A stretch of DNA of 50,370 nt, taken from the IMG/VR virus record IMGVR_UViG_3300025096_000031, positions 1 to 50,370 of that record. The stretch is one strand, 5' to 3'. Source of the stretch: a virus. Below the pieces are notes generated by a model. It ran no database searches. It was not told where the DNA came from and was given only the letters and a program-made list of their open reading frames with translations. The position numbers and the translations under genes are program-made. How positions within the stretch are numbered: the stretch's first letter is position 1; every line of letters starts with the position of its first letter. Below, one piece after another: positions 1 through 50,370 of the stretch.

Positions 1-143
1 AGATCCTAAAACATATGATCCTAATTATAAAGCACCCGTTGGATATAAGACAAGTGAGTATGCTGCTGCGGTCCGTAAATGGCGTCCTGTAAATAGAGAT
101 AATACTCTATTGGATGATTATACCCCCGAAATGGAAGAAGAGT
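1..143. repeat. Left copy of the 143-bp terminal direct repeat
   Basis: Positions 1-143 match 50228-50370 with an offset of 50227. The single difference is C at 127 against T at 50354, the third base of a Pro codon, so it is synonymous. A coding frame runs through both copies. The simplest reading is that the two ends are one locus and that the genome is circular in the assembly (circularly permuted or terminally redundant). A true short terminal repeat is possible but less likely, because the repeat lies inside a gene and stops where the window stops. Confidence 0.95.
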
Positions 144-3100
144 CATCTGTTCTATTGGAGCAGATGGACAACTATGTCTATCCTACATTATTCCCCATAA
201 ACCCAGATGCTGCTACGCCTGATCCTTCTACCTGGACGGAGAAGAGTGGCAACGAGGCATTCCAGGAGGCAAAGTTAAGGGGAGAAGTCCTGGAGTTTAG
301 AAATGAACAGGAGGCTATGGCCTTTGCAGAATCTAAAGGTAGTGGAGATTGGAAGTCTGTACCAGAGGAACCAGATCCACAAATGGATCTAACAATAGGT
401 AAGCCTGTTGAATATAAATCTGCTTTTGCAGAAAAGATTTTGGCATATGATTCATTGCAAGAGAAATGGGTGGTAGATCCTAATGTAGGTTATGATGATT
501 TTCAAGCCCCATCAATGAAGACAGGATATTATGATTCTAAAGAACAGAAGTGGATGAATCCAGAGATTACCAGGAATCTGCCTGACGGATGGGACCGCAG
601 AACAAGTAATATGACTCACGATGAGCATAAAAAAGCGATTGATATATATGATAATGTTGATAAGGATATGTATATCCCGTTTAAGGAAGAAATTGTCAAT
701 ATACCCCTGCAGCCGCCTGATGTAGCAGGTAAGCAGTATGAACTCTCAAGTGCTGATGATTATAAACAATATTACTATGCAACGGCCATTAAGGCTCTTT
801 CTGAATATTATGAACTACCAGAGGTGTATTTCGATCAGGAAGATGTTGATGCCTATGCTGCAGCGAAAAGTCTTTCTGTAGGCCAGGCAACGGTTGCTGC
901 AATAAACTCAACTTTATCATCTGTATCTGTTGGTATAACAGAAAACCTATGGGATCCAACCCCTAATCAGGATGTCATAGCGAAACACAAACAAATGTTA
1001 CCATATAGTAAGGAAGGCCAGGGTTGGCCTAAAATACAACGATCCTTGTTTGCGGTAGGGCATACAGGCGCAGAGGTTTCAGCATATTTAGGACCAACAA
1101 AAGCATTAGGATTGTTGAAACTGAAAAATGTCCCTGTAGGTTATGCTGCTATGATGAGATCTGCAGCAGTTTTTGGTAGTGTAGGTGGTGGTCGGAGAGT
1201 ATTTGATCCAGATGAAAGGGAACATATGACGCTCTCAAAATGGTTGGTTGGTACCACATTGGATACTGCATTAGGATCCGCATTCCCATTTATGGGTAGA
1301 CTTGGTGGTGAGGTATTAAAGACACCTAATACATATAGGGCTTTCGCAAATTATATGGCACAAAGCACGGCATTGACGGGTGGGATGACCGCAGTAGGAT
1401 TTGCAGATGGCCTGGCTGCATATATGATGGAAAATCCTAATCAGACATTTACCGAGGCTTTTAAGACGGTTGGTGAAGGTGTTGTAGATCCAGAGATGTT
1501 ATTCCAATCGTTTATGACAATGTCTATACTGCACGGATTGGGTGCAGGACCGAGATTCTTTAAAGGTGGAAAATTGAAAGCAGAAGAGTTGGCCAAGTTA
1601 GAAAAGGTTGTCGGGTTAATGTGGGAAGATGCCCCATTTGATATAAAGAAGAAACCAAATACGGTCCCTGAAATGGTTGAATACCAGGAGAAATATAATC
1701 TATGGGTAGAGTCCAGGGGGAATAAGGCAGAATATCAGATAGAGAACGGAAAACGCATCGAGCATAATGAAAAGCGTGATGCATTAAATGAAAAAAGATT
1801 AATGGACAGGGATTATTACCAACAAGAATTAGATGCAATGGATTGGAAGGATGTGTTTGAATGGGCGAATGCAAGGCAGCAGGATTATTTCAGACATAAG
1901 GGGATGTTATATAAGGTTGAGTTAAAGTACCCCCGTCCCGTTATTAAGACATTAGAAGAGGGCGTAGCCCATTCCCAATGGATTGCGAAAGAGAAACAGA
2001 AGGTCCAAATGGAAATGGACCAATTTGAAAAGAGTGGTCGGGTTAATAAGAATTTATTGGGTGATAAAACGGTGGAGCAGTATGAGTCTGGCCTGAAAGA
2101 CAAGATGGAGAAACTCAACATTATGGAAAGTGATGTTGGGGCCGTCATTAGGAAGGCTGCTGATGTAGAATTAGATGGTGGAAAGGCCAGGAAGGGAGAT
2201 CCAGATAAGGTAGTTATCCAGGAAGATATATTAAAATCAGGTCTTGAGGATGCTGTAGAACCACCAAAGGAGATCACAAGCAAGGAAATCACAGAAGGTA
2301 AGGGCCTGGGTGATAACTCTATCACGATATTGGAATCAATGTTTAATAAGCAGGAGGCTTTTACAAATGAACAAGCGCAAACGGCATCAATTCTCGAAGG
2401 ACATATAAAAGAAAAATTTGATGCTATGGCAGAAGGTAAGCCGCAGTTATTAAAAATGATTCAAGATTCTAAACTTCCAGATGGAACAAAAAAACGGATC
2501 CTGGGCGAATGGTATGATGTTAGGGTTGAAAAAGCAGCAGGACAGAAGATGGCCGAAGATCCAGGAAGAGAAAAACAGATAGAAGGATTTGTAAAAAAAG
2601 AAGGTAAAATAACAGAAGATTCAGTTGAATGGCAGGACCATAAAAGTAAGGATGGTAAACGGACCATAGCGCAGTACACGGAGATCGGTGATAGTCCTAC
2701 GGGGAAAATATATATCCGAAGGAATCCTGATGGTACATATCGTGTGTCAAAATTTGTTGAGAAGGCAGATGGTCCTGTACTTTATTCTATGGGGGATAAG
2801 GTGCATAAGGATTTCAATAGTGCATTAAAATCGGCGGAGATGGAAGTAAGCAGCAGTAAACCAGATGTACCAAATAAGACTTGGACAGGAGATGAATACA
2901 AGCAAACACACAGACCAAGAGAAGATGGACCAACTGCAAGTGATTTAACGGGTAAAGATTCATTTGCACCAGATGATATCTATGAAAATCCACAACATTA
3001 TATAGGTGTTACTCCAAAGGATCCTGCATATAAAGAAACCATAGATGCATTCCAGGCTATGAGAAATGCAAAAGGTAATCCAGATGCAATGATTACTGTG

Positions 3101-6100
3101 TATAGAACGGGACCAAAGAATGAGTTGAATGATGGTGATTGGATAACGCTATCAGAATCATATGCCAAACAACATAGTAAGCACCCAACAGATCCAGAAC
3201 AAGATATGCCTGTTCATAAATTTGAGGTCCGTGCAGGTGATATGAAGTGGTCTGGTGAAGTGTTAGAGGAGTGGGGATATTTCCCTGATATAATAAAGCC
3301 AGGTGTAAAAAATCCTGGGGCAAGAAGGAAACTGATAAAGGAGTTTGATGCAGGGAAAAGGCAATTGTGGGAACTTACTATGGATGAGAGAGGCTTAACA
3401 CAATTAGGCGAAGATGCGCTCACAAAGAATGTGCCAGAACTATCTAAACTTGACAAAGAACATAAACAATCAGTTTTGGATGCGTTAGGACGGGGTGAAG
3501 ATGTAAGGCCAGAAGTATTAGAATCTTTCGGTATAACAAATACAGGTCGAAGTAAGCCACCTGGTGATCCCGAATCGGAACCTGTAGTCCCTGTTCAGCA
3601 GCCTGGCAAGGTGAGTAAGTTTAGGAAAGAAAAGGATCCAGAGAAGAGATATGAGATATTGCGTAAGGGTAGGGTTCAAACATTAAATGATATAGCAGGT
3701 GCAAAATTAAGCAAAACGGATAACGCAGTATTTGAAGGCACCCATAAGCAGATCACATTAGTAGAGAGCAAGGATGATCCTTCTGTTGTTTCTGTACTAT
3801 TTAATGGATCGAAGGAACCACAAAATAAGGCACAGAGAGATTGGGTGGCAAAAAATATGCCAATGAAGGGTAGAGATTTTATTCAACAAAAAATTATTGG
3901 TGAGCAGAAGGGTTGGGTATTATCAGAGAGAGGAAATAAACTATACGACCAGGGGCAAATAAATAAAGCGGTCAAATCAGGTGGTATGACACAGAGTGAG
4001 TATGATACACAGGTCAAGCCTACCAGGCCTAAATCATATCGGGGATCACAGGTGGTTGTACTTGATAAAGATCAATCAAGGGTGAAAGACACAGATCTAT
4101 ATAGGGTAAAACAAAAAGGTGGGACCTTTAAGAATATAAGTGATGGTCGCTATGTGATCTATGACAGTAAGGGTAATAAGCCATTAAATGATGCTCTTAA
4201 TAAGTTAGGTGAGGGCGGTAATGATATAGGACCATTTAAGAATAGTAAGGCTCTTGATAATATCCAACCAAGTAGAAATAATGAATTAGGTAATGATGGT
4301 GTTATTGTAGGTTATAGTCGGGGAGCAGGGGGCCACGGAGAATCAAGCACTAAAGATTACACGGCCTGGTTGAGTGATGGCCTCAATGCCGTATCTGTAG
4401 ATGCAAAATATATTGATATGTTCCAAAAGTTTTTTGGTCCAGACCTGACATATAAATTCAGCAAAACTAACCCAAATATAAGCGCAGTTACTATTTTCGA
4501 TTCCAAAGGTAAAGAAATTGGAATGGTGATGCCTATCAGGAATGATAAAGCAGATGCACCACCTAATATCCAGGGGTATTTAGGGGCCAAGCAGAGTGAA
4601 AAGGCCAATAATAATCCGTTCCTGGCAAAAGGTGGAAGTGGTAAGGGTGGTTTAGGATCTAAAAAATTTACAAGGGAAGATAAACAAGGCAGCGCTAATG
4701 ATCAATTTGAGATGGCTGACCTTAATGATCCTATCAAGAGGGCTGACATAGGTAACGACCTGATCAGGAATCTATCCTTAAATAAGGGAGAGAATGTTAG
4801 ATTTAAGAGAATAAAGAATTTTGCAAAGAATGCGGTGGCGATATTCTTTCCCAAGTCAGAAATCATTAGGGTTAACTCTTTAAAAGATGTAGACGATCTC
4901 TCTCACGAAATAGGCCATTATTTGGACATCAGTTTATTCGGAATATCAGAGTCGATGAGAGTAAAAGGACACGATCAGTTGGCTATCCAGGTAAAGAAGT
5001 GGCGGAATATGAAACAGGGTACATCAAAGGACACCAAGATGAAAGTATTGGTGAACAAGTATGGCCAGGAGGCGGTAGATAGGTGGGAGGAACGGTTAGA
5101 GGTCCAGGATGAATTGATATCCTTCCTACAGAAAAGATTTTACCCTGAATTGACAGTTAAAGAGGGAATTGCAGAATTTGTTTCTGATTATGTAACTAAT
5201 CCCAAAAATGCAGCAAAAGAGGCCCCAAAGTTTTTTGAAATGTTTGAGGGTATAATTAAGGATACACCTGTTCAGAAAGCATTAGTACAGGCCAGGGACC
5301 AGATGAAGGATTGGGATGCTCTGGATCCAAGAGTCCAGATAGAATCTACAATTCATCGTAAAGGTGAAGAAGGATGGTTAGAGGGTATTGTAAAAGAAGT
5401 GTATGGGGATGCATACTTTAACCTGGTAGACTTTACTCAACCCCTGCGTAGAGTAACGGACAATTTTATGGCAGACAATCCAGGTGCTAAAGGTCACGAA
5501 TTGGTTATCAATCAGTTTTTGTCAAACCTGGGGACAGAAGGTAAGGCACAACAATTCCTGGATAATCATCCATTTAGAATAACAAATGGGGAGATTACGA
5601 TCAGAGAAGATATTCCAGGGCTTATGAAAATACTGCAACCATTCATAGCAGGTGGAGGCACAAAGATTAAGGCATTAGAGGGCTACCTGGTTGCTCAAAG
5701 GAACATAGAATTACATACAAGATATAAGGGCCAGGCGGCTACATTGGGCCTGGAGAAGTCGCGTCAAGTTCGGGAACTGTATGAGAAGGATTTCCCAGAA
5801 TTAAAAGAAGCAGCAGAGCAAATATATGAGTACCAGGACGCCGTACTTGACTATTATAAAGATTCGGGGATGTTGAGTGAATTGGATGTTGATAATATTA
5901 GACAACTAAATAAGTTTTATATTCCGTTTAATCGTTATTTGCACGGCGAAGAAATGTATAAGGTTGGTAGCCCTGGTGGTAAGTATAGTCTTGATAAGTT
6001 TTTAAACGACAAGTCTTATCAAAAGGTTCGGGGTATTAAGGGTGCAAAAGAAGATGTGATGCCGCCATTAGAGCAGATTATAGCCAATACATTCCAATTG

Positions 6101-8272
6101 ATCAGCGCAGCAGATATGAACAGGACAAAGGTTACATTGGTCAATAATCTGTTGTTGACAGGAAGTGGCTCTGGAGTACAGAAGATACCGAATAGTAAAC
6201 TGTTTGTAACAGAACAAAAAGATCCAAATACAGGGGAAGTTATCAATAGGATCTATCAGCATAGGAAGGTCCCAATTGAAGGTCCTGGTATTATATCAAT
6301 GAGGGTGAATGGTGAAATTGGTTATTATGAAGTCACTCCAGATGTGTACAAAGCCTTTCAACATCTAAACACAACAACAAGCAAGTATCTCAAGGTGGCT
6401 GCTTTACCTTCCACAATATTAAGGAAAGGTGCCGTTGAATATAATCCACTATTTGGTTTAAGAAATGTACCCAGGGATATAGGATCATCTATATTCTATA
6501 CAAAGCACGGATATAACCCCTTCCATTTTATTACAGGGGCCAAAAGTTATAATGCTAATGATATTGTTTTTCAAAAGTTCCTGGCAAGTGGTTCAGCACA
6601 AAGTTATTTAGTTGGTATTGATAAACACCTGGATGTGGGTAAGAACAGTATGTATGCACATCCTGCGTATCAGGCAATAGATGGTTGGCGGCCTAATGGT
6701 TTAAATCCATTTAAGCAGTTCAAGAAGTTTAATTCATTTACAGAAACGGCTAATAGGGTTGGTGGATTTGCTAATGCACTCAATAAAACAGGAGATGTGT
6801 ATCTTGCAATGGCTGAAGGTAGATCTATTGCTGCAGATTATGGGTTAAGAGGTGCAAGTATGCGTAATGCAGGTGCATTATGGCCGTTCTTGAACGCCAG
6901 GATTCAGCATACAAAACAATTTGGTATTGCACACAAACCAGAAAATTTAGCCAAGACGATCACAAAGGGTGCTATATACTATGGCGCCCCAACTATAGCC
7001 AATTGGATGTATTGGCATTCATCTGAAGAGTTGGCTGATCGGTATGCTGATATGCCGACCTGGAGAAAATACGGATTCTTTAATATACCTATACCAGGCA
7101 GCCAATATACATTCAGCCTACCAACGGGCGGTTTCGGCTATGTATATGGTAAGGCCCCAGAAACATTTTTGAATTACCTGAATGATCCTAATTTTGGTTA
7201 TAGGGAAATATTGGAATCATTAGCATCAGGATGGGAACAGATTATGCCTGTAGGTGGCGGTGGAGGATTTGCAACCGAAATACTCCCTTATCCTGCACAA
7301 TTGATTGCAGAAAATGTTGTTGGCCACGATTTTTTCACAGGTCGGAGAGTTATACCCAGGGAAATGGAACACCTGGATAAGTCACTACAGTATGATGAGA
7401 ATACACCTATACAATTGAGGTGGATTGCTGATAAAATAGGAATGTCCCCAAAGAGGCTGCAGCATTTTGTTTCTTCTACATTTGCAGGGACGGGTGATTT
7501 TGCTATGGATGTTGTAGATGACCTGGCGGTGGCCACAGGCCTGTCGGACCATAGGTATGCTACCTGGACAAAGTTGTCTGATTATCCATTTATGAGGGCG
7601 TTTGTGAGTAGGATGCCTTATAGAGGTAAGCAAGGCTTAACATATCAAAAGATGTGGGAGAACCTGGATGGTTTACAAACAATAGATAATACAGTTAATA
7701 AGTGGATCTCTTTAGATAATAGGGATGCAGGTGGAGTCAAGGAAAGAATAGATAATTTAAGTAGTGGTGAGGTGCCTAAACAGTTAGATAAATATCTTTC
7801 AAAAGGTGATAATATGCAGAAGTACCAATGGATGCATACTGAATTCGATTCTGGTTACCCTGATCTACAGGGGAATCCAAAGTACACAACGAATATGAAA
7901 CAGATCAATAAATTCCACGATGTAGTGAAAATGATAGGAGATATCAATATCCTGGCTATGAAAGAAAAGGGGTATATGACGGACCAACCTATGGCCGCAG
8001 ATTTTAAAAGGTTGTGGAAGAATATGAGTAAAGAAGAACAGGCAGAATATAGGGGTAATGAAAAGTTGCTCTCTGGCCAGGATATCGTATTCCATAATAA
8101 TCTTATTATAACGGACATCACCAAGCAGTTGTACAATGCTATGGAAAGTGGTGATAATTTTGTATTGGACCAATCGTTGATGCTTACTGATGATCTTATA
8201 AAGAAATATTTAGTAGATTTTCCTTTGAAATTTGGTAAAAAGAATATCAAAGAGAAAATCCTACAGAAGTAG
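1..8272 (+). CDS. Giant polyvalent injected virion protein, main part (continues from 49407 across the genome join)
   Basis: The frame is open from base 2 to the stop at 8270-8272 and joins the ORF starting at 49407, giving about 3030 residues in all; the TTG at 110 is internal. Seen in the protein, using full-length numbering: a segment near residues 1300-1375 (about 3080-3310) with Tyr-Arg, GDWITLS and EEWGYF blocks, resembling the ADP-ribosyltransferase of polyvalent proteins; a zincin motif HEIGH at residues 1909-1913 (4904-4918); and a C-terminal segment near residues 2530-2580 (about 6760-6920) with the pattern ending PFLNARIQ, resembling the large polyvalent protein associated domain 38. 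Long charged helical stretches lie between. Such multi-domain proteins are known in phages and conjugative elements and are thought to be delivered with the DNA to act on the host. Its place after the internal virion genes fits ejection. The catalytic assignments are inference from motifs. Confidence 0.85.
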   Translation, partial: DPKTYDPNYKAPVGYKTSEYAAAVRKWRPVNRDNTLLDDYTPEMEEESSVLLEQMDNYVYPTLFPINPDAATPDPSTWTEKSGNEAFQEAKLRGEVLEFRNEQEAMAFAESKGSGDWKSVPEEPDPQMDLTIGKPVEYKSAFAEKILAYDSLQEKWVVDPNVGYDDFQAPSMKTGYYDSKEQKWMNPEITRNLPDGWDRRTSNMTHDEHKKAIDIYDNVDKDMYIPFKEEIVNIPLQPPDVAGKQYELSSADDYKQYYYATAIKALSEYYELPEVYFDQEDVDAYAAAKSLSVGQATVAAINSTLSSVSVGITENLWDPTPNQDVIAKHKQMLPYSKEGQGWPKIQRSLFAVGHTGAEVSAYLGPTKALGLLKLKNVPVGYAAMMRSAAVFGSVGGGRRVFDPDEREHMTLSKWLVGTTLDTALGSAFPFMGRLGGEVLKTPNTYRAFANYMAQSTALTGGMTAVGFADGLAAYMMENPNQTFTEAFKTVGEGVVDPEMLFQSFMTMSILHGLGAGPRFFKGGKLKAEELAKLEKVVGLMWEDAPFDIKKKPNTVPEMVEYQEKYNLWVESRGNKAEYQIENGKRIEHNEKRDALNEKRLMDRDYYQQELDAMDWKDVFEWANARQQDYFRHKGMLYKVELKYPRPVIKTLEEGVAHSQWIAKEKQKVQMEMDQFEKSGRVNKNLLGDKTVEQYESGLKDKMEKLNIMESDVGAVIRKAADVELDGGKARKGDPDKVVIQEDILKSGLEDAVEPPKEITSKEITEGKGLGDNSITILESMFNKQEAFTNEQAQTASILEGHIKEKFDAMAEGKPQLLKMIQDSKLPDGTKKRILGEWYDVRVEKAAGQKMAEDPGREKQIEGFVKKEGKITEDSVEWQDHKSKDGKRTIAQYTEIGDSPTGKIYIRRNPDGTYRVSKFVEKADGPVLYSMGDKVHKDFNSALKSAEMEVSSSKPDVPNKTWTGDEYKQTHRPREDGPTASDLTGKDSFAPDDIYENPQHYIGVTPKDPAYKETIDAFQAMRNAKGNPDAMITVYRTGPKNELNDGDWITLSESYAKQHSKHPTDPEQDMPVHKFEVRAGDMKWSGEVLEEWGYFPDIIKPGVKNPGARRKLIKEFDAGKRQLWELTMDERGLTQLGEDALTKNVPELSKLDKEHKQSVLDALGRGEDVRPEVLESFGITNTGRSKPPGDPESEPVVPVQQPGKVSKFRKEKDPEKRYEILRKGRVQTLNDIAGAKLSKTDNAVFEGTHKQITLVESKDDPSVVSVLFNGSKEPQNKAQRDWVAKNMPMKGRDFIQQKIIGEQKGWVLSERGNKLYDQGQINKAVKSGGMTQSEYDTQVKPTRPKSYRGSQVVVLDKDQSRVKDTDLYRVKQKGGTFKNISDGRYVIYDSKGNKPLNDALNKLGEGGNDIGPFKNSKALDNIQPSRNNELGNDGVIVGYSRGAGGHGESSTKDYTAWLSDGLNAVSVDAKYIDMFQKFFGPDLTYKFSKTNPNISAVTIFDSKGKEIGMVMPIRNDKADAPPNIQGYLGAKQSEKANNNPFLAKGGSGKGGLGSKKFTREDKQGSANDQFEMADLNDPIKRADIGNDLIRNLSLNKGENVRFKRIKNFAKNAVAIFFPKSEIIRVNSLKDVDDLSHEIGHYLDISLFGISESMRVKGHDQLAIQVKKWRNMKQGTSKDTKMKVLVNKYGQEAVDRWEERLEVQDELISFLQKRFYPELTVKEGIAEFVSDYVTNPKNAAKEAPKFFEMFEGIIKDTPVQKALVQARDQMKDWDALDPRVQIESTIHRKGEEGWLEGIVKEVYGDAYFNLVDFTQPLRRVTDNFMADNPGAKGHELVINQFLSNLGTEGKAQQFLDNHPFRITNGEITIREDIPGLMKILQPFIAGGGTKIKALEGYLVAQRNIELHTRYKGQAATLGLEKSRQVRELYEKDFPELKEAAEQIYEYQDAVLDYYKDSGMLSELDVDNIRQLNKFYIPFNRYLHGEEMYKVGSPGGKYSLDKFLNDKSYQKVRGIKGAKEDVMPPLEQIIANTFQLISAADMNRTKVTLVNNLLLTGSGSGVQKIPNSKLFVTEQKDPNTGEVINRIYQHRKVPIEGPGIISMRVNGEIGYYEVTPDVYKAFQHLNTTTSKYLKVAALPSTILRKGAVEYNPLFGLRNVPRDIGSSIFYTKHGYNPFHFITGAKSYNANDIVFQKFLASGSAQSYLVGIDKHLDVGKNSMYAHPAYQAIDGWRPNGLNPFKQFKKFNSFTETANRVGGFANALNKTGDVYLAMAEGRSIAADYGLRGASMRNAGALWPFLNARIQHTKQFGIAHKPENLAKTITKGAIYYGAPTIANWMYWHSSEELADRYADMPTWRKYGFFNIPIPGSQYTFSLPTGGFGYVYGKAPETFLNYLNDPNFGYREILESLASGWEQIMPVGGGGGFATEILPYPAQLIAENVVGHDFFTGRRVIPREMEHLDKSLQYDENTPIQLRWIADKIGMSPKRLQHFVSSTFAGTGDFAMDVVDDLAVATGLSDHRYATWTKLSDYPFMRAFVSRMPYRGKQGLTYQKMWENLDGLQTIDNTVNKWISLDNRDAGGVKERIDNLSSGEVPKQLDKYLSKGDNMQKYQWMHTEFDSGYPDLQGNPKYTTNMKQINKFHDVVKMIGDINILAMKEKGYMTDQPMAADFKRLWKNMSKEEQAEYRGNEKLLSGQDIVFHNNLIITDITKQLYNAMESGDNFVLDQSLMLTDDLIKKYLVDFPLKFGKKNIKEKILQK

Positions 8273-8283
8273 TATATTTACAT

Positions 8284-8487
8284 ATGCTTAAAGCAGAAGA
8301 TATTAGTAAAAGATTGAGTGAGTTGGATTCTCTCATCAATAACGCAATAGCAGAAAAGAATCAGTTAATCGGTTACAAACAAGCACTAATAGAGGCACAA
8401 GATGAAAAAATTTCTGGAAATGCTCAAGAAAATGGGGATGAAGTTCGCCATAGGGCAGATAAGGTCAAAAAAGGATCACATACTTGA
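8284..8487 (+). CDS. Small helical phage protein, unknown function
   Basis: 67 residues. The first 45 form one helix rich in Leu, Ile, Glu and Lys (ISKRLSELDSLINNAIAEK), resembling small phage proteins found just before lysis genes. The frame reads on 86 bases into the next gene (8402-8620), so the last 28 residues or so are encoded in an overlap and are hydrophilic. There is no clear ribosome binding site before the ATG; the gene starts 11 bases after the giant gene stops and may be translated by coupling. Function is not recognised. Confidence 0.6.
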   Translation: MLKAEDISKRLSELDSLINNAIAEKNQLIGYKQALIEAQDEKISGNAQENGDEVRHRADKVKKGSHT

Positions 8488-8620
8488 TGGCATAAATAAG
8501 AAAATGGATCTTCCCCTGTTATCAGAATCTGATGAAAGGGAATTATTGGATGGTATCTGGTCTTTAATAGATGATGTATTAGAAGAGATTGTAGAAGATG
8601 ATTCCAAAGTTTCTGGTTGA
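8402..8620 (+). CDS. Small acidic-tailed phage protein, unknown function
   Basis: 72 residues: a basic N-terminal helix (MKKFLEMLKKMGMKFAIG), a central turn with MDLPLLSESDE, and an acidic C-terminal helix (DDVLEEIVEDD). Small proteins of this layout with a DLP-L/I-SE core are common beside phage lysis genes, with unknown role. An AGAGG lies 6 bases before the ATG. It overlaps its upstream neighbour out of frame by 86 bases and the next gene by 23 bases. Confidence 0.6.
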   Translation: MKKFLEMLKKMGMKFAIGQIRSKKDHILDGINKKMDLPLLSESDERELLDGIWSLIDDVLEEIVEDDSKVSG

Positions 8621-8756
8621 AAAAATAATTAAACTTGTTCTAAAGCAGTTGGACCTGGACAAAATATCTGATTATGTCTTTGGTGAAAATGAATTAGATA
8701 GAAAGACAGAGGCCCTGGAAAAAAGGGTTGCTGCTTTAGAGTCAAAAAAAAAGTAA
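8598..8756 (+). CDS. 52-residue amphipathic/coiled-coil protein before the lysozyme
   Basis: The frame starts MIPKFLVEKIIKLVLKQL and ends with a short coiled coil (EALEKRVAALESKKK). The N-terminal 18 residues form an amphipathic helix that could sit on a membrane. The gene overlaps the preceding one by 23 bases, and its TAA shares bases with the lysozyme ATG (TAATG at 8754-8758). That position makes a lysis accessory role plausible, but the family is of unknown function. Confidence 0.6.
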   Translation: MIPKFLVEKIIKLVLKQLDLDKISDYVFGENELDRKTEALEKRVAALESKKK

Positions 8757-9181
8757 TGTTTCAAGTAGATCTCGAAGAACTAATCACGGACCTTAAGCGG
8801 CACGAAGGATTCCGTAGTCGTGTCTATGATGACACACGGGGGATCCCAACGATCGGGATAGGTTTCGCTATAAAGGATCTTGAACTTGACGAAGAGGTCT
8901 GTAATCTGATCCTGGAGAAGAAAATAACAAAATTGTTGCCCAGGATCTTCAATAGGTTCCCATTTCTGAAGGACCAACCAAATACTGTCAAAATTGTAGT
9001 AATAAATATGTGCTATCAGATGGGCGTATCTGGGGTATCAAAGTTTAAAAATTATCTTAAAGCGTTAGAAAATAACGACTATATAACTGCTGCGGTAGAA
9101 ATGCTTGATAGTAGATGGAGTCGCCAGACTCCAGGTAGGGCGAAGGAATTGTCTGAAAAGATAAAATCCCTTGCGTCTTAA
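8756..9181 (+). CDS. Endolysin, T4-type lysozyme (glycoside hydrolase family 24)
   Basis: 141 residues, cytoplasmic type without signal peptide; it would hydrolyse the MurNAc-GlcNAc bond of peptidoglycan and needs a holin to reach it. The catalytic triad has the exact spacing of T4 lysozyme: Glu17 (in RHEGFR), Asp26 (in YDDT) and Thr32 (in IPTIGIGF), that is E-x8-D-x5-T. The length matches the compact members of the family. Translation is coupled to the upstream small gene through TAATG. The likely holin partner is not next to it but at 22641-22793. Confidence 0.93.
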   Translation: MFQVDLEELITDLKRHEGFRSRVYDDTRGIPTIGIGFAIKDLELDEEVCNLILEKKITKLLPRIFNRFPFLKDQPNTVKIVVINMCYQMGVSGVSKFKNYLKALENNDYITAAVEMLDSRWSRQTPGRAKELSEKIKSLAS

Positions 9182-9238
9182 ACCACTCCCAAAGTAACTT
9201 AAACACACCAAAAATCACTAAATAACATAGGAAATGCT

Positions 9239-9433
9239 ATGCCAGAGATGATATTATATACACCAAAAGAGGTATCGGAGATATTAAAAATTTCGTATCG
9301 GAAGGTATTAGATCTTATTAAAGATGATGAAATAAAGGCCGTTGAAGTACCTGGGGGCTATCGTATTAAAGCACAGGATCTGGAAGAGTGGCTTAACTAT
9401 AATAAAAAGGATAAGGTTAATAATGATAACTGA
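9239..9433 (+). CDS. Excisionase/MerR-like helix-turn-helix DNA-binding protein
   Basis: 64 residues with the single-domain winged HTH layout: YTPKEVSEILKISYRKVLDLIKDDEI is the HTH, followed by a wing (VPGGYRIKAQDLEEWL). This is the HTH_17/excisionase pattern. With no integrase in the genome, a regulatory role is more likely than excision. It is the first gene of the rightward replication block, after a 57-base intergenic gap, and an AGGA lies before the ATG. The last 11 bases overlap the exonuclease gene, so the two are probably co-translated. Confidence 0.85.
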   Translation: MPEMILYTPKEVSEILKISYRKVLDLIKDDEIKAVEVPGGYRIKAQDLEEWLNYNKKDKVNNDN

Positions 9434-10412
9434 AAAACAGAGAATAGAACGCCGCCAGGGGATAGGCGGATCTGATATCCAACACTTATTTAGTATAGAG
9501 CCGTATGGCTGCCAACGATATTTATGGTTGGATAAACAAGGGAATGATCCTGATTACCCGATCCTTTCTGAAGGTGCTATTAAGCGTGGTAATAAATTAG
9601 AAGATATTATAATTGAAGAATATCGTGAAGTGACAGGCAACAATGTCAGGAAGGTCCATAGGACGCTAACTCACAAGACAATCGAATGGGCCAGGGTACA
9701 TTTAGATGGTGAGATAGTAGGAGATCATAGTTATAATCGTGAACCATCCAGGAATGGCCATCCGCCGCTTGGACCAGGCGTCCTGGAATGTAAAAGTGTT
9801 GGCCGCCAGATGTTTATGAAGATAAAACAGGAAGGGATCCCAAACAGTTGGATCCTTCAGATGCAATATGGAATGTTTATTACAAATCGTTCCTGGGCAA
9901 GTATAGCGGTATTGTGGGCAGAGCAATGGGAGTTTATTACATTTAATGTTGATAGGGATGAAGAGATCATCAAGGCTATTCAATATGAAGGGAATAAATT
10001 TTGGGCCAAAGTAGAAAATGGTCCATCACCAGACCGCCTGGATCCGAAGGATAAAAGATGTTCCAGGTGTCCTTACCGCACATCGTGCCAGGGCGCTGCA
10101 TTATTAGGCCAGGTAGCAGACAATGGTGGGGATATCCATTTTGATGATACACTCACTCCTATGGTCCAGGAATTGGTTGAAATGGAACTTGTGGCCACAG
10201 AGGTTAAGGAGCGTATAGATAAAAAGAAAACTTTAATAAAAGATAAGATTGGCGATAGGCCTATGGTTGATTGCACAGGGTATCGTTTACACTATAAGCC
10301 AATTGAAACGAAACGAATAAACACAAGGCGGTTAAAATCAGAAGAGCCTGGTGTATATGAGAAGTATGCGACAGTTTCAGTTTCAAGGCCATTCAAGAAA
10401 ATAGCAAAATAA
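9423..10412 (+). CDS. YqaJ/lambda-type recombination exonuclease with probable 4Fe-4S cluster
   Basis: 329 residues from the ATG at 9423 (an upstream in-frame ATG at 9342 lies inside the HTH gene; AAGG precedes 9423). A member of the PD-(D/E)XK superfamily that resects double-stranded ends so that an annealing protein can load. Visible motifs: GIGGSD (residues 13-18), RGNKLED with Glu60, LDGE with Asp95, and the core E-x-K at Glu122-Cys-Lys124. Cysteines at 30, 213, 216 and 222 follow C-xn-C-x2-C-x5-C, the arrangement of the iron-sulphur staple in AddB, Cas4 and Dna2 nucleases. The Bet gene follows 9 bases downstream, as usual for exonuclease/annealase pairs. Nuclease role is well supported; the cluster is inferred. 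Confidence 0.9.
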   Translation: MITEKQRIERRQGIGGSDIQHLFSIEPYGCQRYLWLDKQGNDPDYPILSEGAIKRGNKLEDIIIEEYREVTGNNVRKVHRTLTHKTIEWARVHLDGEIVGDHSYNREPSRNGHPPLGPGVLECKSVGRQMFMKIKQEGIPNSWILQMQYGMFITNRSWASIAVLWAEQWEFITFNVDRDEEIIKAIQYEGNKFWAKVENGPSPDRLDPKDKRCSRCPYRTSCQGAALLGQVADNGGDIHFDDTLTPMVQELVEMELVATEVKERIDKKKTLIKDKIGDRPMVDCTGYRLHYKPIETKRINTRRLKSEEPGVYEKYATVSVSRPFKKIAK

Positions 10413-10421
10413 GGAGTACCG

Positions 10422-11333
10422 ATGAGTAATAGCATAATTAACAAAGAAACCGCAATGGTATTGACCGACGATCAGAAGGATCTGATCAAAAGAACAGTAG
10501 CAAATGGTTGCACAGATGATGAATTGTCCCTGTTCTTATACCAATGTGAGAGATCTGGCCTGGATCCTTTTTCCAGACAGATACATATGATCAAAAGGGG
10601 CAATAGGGCTACCATTCAGACAGGCATTGATGGTTATCGTGCCATTGCTGAAAGAACGGGTAAATATGCAGGGAATGACGAATATCTATATAATGGTGGC
10701 CAGACAGAATATCAACTCCTGGCAAAAGGTGAAAGGCAGCCAAAGGTTGCAACGGCCTGTGTCCGTAAAATAGTGGGTGGTGTGGTGTGTGATTTTAAAG
10801 CATCTGCATCCTGGCTTGAGTATTGCCCAAAAGGAAAGCAAGATTATATGTGGAATAAAATGCCATATTTAATGCTTGGTAAGTGTGCAGAGGCCCTGGC
10901 GCTGCGAAAGGCGTTCCCCAATGATCTATCAGGGATCTACACGGATGATGAGATGGCCCAGGCAGAAGTACAGAGTATTGAAACAAAAACCAAAGGCAAT
11001 GTTGACGACCTAAAAAGGATTATAGCGCCCGTTGTTGGTGATACACCTTATGAGGATTTTGATCGGGAAAATGGTGATTTTAAGCCCGAAGAAGAAGAAG
11101 AAGAGCGTCAGCCAACATTGATTGACCAGATCCGTGAATGTTTAGGCTCAAAGTATGTTAGTGATGAAACGAGGGATAAAGTAGGTCCCTGGTTGGAAAA
11201 GAGTCCTAACTATGATGCGGTTGAAATTTGCCTTAATAAGTTAAGAGGAATGATCGATGAAGGAGAAAAAGCCCAAAAAGAAGAGCCAAAAAAAGGCGGA
11301 CCAGGGGAAGACGATGACGACCTGCCATTTTAA
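10422..11333 (+). CDS. bet: Bet/RecT-type single-strand annealing protein with SSB-like C-terminal tip
   Basis: 303 residues. The N-terminal 180 residues fit the lambda Bet family: DDELSLFLYQCERSGLDPFSRQ near the start, then IQTGIDGYRAIAERTGKYAG, and MPYLMLGKCAEALALRKAFP before the variable region. It would anneal complementary strands made by the upstream exonuclease. After a run of glutamates (about residue 224) comes a linker and a helical part, and the protein ends GEDDDDLPF. That end copies the acidic tip of bacterial SSB (DFDDDIPF in E. coli), which recruits repair and replication proteins. Ribosome binding site AAGGAG before the ATG. Confidence 0.92.
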   Translation: MSNSIINKETAMVLTDDQKDLIKRTVANGCTDDELSLFLYQCERSGLDPFSRQIHMIKRGNRATIQTGIDGYRAIAERTGKYAGNDEYLYNGGQTEYQLLAKGERQPKVATACVRKIVGGVVCDFKASASWLEYCPKGKQDYMWNKMPYLMLGKCAEALALRKAFPNDLSGIYTDDEMAQAEVQSIETKTKGNVDDLKRIIAPVVGDTPYEDFDRENGDFKPEEEEEERQPTLIDQIRECLGSKYVSDETRDKVGPWLEKSPNYDAVEICLNKLRGMIDEGEKAQKEEPKKGGPGEDDDDLPF

Positions 11334-11341
11334 AATTGTGC

Positions 11342-11363
11342 TGCCTAATTATTACGGTAGGCA
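11342..11363. other. Short inverted repeat between bet and the replication gene
   Basis: TGCCTA at 11342-11347 pairs with TAGGCA at 11358-11363 around a 10-base loop. No T-run follows directly, so this is a weak terminator at best; it could be an operator or an RNA hairpin attenuating the next gene. Confidence 0.35.
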
Positions 11364-11405
11364 CAGTAGCATTTCTTCTAAAACAATAAAATGGTGGGTT
11401 AGCAA

Positions 11406-12284
11406 ATGATCCGATATAATGAAGTTTCAATAACTACCTGGATATCCAGGGATTTCACAACCCTGACACCACACGGAAAACTGTTGTGGCTCTATTTACT
11501 CACAGGTCCCATTAGAAAGCCCCTACCAGGCATATACAGGGCAGGAATAGGTTCTTGCACGGATGACCTGGGTTGGAGCGCAGATGCCTTTAAAAAGGCA
11601 TTTAAGGAATTGTCTGGTAAAAAGATGGCTATAGCAGATTGGTCGTCCAATGTAATCTATTTGCCGAATTGGGCCAAATACAATAGGCCCCCTGCTAATC
11701 CTAATATATTAAAGTCCTGGTTGGGTATGCTTGATTCCATTCCCGATTGTGATTTGAAAAACGAATATATCCAAACATTGGTGGGTGTGTCTTCAGATAA
11801 TAACACATATACTGAACTTATCAATGAGTGGGTTAATGAACGCCAGGACAAACTACATCGTGTGGAAATTAAAAAGGTGGTTCAGAAGGTCACCAGGGAT
11901 ATATCCCCGTACATTAGCCTGGCAGAGAGATATACTGCTGCAGTAAAGGAAGTATTCCCTAAACTGTCCATATTTAAGAATGGTCATATGCCAGAATCAA
12001 TGTTACAATCTGGGGCATCAGAATTAGAGAAACTTCACAGGTTGGATAAGGTTTCCCTGGAGTCAATGGAAGAGATCCTTGAATGGATTATTAGTTCATA
12101 TGATGAAACTGCTAATTTCAATTGGTTATCTAATCTTCAATCATTGAAATCCATTAGGCGTAAGTCTTCAAATGGTAATACCAAGTGGGAAAATATTGTA
12201 TTGCAATATGCAACACACCTTTCTAAAGGTAAGAAAAAAGATAGGGAGATAGACTATAGCGATGTCACAAATTCTCCAATCTAA
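11406..12284 (+). CDS. Phage replication initiator-like protein
   Basis: 292 residues. The N-terminal 100 residues match the HTH-type replication organiser domain of phages: a WISRDF start, HGKLLWLYLLTGP, PGIYRAG, DDLGWSADAFKKAFKEL and VIYLPNWAKYN. The C-terminal half (about 160-292) is helical and ends in a Lys-rich tail. Proteins with this head bind origin DNA or recruit helicase, and lie upstream of a helicase loader. The stop overlaps the next gene by 23 bases, which supports joint function. Weak ribosome binding site. Exact function inferred from head-domain resemblance and position. Confidence 0.65.
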   Translation: MIRYNEVSITTWISRDFTTLTPHGKLLWLYLLTGPIRKPLPGIYRAGIGSCTDDLGWSADAFKKAFKELSGKKMAIADWSSNVIYLPNWAKYNRPPANPNILKSWLGMLDSIPDCDLKNEYIQTLVGVSSDNNTYTELINEWVNERQDKLHRVEIKKVVQKVTRDISPYISLAERYTAAVKEVFPKLSIFKNGHMPESMLQSGASELEKLHRLDKVSLESMEEILEWIISSYDETANFNWLSNLQSLKSIRRKSSNGNTKWENIVLQYATHLSKGKKKDREIDYSDVTNSPI

Positions 12285-12762
12285 ACTCAATAAGGTCCAG
12301 AAGGATTATGTAGAGCAGTTAGATGCTTTTCTAAATGTTAATATGAATGATATCCAGGTAAAGAATTGGACAGTAGCACTTTCTAAATATAATGAAGATG
12401 TGCTGCGTGAAGGTTGGAATGAGTTTGTATATCAGGTCAGGCCAGGGTTAATGCCATCTATAACAGATTGTACAAAGATTATGGACCGCATTAGGTTGGA
12501 CCATAATAGGGAGATCCATAACGCTGCTAAAGCCCCAATAGAACGCACAGAAGACAACGCCCACCTACACGATTGGATTGCTGCTATAAGATATGGTTTA
12601 AATCAAAAGCGTGAGGGTAAGTGGAACGAAGGTGAGCGCCTGGAATATATGCTTGATATAGCAAAAGAAATTAAGTTAGATGTAGAGTCTATAGATGAAT
12701 TGGAAATAGATATTGCCAGATGGCGAAGGAATAACCCTGATGTCGAAACGAGTCCGATCTAA
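12262..12762 (+). CDS. Possible helicase loader / replication protein
   Basis: 166 residues, helical, with no P-loop. The region with W-x-A-L-S-K-Y-N followed by W-N-E-F and RPGLMPSITDC recalls loader or inhibitor proteins such as the G39P N-terminal family, but I cannot assign it firmly. It overlaps the replication gene by 23 bases. No DnaB-like helicase and no DNA polymerase is encoded in the window, so the phage must recruit host replication enzymes; a loader here would fit. Confidence 0.45.
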   Translation: MSQILQSKLNKVQKDYVEQLDAFLNVNMNDIQVKNWTVALSKYNEDVLREGWNEFVYQVRPGLMPSITDCTKIMDRIRLDHNREIHNAAKAPIERTEDNAHLHDWIAAIRYGLNQKREGKWNEGERLEYMLDIAKEIKLDVESIDELEIDIARWRRNNPDVETSPI

Positions 12763-12781
12763 AAATGAATGGAGAGAACCT

Positions 12782-13021
12782 ATGAAATTTGAAATTGTTG
12801 AAAAAGGCGGTGAGAGTCCCAAAGAGAAATCATCAGGCCGTGGCCCTGGTGAGTCTTCTCCTGGCACTATTCACAACTCACCGCCAATATTATTGAGGTT
12901 GTGTCTTGACTTTATCGTGGGCCATCTTCTGGCGCCCGATTTTCAAAGATACCTGGATGATGCTAAAGTAACATTCAATATAGAGGAATATTATAATGAT
13001 GATAAAATCACAGGAAGATAA
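12782..13021 (+). CDS. Small protein of unknown function, replication block
   Basis: 79 residues from the ATG at 12782, chosen because GGAGAG lies 5 bases upstream; an ORF open from 12713 would start inside the previous gene. The first 40 residues are Gly/Ser/Pro-rich and disordered; the rest has a hydrophobic helix (LLRLCLDFIVGHLL) and a short acidic end. Unrecognised. It overlaps the next gene by 26 bases. Confidence 0.55.
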   Translation: MKFEIVEKGGESPKEKSSGRGPGESSPGTIHNSPPILLRLCLDFIVGHLLAPDFQRYLDDAKVTFNIEEYYNDDKITGR

Positions 13022-13376
13022 AGTAATTAGCATATTAGAAAAAATTCCTGGTGCCAGGGATAGCGATACGCTGCTTGTGGCCCTGATATGGGATGATGAA
13101 TTGGGTGGTCCCACAAAAACACATAAAATGTCAGCATATCAGTTGTTGGTTATGCTTTCCAGGGGTGAACTACCTAACTATAGATCCATAAGTCGGTGTC
13201 GTAGTAAGGTGGAAGAATCCAGGGAAGATCTTCGGGGTAAGAATTATGCAGCCAGGCAGCGCCACCAGGCGCAAGTCAAAAAAGAGATAATAGATTGGGA
13301 TAAGGTAGAAAAGGATGGCCTATTTGAACCTGAAGATACCAAAGGTAAAGATACCTGGTACCCATACAAGGACTAA
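12996..13376 (+). CDS. Conserved phage early protein (unknown function)
   Basis: 126 residues. Shows the pattern seen in a widespread phage family: an N-terminal helix (DKVISILEKIPGARDSDTLLVALIW), a middle part ending in LSRGELPNYRSISRCRSKVEE, then LRGKNYAARQ. These proteins usually sit among replication and recombination genes, and their activity is unknown. GAGGAA lies 8 bases before the ATG. The C-terminus is acidic. Confidence 0.65.
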   Translation: MMIKSQEDKVISILEKIPGARDSDTLLVALIWDDELGGPTKTHKMSAYQLLVMLSRGELPNYRSISRCRSKVEESREDLRGKNYAARQRHQAQVKKEIIDWDKVEKDGLFEPEDTKGKDTWYPYKD

Positions 13377-13380
13377 TACT

Positions 13381-13725
13381 ATGAATAAAGAGGTGGCAAT
13401 GAGCCTTAATAAAGAGGCGCAATACACGGCAAAGAAATTTTCAAATGTTGCAAGGAAACAGAATTGGACGGGTGAGGTTTTTGAGGTGGATGAAATAATC
13501 CCATTGTCAGCGCAATCGGCTATGGTAGTATTTAAAAAGACTACAGGTAAAAAAGCATTGGCTCATTTTATTCATATCAGACAACAGAAGAGATGGCTAT
13601 ATTATTTCATTGGTGCAGCACACTTGTTGAATTTAGATCTGTTGACTAAAAAATATGCAGAGATTGAAAGTTTTAATTATCCTAAAAACCTATATGAGGT
13701 TAGCGACCAGGGGACGCTTTTATGA
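13381..13725 (+). CDS. Protein of unknown function, replication block
   Basis: 114 residues from the ATG at 13381, preceded by AAGGA; the longer frame open from 13315 would overlap the previous gene. The middle alternates beta strands (GEVFEVDEIIPLSAQSAMVVFKK, then ALAHFIHI), and a hydrophobic helix follows (WLYYFIGAAHLLNLDLL). It looks like a small alpha/beta domain. No family recognised. It shares 4 bases (ATGA) with the next gene. Confidence 0.6.
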   Translation: MNKEVAMSLNKEAQYTAKKFSNVARKQNWTGEVFEVDEIIPLSAQSAMVVFKKTTGKKALAHFIHIRQQKRWLYYFIGAAHLLNLDLLTKKYAEIESFNYPKNLYEVSDQGTLL

Positions 13726-13952
13726 AGAAAAAGAAAATGACATATCGGGAACTATTGGCGCACATTGAGAGAAGGGACGAATTGTTAATGCAGCGTTTTT
13801 CTAATGCGGAAAGATGGATCAGCAGCGTGGAGCATATGGTTAAATGGCTGATCGAATTCCTATTTAGTAAGCGTCGCAAAAAGAAATTTGATGCATTTAT
13901 TAAAGAGCAGCAGAAAGAAAAAGATGCCATACCCGATGAAACGAAAGTATAA
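13722..13952 (+). CDS. Small basic helical protein, unknown
   Basis: 76 residues, almost entirely helical: an N-terminal coiled coil (YRELLAHIERRDELLMQRFSN), a hydrophobic middle (HMVKWLIEFLF) and a Lys-rich end. The middle could contact membrane but is short. The ATGA overlap with the upstream gene indicates coupled translation. Function not recognised. Confidence 0.55.
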   Translation: MKKKKMTYRELLAHIERRDELLMQRFSNAERWISSVEHMVKWLIEFLFSKRRKKKFDAFIKEQQKEKDAIPDETKV

Positions 13953-14163
13953 GAAACCTGATGGTACATTCAGGTATTATTATGATACAGGTTTATATAA
14001 GGCTAAAAGTATGCCTGGTTTAATTTGTATGGTACTAAAACACAGAGTCTATTGCTCTATGGTTTCGATATTAAGGTATGCACGGAAACGCACCCCCAAT
14101 GTTATTGGTTCCATAGAGCAATATATTAAAAAGATAAGTGGAGGTGTAGATGCCAAAGAGTAA
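13924..14163 (+). CDS. Small basic protein, unknown
   Basis: 79 residues from the ATG at 13924 (alternatives at 13888 and 13936). Basic and Tyr-rich at the start (KRKYKKPDGTFRYYYDTG), with two Cys in the middle and an amphipathic C-terminal helix. It overlaps the previous gene by 29 bases and the next by 14. Small basic proteins like this may bind nucleic acid, but there is no motif to prove it. Confidence 0.5.
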   Translation: MPYPMKRKYKKPDGTFRYYYDTGLYKAKSMPGLICMVLKHRVYCSMVSILRYARKRTPNVIGSIEQYIKKISGGVDAKE

Positions 14164-14341
14164 ACTAACTATTGATGATCTGAAGGATGATATATTAAAA
14201 TTGATCGATAAGGTTGAGGCCCTGGAACAAAAGATTATCAATCTAAATTGGAAGGTTAATCTTAAATGTAATGATATGCAGAAAAAGATTGATAAGGTTG
14301 AATTAGGCTATGAATTTAAATTAAAACAAAGGAGTGAATAA
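14150..14341 (+). CDS. Short coiled-coil protein
   Basis: 63 residues with a clear heptad pattern (LIDKVEALEQKIINLNWKV, then MQKKIDKVELGY). Likely a small oligomerising protein of unknown purpose. GGAGG lies before the ATG, and the stop/start with the next gene is TAATG at 14339-14343. Confidence 0.6.
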   Translation: MPKSKLTIDDLKDDILKLIDKVEALEQKIINLNWKVNLKCNDMQKKIDKVELGYEFKLKQRSE

Positions 14342-14565
14342 TGGATGGACCATTTAAACATAAAGAAGGATTCGGTACATTGTGGTACCAGGATCAGGAA
14401 CAGGGATCTAACAGGCCCATTGCTAAAGGTAAGGCCACAACGCCTGATGGTGTCGAAGTTGAAATAGCAATCTGGAAGGGTAAAACCAAAAAAGGTGACG
14501 ATGTTCTCCAGGTAAGAATTGATCCACCATACCAGGGCGGCAGCCAGGATGAATCCCCCATATAA
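14341..14565 (+). CDS. Small beta-rich protein resembling DUF736-type proteins
   Basis: 74 residues. The sequence GFGTLWYQDQ, RPIAKGKATTPDGVEVEIAIWKG, then KKGDDVLQVRIDPP follows the layout of DUF736-like small beta proteins found beside single-stranded DNA metabolism genes in phages and plasmids. An OB-like fold and nucleic acid contact are possible but inferred. The start overlaps the previous stop and the end overlaps the RusA gene by 17 bases. Confidence 0.5.
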   Translation: MDGPFKHKEGFGTLWYQDQEQGSNRPIAKGKATTPDGVEVEIAIWKGKTKKGDDVLQVRIDPPYQGGSQDESPI

Positions 14566-14971
14566 TATTAAATTCATTGTTAGGGGAGATCCTAAAGCAC
14601 AAAAGAGGCATCGTAGCGGAAGGGGATATCATTATGATCCTTCCAAAGGTGACAAAGCAGACTTCCTGTTATTGGCTCATAAACATATCCCCAAGCAGCC
14701 CATAGAAGGCCCTATATTCGTAAAGGTAAGGTATTATATGCCTATACCCACTTCCTGGCCTAAATACCGCAAGAAGGCAGCAGAAAACGATCTTCTGCCC
14801 CATATTAAAACCCCTGACCTGGATAACTTGGTTAAGTTTACCCTGGATGCCCTGGCGCCGTATTGGGTAGACGACCGCCAGGTGTACCTAATGGATCCTG
14901 GTAAGTATTACTCACCTACCCCCAGAACTGAAGTGACTATTCGGCCAGATCTTCCAGATCCGAATCAGTAA
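14549..14971 (+). CDS. rusA: RusA family Holliday junction resolvase
   Basis: 140 residues from the ATG at 14549 with CAGG just upstream. The RusA active site is intact: Asp90 and Asp92 in TPDLDNLVKFTLDAL, Lys96, Asp100, followed by Asp108-Asp109. The N-terminal strand (IKFIVRGDPKAQKRHR) is typical. It would cut four-way junctions formed by the exonuclease/Bet pathway, freeing concatemers for packaging. It is the last gene of the rightward early block, and its final 35 bases overlap the end of a convergent gene on the other strand. Confidence 0.93.
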   Translation: MNPPYNIKFIVRGDPKAQKRHRSGRGYHYDPSKGDKADFLLLAHKHIPKQPIEGPIFVKVRYYMPIPTSWPKYRKKAAENDLLPHIKTPDLDNLVKFTLDALAPYWVDDRQVYLMDPGKYYSPTPRTEVTIRPDLPDPNQ

Positions 14972-15359
14972 CTCCAGGGTTGGTCCACATCCCGTAGGCC
15001 AACTCTCTCAAGGTAAATCTTTCAAAGCAGCCTAACTCTCTAATCTTTTTAATAAGGTTAACGAAGTCCAGGGCAAGGTGTAATTCCTTGTGCTGCTCCC
15101 AATAGTCTGCCAGGAACCCTTCAAACATTCGCCTACTTGCTAACTCTTTCCCGTCCAACGATTCACCCCTATGGGCTACAATGATCATTGCTAACTCTTC
15201 CTGGGTGAAAACCCCTTTAAGGGCGGCCCTGGATTCTTCTCTCAAAGTTGGAAATGACTCCAGGGCGATCCTGGATCCCTGGAACCGATTCTTATAGTGG
15301 CCCTGATAATACTCATTGGCTGCAGCGCTGATCCTGGTAGTGATGCTATTCTGATTCAT
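14937..15359 (-). CDS. Phage protein of unknown function, end of leftward cluster
   Basis: 140 residues, helical and acidic. The segment around residues 30-75 (LREESRAALKGVFTQEELAMIIVAHRGESLDGKELA) resembles a recurring phage family in which an L/P-x-x-x-R-x-x-L-x-G-x-F-T-x-x-E-L core is followed by a helical tail; role unknown. Its first residues (NSITTRISAA) resemble those of the gene at 15685-16557 (NTITARIQTA). AAGGA lies 9 bases before the ATG. It lies beyond the terminator at 15529-15560, so it may have its own promoter or depend on read-through. Confidence 0.6.
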   Translation of the reverse strand: MNQNSITTRISAAANEYYQGHYKNRFQGSRIALESFPTLREESRAALKGVFTQEELAMIIVAHRGESLDGKELASRRMFEGFLADYWEQHKELHLALDFVNLIKKIRELGCFERFTLRELAYGMWTNPGVTDSDLEDLAE

Positions 15360-15528
15360 AATAATATCCTTTTATTGATTAGATCTAATTTACACCAGGA
15401 TAGGCGGAATAGCCTACAGAAGTGCATATTTACTGAAAAACAGGCCGCCAGGTTGCCCCTTAACGGAGAGATCTCCAGGTTAGGCGGTAGTAAGTATGGG
15501 GGTTATTTGGGGGTTATCGTATAAAAGA

Positions 15529-15560
15529 AAAGCGGCAGCCCCTTGACAGACTGCCGCTTT
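15529..15560 (-). terminator. Strong hairpin terminator of the leftward operon
   Basis: AAAGCGGCAG (15529-15538) and CTGCCGCTTT (15551-15560) form a perfect 10-bp stem with a 12-base loop. Read on the minus strand the stem is followed by TTTTCTTTTAT, a classic intrinsic terminator; on the plus strand it ends in only three T. It ends transcripts coming from 18632 to 15593. Confidence 0.85.
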
Positions 15561-15592
15561 GTGCGGTGTAGTTGTGGTGCCGATTTATAGGA

Positions 15593-15685
15593 TTAAATCA
15601 GCCCCAGAAGATAAGCCGCCAGGTACTGACCTGCAATGAATATTGCAGCAGCAGCCAGGTGCAGCAGCAGATCCCTTTTATTCAT
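15593..15685 (-). CDS. 30-residue single-span membrane peptide
   Basis: MNKRDLLLHLAAAAIFIAGQ followed by YLAAYLLGLI and a TAA at 15593-15595. Charges are only at the N-terminus; the remaining 23 residues are hydrophobic, enough for one membrane helix with the N-terminus inside. Its ATG overlaps the TAA of the upstream gene (TAATG), so it is translated by coupling. It is the last gene before the terminator. It could be a pinholin-like, antiholin or signalling peptide, or a host membrane effector; function unknown. Confidence 0.6.
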   Translation of the reverse strand: MNKRDLLLHLAAAAIFIAGQYLAAYLLGLI

Positions 15686-16557
15686 TATCTCCAGATTGCC
15701 GCAATGGCAGCCTTTGGAGTGGTCTGAACATACTCACCAGAATCGGATTCATATTTATACAGGATCCCGTCATTATCAATATTCAGGTAGCGCCTGGTAT
15801 CGATATGTTTATACAATTGGATTTCCCGTCTGCCCTTAACATTGTTGATCGGGAAGGAACCCATATGCATAAAATCATCAACATACATTGGGCCGAAGTC
15901 ATCCTGGCCCCATTGATCTGTTTCGTCCTTTTCACAATCATCACAGAGCCGTTCCAGGGGTTTCCAATTATGGCCTGAAGGATCTGGATCGTGGGGATTG
16001 ATCTCCTGGCCGCCAACATCACCATCTCTATTATCATCATTTGAAGATGGGTGACACTCCTCACAGAGTTTCCAATCTTCCATAGGATATAGGTTGGCAT
16101 AGTTATTACCAAGCAATGGCATACCGCAATCGGTGGCCCCGTTACCGCTTGTGTATAGGTGCGCCTGGTGCAGCCTCTTTACCCAGGGGAATTTCCGTAT
16201 GGCAGCCCTGGCCGTTGCAGCATCCTGGTAGTATTCCAGGTAGCCGCTTGATCTTGGCAGCATACAGGGTTCATTCCGATCACCCAGGTCGTGAGCAATG
16301 GTGCCTTTGATGGTCACGAAAGCGTCAGCCTCTGGGCCTGTCAGTTCTCTTTCTGACCATTGAACATATCCGACCAGGGCCTTCATTCCATCTGTTTGGA
16401 ACAGGCGGATGTAGTCTGAATATATCATCATCAGATCCAGGTCATTGGGTGGTACAGTTGGATCCAACATCTCATATTTAATTAGGATCCCCTTGAACTG
16501 TTCATATAGGTTTCTGTCCAGGGCCGTTTGGATCCTGGCGGTTATTGTATTATTCAT
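15685..16557 (-). CDS. Cysteine-containing protein of unknown function, leftward operon
   Basis: 290 residues. The first 110 residues are helical (ITARIQTALDRNLYEQFKGI; WSERELTGPEADAF; IAHDLGDRNEPCMLPRSSGYL). The middle has Cys-rich blocks (TDCGM, WKLCEECHPS, ERLCDDCEKD) with C-x2-C pairs that could bind zinc; between them lies an acidic linker. The C-terminus is beta-rich (REIQLYKHIDTRRYLNIDND) and ends AIAAIWR. AGGAG lies before the ATG. Unrecognised; the two C-x2-C pairs suggest a small zinc ribbon, which is inference. Confidence 0.6.
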   Translation of the reverse strand: MNNTITARIQTALDRNLYEQFKGILIKYEMLDPTVPPNDLDLMMIYSDYIRLFQTDGMKALVGYVQWSERELTGPEADAFVTIKGTIAHDLGDRNEPCMLPRSSGYLEYYQDAATARAAIRKFPWVKRLHQAHLYTSGNGATDCGMPLLGNNYANLYPMEDWKLCEECHPSSNDDNRDGDVGGQEINPHDPDPSGHNWKPLERLCDDCEKDETDQWGQDDFGPMYVDDFMHMGSFPINNVKGRREIQLYKHIDTRRYLNIDNDGILYKYESDSGEYVQTTPKAAIAAIWR

Positions 16558-16606
16558 CTTTTTTGATCTCCTCTTATGCGGTTATTTAATAATTCCCAAT
16601 GGCTAC

Positions 16607-16834
16607 TCAAGAGTACACCTCCAGGATATGTTCACAAAGGTTCGCTATGCCTTCATTAGATCTAACGAAGCCGTGTTTACATAGGCTAAAATCGAAGGCA
16701 TCAGGATCATCATTTTTCATAAATTTCTGATATGCCAGGGCCTTCCGTTCAGTTGGGAAGAAACGGATCGTCAGAAAGTTCTGATCAGGATCCATTTCTC
16801 CGTATGGCGTTTGCCAGGTTAATGACCAAATCAT
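16607..16834 (-). CDS. Small alpha/beta protein, leftward operon
   Basis: 75 residues, with a strong AGGAGG 6 bases before the ATG. A beta strand with FLTIRFFPTERKALAYQKFM is followed by an acidic loop and a second helix (GIANLCEHILEVY). This looks like one ferredoxin-like or cystatin-like small domain of unknown role. It starts 9 bases after the upstream gene stops. Confidence 0.6.
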   Translation of the reverse strand: MIWSLTWQTPYGEMDPDQNFLTIRFFPTERKALAYQKFMKNDDPDAFDFSLCKHGFVRSNEGIANLCEHILEVYS

Positions 16835-16843
16835 ATTGGCCTC

Positions 16844-17104
16844 CTATTGTTTAGTTGTGCATTCATCATCAATCTGATGGATGCGGTTGGTTATTTTAAT
16901 TAGATCTGCCAGGTACCTATATGAGTAAAGGATCTGATCATAACTCTGTACCCGTTTATTTCTCCTGATGTACTGCCATACCTTTGCTGCAGAGTTCCAT
17001 ACTATGGATCTGTATGCAAGTTTATGCCAATCGTCAGGATCTCTTGGTAGATCTACTTCGCCGCCGCCCTTTATCCAGGCAGCAGTTTTATCATCGAAGG
17101 TCAT
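16844..17104 (-). CDS. Small tryptophan-containing protein, leftward operon
   Basis: 86 residues. The start MTFDDKTAAWIKGGGEVDLP is followed by two helices (KLAYRSIVWNSAAKVWQYIRR; DQILYSYRYLADLIKI). GGAG lies 10 bases before the ATG, and its ATGA overlaps the TGA of the gene above. Unrecognised. Confidence 0.55.
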   Translation of the reverse strand: MTFDDKTAAWIKGGGEVDLPRDPDDWHKLAYRSIVWNSAAKVWQYIRRNKRVQSYDQILYSYRYLADLIKITNRIHQIDDECTTKQ

Positions 17105-17514
17105 CGTATTATTTCTCCTGTTTTGTTATTGAGATTGCTAACTTTACTAACTTTACTAACTTTGAAAATCTGAAGGGCTAACATTTTAACTTTGGATAAT
17201 AATATCGGGGCGTGTACGCCGCGACCTGGCCAGGCGCAACCAGGGGGAAAAAAAATAAATGTTAGATCTAACGGCCGCCGCCAGGATCTGGCCAGGATCT
17301 GGCCAGGATAAAAAGAACAAAAAAAATATAAGGCGCCAGGGCCAGGGCCAGGGATCCGATCCCCTGCCCTGGTGCTGCCCTGCTGCCGTTGTCCTGCTGC
17401 TGCTGCACTTATTGGCCTCTGATCACCTGGCCAAACGGTTACAGGCTGCAGCGCCTGGCGGCCTCCAGGTGCCAGGCTTAACAGGATCAGGATTATTATT
17501 AAGGTTGTGATCAT
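17101..17514 (-). CDS. Questionable reading frame with hydrophobic N-terminus
   Basis: 137 residues from the ATG at 17514. It starts MITTLIIILILLSLAPGG, a membrane anchor or signal-like segment, then runs through low-complexity Ala/Gln/Gly/Pro sequence encoded by a dense run of CCAGG and GATC sites, and ends with KVSKVSKVSN encoded by a 9-base tandem repeat. Both ends share ATGA overlaps with neighbours (17512-17515 and 17101-17104), which argues that the frame is translated. The composition argues that much of it is not a folded protein. It may be a short leader peptide gene with a long open tail. Confidence 0.4.
   Translation of the reverse strand: MITTLIIILILLSLAPGGRQALQPVTVWPGDQRPISAAAAGQRQQGSTRAGDRIPGPGPGALYFFCSFYPGQILARSWRRPLDLTFIFFPPGCAWPGRGVHAPILLSKVKMLALQIFKVSKVSKVSNLNNKTGEIIR
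17129..17163. repeat. 9-bp tandem repeat, ACTAACTTT-type
   Basis: About three tandem copies of (GCTA/ACTA)ACTTT lie between 17136 and 17163, just upstream (on the minus strand) of an AT-rich segment, inside the doubtful frame 17101-17514. They could be protein-binding repeats or slippage-prone DNA. Confidence 0.5.
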
Positions 17515-17645
17515 CTGCCCAGGATCCACCGCACGGCGTAAAACACAGGCCGCACGAAGGCGCCCCAGATCAGCCAAACCATAGACAGGATAAACACCTT
17601 GAAAGAACTCACAATAACATTTATTATTAATCTGGGGTAACTCAT
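17511..17645 (-). CDS. 44-residue membrane peptide
   Basis: MSYPRLIINVIVSSFKVFIL, then SMVWLIWGAFVRPVFYAVRW, then ILGR. One or two hydrophobic helices with Lys/Arg near the ends: a small inner-membrane protein. Its ATG overlaps the TGA of the GP88-like gene (17642-17645) and its own TGA overlaps the next ATG (17511-17514), so it sits inside a chain of coupled genes. Too short for most ORF finders; function unknown. Confidence 0.6.
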   Translation of the reverse strand: MSYPRLIINVIVSSFKVFILSMVWLIWGAFVRPVFYAVRWILGR

Positions 17646-18259
17646 TTCAGCACCTCAAATATATTTACGGTTGGATCTTCCAGGGTGTAACATTTTAAGC
17701 AATCCAGACAGGCCCCGAAACAATTAGACGGGGCGCCTTTGTCCTTTTCTGTCTGGTTGTTAAATGTTTTATCGAAACCAGGCGGCAGCGCTGCGGCCTT
17801 ATTAAATTCCTGATCATTACTAAATATTAAAATCAGGTTAGAAGGCTTGGCGCCGTGCTGCTCTATTGCTTTGATCACCAGGCCTGGGCGCTTGGTCCAC
17901 AGGCTGAAAGTAGTGGAAGGGGCCAGGTCACAGATCCGCAGCAAGTTCACGGCGTGAGCCAGGTTGATCAGTTCGCCGTGAGCGCTGAAACGAATATAAA
18001 GCGCATTGGGCGGCTTGGGTAGATATCGGCCAGGGTGTACCCGTTCCGATAAATAACGGCCGTTGTTTTCCCAACTTGGAGCGCAGTTCTGGCGGCTCGT
18101 CTGCAGCATTCTAATGCTATAACAAGCAGCACAGGCGGCCCTTTTCGCTTTGTTCATTGCCTGGCAAAACTTATTGACCAGGGGCGAAGTGTTAAGGGCA
18201 GGGATCCCTTTTAATTTGCCCGTCATTACTGACCAGGTGGCCAGGGTTGGCGCACTCAC
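17642..18259 (-). CDS. GP88-like cysteine-rich phage protein
   Basis: 205 residues from a GTG at 18259 whose GTGA overlaps the upstream stop; an internal ATG at 18226 (MTGKLKGIPALN) is an alternative start. It resembles phage proteins with the order: TGK-GIP-N; a Cys motif (ACAACYSIRM); a strand with IRFSAHGEL; ASTTFSLWTKRP; KPSNLILIFSND; and a C-terminal cluster (NCFGACLDCLKCY). The GP88 group from mycobacteriophages has a similar plan. The two Cys clusters (C-x2-C near 45 and C-x3-C-x2-C-x2-C near 185) suggest a bound metal or Fe-S centre. No enzymatic activity is established. Family match from memory of motif order; role inferred. Confidence 0.6.
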   Translation of the reverse strand: MSAPTLATWSVMTGKLKGIPALNTSPLVNKFCQAMNKAKRAACAACYSIRMLQTSRQNCAPSWENNGRYLSERVHPGRYLPKPPNALYIRFSAHGELINLAHAVNLLRICDLAPSTTFSLWTKRPGLVIKAIEQHGAKPSNLILIFSNDQEFNKAAALPPGFDKTFNNQTEKDKGAPSNCFGACLDCLKCYTLEDPTVNIFEVLK

Positions 18260-18447
18260 GCCAGGGCCACAGGTTGCGGCGCTGCTGCACCTGGTTTAAT
18301 CTCTTTGACCTGGTACCCGTGCGCCTGGATCTGGCCCAGGGTTGAGATCCCCAGGGCTGCCAGGGCCTGGCCAAGTTCCTTCAGGCTGCTAAACCTGGGG
18401 GCCACAGGTTGGCCCGTGCTTGTCAGGATCAATAAGTAATATTTCAT
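18256..18447 (-). CDS. 63-residue protein, leftward operon
   Basis: From the ATG at 18447 with GGAGGTGATC just upstream, a near-consensus ribosome binding site. A strand (KYYLLILTSTGQPV) is followed by a helix (SLKELGQALAALGI) and a strand (YQVKEIKPG), then a Pro/Ala tail: a small beta-alpha-beta domain. The ATGA overlap with the upstream gene and the GTGA overlap with the downstream gene place it in the operon. Unrecognised. Confidence 0.6.
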   Translation of the reverse strand: MKYYLLILTSTGQPVAPRFSSLKELGQALAALGISTLGQIQAHGYQVKEIKPGAAAPQPVALA

Positions 18448-18632
18448 CTGATCACCTCCCAGGTCGTCCCGTTCCATTCCTGGAACTCATAACCGCCCCA
18501 GGTTGTAGCATAGTGGACGGAGTTGCCTTGATGCTGCAGCAGCCAGGCAAAGCACTCCCAATAAGTACCCGTGCAAACCTCGGCCGTGACCGTCACGCCC
18601 TGGGCTTGTGTATCTTGTAGGACTCTAAACAT
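18444..18632 (-). CDS. 62-residue protein, first clear gene of the leftward operon
   Basis: From the ATG at 18632 preceded by AGAGGTG. Layout: strand (FRVLQDTQAQGVTVTAEV), helix (YWECFAWLLQHQG), strand (NSVHYATTWGG, EFQEWNGTTWEVI). The same frame is open up to 18917, but the good ribosome binding site and the two small neighbours of similar size favour 18632. The helix-strand plan resembles the 63- and 75-residue proteins of the same operon. Unrecognised. Confidence 0.6.
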   Translation of the reverse strand: MFRVLQDTQAQGVTVTAEVCTGTYWECFAWLLQHQGNSVHYATTWGGYEFQEWNGTTWEVIR

Positions 18633-18787
18633 ATAAACACCTCTTTTATTTGTTAGTGTATTAAAGCGCCTCACGCCAGGACACCAGGAACCAGGCCACC
18701 GACGGCGGACAGGTTGCCCCTGGGCTGATTGTATAGAAAATAAAGCGGCACTATTCACGCCAGGAATATACAACCGCCCCCAACCAT

Positions 18788-18836
18788 ACGCCAAACCCTT
18801 TCGCAAACCCTTCCGCCAACCATTGGCGCAACCGTT
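18788..18836. repeat. Four degenerate 12-bp iteron-like repeats
   Basis: Four tandem units: ACGCCAAACCCTT, TCGCAAACCCTT, CCGCCAACCATT and GGCGCAACCGTT. The shared core is (C)GC(C)AAACC-TT. The last unit carries AACCGTT, the half-site of the palindrome at 19160-19178. Such direct repeats often bind an initiator or repressor. Confidence 0.5.
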
Positions 18837-19159
18837 CCAGGCCCTGGGATCTGCCAGGGCTGCGGCCAGGTCTAACGGATCCAGGTTAACCAGGCGCCAG
18901 GATCTGATCAGGTGCAACCAGGCGCCAGGGATCAGGACGGCGGCCCCGTACGCACGGGCGCACGGTCCTTATTTATGCGGCCCCCGATCAGCCAGGCGGC
19001 CAGGTCAACGCAGGATCAGCGCCGAAGTCAACCAAAAAAAAAATATCGGATCGGGCGAAGGTGGGGGTGGCTGCTATATAATGCACTTGCCGCACATTTT
19101 TTAAACAGTTTTTATAGAGGGTGGTAACAGTTAAATAATATATCCAGGTGGGTTACGGG

Positions 19160-19178
19160 AACCGTTTACTAAACGGTT
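19160..19178. promoter_or_regulatory. Perfect 19-bp palindrome, operator-like
   Basis: AACCGTTTA, one central C, TAAACGGTT. The size and symmetry fit binding by a dimeric regulator. It lies 117 bases before the terminase small subunit ATG. A candidate binder is the HTH protein at 9239-9433 or the initiator-like protein at 11406-12284. Confidence 0.6.
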
Positions 19179-19205
19179 GTGTTAATGGTACACTATATAG
19201 ATATG

Positions 19206-19236
19206 GTTATAGTTATGGTTATAGTTATAGTTATTT
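19206..19236. repeat. AT-rich tandem repeats (GGTTATAGTTAT type)
   Basis: GGTTATAGTTAT occurs twice in tandem, followed by AGTTATAGTTAT-like remains. If translated with the terminase frame it would read GYSYGYSYSY, but the start codon lies downstream. It may serve as an easily melted segment or as a protein-binding array. Confidence 0.6.
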
Positions 19237-19294
19237 TAAGAGGAGAATTTTTTTTAATTTTGCAGAATTGTACTTTTGCATATTATCTTACTAT

Positions 19295-20047
19295 ATGCAA
19301 ATACGCTGCAGAAACCGAACATTTGATATCTACGATAAGGCTGCTGCCGAGAGAAAAGGCATTAAAATTGCTAAAAATTGGCGCCAGGCAACCAAAGATG
19401 ATTGGATTTCAACTGCAGATGGTAAGGTCCTACAGGTATTAGGCAGGACCAAACTAAATACAAAGACGAAGAAACCCATCTTCGCTATCAGGACGGGATT
19501 TGGCAAGACGCCGACCTACAAGCATAACATATATGCTGCTAAATGTCCTGACTATCAATGGGATGTTTTTTTAAAGGGTAAATTAACACGGGCCGTCAAG
19601 ACTACGGTCCTTCAACAGGCATTTTTAGAGTACCTGGTAGAGAATTGTCAGCCCGATATGAAGGGAATGTGGATCGCATCAGATCTAATTCAAGCCTATA
19701 TGGCGGTCTACCAGGACAACAACCCTACGAATTCCTTAAGAAGGGCCTTATGGATCCTGAAGAAGGATTCAGCAAAGGAGTTTATGAGTATGAAGATGAA
19801 AGACAAACTGATCGAAAAGGGTTTGGACGATGATTATGTAGCAGACAGGTTAAAGGGATTTATTGAAGATAAGAACGCACCCCATTCTGTTCGTCTACAG
19901 GCATTAAACAAGGCATCTGATCTTCTTGGGCATAATGTTAAAGTCAAAAAAGAACAGGTCCAGGAATCTGTTATGATCCTTTCGGATGATGACAAAAAGA
20001 AATTAAGAAAAGAACAGGATACTTTTGCTAACCAATTAAAAAATTAA
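19295..20047 (+). CDS. Putative terminase small subunit
   Basis: 250 residues from the ATG at 19295; the frame is open back to 19148 but that part is repeat DNA. The ATG lacks a good ribosome binding site (AGAGGAGA lies about 50 bases upstream at 19239-19246), so a TTG at 19268 cannot be excluded. The N-terminal 90 residues are basic; the C-terminal half (ALWILKKDSAKEFMSMKMKDKL, DDDYVADRLKGFIEDKNAPHSVRLQALNKASDLLG) matches the helical C-terminus of small-terminase-like proteins. It would recognise phage DNA and hand it to the large subunit (23264-24889), here separated by seven genes. Confidence 0.55.
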   Translation: MQIRCRNRTFDIYDKAAAERKGIKIAKNWRQATKDDWISTADGKVLQVLGRTKLNTKTKKPIFAIRTGFGKTPTYKHNIYAAKCPDYQWDVFLKGKLTRAVKTTVLQQAFLEYLVENCQPDMKGMWIASDLIQAYMAVYQDNNPTNSLRRALWILKKDSAKEFMSMKMKDKLIEKGLDDDYVADRLKGFIEDKNAPHSVRLQALNKASDLLGHNVKVKKEQVQESVMILSDDDKKKLRKEQDTFANQLKN

Positions 20048-20060
20048 ATAGGAGTTCAAT

Positions 20061-20369
20061 ATGGCGTTCGATAGATACGATACAATAGCACTTGGCCAGG
20101 ATGGATCAGCCTTCCTGGATTCTGCTGCAACATTATTTATACCTGTTGCACCGTTAAGGGTTGTAGCAATAACCTGTCTCACGGATTGTACATTTACTGA
20201 TTTGGTGGCCGATGACAATACAAAATTTATCGGTACAGGCGGTGCAGGAAAGGGTGGTGATACATTTGCTGCTGCTGATGTTATACCTGCAGGGGTTACC
20301 ATTTACGGTAGTTGGGTTCAGGTAGGTGTCGGTGTCAATGGCGAAAAATGCATATGCTATGTAGGCTGA
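20061..20369 (+). CDS. Small beta-rich structural protein (possible decoration protein)
   Basis: 102 residues, Ala/Gly/Thr/Val-rich, with AGGAG before the ATG. Strands (LRVVAITCLTDCTFTDL; TKFIGTGGAGKGG; AGVTIYGSWVQVGVGVNG) suggest a small beta sandwich. Similar short proteins occur beside the tail and head genes of many phages as trimeric decoration or fibre parts. No specific family recognised. Confidence 0.5.
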   Translation: MAFDRYDTIALGQDGSAFLDSAATLFIPVAPLRVVAITCLTDCTFTDLVADDNTKFIGTGGAGKGGDTFAAADVIPAGVTIYGSWVQVGVGVNGEKCICYVG

Positions 20370-20372
20370 TAT

Positions 20373-21446
20373 ATGTCTAATCTCGGATTAGGATTAGGAT
20401 TAGGAAAATCAAGTGGAGGAATTACCCCGTTCGTACCTTCCCACCAATTATTTAATACCCAGACAGGCGCAGATTTTAATAGTGATAACGGAGCAGAAAC
20501 CTTTAAGGTAGTAGTACCGCCTCCTGCAGGTGTCCCTTTCACATTAGGGGACCACGAGGCAGGTCAATCTATACAACAACAAGTAAATATAAAATCAGGA
20601 ACCCCAATGGGTAATGATCTTATTTCTTTAGGGTATAACACACAGAATTCTGGTTTTTTATTTTCTGCAACAGGTGATCTTTTAACTTGTCACAAGAGAT
20701 CTGCTGATAATTTCATTGGGATGATAGCCTGGGGATTATCAAGTCCCTGGAATATAGACCTGGGATATTCTGGTCCCACAGAAGAATTGGTTATTTCAAC
20801 TGCAGCATTTGGTGCAGGTTATTCTCACGATAAAATGAATTGGGATGATAATGGGAACATCGTTCATCTGTTTGTTGATTATAATAGCCAACCTTACAAT
20901 TGGTTGGGATTTGATTTAACGACACCATACCAGATAACAGGTGAAGGTACAAAGGTAGCAGCAGATAGATCAAACAATACTGTTAGCGGCAATAACGAAG
21001 GTAGAGGATTCAGTTTTGGCACTAATTCATTCTTTCTTTGTAACGGAAATAGTTTACAAAATATACAGAAATGGGACCTTAATGCAGGTGGATTTCCCGA
21101 TACACTACAACAATCAGTTATACCCGTTCCAGATCAACCGCCAGGTATGGGCAATACCAGGGGCGGTGTCTTTGTATTTGATAGTGGAAATGGCCTTATG
21201 GTTGTAGGCGACAACGGAAATGTTGGTGGTATTTACTATGGCATAAGAAGATACTCAATGTCCACACCATATGATCTTACCACAATGGTAATGGAAGAAT
21301 GGATAGATTTTCAGGCATCAGGAACAGGGTATACAAACGGCCAGGGTGATCCTGAAACTTTTATCTGGAAACCCGACGGAACAAAATATTGGTGGGGTGG
21401 AAGTAACAATTCGGGTGGACAACAAATCTCCCAAGTGTTAGTATAA
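20373..21446 (+). CDS. Probable beta-propeller virion protein
   Basis: 357 residues. The N-terminus carries LGLGLGLG encoded by a GGATTA hexamer repeat (about 20384-20404). The rest holds repeated blades with motifs such as LTTPYQIT, MSTPYDLTT and WKPDGTKYWWGG, resembling phage propeller proteins with TPWDL and FSPDGTK repeats. Likely exposed on the virion. The gene follows the decoration-like protein by 3 bases. Confidence 0.55.
   Translation: MSNLGLGLGLGKSSGGITPFVPSHQLFNTQTGADFNSDNGAETFKVVVPPPAGVPFTLGDHEAGQSIQQQVNIKSGTPMGNDLISLGYNTQNSGFLFSATGDLLTCHKRSADNFIGMIAWGLSSPWNIDLGYSGPTEELVISTAAFGAGYSHDKMNWDDNGNIVHLFVDYNSQPYNWLGFDLTTPYQITGEGTKVAADRSNNTVSGNNEGRGFSFGTNSFFLCNGNSLQNIQKWDLNAGGFPDTLQQSVIPVPDQPPGMGNTRGGVFVFDSGNGLMVVGDNGNVGGIYYGIRRYSMSTPYDLTTMVMEEWIDFQASGTGYTNGQGDPETFIWKPDGTKYWWGGSNNSGGQQISQVLV
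20384..20406. repeat. Hexanucleotide repeat GGATTA
   Basis: About four tandem GGATTA units near the start of the propeller gene encode the Leu-Gly repeat. Repeats of this kind can change copy number by slippage; a change of one unit adds or removes two codons without shifting the frame. Confidence 0.7.
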
Positions 21447-21467
21447 ATTAAAAAATGAGGAATAGAT

Positions 21468-22205
21468 ATGGCAGTATATAATAGTGTTCTAACAGGGTTG
21501 GAAATAGACTCGTCTGGCGCTGCTATCAAAAATGCAGTATCTGGATTTACAGGTTCGGGCGCAGCACAAACGGCAGATGACCTTTCTATCGATAATTTAA
21601 AATTAGACGGAAATACTCTTTCAGCAACGAATGCAGGTGGAGATGTTAACCTTACTCCTAACGGTGTAGGAAAAGTAAGAACAGATAATATGTCCCTTGA
21701 TGGGAATACAATCTCAACAGATAATTCTAATGGTGATCTTATTCTTGCTCCAAATGGGACAGGTATAGTTATGGGAGTTCCTATAGCCTTTTGTCATAAT
21801 TATAAAGATGACGCAGGAACAACCGAAAATTATCTACCCTGGACAGATGGGACAGAATCGGCATCGGCAGGTGATAGAAAAGCATTCCTGGCTCCGTTTG
21901 ATATGGTCCTAAATAAACTTATTTGGCGTATGGGATCCGCAAATGCCTGTACTATGACGATTAAGGTTGAGGCGGTTGATGATGGGGATCCATTTACTGC
22001 AGGTAATACTGCTACCATAGCAACGGCAACCCAGATCCACGATGGTACGGACCACAAAGTCTATTCATCATTAGAGGCAAATTTCAATGTACAACCTATA
22101 GTACCTGCAGGGAAATTAGCGGTTATGACATTTCAGGCTGATGTGGATGCTAATGCTGCCGATGGAGATTATTTTATTTCATCAGTATGGACACTACAAC
22201 CTTAA
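21468..22205 (+). CDS. Fibre-like virion protein
   Basis: 245 residues, with GAGG before the ATG. Two tandem repeats near residues 40-105 (LKLDGNTLSATNAGGDVNLTP; MSLDGNTISTDNSNGDLILAP) are the typical beta-helical repeats of phage fibres. The C-terminal 140 residues form a beta-rich domain (MTIKVEAVDDGD; KLAVMTFQADVDANA) that may bind a receptor. Probably a short fibre or an appendage. Confidence 0.6.
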   Translation: MAVYNSVLTGLEIDSSGAAIKNAVSGFTGSGAAQTADDLSIDNLKLDGNTLSATNAGGDVNLTPNGVGKVRTDNMSLDGNTISTDNSNGDLILAPNGTGIVMGVPIAFCHNYKDDAGTTENYLPWTDGTESASAGDRKAFLAPFDMVLNKLIWRMGSANACTMTIKVEAVDDGDPFTAGNTATIATATQIHDGTDHKVYSSLEANFNVQPIVPAGKLAVMTFQADVDANAADGDYFISSVWTLQP

Positions 22206-22210
22206 ACTAA

Positions 22211-22290
22211 TGGGGAACATAAATAAAAAATGAAGGCTTGTGAGGATAAAAAAGCAGGAGTTTTGGTTGGCGAACTAAAGATGTTCCCCA
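22211..22290. other. Long-range hairpin with 60-base loop
   Basis: TGGGGAACAT (22211-22220) pairs perfectly with ATGTTCCCCA (22281-22290). In RNA the 10-bp stem would bring the end of the fibre gene near the start of the next gene and enclose a micro-ORF start (22230). Confidence 0.6.
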
Positions 22291-22310
22291 GAAAAATTAA
22301 CAATGAATAA
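22230..22310 (+). CDS. 26-residue micro-ORF inside the hairpin
   Basis: MKACEDKKAGVLVGELKMFP then RKINNE and TAA; the stop overlaps the ATG of the next gene (22303). No proper ribosome binding site precedes it. It could be a leader peptide that opens the hairpin when translated and so controls 22303-22641, or a chance frame. Confidence 0.3.
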   Translation: MKACEDKKAGVLVGELKMFPRKINNE

Positions 22311-22641
22311 TATGAATACAATTGCTGCATTATTACTTGGGCTAATTACAATGGTAGGATCTGCATTCACTATTGATAGCCGCTATGCAAAGGTTACAGA
22401 TGTTAGTGACCTTAAATATGAGATCTATATGGTGGACCAGAGGCTGCACCTTAAAATCTCATCAGACAGAGCCACATATCTCCAGGAACGGATATGGAAG
22501 TATACGGACCGCTATGAAGGCAAAGAGATCCCTGATACGGTTAAGGAGATGATTCGTGATATGCAAAAGGAATATGATGGCATTATGGAAGATATTAAAA
22601 AACAATCAATAGATCCTAAAGCCCCAGGAGAAAAAGCGTAA
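22303..22641 (+). CDS. Small membrane-anchored coiled-coil protein (lysis accessory or spanin-like)
   Basis: 112 residues. A hydrophobic N-terminal segment (IAALLLGLITMVGSAFTI) is followed by a charged coiled region (SRYAKVTDVSDLKYEIYMVDQRL; ERIWKYTDRY) and a Lys-rich end. One membrane helix with the rest exposed resembles inner-membrane spanin subunits and other lysis accessories, but no outer partner gene was found. The next gene overlaps at TAATG and is holin-like, which supports a lysis role. Confidence 0.5.
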   Translation: MNNMNTIAALLLGLITMVGSAFTIDSRYAKVTDVSDLKYEIYMVDQRLHLKISSDRATYLQERIWKYTDRYEGKEIPDTVKEMIRDMQKEYDGIMEDIKKQSIDPKAPGEKA

Positions 22642-22793
22642 TGGACACAGTTAAAACTTTATCAGCAGGAGTCGGCGGAGTATCGATCTGGTGGATAGAT
22701 CTTATTCACCCAATGGTTCAATTAGCAGTATCCCTGGCTACGCTTGTTTATATCATAGTTAAAATAAAAAATGAAATCAGTAAGGAGAAATAA
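22641..22793 (+). CDS. Putative holin, 50 residues
   Basis: MDTVKTLSAGVGGVSIWWID then LIHPMVQLAVSLATLVYIIV then KIKNEISKEK. Two hydrophobic segments separated by a short polar part (IDLIHP), and a basic C-terminus, as in small phage holins. It overlaps the preceding gene by TAATG and lies 2 bases before the next gene. It would form the membrane lesion through which the lysozyme at 8756-9181 leaves. Assignment by features only. Confidence 0.55.
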   Translation: MDTVKTLSAGVGGVSIWWIDLIHPMVQLAVSLATLVYIIVKIKNEISKEK

Positions 22794-22795
22794 TA

Positions 22796-23263
22796 ATGGC
22801 AAATAATTGTATTATATCTGTGTCGTTAGAACCACAGATTGAAACTGAAGAAACTATCGATGGTGTCGTTTATTCCTATCTGGGAATAGAAGGAAATGTT
22901 GGCGTGAACGGTGGTAAAAGATCTACCGACTTTGCAGATTCTATGTCCGTTAAATATGTTGGGATCGTAGAAGACGCAGTTGCAGCACTACCTGCTACGG
23001 CACTCCTGGCAGGGTTCACTACGGATGGGACCATACCAACAACATCGTTTGAGGCATTCTATGTAAAATTGGATAGCCTGGTTGGATCCCCAACAGTTTC
23101 CGTACAAATTGGATCAAAAGTACACGCCGTTCTTTCTGCGGTTGGTGATGCGGTTTGTATCCCCTGCAGCGCAGAGGCTATAGCAAACGCTAAAATTAAA
23201 GCATCGGCTTATTCTTTAGATGCTACAGAAGCAGGAGTAACCTGTGTCATAATTGGTAACTAA
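22796..23263 (+). CDS. Beta-rich virion protein of unknown role
   Basis: 155 residues with AAGGAGA before the ATG. The sequence is Ala/Val/Gly-rich with strands such as GIEGNVGVNGG, VKYVGIVEDAV, TVSVQIGSKVHAVL and VTCVIIGN: a beta-sandwich-like protein, possibly a capsid decoration or head fibre protein. No family recognised. The stop is directly followed by the terminase ATG. Confidence 0.5.
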   Translation: MANNCIISVSLEPQIETEETIDGVVYSYLGIEGNVGVNGGKRSTDFADSMSVKYVGIVEDAVAALPATALLAGFTTDGTIPTTSFEAFYVKLDSLVGSPTVSVQIGSKVHAVLSAVGDAVCIPCSAEAIANAKIKASAYSLDATEAGVTCVIIGN

Positions 23264-24889
23264 ATGAACCTATCTGCATCACAAAAGCAGAATTTTCTGC
23301 GTAAGATGTATATAGATCCATTTTTTTTCGCTGAAACATTGTTTGGCGACAATGGTGATCCTATGCACCATCATATACGATGTAAATCACCAGATTTTCA
23401 CAAAAAAATCGTGAAAAAACTTCTATCTATGGATCCTGGGGACAAATTAGCCGTTGTTGCGCCCAGGGGACACGCAAAAACCACACTATGCTCACTAATT
23501 TATCCGTTACATCGGATTTTATTCGGTGAAGAACACTTTGTTCTGCTTATTTCGGAGTCTGAAACCCAATCGAAGTATTTACTCGAAACAATAGGCGACG
23601 AAATAGAGTATAATCCCGTATTGAAGTATTTTTTCGGTAACAGAATGGGTAGTATATGGGGAAAAGAGGAAAAACAGGTCATTGGTGGCTTTGATGAACA
23701 CGGAAATCCGACAAATAAGTGTAAAATACTGATCCGTGGTACAGGCCAGAAGGTCCGTGGCCTGAAATATGGCGCATATCGTCCAACATTGACAATTATT
23801 GACGATGGCGAAGGCGAGGCTAACACAGTTACCGAACTACAAAGAGATAAGTTTAGAAGGTGGCTAAATGGTGCCGTTATCCCTGGTAGCGCAGACGCGA
23901 AATTGATTTTTGTAGGAACCATAATAGATGACGATTCTTATCTCAATAGAATAGCAGGAGCCAGGTCTTGGGACCGTGACGGAAAACACAAAGTAAAGGG
24001 TTGGGATACAATGTTCTTTCAATCTGTTACGCAGAATACAGAACCTGGTAAATTTGCATCATCAGGAATGGAGATCCTTGATAAAAAAGGAGTCCCAGAA
24101 GTTTTATGGAAAGAACATAGAACTTACGCCTGGTTAATGGCAGAAAAGGATAGATTGGTGTCAGAAGGAGATGCATCGTATTTTTTCCAGGAATACCAGA
24201 ACATACCAATGGATGACTCCTTTCGTGTGTTTAAAAAAGAGCATATTCAATATTATACGGGAATGTACCTGGAGCAGGACGGATACCAATTTTTAATGAA
24301 AACGACGGGCGGAATGAAAAATCAGATACCAATCAATGTGTTTATGGGTATAGATCCTGCATCGTCCGAAAATGTTAAGGCGGACTATTCCGTTATAATG
24401 GTTATAGGCGTTGATGAAGAATTTAATATTTATGTCCTGGATATGTTTAGAGGTCAAATTGCCCCATTCGATTGTGGGGAAAAGATATTTGAATATGCCG
24501 ATATGTATAAGCCTAAATTGGTTAACATAGAAGAAACAGGCCATTTTATGTTGAGGGACTATGTGCAGAAGGTTTCTAAAGAAACAGGTAGATTTCTTAA
24601 TATAATGCCAAAAAAAGCGATTAAGGCTAAATATTTCAGGATAAAAGAAATGCAGCCTTATTTCGCAAGTAAAGCGGTTTTTATGAAAGACTCTCATTTT
24701 GAATTAGAACAGGAGTTGTTGGCCTTCAAGGAACACGGGACCTTCAAAAAAGATACATTGGATGCTTTGCGTTGGTCTATGGACGATATGTATAAACCAT
24801 CTGTGTCAATGAACAAGAAGGGTGAGTGGGTGATCCCAGGCCTTACTGTTGGATGTGATTGGGAAACAGGACAAATGATCTACAATTAA
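23264..24889 (+). CDS. terL: Terminase large subunit
   Basis: 541 residues, the DNA packaging motor. ATPase: Walker A-type APRGHAKTT (residues 66-74) and Walker B IIDDGE with Asp180-Asp181 and Glu183. Nuclease: an RNase H-like fold with MGIDPASS (Asp364), NIEETGH (Glu423) and DTLDALRW (Asp497, Asp500). All key residues are present and the length is normal. It cuts concatemers and pumps DNA through the portal encoded at 25503-27536. Confidence 0.95.
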   Translation: MNLSASQKQNFLRKMYIDPFFFAETLFGDNGDPMHHHIRCKSPDFHKKIVKKLLSMDPGDKLAVVAPRGHAKTTLCSLIYPLHRILFGEEHFVLLISESETQSKYLLETIGDEIEYNPVLKYFFGNRMGSIWGKEEKQVIGGFDEHGNPTNKCKILIRGTGQKVRGLKYGAYRPTLTIIDDGEGEANTVTELQRDKFRRWLNGAVIPGSADAKLIFVGTIIDDDSYLNRIAGARSWDRDGKHKVKGWDTMFFQSVTQNTEPGKFASSGMEILDKKGVPEVLWKEHRTYAWLMAEKDRLVSEGDASYFFQEYQNIPMDDSFRVFKKEHIQYYTGMYLEQDGYQFLMKTTGGMKNQIPINVFMGIDPASSENVKADYSVIMVIGVDEEFNIYVLDMFRGQIAPFDCGEKIFEYADMYKPKLVNIEETGHFMLRDYVQKVSKETGRFLNIMPKKAIKAKYFRIKEMQPYFASKAVFMKDSHFELEQELLAFKEHGTFKKDTLDALRWSMDDMYKPSVSMNKKGEWVIPGLTVGCDWETGQMIYN

Positions 24890-24910
24890 CTATGATAAAC
24901 AATAAAAGAT

Positions 24911-25309
24911 TTGGATACTTTACAATTAGAAAGTTTAGCACAGGAATTGATTGGAGGCTATACCTGGATGTTTGTTGCCGCATTCTTCCTGGTATTGTTT
25001 CGTTCAACAGTAGAAGGCTTAACGCAATCGTTCAAAGTCTTCTTTGGCAAAGGGCTTAATACAGATGATATTATATTCATATGGATTGAGGGAAAAAAGT
25101 ATGCCGCAAGGATAATAAGACTTGGAATGTTTAAGTCCACTTTCACGGTATATGATGTGAGTAGAACATCAGACGGAAAGGCTTACATATCAGGTGGAGA
25201 AAAATTGGAAATACAGAACGATAAGATAAAAGATTTCGTAATAACCAAACCGCTAACAAAGGTGGACCTTGAGTCCTGGGAAAACGGTTTCAGCGATGGA
25301 GATCACTAA
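24911..25309 (+). CDS. Small membrane protein between terminase and portal
   Basis: 132 residues starting at a TTG (24911); no in-frame ATG exists upstream because TGA and TAA precede it. One membrane helix (WMFVAAFFLVLF) is followed by a beta-rich domain (DDIIFIWIEGKKYAARIIRLGMFKSTFTVYDVS; GGEKLEIQNDKIKDF) resembling the small beta domain of mechanosensitive channel-like proteins. Such genes recur next to the portal in marine podovirus-like phages; function unknown. The stop overlaps the next ATG. Confidence 0.6.
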   Translation: MDTLQLESLAQELIGGYTWMFVAAFFLVLFRSTVEGLTQSFKVFFGKGLNTDDIIFIWIEGKKYAARIIRLGMFKSTFTVYDVSRTSDGKAYISGGEKLEIQNDKIKDFVITKPLTKVDLESWENGFSDGDH

Positions 25310-25503
25310 TGGCAAAAGCAAAGAAAAAAGCACCAAAGAAAAAAGCAGCAAAGAAGGAAAAGTCCTGGATAGAACAAACCTGCCCTGCAAGTTTGTCACC
25401 AATTGGATGGGCAGAAAATATTGTTGCTAATCCAAAAAACTTCGAAAATGGCAATGGTCCAGAAATCAAATACGCCGAGGATTACATTAAAGCAAATAAA
25501 TAA
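25309..25503 (+). CDS. Lys-rich small protein
   Basis: 64 residues: a very basic N-terminus (AKAKKKAPKKKAAKKEKSW) followed by a neutral part (CPASLSPIGWAENIV). The basic head suggests DNA or RNA contact. Start and stop overlap both neighbours (TAATG), so it is translated with the portal. Confidence 0.55.
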   Translation: MAKAKKKAPKKKAAKKEKSWIEQTCPASLSPIGWAENIVANPKNFENGNGPEIKYAEDYIKANK

Positions 25504-27536
25504 TGAAAGTCGATAAATTAAATCTGCCTGATATCGATGCTGAAGATGTGCGTAGCGCATATATTATGTGTGAGAGTATGTCTTCCACATATCGATACCA
25601 GATGGCTGAAGATGAAGAATTTTATCTTGGCCAACAGTTAACTATACCGCAAAAGGAATACCTTATGTCTGTGGGGCAACCCCCAGAGGCAAATAATAAG
25701 ATCCGTCCTGCGGTTGAAACGGTCCTGGCTAATATATCAGCGTCTAACCCTGAATGGGATTGTGATCCTATGCAGAAAGGTGATGAGGAATTTGCATATA
25801 TATGTAATGCTATGCTTGATCGTATATGGGAAGATTCAGATGGTAGTGTACAATATCGACAGATCTGTAAGGATTATATTGTAAAGGGATTAGGATATTT
25901 ATTTGTTTATCCTGATTGGAATGCCGATGAAGGTTTAGGTGGAATGCGTCTTAAAAGGCTGCCGCCAGAATCAATTTTTGTTGATGCAAACAGTATGCTG
26001 CCAGACTTCAGCGATGCATCGTATATCATTTATTCAGATATACATACAAAGGAAAACCTGAAGGTTACATTCCCCAGGTTTAAGGACCTGATAGATGAGG
26101 CATCGTCGGACCATACTTTAAACGAAATATCTTCTGGTAAGTATGATCGGGATGATACCTGGACCAGAGCAGATATCGGCGACAATTATATGGAGAAGGT
26201 TAGGAAGTATATCTATTGGACGAAAGTAAATGTCCCATTCGTTAGATTAACGGATCTCAATACAGGGCATACCCAAATCTATAATAGAGATCAATATCTA
26301 AACGAACTTCAAAAGGATAAAGAGTATCAAAAGTTGCTGAAAAATGAAGTTGTAGACGAAGAAATTATTTATCGTACTCAAATCAGAGAAGTATTCGTTA
26401 TAGGCGACAAATTAGCATACGACGAAGTGCTGCCAATAACTCGATTCCCTATTATTCCTGCTTGTAATGAGCATACGGGTACGCCGTATCCTGCAGGGGA
26501 TGTAAGACACGCTAAATCACCACAAAGGATGTTAAACAGGACAGAGGCGCTGCTTATCTCTCATACATCAGCAACAACAAATTTTAAACTTCTTTATGAA
26601 GATGGTGCAATGGATGCAGGGGAAGTAGCAAAGTGGCATATTCCTAATGCGCTTATTCGTGTTAATCCTGGTGCGTTAAGAGAACAAAAGATTAAAGAAT
26701 TCTCCCCACCTGCTATATCAGGTCAATTGTTCCAGGAGAAGTCCCGTTATGAAATGGATATTGAACAAGTGTTTGGTGCCTATAAATATATGCAAGGATC
26801 ATCCGCAGATGCCCCTGGGACCGTAGGTGAGGCGCAGATCATTGATGAGGCCGTGGCCAGAAAACAGAATTGGAAAGTATTACCTATATATGATGCATTA
26901 GTTAGGGCTGCAAAGATTATCCTGGAATGGACACCATTGGTCTATGATCAACAGAGAACAATTAGAATTATAAATCCTGATGGATCTAATCAGGAAATAA
27001 CGATGAATAAGCCCGTATGGGATGAGAAACAGGGCAGTATCATTAAGTTATTTGATATGGCATCAATTAAACTTGATGTTAGGGTGGTTATTGGTAGTAC
27101 CAGGGCCAAGTCACCACAGGCAAAATTACAAAAAGATTTAATGCTGCTACAGGCAGGTATATACGACAAAACACAGGTAATATTGAATATGCCTGGTGAT
27201 ATAGATAAAGCGTCGTTAATGGCAAGAGTCGGTGAGATTCAAAATCTCCAGGCCCAATTACAACAGTTATCAGAAGAGAATGAAAAACTGAAGGGCGATA
27301 TGCAGACCAGGGAACGGGAACTGTTCCATAGTAAGATGAGAGCAGAAGTATCCGAGGCCACAAAACCTGTAGCAAAAGCACAAGCAAAACTTCAATCACA
27401 AATGCAGTTAGAAGAGAGTCGGGCCAAAGACAATACGGCTATGGCCAAAACGGACCTGAAGAAGGTGGTTGACTCCGCTAACACTAATGCACAACCGATT
27501 AACTCAAACCCTAAAGCACCTGCCGTGGCAGGTTAA
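25503..27536 (+). CDS. Portal protein (P22-like)
   Basis: 677 residues, the dodecameric ring at one vertex. Features fit podovirus portals: an N-terminal helix with YRYQMAEDEEFYLG, the conserved NNKIRPAVETVLANI (about residues 64-78), a wing/stem region with GLGYLFVYPDW, PGTVGEAQIIDEAVARKQNW before the crown, and a C-terminal coiled coil (EIQNLQAQLQQLSEENEKL). Starts 3 bases into the overlap with the previous stop. Scaffold and capsid follow. Confidence 0.9.
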   Translation: MKVDKLNLPDIDAEDVRSAYIMCESMSSTYRYQMAEDEEFYLGQQLTIPQKEYLMSVGQPPEANNKIRPAVETVLANISASNPEWDCDPMQKGDEEFAYICNAMLDRIWEDSDGSVQYRQICKDYIVKGLGYLFVYPDWNADEGLGGMRLKRLPPESIFVDANSMLPDFSDASYIIYSDIHTKENLKVTFPRFKDLIDEASSDHTLNEISSGKYDRDDTWTRADIGDNYMEKVRKYIYWTKVNVPFVRLTDLNTGHTQIYNRDQYLNELQKDKEYQKLLKNEVVDEEIIYRTQIREVFVIGDKLAYDEVLPITRFPIIPACNEHTGTPYPAGDVRHAKSPQRMLNRTEALLISHTSATTNFKLLYEDGAMDAGEVAKWHIPNALIRVNPGALREQKIKEFSPPAISGQLFQEKSRYEMDIEQVFGAYKYMQGSSADAPGTVGEAQIIDEAVARKQNWKVLPIYDALVRAAKIILEWTPLVYDQQRTIRIINPDGSNQEITMNKPVWDEKQGSIIKLFDMASIKLDVRVVIGSTRAKSPQAKLQKDLMLLQAGIYDKTQVILNMPGDIDKASLMARVGEIQNLQAQLQQLSEENEKLKGDMQTRERELFHSKMRAEVSEATKPVAKAQAKLQSQMQLEESRAKDNTAMAKTDLKKVVDSANTNAQPINSNPKAPAVAG

Positions 27537-27556
27537 CTCCAAAGGAGAGCATCGTA

Positions 27557-28387
27557 ATGGCAACAGAAGAAAAAAAGGTAGTACAATCAGAGGATAACCT
27601 TATTGATGTATTGGATGAATTCAATGCAAACCAGGAAGGCTCCGAAGATGTTGCTGCTGAAACCAAAGAACAGGCACAAGAGCGCCAGGAGGCGGTTGCG
27701 TACCTTATTGACAACAAGTTTCAGGATACACCTGAAGGTAGAGAGCAGTTGGCTACGGCCTATAAGGAATTGCAGAGCAAGACCGATAAGGAAAAGTCAG
27801 CGTTTAACCAAAAGTTTGATCATTATGAACGATTGGATAAACTCGATAACTATCTAAAAGAACATCCTGAATCAGTTCAGTTGTTACAATCAAAGATAAC
27901 AGAGGAGAAAGAACAGTTGAAAGGCCCACCTGAAAAACCTGAAGGATATGACATCTTGGATGAAAGTATCGAAAATACCGAATCCGCAGCCTGGCGTGAC
28001 GAGTATAATGCCTGGTTGATAGAACAGGGTAGGTTGGCAGCAGCCAATGAAGTTCAACAGTTTAAGGATGATCTGGCGAGTCGTGAAATGGCCCGTCGGG
28101 ACGATAAGGAATTAACAGATCTCGGTCTGGACGATTCACAAAAGAATGAATTCCGAAAATTCTTAAACGATCCTGGTAATCTTAACAACAAAACGCTTGT
28201 TGATGTTTGGCGGTTTCTAAACGGTGATGGAGCAGTAATACCAAGTGGTGATAATACTGCGGCACGAAAAAACCTGCAGACGAGCGCAGCAGCAGTACAG
28301 GGGAACGCCCCTTCTGCTATTACTCCACAATCTGAAGAACTTAATAAGTTTTGGGATGGTATTATGAAAACCACGAATCGGGGGTAG
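27557..28387 (+). CDS. Capsid scaffolding protein
   Basis: 276 residues, highly charged and helical, with AAAGGAGAG before the ATG. Acidic N-terminus, coiled middle (YKELQSKTDKEKSAF; YERLDKLDNYLKEHPESVQLLQSKI) and a C-terminal helix (LNKFWDGIMKTTN) likely binding the capsid protein. Place between portal and capsid is the standard scaffold position. No protease motif was seen, so it is a scaffold that would be released or degraded by another enzyme. Confidence 0.8.
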   Translation: MATEEKKVVQSEDNLIDVLDEFNANQEGSEDVAAETKEQAQERQEAVAYLIDNKFQDTPEGREQLATAYKELQSKTDKEKSAFNQKFDHYERLDKLDNYLKEHPESVQLLQSKITEEKEQLKGPPEKPEGYDILDESIENTESAAWRDEYNAWLIEQGRLAAANEVQQFKDDLASREMARRDDKELTDLGLDDSQKNEFRKFLNDPGNLNNKTLVDVWRFLNGDGAVIPSGDNTAARKNLQTSAAAVQGNAPSAITPQSEELNKFWDGIMKTTNRG

Positions 28388-28393
28388 CCCGAT
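28377..28393. other. Small inverted repeat at the scaffold stop
   Basis: ATCGGG (28377-28382) and CCCGAT (28388-28393) with a 5-base loop containing the stop codon. There is no T-run; perhaps an RNA stabiliser or a processing site between scaffold and capsid messages. Confidence 0.35.
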
Positions 28394-28445
28394 AGTGGCG
28401 GAATTACTTTAACCACAATTCTGCAGGGTAGCAAAGGAGTCAGAA

Positions 28446-29924
28446 ATGGCACAACCTTATAGTTATGGATCAGGAACCGCTACCCAATTCACCACAGGCG
28501 AACAACGCCAGGTACTTGAGTTAGGCGAAAAGATTCATATGTTTAACCCAGATGTCACGCCCATATTTACTGTTATGGGTAGATTATCTACATCAGTAAC
28601 CCCCGTTCCAATTTTTGAATGGATGGAAGATGAATATTTCATCCGTCCTGATGTAAAATTGATCACAGGCGCAGCAACGGTCCAGGACCGTGGTGGCTCC
28701 GCAGGTGATAACGATACGGGATTCATCATCAGAATGAACCGACAAGCGCAATTTGAGGCGTTTGAAAAAGGTGCGCTTTACACTATCTCTGGTTTAGGGA
28801 CAGGAGAAACGCAGTTTGAATCCGCAAATACTGATGTTGAACTAATGTGTGTTGCTCTTGGTCAAGAGTGTCAAGCAGGGACAGTTGGTGGCGCAGTTGC
28901 CGCATCTGAATTAGATGTTGCATTTGTCCATTCCGACGGAACATTACCTGCTTTTCGTTATGACAAGAACGGCACAACAGTTGCAGGTTTTGCATATACT
29001 GCAACATCAACAATCACATTCACATATGTCGGGAATGTCGGAGAATGCTCCGATCTTGATCAGCCTGGTCATTCTGCTACGCAGACTAACCTAACTGACA
29101 ATGAAACGGCAACTGTGTATCGATCCAGAGTCGGATGGCGTGAAGGCGCAAACATTGGCGAAATGACATCCAAAAAGGTTCGTAGACTATCGAACTGTAC
29201 GCAGATCTTTAGAGAGCCTTACTCAATCACAGGCACACAGAATGCTGCCAAAATGTATGGTGGATCTGAAATGTCACGCTTACAAGCACGGAAATTGAAC
29301 AAAATCAAGATGGATCTGGAATATGCTATCTTGACGAATGGCGCAAAATCCCTTGATGCAACGGCAGAAAATCCCCAAAGAACAATGGCAGGACTTGGTG
29401 TCGGAGGAACGGCAGGAGTTATTCAATCCTTAAACGCAGATGTGAATGCTGAATTGAAGATGACCGAAACATATTCATCTTCTGCAGTTGGTGGATTGGG
29501 CGAAATGGACGATGTCCTGGAAAAAGTATTCCAGGATAGTTTGTCTGGTTCTATGAAGAAAACCGCATTTTGCTCAAATCGTTGGCTGAAGAAATTGGTA
29601 GGTCTGGCTCGTACAGACTCAAATACCAGTATCAATGCTGAAATGGGATCTAACGCTACCGCAGGGTTGCGTGTTACAAAATACTTTGGGCCTATCGGTG
29701 AAATGGACTTTGTGGTCCATCCGTTGCTCAACAGTACATTGGATGCGTATGCGGTTGTTCTTGATTTTGCAAACATTGCTTGGCGCCCATTGGCTACAAG
29801 AGATATGCAGTTGAGATCTAATGTGATCCAGGATGGTCGTGACGGTCAAACTAATGAGTGGTTGATCGAAGCAGGAATGGAAATTCGGAACGAACAAACA
29901 CACGCTATCTTAAAATTGGTATAA
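28446..29924 (+). CDS. Major capsid protein (SU10/DUF5309-like, HK97 fold)
   Basis: 492 residues with AAAGGAG before the ATG. The start NPDVTPIFTVMGRLSTSVTPV and the following FEWMEDEYF match the N-terminal pattern of SU10-type capsid proteins. Later parts include a helix with SRLQARKLNKIKMDLEYAIL (spine helix) and the C-terminal core (DAYAVVLDFANIAWRPL; EAGMEIRNEQTHAIL). An inserted Ala/Thr/Gly-rich beta segment (about residues 135-235) may be an extra surface domain. Followed by a hairpin terminator, which is usual for this highly expressed gene. Confidence 0.85.
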   Translation: MAQPYSYGSGTATQFTTGEQRQVLELGEKIHMFNPDVTPIFTVMGRLSTSVTPVPIFEWMEDEYFIRPDVKLITGAATVQDRGGSAGDNDTGFIIRMNRQAQFEAFEKGALYTISGLGTGETQFESANTDVELMCVALGQECQAGTVGGAVAASELDVAFVHSDGTLPAFRYDKNGTTVAGFAYTATSTITFTYVGNVGECSDLDQPGHSATQTNLTDNETATVYRSRVGWREGANIGEMTSKKVRRLSNCTQIFREPYSITGTQNAAKMYGGSEMSRLQARKLNKIKMDLEYAILTNGAKSLDATAENPQRTMAGLGVGGTAGVIQSLNADVNAELKMTETYSSSAVGGLGEMDDVLEKVFQDSLSGSMKKTAFCSNRWLKKLVGLARTDSNTSINAEMGSNATAGLRVTKYFGPIGEMDFVVHPLLNSTLDAYAVVLDFANIAWRPLATRDMQLRSNVIQDGRDGQTNEWLIEAGMEIRNEQTHAILKLV

Positions 29925-29946
29925 TTACCAATATTTAACTCATCGG

Positions 29947-29982
29947 AATATCTGGGGCGGTGTCGCATCTGCCCCAGATATT
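29947..29982 (+). terminator. Hairpin after the capsid gene
   Basis: AATATCTGGGGC (29947-29958) pairs perfectly with GCCCCAGATATT (29971-29982) around a 12-base loop. The 12-bp stem is strong; the following bases are ATAAAAGG and not a T-run, so it may work as a partial terminator or as a 3' end stabiliser of capsid mRNA. Confidence 0.7.
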
Positions 29983-29998
29983 ATAAAAGGATTAAGAT

Positions 29999-30904
29999 AT
30001 GAGATATCAAGAATTATACGAAATGGTCGATATGGGTATGCTCCGTGCAAATGTCAATTATCCCGTATCGGACAATCTTAAAGAATTTTTAGTAACACAG
30101 GCGGTTGATAAGATCGGGGAAACTGTTGTTCTAAAGAAAAAGACTCTATCCCCATCTGTAGTAGGGACGACGGCTATATTGGATGCCGACGATATGACAT
30201 CAAAAGTTTATAAGGTAGAGGCAGGAGATAAGAATCTTCCCTTTATCAGCGAAGAAACAACAAACCCAAATACCGACACAACAACAATAACAAACAATGC
30301 CTGGTATGTAAAACAAAACAGAGAGTCTGGGACCATATCTTCGTTGGCGTCTACAGATGCAAGTCCAAGTTCAGTAACTTTCACAGGCTCTATAAACCCT
30401 AATGTAGATCAGGTGGTAGGTAGTAGAATATTTATAAGTGAAGTAGGTGGCATTGTAAAGGCAGGTGAAAAACACCCTTTAAACGGCCAAACTTGGCGTA
30501 TAACGGCCGTAAGTGGCGAAGACCTAACCTTTACCGCTAAAGACAATACGCACACGAATGGGGGCTATTCTGCGTATACTGCAGGAACAGGGGTATATGA
30601 AGAGAGAACATATACAATCCATTTTTTAAAGGCCCCTGAAGGGACCGTAAAAGTTTATTATTATGCAAAGCCCACACCAATGGTCAGTTTGGCAAGTGAA
30701 GTGGACCTACCAAGTGAATTGGTTTCTGCGGTGGTCCATTTAGTTATAGCCAGGTTAATGTCGATTGACGGCCAGATGCAAATGGGATCTGGGCATCGTG
30801 GTATAGCAAAACAGGTAATTGAAGAATGGATCCAAGCCAGGAGCAGAAGAGAACAGTTTCCAGACATTGTTCCACCACCAATGACTAACTTTATAGATAA
30901 GTAG
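29999..30904 (+). CDS. Head-tail connector-region protein
   Basis: 301 residues. The N-terminus is helical (DNLKEFLVTQAVDKIGETVVLKKKT); the middle is Ser/Thr-rich beta (TSKVYKVEAGD; VGSRIFISEVGG); the C-terminus has KVYYYAKPTPMVSL and a helical tail (SAVVHLVIARLMSIDGQMQMG). Position right after the capsid fits an adaptor or head completion protein. AAAGG lies 6 bases before the ATG. No firm family. Confidence 0.55.
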   Translation: MRYQELYEMVDMGMLRANVNYPVSDNLKEFLVTQAVDKIGETVVLKKKTLSPSVVGTTAILDADDMTSKVYKVEAGDKNLPFISEETTNPNTDTTTITNNAWYVKQNRESGTISSLASTDASPSSVTFTGSINPNVDQVVGSRIFISEVGGIVKAGEKHPLNGQTWRITAVSGEDLTFTAKDNTHTNGGYSAYTAGTGVYEERTYTIHFLKAPEGTVKVYYYAKPTPMVSLASEVDLPSELVSAVVHLVIARLMSIDGQMQMGSGHRGIAKQVIEEWIQARSRREQFPDIVPPPMTNFIDK

Positions 30905-30912
30905 AGGATATT

Positions 30913-33900
30913 ATGGCAACATTAGGCACAAGAGTTGAAGATCTTATCGGAGCATTCTCCGATACTACGGCAAAGGATAGCGCATTAACAGATGCAGCCC
31001 AGGAAATCTTAAATGTACTTCCAGATGAGTGTCTGTGGTTAGTGATAGATGAAAGCGCAGATATAGTATCAAACGGGTATTCAGTAGACACCTGTAAAGT
31101 TATGGCAGTAACAAGGGATGGTGAGTTTTGTAAGTTGATGCCCCTGGCCTACGAAAATAGAGTTATCAATGTCCCAGAAAGTTTATTTGCCCCGTCCACA
31201 AATATGCCCGTATACATTCTGAAGGAAAATAAGATATCAGTATATCCTACAGGATTTGGTCAGTTTAAGGTCCAAAAGGTAAATTATCCCACAATATTAA
31301 GTACAGATACCAATATAGGTAAGATTGAAAAGTCTGGTGTGACAGTAGATGTATCTGCGTTGTTTACTAAAACATCTCACGGCTTATCGGTTGGTGATAG
31401 TGTAACATTAGAAAGTTGGACCAAAGATGTGGGTGGAGGTGCATTCCCTGAATTGGAAGGGATGACCACACAGGTGGCTACGGTCCCGTTAACATCTACA
31501 TTTACATTAGAAGGAGTTACGGCAGCGTCCGAGGCCGCAACGGGAACCATTGTATCTGGGACGATGTTCCCAAAAGAATTAGAACATATTGTTGTCCTGG
31601 GGGCAGCATTGAAAGGCCGAATCTGGCAATTAGTAGAAAAAAGGGCAAGTTTACCTGCAGCGCCTACAGTAGTTACTCTATCATCTCCCCCATCGTTGGT
31701 GGCCATCGACACTAATCTGTCGTCCCCCATATCATCCACATATACGGCCCCAACTGCTCCGACCAAACCAGGCGCTGCAAATTTTACATACACACCGCCA
31801 AGTAAACCAACGCCGCCACAAGGACCATCGTTCACATATACAAGTCCATCAGCACCAACACCGCCTGGCACACCATCATTCACATATACTGCGCCTTCAC
31901 CACCAACGGCACCAGGCGCACCAAGTTTTACATTTTCACCACCGAATGCACCCATAGCCCCAGGGGCGCCACAGTTTTCATATACAAGTCCATCGTCAGT
32001 ACCGACGGCGCCTGGCGCACCATCGTTCGTGTATTCACCACCAACGGCACCAACACCGCCAGGAACACCTACATTTACATACAATGCGCCAAGCCTACCA
32101 TCGGCGATTGTACAACCTAATTTCACATATACAAGCCCTACACCATTTCCAACGGCACCAGGCACACCATTTTTTCAGTATACAAGTCCTACAATAACGC
32201 TTGATACTGCACCTGTTATTACAGACCTGGATCTGTCAGCGATAACTGTCCCAGATCCCCCTGCCGTATCAATATCATATACTGCTGCTACAGGTGGTGA
32301 TGCATCTAATACAGATGCAACGACACAGGCCACGGGACCAACTGCAGTAGGATCTATCCCTATTGTGGCAGATGCAACATATGGATCCTTACCTACGGTC
32401 CCAACTTATAATACTCCGCCTGTTACTACAAACTTTGCGGATGCAGAAACATACATCTCAATAAATGAAGATATTGAACTTGCCCAGGCGAATATAACAA
32501 AGAACCAGGCCGTACTACAGGAATATCAATTAACGATATCAAACAATTTGAATAAGTTTAATGCAGAATCACAGGAATACCAGGCAGGTATAAAAAAACT
32601 TGATCGTGAATTTGAAGACGCAATAAAACAGAATATAGCGGATGCAAATAACGAAGTTAACAGGATCCTGAAACAAGCAGAGATTGATGCAGCGCAAACG
32701 CAACAAGATACAAAAGCAGCAATAGAAGTGGATATTCGCAATAAAGCACAGGACCAAACATTAGATATACATAACAAAGCCCAGGCCCAGGCATTAGCAA
32801 TAACGAATGCCGCTAAAGATGTAGAGGCAGAGATTGAAACTTCAAGACAAAAGGTGCAGGTATTCCAGGCAGAAGTACAAAGATATCAACAGGAAGTTGT
32901 TACTGCAGTACAGGTATACCAGGTAAATGAGATTCAAAAAGAAATTGCGCTATGGCAGGGAGAGCAAACACATAAGATCCAAAAGTACACCGCCGATATA
33001 AATAATGCCCAGGCCGCTTATAGATCATCATTTGATGAATATGCTGCAGAAAATAGTAAGTATGCTGCTGAAGTCCAGGGATGGGGATTAAAGGTTCAGG
33101 ATGCCCAGGCGTTATATAGGGCATCAGTTGATGAATATTCAGCCGATAGTGGTAGGTATCAAGCAGAGATCCAGAAGTATTCACAAGAATTAGCCAACGC
33201 ACAGGCGCAATACAGGGAAGATGTCGATGAGTACACGGCATCAAATCAGAAGTATTCTACGGAAGTCCAAGCATATGCGACAGAGATAAACGATTCCCAG
33301 GCAAGTTACAAAGCGGATGTTGACATATATAATGCCGAAACCGCTAAATATTCATCAGAAATCCAGGCGTATTCTGCAGAAATAGGCAATGCCCAAGCAG
33401 CGTATAAAGAAGCGGTTGATGAATACACGGCATCAAACGGTAAATATTCCGCAGAAATTCAAGCATATTCCATTGAAATAGGTAAAGCACAGGCGGAGTA
33501 TAAAGAAGCGGTTGACGAGTATGCTGCAGAAAGCCAGAAGTATTCATCAGAGATCCAGGCCTATTCCATTCAGGTCCAAAACGCACAAGCATCTTATAAG
33601 CAATCTGTAGATGAATATGCATCAAGTAGTGGCAAATATGCTGCAGAAATCCAATCATTCAATGCCGAATTGTCGGATGCACAAGCAGTATACAGAGAGG
33701 AAGTAGACGAATATACTGCAGTAATAAATAAATTTGCATCTGAAACACAATTATATAATTCCGAATTACAGAACGCCCAGGCGGAATATAAAGTATTCTT
33801 TGACGAAAAAACATCAGATAATCAATTGTATGGAGTAGAGTTACAGGCCTATTCTACAGAATTGCAGAATGCGGTCCAGGAATACAAGGTCGCTTTAGAC

Positions 33901-34176
33901 ACATTCTCAAATGAGTTACAGACATTATCATCTATAAATCAAAGTATAATAGCAAATAATAATTCAACAATCCAACATTGGCAAACAGAGAATAGCCTTG
34001 ATGTTACTAATTATTCGGCCCAGGTACAGGAGTACCAATCGGAAGTTGGCAGGTACCAGGGAGAACACGGGTTAATGATACAAGAGCAACAGGCAATCCA
34101 ACAACAGTACCAGGTAGCCTTACAGGGTTATATGTCTAAATATCAACCAACGCCAGGGGTTCAGGGGAATGCTTGA
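30913..34176 (+). CDS. Large connector/tail protein with Pro-rich and coiled-coil repeats
   Basis: 1087 residues in three parts. Residues 1-230 resemble head-tail connector proteins (EILNVLPDECLWLVIDESAD; VMAVTRDGEFCKLMPLAYENR; KISVYPTGFGQFKVQKVNYP). Residues about 275-430 are Pro/Thr/Ser-rich repeats of 16-17 residues (motif FTYTSPSAPTPPGTP, about ten copies). Residues about 510-1066 are helical, with nine 32-residue repeats (VDEY-AS-KYSAEIQAY-E). It probably sits at the portal vertex with its repeats forming a long rod or fibre. Antisense ORFs over the repeats are shadows. Confidence 0.7.
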   Translation: MATLGTRVEDLIGAFSDTTAKDSALTDAAQEILNVLPDECLWLVIDESADIVSNGYSVDTCKVMAVTRDGEFCKLMPLAYENRVINVPESLFAPSTNMPVYILKENKISVYPTGFGQFKVQKVNYPTILSTDTNIGKIEKSGVTVDVSALFTKTSHGLSVGDSVTLESWTKDVGGGAFPELEGMTTQVATVPLTSTFTLEGVTAASEAATGTIVSGTMFPKELEHIVVLGAALKGRIWQLVEKRASLPAAPTVVTLSSPPSLVAIDTNLSSPISSTYTAPTAPTKPGAANFTYTPPSKPTPPQGPSFTYTSPSAPTPPGTPSFTYTAPSPPTAPGAPSFTFSPPNAPIAPGAPQFSYTSPSSVPTAPGAPSFVYSPPTAPTPPGTPTFTYNAPSLPSAIVQPNFTYTSPTPFPTAPGTPFFQYTSPTITLDTAPVITDLDLSAITVPDPPAVSISYTAATGGDASNTDATTQATGPTAVGSIPIVADATYGSLPTVPTYNTPPVTTNFADAETYISINEDIELAQANITKNQAVLQEYQLTISNNLNKFNAESQEYQAGIKKLDREFEDAIKQNIADANNEVNRILKQAEIDAAQTQQDTKAAIEVDIRNKAQDQTLDIHNKAQAQALAITNAAKDVEAEIETSRQKVQVFQAEVQRYQQEVVTAVQVYQVNEIQKEIALWQGEQTHKIQKYTADINNAQAAYRSSFDEYAAENSKYAAEVQGWGLKVQDAQALYRASVDEYSADSGRYQAEIQKYSQELANAQAQYREDVDEYTASNQKYSTEVQAYATEINDSQASYKADVDIYNAETAKYSSEIQAYSAEIGNAQAAYKEAVDEYTASNGKYSAEIQAYSIEIGKAQAEYKEAVDEYAAESQKYSSEIQAYSIQVQNAQASYKQSVDEYASSSGKYAAEIQSFNAELSDAQAVYREEVDEYTAVINKFASETQLYNSELQNAQAEYKVFFDEKTSDNQLYGVELQAYSTELQNAVQEYKVALDTFSNELQTLSSINQSIIANNNSTIQHWQTENSLDVTNYSAQVQEYQSEVGRYQGEHGLMIQEQQAIQQQYQVALQGYMSKYQPTPGVQGNA
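31735..32195. repeat. Pro-rich repeat array (about 48-51 bp units)
   Basis: About ten units encode TFTY-(S/A)PP-(S/T)AP-PGTP. Codons differ between units while the protein pattern is kept. Likely an extended, flexible linker. Confidence 0.8.
33031..33894. repeat. Nine 96-bp coiled-coil repeats
   Basis: Nine consecutive 32-codon units starting FDEYAAENS, VDEYSADSG, VDEYTASNQ, VDIYNAETA, VDEYTASNG, VDEYAAESQ, VDEYASSSG, VDEYTAVIN and FDEKTSDNQ. The unit is a helical heptad-like module with conserved Tyr at fixed places. Confidence 0.85.
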
Positions 34177-34667
34177 TGAGGAAGAGTTTAATAAGAAGTG
34201 ATAAAATTGAGATCAGACTATCCCAGGTTAGCGGATATGGTGTATTCGCAAAGGAAGATATAAAAGAAGGGACCATATTAGAAGAATGCCGTCTAATATT
34301 TATTCCGTTTGATCATAAAGTTGAAACATTAGGTAGGTACCTATGGCATTGGGATTCAAACGATCCTATGAGATACTGTGCTTTGCCAATAGGTTATGGT
34401 AGTTTATATAATTCATCTGAAGACGAAGAGCCAAGTGTGCGTGTTGAGGCAGATGAAGAAGAACAAATCTTGATATATATTGCAAATAAGAGTCTAAAGA
34501 AGAACGAAGAATTAACAATGAAATATAAGTTTTATAAGGACTATAAATATTATACAACCATAGAACCGCAAAAGAGTGAGAATATAGATCTTCTCGTAAA
34601 TGGATATGGTGGAGATGATAGATCAGAATTGATATCAAGAATATTCCCTGGAGTCCCAATTGCCTAA
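34176..34667 (+). CDS. SET-domain protein (putative protein lysine methyltransferase)
   Basis: 163 residues from the ATG at 34176, whose first base is the last base of the upstream TGA; a TTG three bases earlier is less likely. The SET plan is clear: SGYGVFAKEDIKEGTILEEC (residues 19-38), ALPIGYGSLYNSS (69-81) with Asn79, where known enzymes have NHS, then a beta strand (ILIYIANKSLKKNEELTMKY) ending in the conserved Tyr. It most resembles the compact viral SET proteins such as chlorella virus vSET. Its likely action is S-adenosylmethionine-dependent methylation of a lysine on a phage or host protein; target unknown. NHS is changed to NSS and the usual PN to PS, so activity is not certain. Confidence 0.8.
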   Translation: MRKSLIRSDKIEIRLSQVSGYGVFAKEDIKEGTILEECRLIFIPFDHKVETLGRYLWHWDSNDPMRYCALPIGYGSLYNSSEDEEPSVRVEADEEEQILIYIANKSLKKNEELTMKYKFYKDYKYYTTIEPQKSENIDLLVNGYGGDDRSELISRIFPGVPIA

Positions 34668-37080
34668 AGAAGTATTAAAAATAACAAATTTTGGAGCAGG
34701 ATTAAATAACAACGCAGATCCATCATCTCTTGAAGATAATGAGTTAATGGAGGCGACAAATGTTGAATTGAGTCAAAAAGGCACAATAAAAATGCCTGGT
34801 GATGCAAAGGCAACAGTTCAGACAGTTGTTACGACAACACCATCTGCAGGAATTGGCTCTAATGGGACCATAGCAGGATGGGCGTCAGATCACTCAATAC
34901 AAACAGATCTGATATACATACTTCCTGCTGTAGGAAGTATTGCTGATTTTGAAGGTAAATGGGCATTTAACAATGCCGTAGCAGGATCTGCAACAGGTAT
35001 GGGTAGGGTTGTCCTTATCAAAGAGAATATCACCTATAACTCCACTACATATGATCAATTATATATTACAAATGAATATACCACCGTAGGATCCATTGCA
35101 AGTGTGTGGGCGGCAACAGATACTATCTGGTATGCAGATGATGCCATAGGTACAGGAATAACACAATATGGGGCGGCAGCATCTGTGGACTATGTGGAGC
35201 CTGGACCAGGTGTCCCCGAATCAAACCAATGGTTGGCACACCTTTCTACAGATGGGTTAGTGTCTATATATAATTATAATTCAGATAGATTTTTTAAGGA
35301 TGTCTTTGATCTTGGTTCAGGAACTTCTGTGAGTGGCAGCGCAAGTGTGCAGGATCAGGTATTGAGATTATCAGATATGACCTTTGAATCACAATATGCT
35401 CTTTCAAATAAGTCTAAATGGTGGGGGTATATTAGAAGAGATATGTTTCAATATGATACTACGGGCGTTGGTATTACATCCGAAAGTAGATGGGTTGATG
35501 AAGATGCGGATCTGTTAAGTTGGGGTGATATAGGCTGCACCATTGCTATGTTCAATGCAGGTTCGGCCAATATAGCCGATTCAGATATTGGGAGTACGGT
35601 AGGGGATAAAATTGTTATATCGTATTGGAAAAATAAGGATGAGTCAGGTCTAAACGCATATGAGGGTGGATGGAATGGTACATTCCTATTTGCATCTTGC
35701 CCTATCTTCGATGAAAAACAGTTTGGTGAAATAGATGAGTTATCATCAATTGATTTTGTAGGACATACACTCAACATATCTGTTAGTGTTTCAGCAGGTA
35801 CGACAGATCCTACATCTTTTTTGTCACCCGTAAACAAGTGGCCTGGACTTGGTACAACGGATAATAAAAGAGTTACGGGTATGCGTATATACTTTAAGTC
35901 AGTTGCTACCGATGATTGGTATATATTGAAGGATATTGATTTTGTTCACGGTGATGTTGGGACCAGGTGGGATACATTAGATACTGCTGCCGAAGTTACT
36001 TATGGTAGGCCAGATATGACATCATTTGTAATAGCGCTTAATCAGGCATCTAATAATGCAGATGAGGAATATGCCATCACAACCACTAATTGTACAACCA
36101 CTTATACTCTCACAGTAACAGATGGTTGGGGAAATAGGCAAGGCTTTATAAGGGTACACGGATTCCATTATGATCCTGTATATGTTGCGGTCCCTGATTT
36201 GGTTACTCAAAGTGGTTCTTCATTGAATATCCCCGTTACAAATCCTGTAGCAGGTACTTATCAATGTTTTGCTGAACTGATAGACGAGAATTATCAATCC
36301 ATTGCAATTACTGCTGCTCTTTCTCTGACATTCGTTGCAGGATCATCGGGCGCACCCCCTTCCCACGGCGGTTATGGTGGATGTTGTTGGGTAGCAATGG
36401 AATTATGGGGGCAGATGGATGATAGAACGCACCAGGCACGATTTTATGTAATAAATAATAATAATTGGTTTACAAGACTTTATAAGAGATATGGTATGGC
36501 CTGGGCAAAGATTGTTAAAAGAAGTAGGTTAATCCAGACTATGGTTAAGCCTATTTGGAAGTATATGTCAGCGCAGGGAAAAGAGTTTTTCAATCGTCCA
36601 ACGGGATACCCAAAGGCTACACGGGCCATCCAGGATCTGCGTAAGAAATATCCTGATATGTTTGAATATTATTTAATAGGAAGTAATGCAAGGCAAGAAA
36701 AGGTAACACATTATTATGATGTTAATATTGTTCCGATAGGAAACGATAGACATACCTTCGCAATATGGGAAGATGTATTAAAAAGCCTACACTATGTACA
36801 GGAAGATGATCAGAGGTATGTGAATCCAAGTATATGTCCACAGTTTGCATTTATTAAAGATTATAGTGGTCGTGATGTTTATAAGCATAGAGATGATGAA
36901 GTTGATTGCTATTTTTATTATGACGAAAAATTTCCAAAGAATTTTGTGATAGAAAATTTAGAAGATGAAGGAGATAATACTATGGGGAACTTATGGCACA
37001 ATCGAATCCCATTGATTGGTGATAAGTGGAGGGCCAGGGGCCTGGATAGACTCCCTTATACTCACAAGGAGATTGTGTAA
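34660..37080 (+). CDS. Large tail protein with CFI-box-like segment
   Basis: 806 residues starting at a TTG (34660) with GGAG before it; the start LPKEVLKITNFGAGLNNNADPSSLEDNEL is that of phage tail proteins. Residues 50-560 are beta-rich, propeller or sandwich-like. Around residues 570-640 lies GGCCWVAMELWGQ with two Cys (575-576), then WFTRLYKRYGMAWAKIV, resembling the CFI-box C-terminal domain. The last 160 residues are acidic and Tyr-rich (YLIGSNARQEK; FIKDYSGRDVYKHRDDEVDC). It overlaps the SET gene by 8 bases. Probably part of the tail tip. Confidence 0.6.
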   Translation: MPKEVLKITNFGAGLNNNADPSSLEDNELMEATNVELSQKGTIKMPGDAKATVQTVVTTTPSAGIGSNGTIAGWASDHSIQTDLIYILPAVGSIADFEGKWAFNNAVAGSATGMGRVVLIKENITYNSTTYDQLYITNEYTTVGSIASVWAATDTIWYADDAIGTGITQYGAAASVDYVEPGPGVPESNQWLAHLSTDGLVSIYNYNSDRFFKDVFDLGSGTSVSGSASVQDQVLRLSDMTFESQYALSNKSKWWGYIRRDMFQYDTTGVGITSESRWVDEDADLLSWGDIGCTIAMFNAGSANIADSDIGSTVGDKIVISYWKNKDESGLNAYEGGWNGTFLFASCPIFDEKQFGEIDELSSIDFVGHTLNISVSVSAGTTDPTSFLSPVNKWPGLGTTDNKRVTGMRIYFKSVATDDWYILKDIDFVHGDVGTRWDTLDTAAEVTYGRPDMTSFVIALNQASNNADEEYAITTTNCTTTYTLTVTDGWGNRQGFIRVHGFHYDPVYVAVPDLVTQSGSSLNIPVTNPVAGTYQCFAELIDENYQSIAITAALSLTFVAGSSGAPPSHGGYGGCCWVAMELWGQMDDRTHQARFYVINNNNWFTRLYKRYGMAWAKIVKRSRLIQTMVKPIWKYMSAQGKEFFNRPTGYPKATRAIQDLRKKYPDMFEYYLIGSNARQEKVTHYYDVNIVPIGNDRHTFAIWEDVLKSLHYVQEDDQRYVNPSICPQFAFIKDYSGRDVYKHRDDEVDCYFYYDEKFPKNFVIENLEDEGDNTMGNLWHNRIPLIGDKWRARGLDRLPYTHKEIV

Positions 37081-38300
37081 TGGCTAATTATAGTTATCGA
37101 TTGCCGAAAGAACCACACCAGGGCTTTTTCTTCCCAGATCCCCCGTTTCAAAATGGATATACGAGTTCAAAAACTAAACCATATACACGGGTACGGTGGA
37201 AGTGCCAGGCGTTTGTAAATAAGACCAGATATATTGGGAATGTTTATCTTACATCAGAGGGTGATGAGAATGTTGAAAAGTCAGAAAGATTTGCAGATTC
37301 GGTATTTAAGTCAGATGTTGACAGTTTAGATACATTTCGTCCATATAGAAGAATTGATGTTGCAGCAGGGGATGGTGAAGATATTACGGCTCTGGCCATC
37401 TATGCTGATAGATTGTTGGAGTTCAAGCAAAATACATTATATGTGATTAACATCCAGGGAGATTCGGAGTTTCTGGAGGCTACCTTTAAATATAAAGGTG
37501 TAGATGGTCCACAGGCCGTATGTGAAACGGATTTTGGTATAGCCTGGGCAAACAAACAGGGATGTTATTTATATACAGGTAGTGGTAATGTGCAAAACCT
37601 GATCGAGAAAAATGGGCGTAGGATAATTGCATTATCTTCTGATAGCACACCTAACCAGGTAGAGAATGAACCCTGGGATAATTTTATAACCAATAGCACC
37701 GCAGTAGGTTATTCCCCACAACATAGGAAATTATTTGTAAAAAAGGCAATTGGTGCAGGATCTAATGCGACATATGGAGGATCGAATGCAGATTTGTATA
37801 TATATGATATAGCAAGTGGATCCTGGACATTTCACTATGCTCAATCTGGTTATGGGTTGAACGATAGCAGCGATTTCTTTGTAGATATGAACAAGGAAAT
37901 GGTCTATTGGGCGGAAGAAACGGATAATACAAATGTGCATTTATTAAAATGGCAGGGAAATCCACAGAACCAGAATGCTTGGTCAATATGGACAAAAAGT
38001 TTCGATTTCGGGGATCCGTATCAAGAGAAAAGGATATACAAAGTGGTAATTAGGTGTAAGAGAGGTGGAGGTATGCCTGTGTCTATATCGGTTGATGGTG
38101 GTGAAAGTAGCCTTAATGTTGGGACCTTAACCCAGGGCGCAACCGCAGGTTGGGAAGAGTGTACAACAAATCTACCAATAAATGCATATCAGATTATGGT
38201 AGGTCTTAATGATTATAGTAGTCCCGTATCCCCAAACGAAGAATTTGAGGTATATGAAATCAATATTATTTACAGAAAACTTAAAGTTAAGGGTTTATAA
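37080..38300 (+). CDS. Tail needle-base or nozzle-like propeller protein
   Basis: 406 residues starting in TAATG overlap with the previous gene. Beta-rich: ITALAIYADRLLEFKQNTLYVINI, DFGIAWANKQGCYLYTG, DLYIYDIASGSWTFHYAQ resemble the propeller blades of P22 gp10-like tail stabilisation proteins. Likely plugs the portal after packaging. The next gene also starts in a TAATG overlap. Confidence 0.6.
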   Translation: MANYSYRLPKEPHQGFFFPDPPFQNGYTSSKTKPYTRVRWKCQAFVNKTRYIGNVYLTSEGDENVEKSERFADSVFKSDVDSLDTFRPYRRIDVAAGDGEDITALAIYADRLLEFKQNTLYVINIQGDSEFLEATFKYKGVDGPQAVCETDFGIAWANKQGCYLYTGSGNVQNLIEKNGRRIIALSSDSTPNQVENEPWDNFITNSTAVGYSPQHRKLFVKKAIGAGSNATYGGSNADLYIYDIASGSWTFHYAQSGYGLNDSSDFFVDMNKEMVYWAEETDNTNVHLLKWQGNPQNQNAWSIWTKSFDFGDPYQEKRIYKVVIRCKRGGGMPVSISVDGGESSLNVGTLTQGATAGWEECTTNLPINAYQIMVGLNDYSSPVSPNEEFEVYEINIIYRKLKVKGL

Positions 38301-41300
38301 TGCCGAACCCCGTTGACCAATTTAACAGAACCAGAAGAGTAGTCACACACTCTAAAGAGAGAAATCAGAAAATAACTGACGGGTATCCGATGCCCACGGA
38401 AGGTAGGAATGGAGATGTATCATACAGGCGTATAGGCAATGGGATTGTGATGTTTGTGAGGGATAACGATGGATGGATCAATATGGGCCAAAGCGAAGGT
38501 GCTAATACGGACCTTCAGATTAAGAATAGTAATAAAACTACAGATTATTACAATTATGGCGGTAGTAGTGGTGGTTCAACTTTTACGATGTCAGAAAGTG
38601 TAACATCTAATGATGATTCGTTGAATATATCAGGTGATAATCCGATGACGGGAAATTCTACGATAAATATTGAAGTAGAAACAGATCCATTTAAGGTTAT
38701 CGGAAATAATATTGTGGATAGCGGTGCAGTAGGTGGCATAACATTTGACGGATCAGGTAATACTGCCGTGGATGGAGATCTCACAGTAACAGGGAATAAC
38801 ATAGTAGATAGTGGCGCAGCATCTGGCATAACATTTGACGGATCAGGTAACACGGCTATAGATGGAGATCTTACAGTAACAGGAAATAATATATTAGATA
38901 GCGGAGGAAGTTCTGGTATAACATTTGATGGATCTGGCAATACTGCTATCGACGGTACTCTTCAATTAAGTGGAGATGATATCTTGAGTAGTGACGGCAC
39001 AAGTGTTATAACATTGTCTGATACTGATACAAGCGGATCTATAGATGATGTAACGATAGTGGCGGACCTTACTGTATCTGGGGATCTAACAGTAAGTGGG
39101 ACCGAAACGATTATCAATACAGGCACACTCCAGGTAGAAGATTTAAATATAGAAATGGGCGTGGTTACTACCCCAACGGATGCTACGGCAGATGGTGGTG
39201 GAATTATATTAAAAGGGACAACCGATAAAACTATTCTATGGGTAGATGCAGATGACGCCTGGAAGTATAATCAGCACATTATGATGACCACCACGAATGA
39301 ACTACAATTCCACGATAATACTTCTAAAATATGGGCATCTGGAGCAGGAACATTAGAAATAGAGGCAGCAGCAGGAGTATTACTCTCTTCTCCAAATATG
39401 GCAGGTGTAGGTGATACGGGAAAGATTACATTCGATACAGGTAATGCTGCCGCAGGTGATAGTGGTAAAATTACTATACAAACGGGTAGTGCATCTGGTA
39501 CTGCAGGTGATATAGATATAAATACTGCCGCAACAATAGATATTGATGCATTAACATTAGAAATGACATCTACCACAATGGATGTAGATGCCACTACGCT
39601 TACAATGGATGGGACCACAGGCACGATAACATACACTACATTATTACAGTTGGACTCTACGACCGAAACTGAAATGAATACGGCATTATTGGATGTTAAT
39701 GCAACGACTCTGGAAATGGATGGGACCACAGGAACTATCAGTTATAGCACAATACTAAATCTTGATTCCACTACAGAAATTGAAATGAATACTGCGTTAT
39801 TAGATATTGACGCAACAACATTGGAGATGGATGGTACCACAGGGACCATTAGTTACTCTACAATACTAAATTTAGACTCTACCACGGAAATTGAGATGAA
39901 TACCGCCTTAATGGATGTTGATGCGACAACCCTGGAGATGGATGGAACTACGGGAACCATCAGTTATACTACAATACTAAATTTAGATTCCACCACAGAG
40001 ATTGAAATGGACACCGCATTGTTAGATGTTGATGCTACCACATTAACAATGGATGGGACAACAGGAACCATTAGTTATAGTACAATATTAAATCTTGATT
40101 CTACAACGGAAATAGAAATGGATACGGCTCTGTTAGATGTTGATGCGACATCACTTACAATGGATGGAACGGATGCGGTAATTACATATCCAACTATAGA
40201 CCTGGTGGCGTCTACAGATGTGGACATAGATAGTCCAACAATAGATTTAAGTTCCCAATGGACAGACATTGACCTTATAGCGTCCACCACAAAGGCATTA
40301 ACTATAGATAGTGATCTAATGTCCTTCGATTCAAACCAACGAAGGGTTGGGATATCGACCAATGCACCCTATCACGAATTCGAGATATATGAAGGTAAAT
40401 TAGCATTTAACCTTATAGATGGTGAGGCAGGTATCGTATGGAATAGTGATGCTACAGACGAAATGAGATTATACAGGGATGCTATATCATCTAACCAATC
40501 TGATCTAAAATTGGAACAACATAATGGGACTTCACTATTCACAGATTTTAAATGGTCTAATGTGGCGATTGGAAGTAATACTGTCAATCCAAAAGATAGC
40601 GCGAATTTTACATTGAGGGGGAAGGCTATAGAGGACGAGGCCATAATTGTGTTTTCAGCAGGGGCATCATTGGTATCATATCAATGGTTAATGGGTTATG
40701 AGAATCAAGTGTTTAGCCTTTATGATGGTAAAAATACGAAATATGCTTTTACTGTAACGCCTGATAAGTGTGATATAAAACTTAAACAGGATGAACAGAA
40801 ATTAATATTCTACAATGATGATCTCTTTATACAGACCAAAGATCCAAATTTGCAAATTTTTAATGAAGATTATGGTGGTCTTATTAATATAAAGTCAAAA
40901 TCAAATCCTGCAACCACAACAACATACGATGCAAATATCTATATAGGACCACAGGGCGGTCTTGATGATGCAGTTCGTATACACGGCCATCGTGTTGAAC
41001 TGCAAACAATGGCAGATACAGGTTATGTGTCAGCAGACAATAAATTTAAGGCTTGTAGTAAATACTTTGTATCGGGATCTACGAACATTGATGCTCTTAA
41101 TTATGGGACCATTGAAGACGGCGGTGGTGCAATTACAATAGATTTAGATTATGCGGAAACATATGCCACCCAAACAAAAGCGATCATTAAAGAAGATATG
41201 GTGGAGTTTAGGACCGATGGAGAAGATGCTGATATCTATAATGGATCCGCACCGATAATGTATAATGTCCCTTTTCGGGCAGAGTACAGTTGTAATCTTG

Positions 41301-41506
41301 CAGGGACTTTAGTTGATTGGGCAGCAGATCCTAATGAGGTTAACCAGGCAACCAGGAATGGCTCTGATATGTTATATAATTATTCAGGGTTGGGATATAT
41401 TTCAAATATTAGACAAGCACCTGCAGAACTTGTGATCTGTAGCAATGTAGCAGGTCCGTGGAATAAAGGTTCATATGCCCATTGGTATGATGGAGGGTTA
41501 CACTAA
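38300..41506 (+). CDS. Tail fibre with beta-helical repeats
   Basis: 1068 residues. The N-terminal 130 residues would attach to the tail. Residues 133-252 are four 30-residue repeats (VTGNNIVDSGAASGITFDG). Residues about 427-630 are about 5.5 repeats of 37 residues (LDVDATTLTMDGTTGTISYS then TILNLDSTTEIEMDTAL). The last 400 residues include a possible receptor or trimer domain; no intramolecular chaperone is evident. It should form a trimeric fibre binding the host surface. Confidence 0.75.
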   Translation: MPNPVDQFNRTRRVVTHSKERNQKITDGYPMPTEGRNGDVSYRRIGNGIVMFVRDNDGWINMGQSEGANTDLQIKNSNKTTDYYNYGGSSGGSTFTMSESVTSNDDSLNISGDNPMTGNSTINIEVETDPFKVIGNNIVDSGAVGGITFDGSGNTAVDGDLTVTGNNIVDSGAASGITFDGSGNTAIDGDLTVTGNNILDSGGSSGITFDGSGNTAIDGTLQLSGDDILSSDGTSVITLSDTDTSGSIDDVTIVADLTVSGDLTVSGTETIINTGTLQVEDLNIEMGVVTTPTDATADGGGIILKGTTDKTILWVDADDAWKYNQHIMMTTTNELQFHDNTSKIWASGAGTLEIEAAAGVLLSSPNMAGVGDTGKITFDTGNAAAGDSGKITIQTGSASGTAGDIDINTAATIDIDALTLEMTSTTMDVDATTLTMDGTTGTITYTTLLQLDSTTETEMNTALLDVNATTLEMDGTTGTISYSTILNLDSTTEIEMNTALLDIDATTLEMDGTTGTISYSTILNLDSTTEIEMNTALMDVDATTLEMDGTTGTISYTTILNLDSTTEIEMDTALLDVDATTLTMDGTTGTISYSTILNLDSTTEIEMDTALLDVDATSLTMDGTDAVITYPTIDLVASTDVDIDSPTIDLSSQWTDIDLIASTTKALTIDSDLMSFDSNQRRVGISTNAPYHEFEIYEGKLAFNLIDGEAGIVWNSDATDEMRLYRDAISSNQSDLKLEQHNGTSLFTDFKWSNVAIGSNTVNPKDSANFTLRGKAIEDEAIIVFSAGASLVSYQWLMGYENQVFSLYDGKNTKYAFTVTPDKCDIKLKQDEQKLIFYNDDLFIQTKDPNLQIFNEDYGGLINIKSKSNPATTTTYDANIYIGPQGGLDDAVRIHGHRVELQTMADTGYVSADNKFKACSKYFVSGSTNIDALNYGTIEDGGGAITIDLDYAETYATQTKAIIKEDMVEFRTDGEDADIYNGSAPIMYNVPFRAEYSCNLAGTLVDWAADPNEVNQATRNGSDMLYNYSGLGYISNIRQAPAELVICSNVAGPWNKGSYAHWYDGGLH
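38696..39055. repeat. Four 90-bp fibre repeats
   Basis: Units start at 38696, 38786, 38876 and 38966; the fourth is diverged. The protein pattern is (I/V)TGNN-(I/V)D-SG-SGITFDGSGNTAIDGDL, with synonymous differences between copies. Confidence 0.85.
39578..40195. repeat. About 5.5 tandem 111-bp fibre repeats
   Basis: Units begin at 39578, 39689, 39800, 39911, 40022 and 40133 (partial). The 37-residue protein unit is strongly conserved while the third codon positions differ from unit to unit. Confidence 0.9.
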
Positions 41507-44500
41507 TGGGAGGGCCTAAACCAAAAGGATGGGCAGGGGCGCATTGGGTAGACTATGAGCAGGGCGGTATACTTAAAAGAGATCGATTGGTTTCTGGATT
41601 GGTGCATATAAATGCAGTACATACGCCAAACAGATATACAGACAATAGGAAATCTATAGCATTGAGTTTTGTAGATAGTATCGGGGCTATATATGCAACA
41701 GGTTCGGGAACAGTAGGTAATTATATTAAAATACATTTTGCTGCGGCAAGGTACAGTATATTTTGGTTTAATCCATATGGAAATAATACGGCACCTATAA
41801 ATCCTGGTGCTGATGAAATTGTTGAAGTGGATATATCTGCATTCCACGGCAACGCAGACGAAAATCATTTAATAGCAGACGAATTTGAATCCGAATTTGG
41901 GACTTCAGTTGCAGTAAACTCTTATAGACTAAAACAAGGCGAAGTAACTATTGGTGACGATAAGAATAATCATATTATCTTTTTAAGGTATTATGGAACT
42001 CCTGAAGTTATATCGGATGCAACGGATACTATAGGTGGTGACTTCTCAATATCACAGACAAGTGGTGCATCAGGTACATACGACCAAGACGATGCATATA
42101 CAAAAGAAACGGACTTCAAACAGGCATTATTCAATAATACATCAAAGGATGTTGGTGGCGTTGAAACATATTCCAGGAGATCTCCCTTTGATTCAAGCGA
42201 GGCTCCGCCCTGGAGAGGGGAGTTATATGATGACGGAAGATTCAATACAGGCGTAAATGATGATTCCCATTCTGCAGAAAGTAGAAATAAGGCAAAGACA
42301 ACAAGTGCTTCTACGGGGGCATCAGATTATGACACTTCTCAAGGGTATTATAATGCAAGTATGGGGGACCATTGTACATTCTTATATCATATGACGGCAG
42401 CGACCAGGATACAGGACAATCCCAGGTTGTGGGGAACACGAATTAGTAATGATAATACAATGGATATATTAAATGATAACGGGCATCCACCTGTCTGGAT
42501 AGGTGATTTTGATGCGTCTGGAGATCTATCTTCCTGGACAGATGTTGAGGCAGGAGGAAATACTATTACACAGGCGTTTGCAGCAGCGCCTACAGATGGT
42601 GAGCAGTACCCAGAAGATACAGGTTGTTTGGTTGTTACCCACACAGGTTCCACAATTGGAGATCATATAAGGGATTACGGATCTTATGGTGTCAGGGTAG
42701 ACTCCCAAGCAGTTACACCTGGAGTAGATTATAGGTTAACCTGGGATGTCGATCATAATACAGATGGTAGTTTAGCCCCAGGATCTGGTTTGATTGGAAT
42801 AGAGGTTAGGTCACACGCAAGTTATAGTCTTGGAAGTAGCGTAAAATCAATTCCTGGCGGTGGGACAGGAGCAGCAGGTGTAGCAACACAGGGATCGGCT
42901 ACCTTTACTTGCCCAATCGGTGTATCAACTTTCTATATTTTTTTCCTTCATAATCCTGTTTCTGGAACAATCGGAGGTGGAAATATGGTCTGGGCAGGAG
43001 GTCAGTTTGAGGTAAATATGGTTAGTTTAAAGTTAGACTCGGCCCCACACTATTCAGATCTCTTGAATTTTAAATTTGGAACTCCATTGAATAATCAATG
43101 GTACACATCAAAGCCTGATGATGGTTTGTCTTTCTTTTGGATTAGGTCCCATCTGATTTCTGTGCATAATAATAGTGAAATGAATAATGATGAGTTTATA
43201 ATGAAATCTCATCGTGTCACATTTAATGCAACATCCGATGCAGGTGAAGAGGCAGGGTTGGTAGATCTTGGATATAATGGATCCTTTCCTGGATCATATC
43301 TACCACACGGCGTAGATGTTGTGGATAATTATAATTACAGACAATGGAAGAATTATAAACCTGGTGATCTAATTAGAATCTCTGGTGCTGCAGACGCAGG
43401 TAATAATGGAATCTTTCAGATACGATGGGATTGGGACCACAGTTCAGAATATTATATTGGATATAATGCAGATTTTCCTTCTACAGGTGATGAATGGCCA
43501 AATATGCAATTTAGATTGTGTCCTTTTAAAATAGAGGAGAATGGTGATAAAACAGATCCGCATACATTAGTATCAACAGAATTAGTTGGACAGTTATTTG
43601 AGGAAGATATTACAATTACGACGCCAGGGCAATATGCATCAACGGCACAGAATAAGAGGTATCCGTTATTGTTTACTGCTACACCTGCGGTTGTTGATGT
43701 TAGAGGGTATGCGGTAATGGAGAACCAATTAAGTCCAAGCGTGGATAGAATTGTAATCACTAATCCAGGGATAGGGTTTAATTCAACATCTGCAGCAAGT
43801 CTTGTTATAACTGTGGAGGCATCGAATGGTAGTTCGGTTGTAGTGAATGCTTTATCATCAGGGGGTACGGGTTATACATCTGTGGAAACAAATACTGATC
43901 ACGGACTTGAAGAAGGACAGGCCGTTGAGTTGTTTAATATGACAGTTGGGACATATGATGGAGAATACACAGTTGAGTCTGTGACGGATGCTACGAATTT
44001 TATTATTGAAAAAGCATTCACAGTAACTGCTACAGGGGATTGTAGGGCGCTTGGAATATCAGGGATTGTGGACGCAGTCTTTTCTCATACTGCTGCAGCC
44101 AATATTAACACAAGCCCACTTATTACTATAGAAAACCTAACAAGGCGTTACCAGGACAGTTCAAATTCAAAAGTATTTGATTATAGTATTCCTGACCTGG
44201 CCGTAGAAGATCCGCCACCAACAGGCGTAGATGTCCACGCCGTTCCGTATGTGGGAAGGTATGGTAATACAGGAAGGGTATCAAGTTTGAATCATCTGTA
44301 TGATGCTTACGATGATGAATTCACAGGCCTGTACACTTGTGGAAGAAGGGATGAAATGTTTTCGCAGCAGCACGAATACGAAGGTAGGTTGGCCACACAC
44401 CATAAAATGGAAACCTGGCATAATCCTGTATCTGGCACACCTGAAATATATGGTAAGAGAAGTTTTAGTATCTCCCATAGTAAAAATGTATATGATTTTA

Positions 44501-44841
44501 AGATAAAAGATAAATATGACGACCTGACGACTAATGGAGATTATATTGAAGAGTTTTCTAATGGGAAGTTTGGGACGGATAAAGGTACAGGTTATGATCT
44601 ATATAAGAGTCCATATTATAATCGGGTATATAATGTGTCACAAATTGAATTTGGCGAGGCAAAGGTTATTGTTAGGGTGCCTATTAAGGCATATGAAACT
44701 CAAACGGAAACGGATAAAGGAACAAGGCTATTTGACGAGCCGTTGTATGATACACACATAGATGTTATGTGGCAGCCTTTTGGACAAACAGGTATGATTA
44801 AATTAACACCAGGAGAGGCACCAAGTGAAGATCTCACATAA
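41506..44841 (+). CDS. Large tail-associated protein, possible adhesin
   Basis: 1111 residues starting in a TAATG overlap. Mostly beta-structure with Gly/Thr/Asp-rich segments; a middle part (PVWIGDFDASGDLSSW; GVDYRLTWDVDHN; GQFEVNMVSLKLD) looks like a carbohydrate-binding jelly roll. The end includes ITNPGIGFNSTSAAS and GTGYTSVETNTDHGL, typical of phage tail spikes or fibres. Probably receptor binding together with the fibre at 38300. No hydrolase signature recognised. Confidence 0.6.
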   Translation: MGGPKPKGWAGAHWVDYEQGGILKRDRLVSGLVHINAVHTPNRYTDNRKSIALSFVDSIGAIYATGSGTVGNYIKIHFAAARYSIFWFNPYGNNTAPINPGADEIVEVDISAFHGNADENHLIADEFESEFGTSVAVNSYRLKQGEVTIGDDKNNHIIFLRYYGTPEVISDATDTIGGDFSISQTSGASGTYDQDDAYTKETDFKQALFNNTSKDVGGVETYSRRSPFDSSEAPPWRGELYDDGRFNTGVNDDSHSAESRNKAKTTSASTGASDYDTSQGYYNASMGDHCTFLYHMTAATRIQDNPRLWGTRISNDNTMDILNDNGHPPVWIGDFDASGDLSSWTDVEAGGNTITQAFAAAPTDGEQYPEDTGCLVVTHTGSTIGDHIRDYGSYGVRVDSQAVTPGVDYRLTWDVDHNTDGSLAPGSGLIGIEVRSHASYSLGSSVKSIPGGGTGAAGVATQGSATFTCPIGVSTFYIFFLHNPVSGTIGGGNMVWAGGQFEVNMVSLKLDSAPHYSDLLNFKFGTPLNNQWYTSKPDDGLSFFWIRSHLISVHNNSEMNNDEFIMKSHRVTFNATSDAGEEAGLVDLGYNGSFPGSYLPHGVDVVDNYNYRQWKNYKPGDLIRISGAADAGNNGIFQIRWDWDHSSEYYIGYNADFPSTGDEWPNMQFRLCPFKIEENGDKTDPHTLVSTELVGQLFEEDITITTPGQYASTAQNKRYPLLFTATPAVVDVRGYAVMENQLSPSVDRIVITNPGIGFNSTSAASLVITVEASNGSSVVVNALSSGGTGYTSVETNTDHGLEEGQAVELFNMTVGTYDGEYTVESVTDATNFIIEKAFTVTATGDCRALGISGIVDAVFSHTAAANINTSPLITIENLTRRYQDSSNSKVFDYSIPDLAVEDPPPTGVDVHAVPYVGRYGNTGRVSSLNHLYDAYDDEFTGLYTCGRRDEMFSQQHEYEGRLATHHKMETWHNPVSGTPEIYGKRSFSISHSKNVYDFKIKDKYDDLTTNGDYIEEFSNGKFGTDKGTGYDLYKSPYYNRVYNVSQIEFGEAKVIVRVPIKAYETQTETDKGTRLFDEPLYDTHIDVMWQPFGQTGMIKLTPGEAPSEDLT

Positions 44842-44862
44842 ATATTTTAAAAGGAGTTAGAG

Positions 44863-46761
44863 ATGGCTTACGGATATCAAGGACCAAGTATGACACCAGG
44901 GGCAAGTGTTGCGTCTGTAATAGATAGGATCAGGCAGCAACGGCAACAGGCCAGGGAGTTGGCAGCCGAAGAGAGAAAGACCAAGATGAATATAGGGATG
45001 GGGGCTTTGAAATTTGATTCAAGTCTTCGTGCCTGGCAGATGGCCAGAGTTGCAAAGCCAGATCTTACATACGGTGAATTTATAATGAATCCAACGGCAG
45101 GAGGCGTATACCAGAAAAAGGCCGCAAATATGATTATGGGTGGCGAGGCAGAGATGCCGAAGATGATGTCTTTGAAACGCTATACGGATCTATTCAAGGG
45201 TAAGGGTAAGGGTGATGTAGATCTCAAAAAAGAATTAGAAATAAAAAAGCCAAAAGTAAAGACAGAAGTAAAGACAGAAGAAATAGATACTTCTTCATTG
45301 TATGAAGGTGCATTTAGGACAGATCCTACGGATGTCCCATCTACATTCGGATCTGGCGACGAATTAGTATACCCTTTAGGTACAAAACAAGGATTCCTGG
45401 GCCAGGGTGGCACATCTATGTCCAGGGCTTTTGGTAAAATAAGAGAGCAAGAAAGACAAGAAAGGGCGGATATGGTAGAAAAAGGTGGAGGAGAGGTCCC
45501 GTCTGCTGATCCTGATGATATGGACCTTACACAGTTGAGTGGCGAGGATATGGTAACAGAGGAAGAGTGGAATGAGATGTCATCAAAAGCACAGGGTAAA
45601 CATTTTGATACAGATGTAGAGCCAGATCCACCATCAGAAGATTTTCTGGCTCAAATTCAAAAGACACTCGCAGAACCTGATATTGCAACAGACGAACAGG
45701 GGAATGTAATAACAGAGATGCCTTCAGGAGCAATAAATCCCGAATTGAAGGGGGAGATTAAATCAGCAGATGAATATCGTGAAAGGTTACAGGGCTATGT
45801 TGATGAATCACAACCAGGTGATGGCCCTACACCAGGCGGTACAGTTATAAAACCTGCTGAAGATTTCAGTAAAAATCTTGATAAGACAAGACAACGACAG
45901 GCAGATGCAAAAGCAAGAGCAGCCCAAGAATTAACAGATGAACAGTTGGTTTCGGAAGGCCTGGAGATGCAGAAATTGCACGAAACACTTACCGAAACTG
46001 AAACTATGGATCCAGACTTATTACAAAAAGCCCTGGCAGAACCATTGAAAGTGACGGATACTCAAGGAAATGTGGTAAGAACGCTTGATGCTAAAAAAAC
46101 GGAAGGATTAAAAGGTCTTTTACAAAGGTCAACCAAAGGTGGTAAATCAGGATATCGTGGCAGAACAGAACAAGAATTGATTGATGAACTTGTAAAGAAA
46201 GAAAAACCAATAAAGCCCGAAGTGGATATTGAGCCTGATCTGCCAGATGACATAGAAGACATTCTTGCAAAGCCAGGAGATGTAAAAACGGAAGGTGCGA
46301 GTTTAGGCGACGCTGCAGGTACGGCAGGTGATATTGTAGGTGGTGCAACGGCCTTGCACACATTATACAATGCAGATCCATCAGATATAGAGATAGGAGA
46401 TGTAAAAGCAGGTTTAGATGTAGCCAAGTTGGGTGCAAAAGGTGCGGCAAAGATGGGATCTGAAGGTGGTGCTGCGCTTGGCCAGACGCTTGGTAAGGCT
46501 GCACCCTGGGTGTCTGTAGCGATGTCTGTCAATACACTTGCTGATAAAAAATCAACAGATACACAAAAAGCAGGGGCATTGATGTCTGCTGCAGGTGCCG
46601 TAGCAATGACAAACTTTTGGAATCCTGCAGGTTGGGTAGCAGGGGCGTTGATGGTAGGTGGAACATTGGCATCATTGTTTGGCGGTAAGGCGCAGAAACC
46701 GAAGAGAAAAACCAGGGCAGCAACGGGATATAGAGGTGGAAGTGGATACAGTTATGTCTAA
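44863..46761 (+). CDS. Internal virion protein with hydrophobic C-terminal segment
   Basis: 632 residues; AAAAGGAG before the ATG. N-terminal 150 residues are helical and basic (VIDRIRQQRQQARELAAEERKTK); residues 150-480 are acidic, Pro/Glu/Asp-rich and disordered; residues about 490-610 are Gly/Ala-rich hydrophobic (TAGDIVGGATALHTLY; GWVAGALMVGGTLASLFGG); a basic Gly/Tyr tail ends it. The plan and place (before the giant injected protein) match ejection proteins that form a channel across the cell envelope. Confidence 0.6.
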   Translation: MAYGYQGPSMTPGASVASVIDRIRQQRQQARELAAEERKTKMNIGMGALKFDSSLRAWQMARVAKPDLTYGEFIMNPTAGGVYQKKAANMIMGGEAEMPKMMSLKRYTDLFKGKGKGDVDLKKELEIKKPKVKTEVKTEEIDTSSLYEGAFRTDPTDVPSTFGSGDELVYPLGTKQGFLGQGGTSMSRAFGKIREQERQERADMVEKGGGEVPSADPDDMDLTQLSGEDMVTEEEWNEMSSKAQGKHFDTDVEPDPPSEDFLAQIQKTLAEPDIATDEQGNVITEMPSGAINPELKGEIKSADEYRERLQGYVDESQPGDGPTPGGTVIKPAEDFSKNLDKTRQRQADAKARAAQELTDEQLVSEGLEMQKLHETLTETETMDPDLLQKALAEPLKVTDTQGNVVRTLDAKKTEGLKGLLQRSTKGGKSGYRGRTEQELIDELVKKEKPIKPEVDIEPDLPDDIEDILAKPGDVKTEGASLGDAAGTAGDIVGGATALHTLYNADPSDIEIGDVKAGLDVAKLGAKGAAKMGSEGGAALGQTLGKAAPWVSVAMSVNTLADKKSTDTQKAGALMSAAGAVAMTNFWNPAGWVAGALMVGGTLASLFGGKAQKPKRKTRAATGYRGGSGYSYV

Positions 46762-47158
46762 TGCTATCACATACAAAAATGGTTGTCCCAAAGAAAAGGC
46801 ATCTTTGTCAATGATTAAAGAATTTGGCAGTAGGGTTAATATGGCTGAATTGAAGGATTTGGAGGATGCTTTAACCAGGGGAAGTGTATTTGCCTGGGAA
46901 ACAGGGTGGATAGGTTATGAAATAGTAGAGAAAGGTAGTGATCGAATATTCTGGATATTGAGTATATTTAATGACACTAAAGCAGGGATTTATAGTGCCA
47001 AGAAACAAGGTAAGTGGTTCTGGAATAAATTCAAAGAATTGGCCAAAGAGAATAAATGCAATAAAATGAAATTTCAAACAAATCGATTTGGGATGACGAA
47101 ATGGGCAGGGCAGTTTGGATTTAAAATAGAAAAATTTACAATGGAGAGGGATTTATGA
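46754..47158 (+). CDS. Small GNAT-like protein
   Basis: 134 residues from the ATG at 46754, overlapping the previous gene by 8 bases. Helix-strand layout (SLSMIKEFGSRVNMAELKDLEDAL; YEIVEKGSDRIFWILSIFND; KFKELAKENKCNKMKFQTNRFGMTKWAGQFGFKIEKFTMERDL). The last part (helix, strand with TNR-G, helix, Gly-Phe) is typical of small phage proteins of the GNAT acetyltransferase fold near internal virion genes. The acetyl-CoA loop (R/Q-x-x-G-x-G/A) is not visible, so it may be inactive. It overlaps the next gene by 4 bases. Confidence 0.5.
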   Translation: MSNAITYKNGCPKEKASLSMIKEFGSRVNMAELKDLEDALTRGSVFAWETGWIGYEIVEKGSDRIFWILSIFNDTKAGIYSAKKQGKWFWNKFKELAKENKCNKMKFQTNRFGMTKWAGQFGFKIEKFTMERDL

Positions 47159-47682
47159 AGATTTACACATCTGTTACATTTGAATGGGACCAGGATCAAA
47201 GTAAGTATGTAGAGATTGAATCCGAATCATACGAATATGATGGTCAAATGGCATTATGTTTTGGTGGTGGTGATGATGGTGGTTTAACAAGTGGCCAGAA
47301 GACTACATTAAATCAGCAAAAAGCGGATGTTAGGGAACGCAAGGGAGATGTGTCAGAGTATTTCCAGGAATTGAATCGTATGTCGCAAAGCGAAAGGAAT
47401 ATGAATACACAATCCAGGATAGATGATTTCCTATCCCAATCTTATCTTTTGGACAAAAAAAGTGATAAAGCAATATCTGGTGGTAAAGGTTTGACTAATT
47501 TTGAAACAGAATTTGATACAGAGATGCAGGACGACATTCGGATGGATAAATTCGCCCAGGAAACTTCTAAAGACAAACTTGATTATATGAAAGGCACTAT
47601 AGAACGGAATAAGGCCAGGTTTGATCAATTAGCATCATTGGAGGATATGATTTATCAAATAGATACAGAATTAAAATCGTAA
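47155..47682 (+). CDS. Virion-associated coiled-coil protein
   Basis: 175 residues starting in an ATGA overlap. N-terminal segment KIYTSVTFEWDQDQSKYVEI and SYEYDGQMALCFGGG recur in phage proteins next to internal virion genes. The rest is helical and charged (QKADVRERKGDVSEYFQEL; RMDKFAQETSKDKLDYMKG). Probably a structural or scaffold-like part of the internal complex; role not known. Confidence 0.5.
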   Translation: MKIYTSVTFEWDQDQSKYVEIESESYEYDGQMALCFGGGDDGGLTSGQKTTLNQQKADVRERKGDVSEYFQELNRMSQSERNMNTQSRIDDFLSQSYLLDKKSDKAISGGKGLTNFETEFDTEMQDDIRMDKFAQETSKDKLDYMKGTIERNKARFDQLASLEDMIYQIDTELKS

Positions 47683-47691
47683 GGATTCATT

Positions 47692-49407
47692 ATGGCAAAC
47701 GAAAAAACATTAAACAGATTAGCAAATTATCAAATGGTATCTGATCTTCTTGGTACATACCTTGACTATCATCAGAAGGAAAGAGAAATGATGATGAAGT
47801 ATGGTGAATCAGGCGACGATACCGAAAGAAGAATCATTAAAGAAGGTGGTGTTAATTATTATGCAGATACAGGTGATAGTGTCCTGGGTTTAGATGTGCC
47901 GACAGATGCTGAAGGAAAGAGAGAATTATATCAATGGGAAGATCCTACAAGTGGAAAAGTTAAGACAGGTACTTATGTAGAGGCAGAGGCTGCGGAGGCA
48001 TTAGGGGCATCTTATTTTAAAATGGGTACATTTAGTCAATCAGGTAGTGGAACAGATGGTGGAGATCCTGACTTATATCAATGGAAAAAGGCTGATGGTA
48101 CATTTGGACAAGGAACATATAAAGAGGCAAAGGATTCAGGATTCTCATATGTAAAAATGCCAACAGGATTTGCCCAGGATAATAATGCTGCAGGTGAGCA
48201 GATATATTCCTGGTATGATACATCTGTCCCAGGTGTGAAGGAATACAAGACAGGTACTTATGATGAGGCGAAAGCAAGTGGTTTCCATTTCGGGAAATTG
48301 TCCACTACGCCGCAGCCGAAGGATAGAAAGATATTCCACCAGGGCGGCATTGCATATTACGAAGATACTAAAAAACCTGTATTGGATAATGTCACTAATC
48401 TTGGGGCTAAAGGTGACAATAAGGGTGTTAATTTTGATCTGAAGAATGGGAAAATGATGTATTATTCCAAAGATGATCCAACCACTTTAAAAGTAATGGA
48501 TATTCCTGGATGGTCCCAATCAGCAAGTAAGGTAAATACACAAGTGGTAAAAGATGGTCGTAATTATCGGATAATAAACAAAGACACAGGTGATGTCATA
48601 CACGAAGGGGCATTCCCAGGTACTGCAGGAACAACACACGCAGACCGAAAACAACAAACGAAAGATAGTATTTCTGATTTTGCAACAATGTATAATATGA
48701 AGGATGCTCCAGAGATAGCAGAATTATACAAACTTGTTGATGCTGACGAAGATATAACAGAGAAGGACGAAGAACGGTTTGGGAGTATATTGGACGATAT
48801 GGTGTCCAGAAAATCTGACCAAGTAAAGGAAACAAGGAAAAATACACAATCAAATTATGGCAAATTTATAAACCAGGGCTTGATGGATAAGTTTGGACCA
48901 GGTCAAGGTGGAACTGTTCAGAGTTTCTCTATCCCTGGCGCTGATGTTGATTTCACTATGTCTACCAAGCGAGGTGCAGAATGGGATCCAACCAGGGCGG
49001 CAGGTGTCTTGGCAAGGATAAAAGGATTCCAGAAAATAGCAGGTACAAATTTGGGGCAAATAACCCAGGAAGAAGGCGGCGCTCTTATAGCGGATGTCTT
49101 TGTTGCAAAGCATACAGATTATGGGAGTGTAAAAGGCGGATATAAATTAAAAGGCAATACAATGACGACAGGAGTTGGTAAAGATAAAAGAGAAACTCAA
49201 GTCACGCCAATAGATGATGCCTTTGGTAATAAATACGCATATGGTCCAAATAAAGAATTGTTTTATTATGATGAAGATAATGGTGGTGTGTATAGGAAAG
49301 TAAAAGGGAAACACGCACAATACACCATTGAAAATGGTAATATAGTCACGGGCAATCTCTCCAAATGGTATATGGGTGAAGTGGAAAAATATAAGTTTAT
49401 AGACTAA
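47692..49407 (+). CDS. Internal virion or tail protein with three short repeats
   Basis: 571 residues. Residues about 75-205 contain three related units (LYQWEDPTSGKVKTGTYVEA; LYQWKKADGTFGQGTYKEA; IYSWYDTSVPGVKEYKTGTYDEA), each a small beta-hairpin plus helix ending in YFKM, YVKM and HFGKL. The middle part is helical and acidic; the end is beta-rich with many Tyr. The final TAA overlaps the ATG of the giant gene (TAATG at 49405-49409), so the two are made together. Confidence 0.55.
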   Translation: MANEKTLNRLANYQMVSDLLGTYLDYHQKEREMMMKYGESGDDTERRIIKEGGVNYYADTGDSVLGLDVPTDAEGKRELYQWEDPTSGKVKTGTYVEAEAAEALGASYFKMGTFSQSGSGTDGGDPDLYQWKKADGTFGQGTYKEAKDSGFSYVKMPTGFAQDNNAAGEQIYSWYDTSVPGVKEYKTGTYDEAKASGFHFGKLSTTPQPKDRKIFHQGGIAYYEDTKKPVLDNVTNLGAKGDNKGVNFDLKNGKMMYYSKDDPTTLKVMDIPGWSQSASKVNTQVVKDGRNYRIINKDTGDVIHEGAFPGTAGTTHADRKQQTKDSISDFATMYNMKDAPEIAELYKLVDADEDITEKDEERFGSILDDMVSRKSDQVKETRKNTQSNYGKFINQGLMDKFGPGQGGTVQSFSIPGADVDFTMSTKRGAEWDPTRAAGVLARIKGFQKIAGTNLGQITQEEGGALIADVFVAKHTDYGSVKGGYKLKGNTMTTGVGKDKRETQVTPIDDAFGNKYAYGPNKELFYYDEDNGGVYRKVKGKHAQYTIENGNIVTGNLSKWYMGEVEKYKFID

Positions 49408-50370
49408 TGCAAAGATTCGGAGTACCACAAACAAAAATAGATAGTGTACTTGCTCCTGGTAAGGAAGAGGAGAAAAAGCAAGGTGTCTTCAGGTTCGGTG
49501 TAGATCCTGCTGAACTTAAAACTCCTGTTAATGGCGATGGTGAACAGATCCAAGAAAGCATACCTGGTGAAGGTGCAAGTATTGATACTGTTATAGCGGA
49601 CCAGGCAGCGCAGCAGACGATAGACCAGGACTATGAGAATAGTAAGATTACTTCGACGCCTGATCAGGATCTCCCCATTACAGAAACGGAGGGTAAAAGT
49701 TCGGACCTATCAAATGATCTATTAAATAAGACTCCAGATCAACTGATGGATGATGAGATAAACACATTGACAGATGATGAAGAGTTTAATGTATGGTACC
49801 AGGGATGGCAGAATCAGATAAACGAGCATTATAAGAACAGAGATATTAGGGGCGAAGATGGATCCTTATTCCAAATGGGTGGACCAGACAATAAGATGGC
49901 TCCATACCCTTCAGAACCTAATAATATGATTAAGGCATATGATTACAAAGCCGCATATAAAGACGGGGTAGAACCTTCCCTACAAAAACATAAAGATGGT
50001 AGGCATTTTTGGCATTGGCCAAGCAAGTACAAAGATAAGGATCACCCTAATAGGTATGTAAGTACAGATAGTTATCTAAATGCATACGCACCAGGTATGT
50101 TAGGTGATCAGAAGATCCCAACAAAAATTAAGAAAATGTTATATGATATCCACCAGGAAACAGGTGGAAAGATGGATGAAACAGAAAGAAATACTGTGGC
50201 CTATAAGTGGTTACAGGCCAATGGAGTAGATCCTAAAACATATGATCCTAATTATAAAGCACCCGTTGGATATAAGACAAGTGAGTATGCTGCTGCGGTC
50301 CGTAAATGGCGTCCTGTAAATAGAGATAATACTCTATTGGATGATTATACCCCTGAAATGGAAGAAGAGT
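49407..50370 (+). CDS. Giant polyvalent injected virion protein, N-terminal part (continues at position 144)
   Basis: The ATG at 49407 overlaps the previous stop. The 321 codons here (the last ones repeated at 1-143) start MQRFGVPQTKIDSVLAPGKE and run on in frame to 8272. The first 110 residues are acidic and disordered; from about 125 there is aromatic-rich sequence (EFNVWYQGWQNQINEHY; GRHFWHWPSKYKDKDHPNRY) without a known domain. The full product is about 3030 residues and takes up about 18 percent of the genome. Confidence 0.9.
   Translation, partial: MQRFGVPQTKIDSVLAPGKEEEKKQGVFRFGVDPAELKTPVNGDGEQIQESIPGEGASIDTVIADQAAQQTIDQDYENSKITSTPDQDLPITETEGKSSDLSNDLLNKTPDQLMDDEINTLTDDEEFNVWYQGWQNQINEHYKNRDIRGEDGSLFQMGGPDNKMAPYPSEPNNMIKAYDYKAAYKDGVEPSLQKHKDGRHFWHWPSKYKDKDHPNRYVSTDSYLNAYAPGMLGDQKIPTKIKKMLYDIHQETGGKMDETERNTVAYKWLQANGVDPKTYDPNYKAPVGYKTSEYAAAVRKWRPVNRDNTLLDDYTPEMEEE
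50228..50370. repeat. Right copy of the 143-bp terminal direct repeat
   Basis: This is the copy of positions 1-143. Joining 50370 to position 144 keeps the frame of the giant gene open, because 50337 and 110 fall in the same codon phase counted from the ATG at 49407. The one synonymous mismatch (50354) suggests a strain variant or a read error at an assembly join. Confidence 0.95.

Follow-up and report, generated by a model that had tools for sequence, protein, structure and literature searches.

The locus analysed here raises the question of why a phage exonuclease with the cysteine layout of Fe-S nucleases (Exo) is paired with a RecT/Bet annealase (Bet) that ends like a bacterial single-stranded DNA-binding protein (SSB), and what that end might do. 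The window, meaning the whole stretch of 50,370 nucleotides analysed, corresponds to positions 1 to 50,370 of the IMG/VR virus record IMGVR_UViG_3300025096_000031. Bases 1-143 reappear as a direct terminal repeat at 50228-50370, with a single mismatch, and the same protein stretch is encoded by the first and last ORFs; the record therefore probably closes and represents a complete phage genome. An ORF of 2,720 aa (110-8272) continues across the closed ends. No nucleotide relatives were found when positions 1-25000 were compared with named phages. The features of the module are collected in Table 1.

Table 1. Features of the recombination module, in window coordinates.
Feature	Positions	Strand	Support
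Small HTH_17 DNA-binding protein, 64 aa, directly 5' of Exo	9239..9433	+	PF12728 3.1e-13
YqaJ/lambda-type exonuclease (Exo), 329 aa, D95-E122-K124, Cys30 + C213-x2-C216-x5-C222	9423..10412	+	PF09588, phrog_434, fold
C-x2-C-x5-C stretch (Cys213/216/222) of Exo, apparent clade-specific insertion	10059..10088	+	
RecT/Bet single-strand annealing protein (Bet), 303 aa	10422..11333	+	PF03837, TIGR01913
SSB-like C-terminal tip EDDDDLPF of Bet	11307..11330	+	DLPF invariant in four Bets, synonymous codons
DnaD-like helicase loader / replisome organiser	11406..12284	+	phrog_1701 3.8e-12
Module gene, 166 aa, ends SPI	12262..12762	+	same place in relatives
S1, 74 aa, small member of a phage ssDNA-binding family, lacks the family's SSB tip, ends DESPI	14341..14565	+	phrog_18154
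RusA-like Holliday junction resolvase, first ATG 14549	14549..14971	+	PF05866 1.6e-23 on ORF 14519-14971

Both Exo and Bet fall into known families, as proposed in an earlier note on this DNA. Exo matched PF09588 (7.1e-23, 82 bits, cut-off 22) and phrog_434 (4.8e-50) and stayed below the curated cut-off of TIGR03033, the lambda-exonuclease subfamily (51.8 bits vs 68.05); Bet matched PF03837 (2e-30, 106.3 bits, cut-off 24) and TIGR01913 (113 bits, cut-off 76.95). By alignment, D95, E122 and K124 are the catalytic D-E-K of Exo. Its predicted fold matched LHK-Exo (Z 19.7, rmsd 2.8, 176 residues aligned) and lambda exonuclease (Z 18.4, rmsd 3.2, 181 residues). Cas4 SSO0001 ranked lower (Z 12.7, rmsd 3.5, 163 residues, with 1-226 of the model placed on 12-190 of the chain), and EXO5 was also among the structural matches. 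In Bet, the annealing domain (about 1-182) is followed by an acidic linker, a region at about 239-282 that we infer to be small and helical-looking, a 20-residue linker and the tip; no PDB relative of Bet was found by sequence. Both genes are adjacent and always paired in the window's clade, and the order Exo, Bet, replication genes, small protein, RusA is common to its two subclades. The adjacent lambda-type exonuclease and RecT/Bet annealase, and the fold of Exo, are shared with lambda Red (Exo + Bet) and Rac RecE/RecT, whereas the four-cysteine insertion in Exo and a Bet that has its own SSB-like tip, and is not merely a receiver of that of SSB, set the window apart.

Some further features of the module concern protein ends and hosts. 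The product of the 166-aa gene had no family match in profile searches. Three module proteins of the window end in SPI (stops 12284, 12762, 14565), these ends overlapping the start of the next gene, and the 166-aa gene showed an [SC]P[IL] end in every relative read to its end, sister-subclade contigs included; such conserved ends may be a second C-terminal motif. The DnaD-like protein ends TNSPI in the window, whereas its homologues end NDEQPF (L214, 5758) and DGEPF (L215, 3530), which are weakly SSB-tip-like. The only host hint found was the contig of a sister-subclade module (L133, DKQR01000048.1) binned as Candidatus Marinimicrobia UBA7303, a binning that may be wrong.

Six cysteines are present in Exo. 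The four singled out in the earlier note (Cys30, Cys213, Cys216 and Cys222) do show the C-xn-C-x2-C-x5-C layout and spacing of the AddB, Cas4, Dna2 and EXO5 Fe-S nucleases, although they are a selection from the six; the other two are Cys284 and Cys123, which sits between catalytic residues E122 and K124. As in those nucleases, the layout surrounds a PD-(D/E)XK core, but the core of Exo is of the lambda-exonuclease/YqaJ line, with the cysteine set inserted in one phage clade. A Cas4-domain profile (phrog_1990) covers residues 30-225. In an alignment of 49 Exo-like ORFs, from which a truncated copy of the window (L001) was set aside, the four cysteines and the D-E-K were found in 22/22 distinct Exos of the window's clade (about 46-77% identity), whereas the Cys213/216/222 triple was absent from all 26 more distant Exos, mostly as a gap; the latter include those of Listeria phage A118, Marinitoga camini virus 2, epsilon15 and Geobacillus phage GBSV1. 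Among 31 YqaJ loci sampled independently from genomes, one of which had no ORF over the match, none showed a CxxCx4-7C motif (0/30). According to these counts, the insertion is clade-specific and the set was gained or kept as a unit, which would fit a metal site.

Invariance by itself is weak evidence for such a site, since Cys123 and Cys284 are likewise invariant in the clade; it is the layout that carries the argument, and by this the four-cysteine site is probably an Fe-S site, perhaps [4Fe-4S]. The Exo model is unreliable around the triple (pLDDT under 50 at residues 205-240). As the identity of the metal is not given by a cysteine cluster alone, and all six cysteines are invariant, the four could instead bind Zn, or just three of them could act as ligands, the site then being purely structural, a clip that takes part in neither redox nor Fe-S chemistry. 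We consider this rather unlikely, because the layout is that of AddB, Cas4, Dna2 and EXO5, and both the phrog_1990 and the Cas4 SSO0001 alignments extend over this part of the protein; in Zn sites, two CxxC pairs are usual. By analogy with AddB and Cas4, a putative [4Fe-4S] cluster would brace Exo close to where the DNA end lies. No Fe-S YqaJ exonuclease was described in the literature searched, which covered few subscription journals, and the four-cysteine insertion in a lambda-type exonuclease appears to be new.

The C-terminus of Bet reads GEDDDDLPF, confirming the near copy of the SSB tip (EDDDDLPF) reported earlier: as in SSB-Ct peptides, an acidic run followed by hydrophobic-Pro-Phe stands at the exact C-terminus and is conserved. 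Such a tip was found in 5/5 contigs of the window's subclade (window, L020, L213, L214 and L215), as EDDDDLPF in two, GEDDDLPF in two (L213 and L214, with the same end) and AEEDLPF in one, but on 0/23 complete Bets of the sister subclade, which stop about 35 residues earlier. Of the conservation in close relatives that the earlier note had made decisive, the cysteine part stood throughout the clade, whereas the tip was missing from most of these relatives. The tip-bearing members form one clade in the Bet tree (support 95/91; 15 rows, eight Bet rows without the trimming motif having fallen out) and in the Exo tree (84/86). As read from these proteins, the Bet tip is younger than the Exo cysteine set.

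Within the subclade, DLPF is unchanged while the preceding linker diverges. Across four Bets, whose identity falls to about 50%, its codons are GAC CTG CCA TTT, GAC CTC CCG TTT, GAT TTA CCG TTT and GAC CTG CCC TTT, so that those for Asp, Leu and Pro vary synonymously. The tip as an artefact of an overlapping gene was considered and rejected, as the +1-frame residues over it vary (TCHF/TSRF/IYRF/TCPF) while DLPF is constant; therefore, selection acts on the Bet frame. The +1 frame itself contains a 31-residue ORF (11314-11409) that begins within the tip codons and extends to the next gene. It is alike in L020, with many third-position changes, while L214 and L215 have a different, mutually similar open frame; it is possible that this ORF is an overlapping small gene.

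SSB-like ends were then counted on RecT proteins at large. Ends of the type [ILVM]PF were detected in 11/252 distinct complete RecT/Bet ORFs compared to 24/8,678 other ORFs of the same loci (all of at least 70 aa; Fisher p = 1.7e-9), a background that includes spurious ORFs and in which some of the 24 are SSBs. As these Bets were gathered by homology to that of the window, the rate of 4% is not valid for all RecT proteins. Bets cut by contig ends (L010, L079, L106, L114 and L150 among them) were kept outside the counts, and, as several loci are pieces of one contig, identical C-termini were removed before counting, a step that also merged near-identical contigs. With a stricter acid rule, 9/253 Bets passed; they fall into 8 of the 110 clusters formed at 60% identity, and one (L249) passes only with Ala before Pro-Phe. 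In a tree of 131 rows, the tip label required seven changes, at least four of these being forced by well-supported branches. In this sample, SSB-like ends on RecT proteins recur beyond chance and with several origins. Other examples are LDDDIPF (L097), SEDDDLPF (L153, an Acidobacteria MAG), DEKDIPF (L078) and KDEEVPF (L050), and no Exo of the window's clade was detected alongside any of these four. The tip is uncommon on RecT, given that among 299 evenly sampled Pseudomonadota genomes it was present under the strict rule on 0/12 RecT loci. The RecT tails of L143 (Devosia algicola) and L151 (Pelagibacterium luteolum) carry a doubled motif near the end (DFPFPDDDDFPGDRK; DDFPFPEDDDFPGDR) that is SSB-like but not terminal. 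A literature search covering few subscription journals returned no SSB tip on a RecT/Bet protein, and this recurrence appears to be a new observation.

The distribution of tips on the small proteins of the module was also analysed. S2, the small protein that precedes RusA in the sister subclade, showed an SSB-like tip in 9/9 contigs with a complete copy, ending DLPF in two and [ML]PWD[DE] in seven, so that 7/9 do not end in PF. No family was assigned to S2 at a meaningful E-value and no PDB match was obtained with Z >= 2, an absence that shows little, and no match was detected by tblastn in named phages; its description as an OB-fold SSB was dropped for want of a family or PDB match. In the window's subclade a different protein, S1, lies at this place (window, L215 and L214, the last with one ORF between S1 and RusA). 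S1 matched phrog_18154 ('single strand DNA binding protein') at 5.5e-4 in the window, 1.3e-7 in L215 and 3.2e-7 in L214, and the window's copy scored 6.3e-8 against a profile of eight other S1 cores that excluded it, while it was not recovered by a genome search at E <= 0.01. All three S1 copies readable in this subclade lack an SSB tip and are cut down to the core. A tip past the premature stop of L214, where the profile match crossed the stop, was rejected, as the DNA beyond has none.

Outside this subclade, in contrast, 65/71 S1 proteins passed the SSB-tip test, the remaining six having acidic/aromatic ends, DPFDDLDF, TEDDPF and DDDIPFS among them. The sample comprised 73 distinct complete proteins, window excluded (65 tipped, 6 atypical and 2 tipless, L214 and L215). 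Most were gathered with core-only queries, which kept the tip from biasing the sample; the initial six were matches of the full-length tipless L215 protein. The phrog_18154/phrog_7364 ssDNA-binding family, of which the window's S1 is a member, carries DDDIPF-type tips elsewhere, as in Klebsiella phage K21lambda1, Erwinia phage Faunus and Proteus phage Myduc (all DFDDDIPF), whereas the members in the window's subclade are core-only; in phages C72C1 and C75C1, a tipped S1 directly follows a tipless Sak- or Erf-like annealase.

Thus, tipless S1 accompanied tipped Bet in 3/3 cases, vs 6/71 elsewhere when all six atypical ends are taken as tipless (Fisher p 0.0013, a value that overstates independence, as the three subclade proteins are related). 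When whole records were scanned, four of them covered to 39.9 kb only, 7/7 with an [ILV]PF-ended Bet showed no other protein so ended, while of 11 with a tipless Bet four held a tip-ended protein, one was doubtful and six held none; by itself this comparison is not significant (0/7 vs 4/11, Fisher p 0.12). As at least 6/11 tipless-Bet records have no other tip-ended protein, a phage-encoded tip is dispensable. A PF00436 SSB was found in 4/50 records, with Bet tipless in all four. From these patterns, only one partner at a time seems to carry the tip, either the annealase or the small ssDNA-binding-type protein, an alternation that rests on one subclade with three related contigs in which S1 is readable. 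No alternation between a Bet tip and that of a phage ssDNA-binding protein was found in the literature searched, which covered few subscription journals, and it too appears to be new.

The best reading of these data is that the annealase has taken over the docking tip of the phage ssDNA-binding protein. Gain on Bet is favoured, though polarity is not proven, because S1 relatives are usually tipped and the outgroup Bets in the local tree are tipless. We put at about even chances that Exo and Bet form a two-component recombination module in which an SSB-type docking tip, carried by the annealase instead of the phage ssDNA-binding protein, would recruit SSB-interacting host enzymes. Phage DNA ends would be resected 5'-3' by Exo, and Bet would load on the 3' strand and anneal it, as expected from their families. 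The free EDDDDLPF end of each Bet subunit would be displayed to proteins with an SSB-Ct pocket, candidate host partners being PriA, RecO, RecQ, RecG, DnaG and the clamp-loader chi subunit, and restart or repair enzymes could reach the annealed intermediate without SSB. The proposal in the earlier note that the annealase acts as a docking hub is strengthened by the tipless S1 in an otherwise tipped family. Its further suggestion, that Bet replaces SSB on phage DNA, is supported only indirectly, by the lack of matches to the PF00436 SSB (OB-fold) profile across the record at E <= 10, but S1, of an ssDNA-binding family, is present.

The main rival to host recruitment is that the tip docks into the C-terminal domain of a neighbouring Bet, which in Red-beta is where SSB binds, zipping the filament or causing autoinhibition, with no host protein involved. 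RecT and Red-beta proteins themselves receive the SSB tip (PMC10711431, PMC8303780), and in the herpesvirus annealase ICP8 an FNF motif at the C-terminus docks into the adjacent molecule (PMC12409425); the junction of the Bet tip to a short C-terminal region through the 20-residue linker would suit such an arrangement. However, the sister Bets keep this C-terminal region without a tip while S2 is tipped, which suggests that the tip serves a partner in trans, and we regard self-docking as unlikely. That the tip has no function, being a disordered acidic tail whose DLPF end arose by chance or drift, is improbable: RecT tails are indeed variable and often acidic, but the DLPF invariance under synonymous change and the excess of such ends on RecT/Bet proteins described above argue against it. 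Still less probable is that a pocket of Exo takes DDDLPF in place of the Red-beta CTD contact with lambda exonuclease; the two genes are neighbours, paired throughout the clade, but Exo is equally conserved (about 46-50% identity) in the sister subclade with its tipless Bets, and four tipped Bets elsewhere have no detected Exo of this clade. Most improbable of all, we consider, are abundant Bet tips serving as decoys that titrate SSB-interacting proteins off host SSB to block anti-phage functions, for which the same tip would do and with which tips spread over unrelated phage proteins are consistent, but which needs neither an annealase as carrier nor the alternation.

Among known systems, T7 gp2.5-type annealing SSBs have an acidic C-terminal interaction tail and, like Bet, join annealing and acidic tail in one protein; their fold is unrelated to the RecT type to which the window's annealase belongs. 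According to PMC8093625, gp2.5 regions have no ssb genes. In phage HK620, Sak4 is brought onto SSB-coated DNA only if the phage SSB has its six C-terminal residues, NDYPPF (PMC5928155). There, too, the SSB-like tip of a phage protein is tied to an annealase within one module, but it is carried by the ssDNA-binding protein and recruits the RecA-like Sak4, whereas in the window it is on the RecT annealase. As RecT host range is reported to depend on recognition of the SSB C-terminus (PMC10711431), the annealases of these publications are receivers of SSB tips, while that of the window carries one.

As a tentative extension of the docking reading, the tip may be a transferable module. Normally carried by the phage ssDNA-binding protein, where it would recruit the annealase and host enzymes, it could jump to the annealase, upon which the ssDNA-binding protein would lose its own; the tipped RecT would become the recruiter, might not need a matching host SSB and might work across hosts, and Exo would independently have gained a Cas4/AddB-type Fe-S site.

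RecT annealases are genome-engineering tools, and their need to recognise the tip of the host's SSB restricts the hosts in which they work (PMC10711431). If the docking reading is true, a self-tipped annealase would be a natural way round the host-SSB limit, or a caller of replication-restart enzymes. The apparent loss of the tip from S1 together with its gain on Bet suggests that a docking signal can move between phage proteins, and such mobility would bear on why recombination proteins of this kind work in some bacteria and not in others.

Follow-up and report, generated by a model that had tools for sequence, protein, structure and literature searches.

The 50,370-base record analyzed here over its whole length (hereafter, the window) comes from an uncultivated tailed phage and encodes a P22-type portal and a terminase. 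A 143-base terminal repeat (positions 1–143 and 50228–50370, with 1 mismatch) lies at the 2 ends of the record, which is therefore probably a complete genome, either circularly closed or terminally redundant. The capsid and tail genes relevant to this study, along with the features of a small gene for a SET-domain protein lodged among them, are listed in Table 1. The SET gene begins with an ATG that overlaps the stop codon of the upstream gene (TGATG), and its own stop codon falls inside the start of the next gene, now assigned to a TTG. The sequence-only reading had put a methyltransferase between a connector/fibre protein and a tail tip protein, and the overlaps with both neighbours bear out this placement.

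Table 1. Features of the capsid and tail region of the window.
Feature	Position	Strand	Basis
Major capsid protein, SU10 type	28446..29924	+	Pfam SU10_MCP, 146 bits
Head-tail adaptor-like protein	29999..30904	+	Pfam SU10_adaptor, E=2e-5, slightly below curated cut-off
1087-aa protein, upstream neighbour of SET	30913..34176	+	Conserved N-terminus, RIEDxIG-type family
SET-domain protein, 163 aa, putative protein-lysine methyltransferase	34176..34667	+	Pfam PF00856, 39.2 bits
GYGVF motif, residues 20-24, S-adenosylmethionine-side SET motif	34233..34247	+	Aligned to vSET GYGVF
YNSS motif, residues 78-81, where NHS is canonical; N79 kept	34407..34418	+	Alignment counts
Tyr117, equivalent of the catalytic SET tyrosine	34524..34526	+	Aligned to vSET Tyr of EEITISY
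C-terminal extension, residues 121-163	34536..34664	+	Low-confidence model, possible short helix 149-156
First part of split tail-nozzle-like gene, downstream neighbour of SET	34660..37080	+	Homologue starts
Second part of nozzle-like gene	37080..38300	+	AF2 model resembles podovirus nozzles

The upstream neighbour belongs to a family kept downstream of the adaptor in relatives, and its C-terminus is coiled-coil-like, with approximately ten 32-residue repeats. Homologues of the downstream neighbour begin with MPK/MAK...FxGGxN at the same place; this gene, the presumed tail tip gene of the sequence-only reading, and the one that follows it form a single larger gene in many relatives. The product of the second part models as a podovirus-type tail nozzle, its AF2 model, with a pLDDT of only 65, matching the nozzle proteins of SU10, P22 (gp10), and T7 (gp12) at E values of 1e-10 to 1e-5. 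Positions 38300–41506 encode a fibre-like protein of 1068 aa in which a 37-residue unit recurs almost perfectly (93% identity at lag 37).

Fold and profile place the 163-aa protein in the SET family, as a member of the minimal vSET type. It matches the complete Pfam SET profile (positions 1–105; E=1e-9, curated cut-off of 22.4 bits), and its best sequence match in the PDB is vSET of the chlorovirus PBCV-1 (E=7e-8). The AlphaFold model (mean pLDDT 78.7, core >90) was matched to SET enzymes by Foldseek with E values of about 1e-9 and by VIA-align with Z-scores of 16.0, 15.2, and 14.7 to 5h6z, 4rz0, and 3kma, that is, to Schizosaccharomyces pombe Set7, a Plasmodium SET protein, and chlorovirus vSET, with rmsd values of 1.6–2.0 over 104–110 residues. 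The profile and fold matches rule out a chance or mistranslated ORF, and the SET-domain identity proposed from the letters stands. The protein retains GYGVF, the EEC strand, and both the cofactor Asn and the catalytic Tyr, and the replacements noticed in the sequence-only reading, NHS by NSS and PN by PS (residues 86–87), are present as described. Membership in PF00856 is thus supported by the profile, the fold, and the Asn and Tyr, but not by the NHS His, a common active-site motif that the profile does not demand; its lack lowers the claim of canonical catalysis and leaves the assignment by fold and profile unaffected. We consider the protein a putative S-adenosylmethionine-dependent lysine methyltransferase. 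Its C-terminal extension has pLDDT values below 50 at residues 125–147, and the aligned homologues lack an extension of the same form.

The 80 capsid relatives compared share 44–52% identity with the window, except for 2 near-identical records, and their gene order runs capsid, adaptor, RIEDxIG protein, and GGxN protein. No SET was found at the RIEDxIG/GGxN junction in any of the 48 relatives in which both flanking genes could be read, or anywhere in 50 records searched in full, which rejects SET as a standard gene of the group; it did not recur within the window phage's own group, and 4 records (L001, L041, L120, and L199) are one and the same near-identical contig and offer no independent evidence. 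In the 48 relatives, the 2 genes mostly abut, in a few cases with 1 or 2 other small genes between them, and the TGATG at the start of SET is the kind of stop/start overlap that relatives use at this very junction. Its absence from relatives and the overlaps at both ends mark the SET gene as a lineage-specific insert, with the coiled-coil gene that follows the adaptor on one side and the split nozzle gene on the other.

SET proteins were gathered from IMG/VR, and 47 nonredundant phage sequences were aligned. Eight residues are invariant in all 47 (G22, F24, E36, C38, G73, N79, E112, and Y117) and G20 and V23 are kept in 46; because the profile collection used GYGVFAK-type and EEC-type stretches as bait, the conservation of those motifs is biased, whereas N79, E112, and Y117 lie outside the bait. 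Position 80, the His of NHS, is Ser in 21 sequences, His in 20, Thr in 3, Cys in 2, and Ala in 1. With His replaced in 27 of the 47, Ser at this position is a common state among phage SETs, and decay of a single gene is not favoured as the origin of NSS. Related pairs of phage SETs gave dN/dS values of 0.17–0.50 for non-His and 0.04–0.12 for His members; both groups are under purifying selection, with the weaker constraint on the non-His members. Loss of the His maps to 1 change on the first tree and to 5 changes when the motif columns are left out, with a single clade not rejected in the latter case (p-AU 0.31).

SET genes beside virion genes recur in unrelated phages, as would be expected of an enzyme encoded together with its substrate. 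Family scans identified tail fibre, sheath, baseplate, or virion structural genes next to SET in L002/5/12/49, L016, L062, L069, L094, and L100, and in L003/4/6/42, L027, L048, L106, L075, and L109 it adjoins probable structural genes that match no family. By these labels, 17 of the 27 non-His SETs are tail-adjacent versus 1 of the 20 His SETs (Fisher 5e-5), a p value that overstates the case because the labels are our own, assigned partly by inspection of the sequence, and the rows are related by descent. The association tracks clades of the SET tree, and a comparison of His loss with tail neighbourhood by independent pairs yielded 1 pair only and had no power. Elsewhere, SETs are flanked by recombination genes (L015/18/19/33/97), precede a gene judged RecA-like by sequence inspection (L061/71/92/95/103), or have a terminase-like gene (L010/13/14) or sugar genes nearby. 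Searching INPHARED with 3 queries (E 1e-3) returned no close relative in cultured phages and a single close relative overall, an uncultured 735-kb phage genome present as 2 records. A second SET-like gene accompanies the main one in L067 (5609–5992, with a Pfam match to the C-terminal half only) and, by sequence inspection, in L091 (4165–4551). Intein/Hint-like domains occur in probable tail-fibre proteins beside SETs at L048:5030–5986 and L069:6864–7946.

In 2 phages, SET and a 2OG-Fe(II) oxygenase (PF13640) are fused in one protein (L048:6001–7101 and L106:5971–7041), encoded between 2 probable fibre genes, one of which bears an intein/Hint-like domain. A search by close similarity for more such fusions found only L048 itself, and no PF13640 partner was found in the window phage. 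PF13640 is present in 13 of the 47 SET-bearing phage records, whereas 25 relatives of the window phage without SET have none; these relatives are not a matched control, as phage type and genome size are not the same in the 2 sets. One SET-carrying record of 25,887 bases (L104) has 9 PF13640 matches, 2 of them below the curated cut-off.

The cellular homologues comprise 5 Bacteroidota loci. SET is accompanied by PqqD, Transglut_core3, Asn synthase, and sulfotransferase genes in L204 and by PqqD, Transglut_core3, and PhyH in L203, with L201 and L202 similar by sequence inspection only. These 4 loci resemble lasso-peptide clusters, where SET could possibly serve as a lysine-methylating RiPP tailoring enzyme. 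In the fifth, from Mucilaginibacter (L200:4809–8968), SET lies near tandem phage-tail-collar proteins, an Asp/Asn beta-hydroxylase, and a formyltransferase. From this handful of loci, the Bacteroidota contexts point to tailoring of co-encoded peptides or proteins.

The sequence-only reading had also proposed that SET methylates virion lysines, for example those at fixed places of the 32-residue repeats next door. A virion substrate is plausible in view of the recurrent tail and fibre neighbours and the oxygenase fusion, but the repeat lysines fare worse as its target. Among the 10 units, Tyr, Asp, and Gln are invariant and no Lys is, with position 14 being Lys in 6 and Arg in 4, and position 26 Lys in 7 and Arg, Leu, or Thr in 1 each. 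In the relative L121, which has no SET, the homologue is 1231 aa long and includes an extended coiled-coil region; compared with L121, the neighbouring tail proteins of the window showed no raised Lys content. Most of the virion proteins flanking SETs in other phages lack such a period; a strong 32-residue one was seen in L003, but the gene concerned precedes its SET by several ORFs. On these 3 grounds (no invariant Lys, a homologue without SET, and flanking proteins mostly without the period), the repeat lysines are a weak candidate.

We consider it a little short of an even chance that SET methylates co-made virion proteins during tail assembly. This phage lineage would have gained a small vSET-like gene as an insert in its tail operon; the enzyme would be translated together with the flanking tail proteins, presumably late in infection, and, with S-adenosylmethionine as methyl donor, would modify lysines on a tail or fibre protein made alongside it, either ahead of assembly or in its course, yielding a tail that may differ in stability, protease resistance, charge, or surface binding. 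This explanation is favoured because it accommodates the SET fold with its kept Asn and Tyr, the overlaps at both ends inside the tail operon, the virion genes beside 17 of the 27 non-His SETs, the oxygenase fusions between fibre-like genes, the PF13640 domains in 13 of the 47 records, the tailoring contexts in Bacteroidota, and the non-His dN/dS of 0.17–0.50. Against it, the scanned relatives carry no SET and the tail therefore does not need one, other phage SETs adjoin recombination, terminase, or sugar genes, the His is missing, the window phage has no PF13640, and the Lys content of the neighbours is not raised. The relatives located beside virion genes suggest that phages methylate tail proteins of their own but fall short of proof. 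More tentatively, the non-His phage SETs may constitute an active tail and fibre tailoring system, at times joined by a 2OG-Fe(II) oxygenase, which would add hydroxylation to methylation, and spread among unrelated uncultivated phages by insertion into tail modules.

The altered active site raises the prospect that loss of the His has left a catalytically dead SET, now a binding or structural protein. Mutation of the His abolishes activity in some eukaryotic SETs, and the combination of NSS, PS, and a long branch in the tree would fit such a fate, which we nonetheless judge improbable: Asn79, Tyr117, Gly22, Phe24, Glu36, Cys38, and Glu112 are invariant in the 47 sequences, the substitution is common to 27 of them and hence is no single-gene decay, and other SET pairs are under purifying selection. 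Moreover, PR-domain enzymes lack the NHxC motif, and PRDM9 is active nonetheless.

An active enzyme could still have its substrate outside the virion. It might be made late and act on a host or phage protein that does not belong to the virion, in which case the tail operon would only offer a site where a mobile accessory gene is tolerated. In favour of this, the SET gene is a lineage-specific insert, relatives carry other small genes at the junction in question, and the SETs of other phages occur in many contexts; this seems rather doubtful, since the recurrent tail and fibre neighbours of the non-His SETs would then be due to chance or clade history. It is also unlikely, if slightly less so, that SET, either packaged or synthesized early, promotes infection by methylating a nucleoid, translation, or surface protein of the host. 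The product of a tail-operon gene could be packaged, with the extra C-terminal tail as a docking piece, and the closest solved sequence, vSET, is carried in virions and targets host chromatin (PMC7019647, PMC3946773), but no packaging signal is known, bacterial hosts lack H3-type chromatin, and the position and fusions in other phages point to co-encoded proteins as targets.

Virion methylation, the reading we prefer, would matter beyond this phage. SETs of this type are best known from algal viruses and from cells with nuclei, and SET enzymes have mostly been studied on histones. We found no account of phage SET proteins in the literature searched, an absence that is no proof, and as far as that literature shows, enzymatic lysine methylation of phage virion proteins is undescribed. 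Tail methylation, if it occurs in phages, would be a further factor in adsorption, stability, and host range, would account for a gene that recurs in tail modules with no assigned use, and would supply compact SET enzymes whose active-site motif is altered. Because of the SET-oxygenase fusion, the idea can be tested directly by virion mass spectrometry.

Several known systems offer points of comparison. FliB, a flagellin lysine methylase, is not a SET protein; it would be an analogue of a virion-methylating phage SET in logic, as an enzyme encoded together with the surface filament whose lysines it methylates. S. pombe Set7 and P. falciparum PFL0690c, the top fold matches (Z 15–16, 26–35% identity), are, unlike the phage protein, cellular eukaryotic enzymes with other substrates and no tie to virions. 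Protein-modifying 2OG-Fe(II) hydroxylases are likewise encoded by viruses, as exemplified by the PBCV-1 prolyl hydroxylase, and a domain of this superfamily is fused to SET in L048 and L106, unlike in the window phage; no hydroxyproline was found in PBCV-1 virions (PMC7019647). By sequence, the closest counterpart is PBCV-1 vSET (A612L), both the best PDB sequence match and one of the top 3 fold matches, which is likewise virus-encoded and a minimal SET domain without pre-SET and post-SET regions. vSET belongs to a virus of an algal host, has canonical NHS and DPN motifs, and trimethylates H3K27 (PMC7019647, PMC3946773), whereas the phage SET is distinguished by its NSS and PS motifs, a 40-residue C-terminal extension, and its location in a tail operon.
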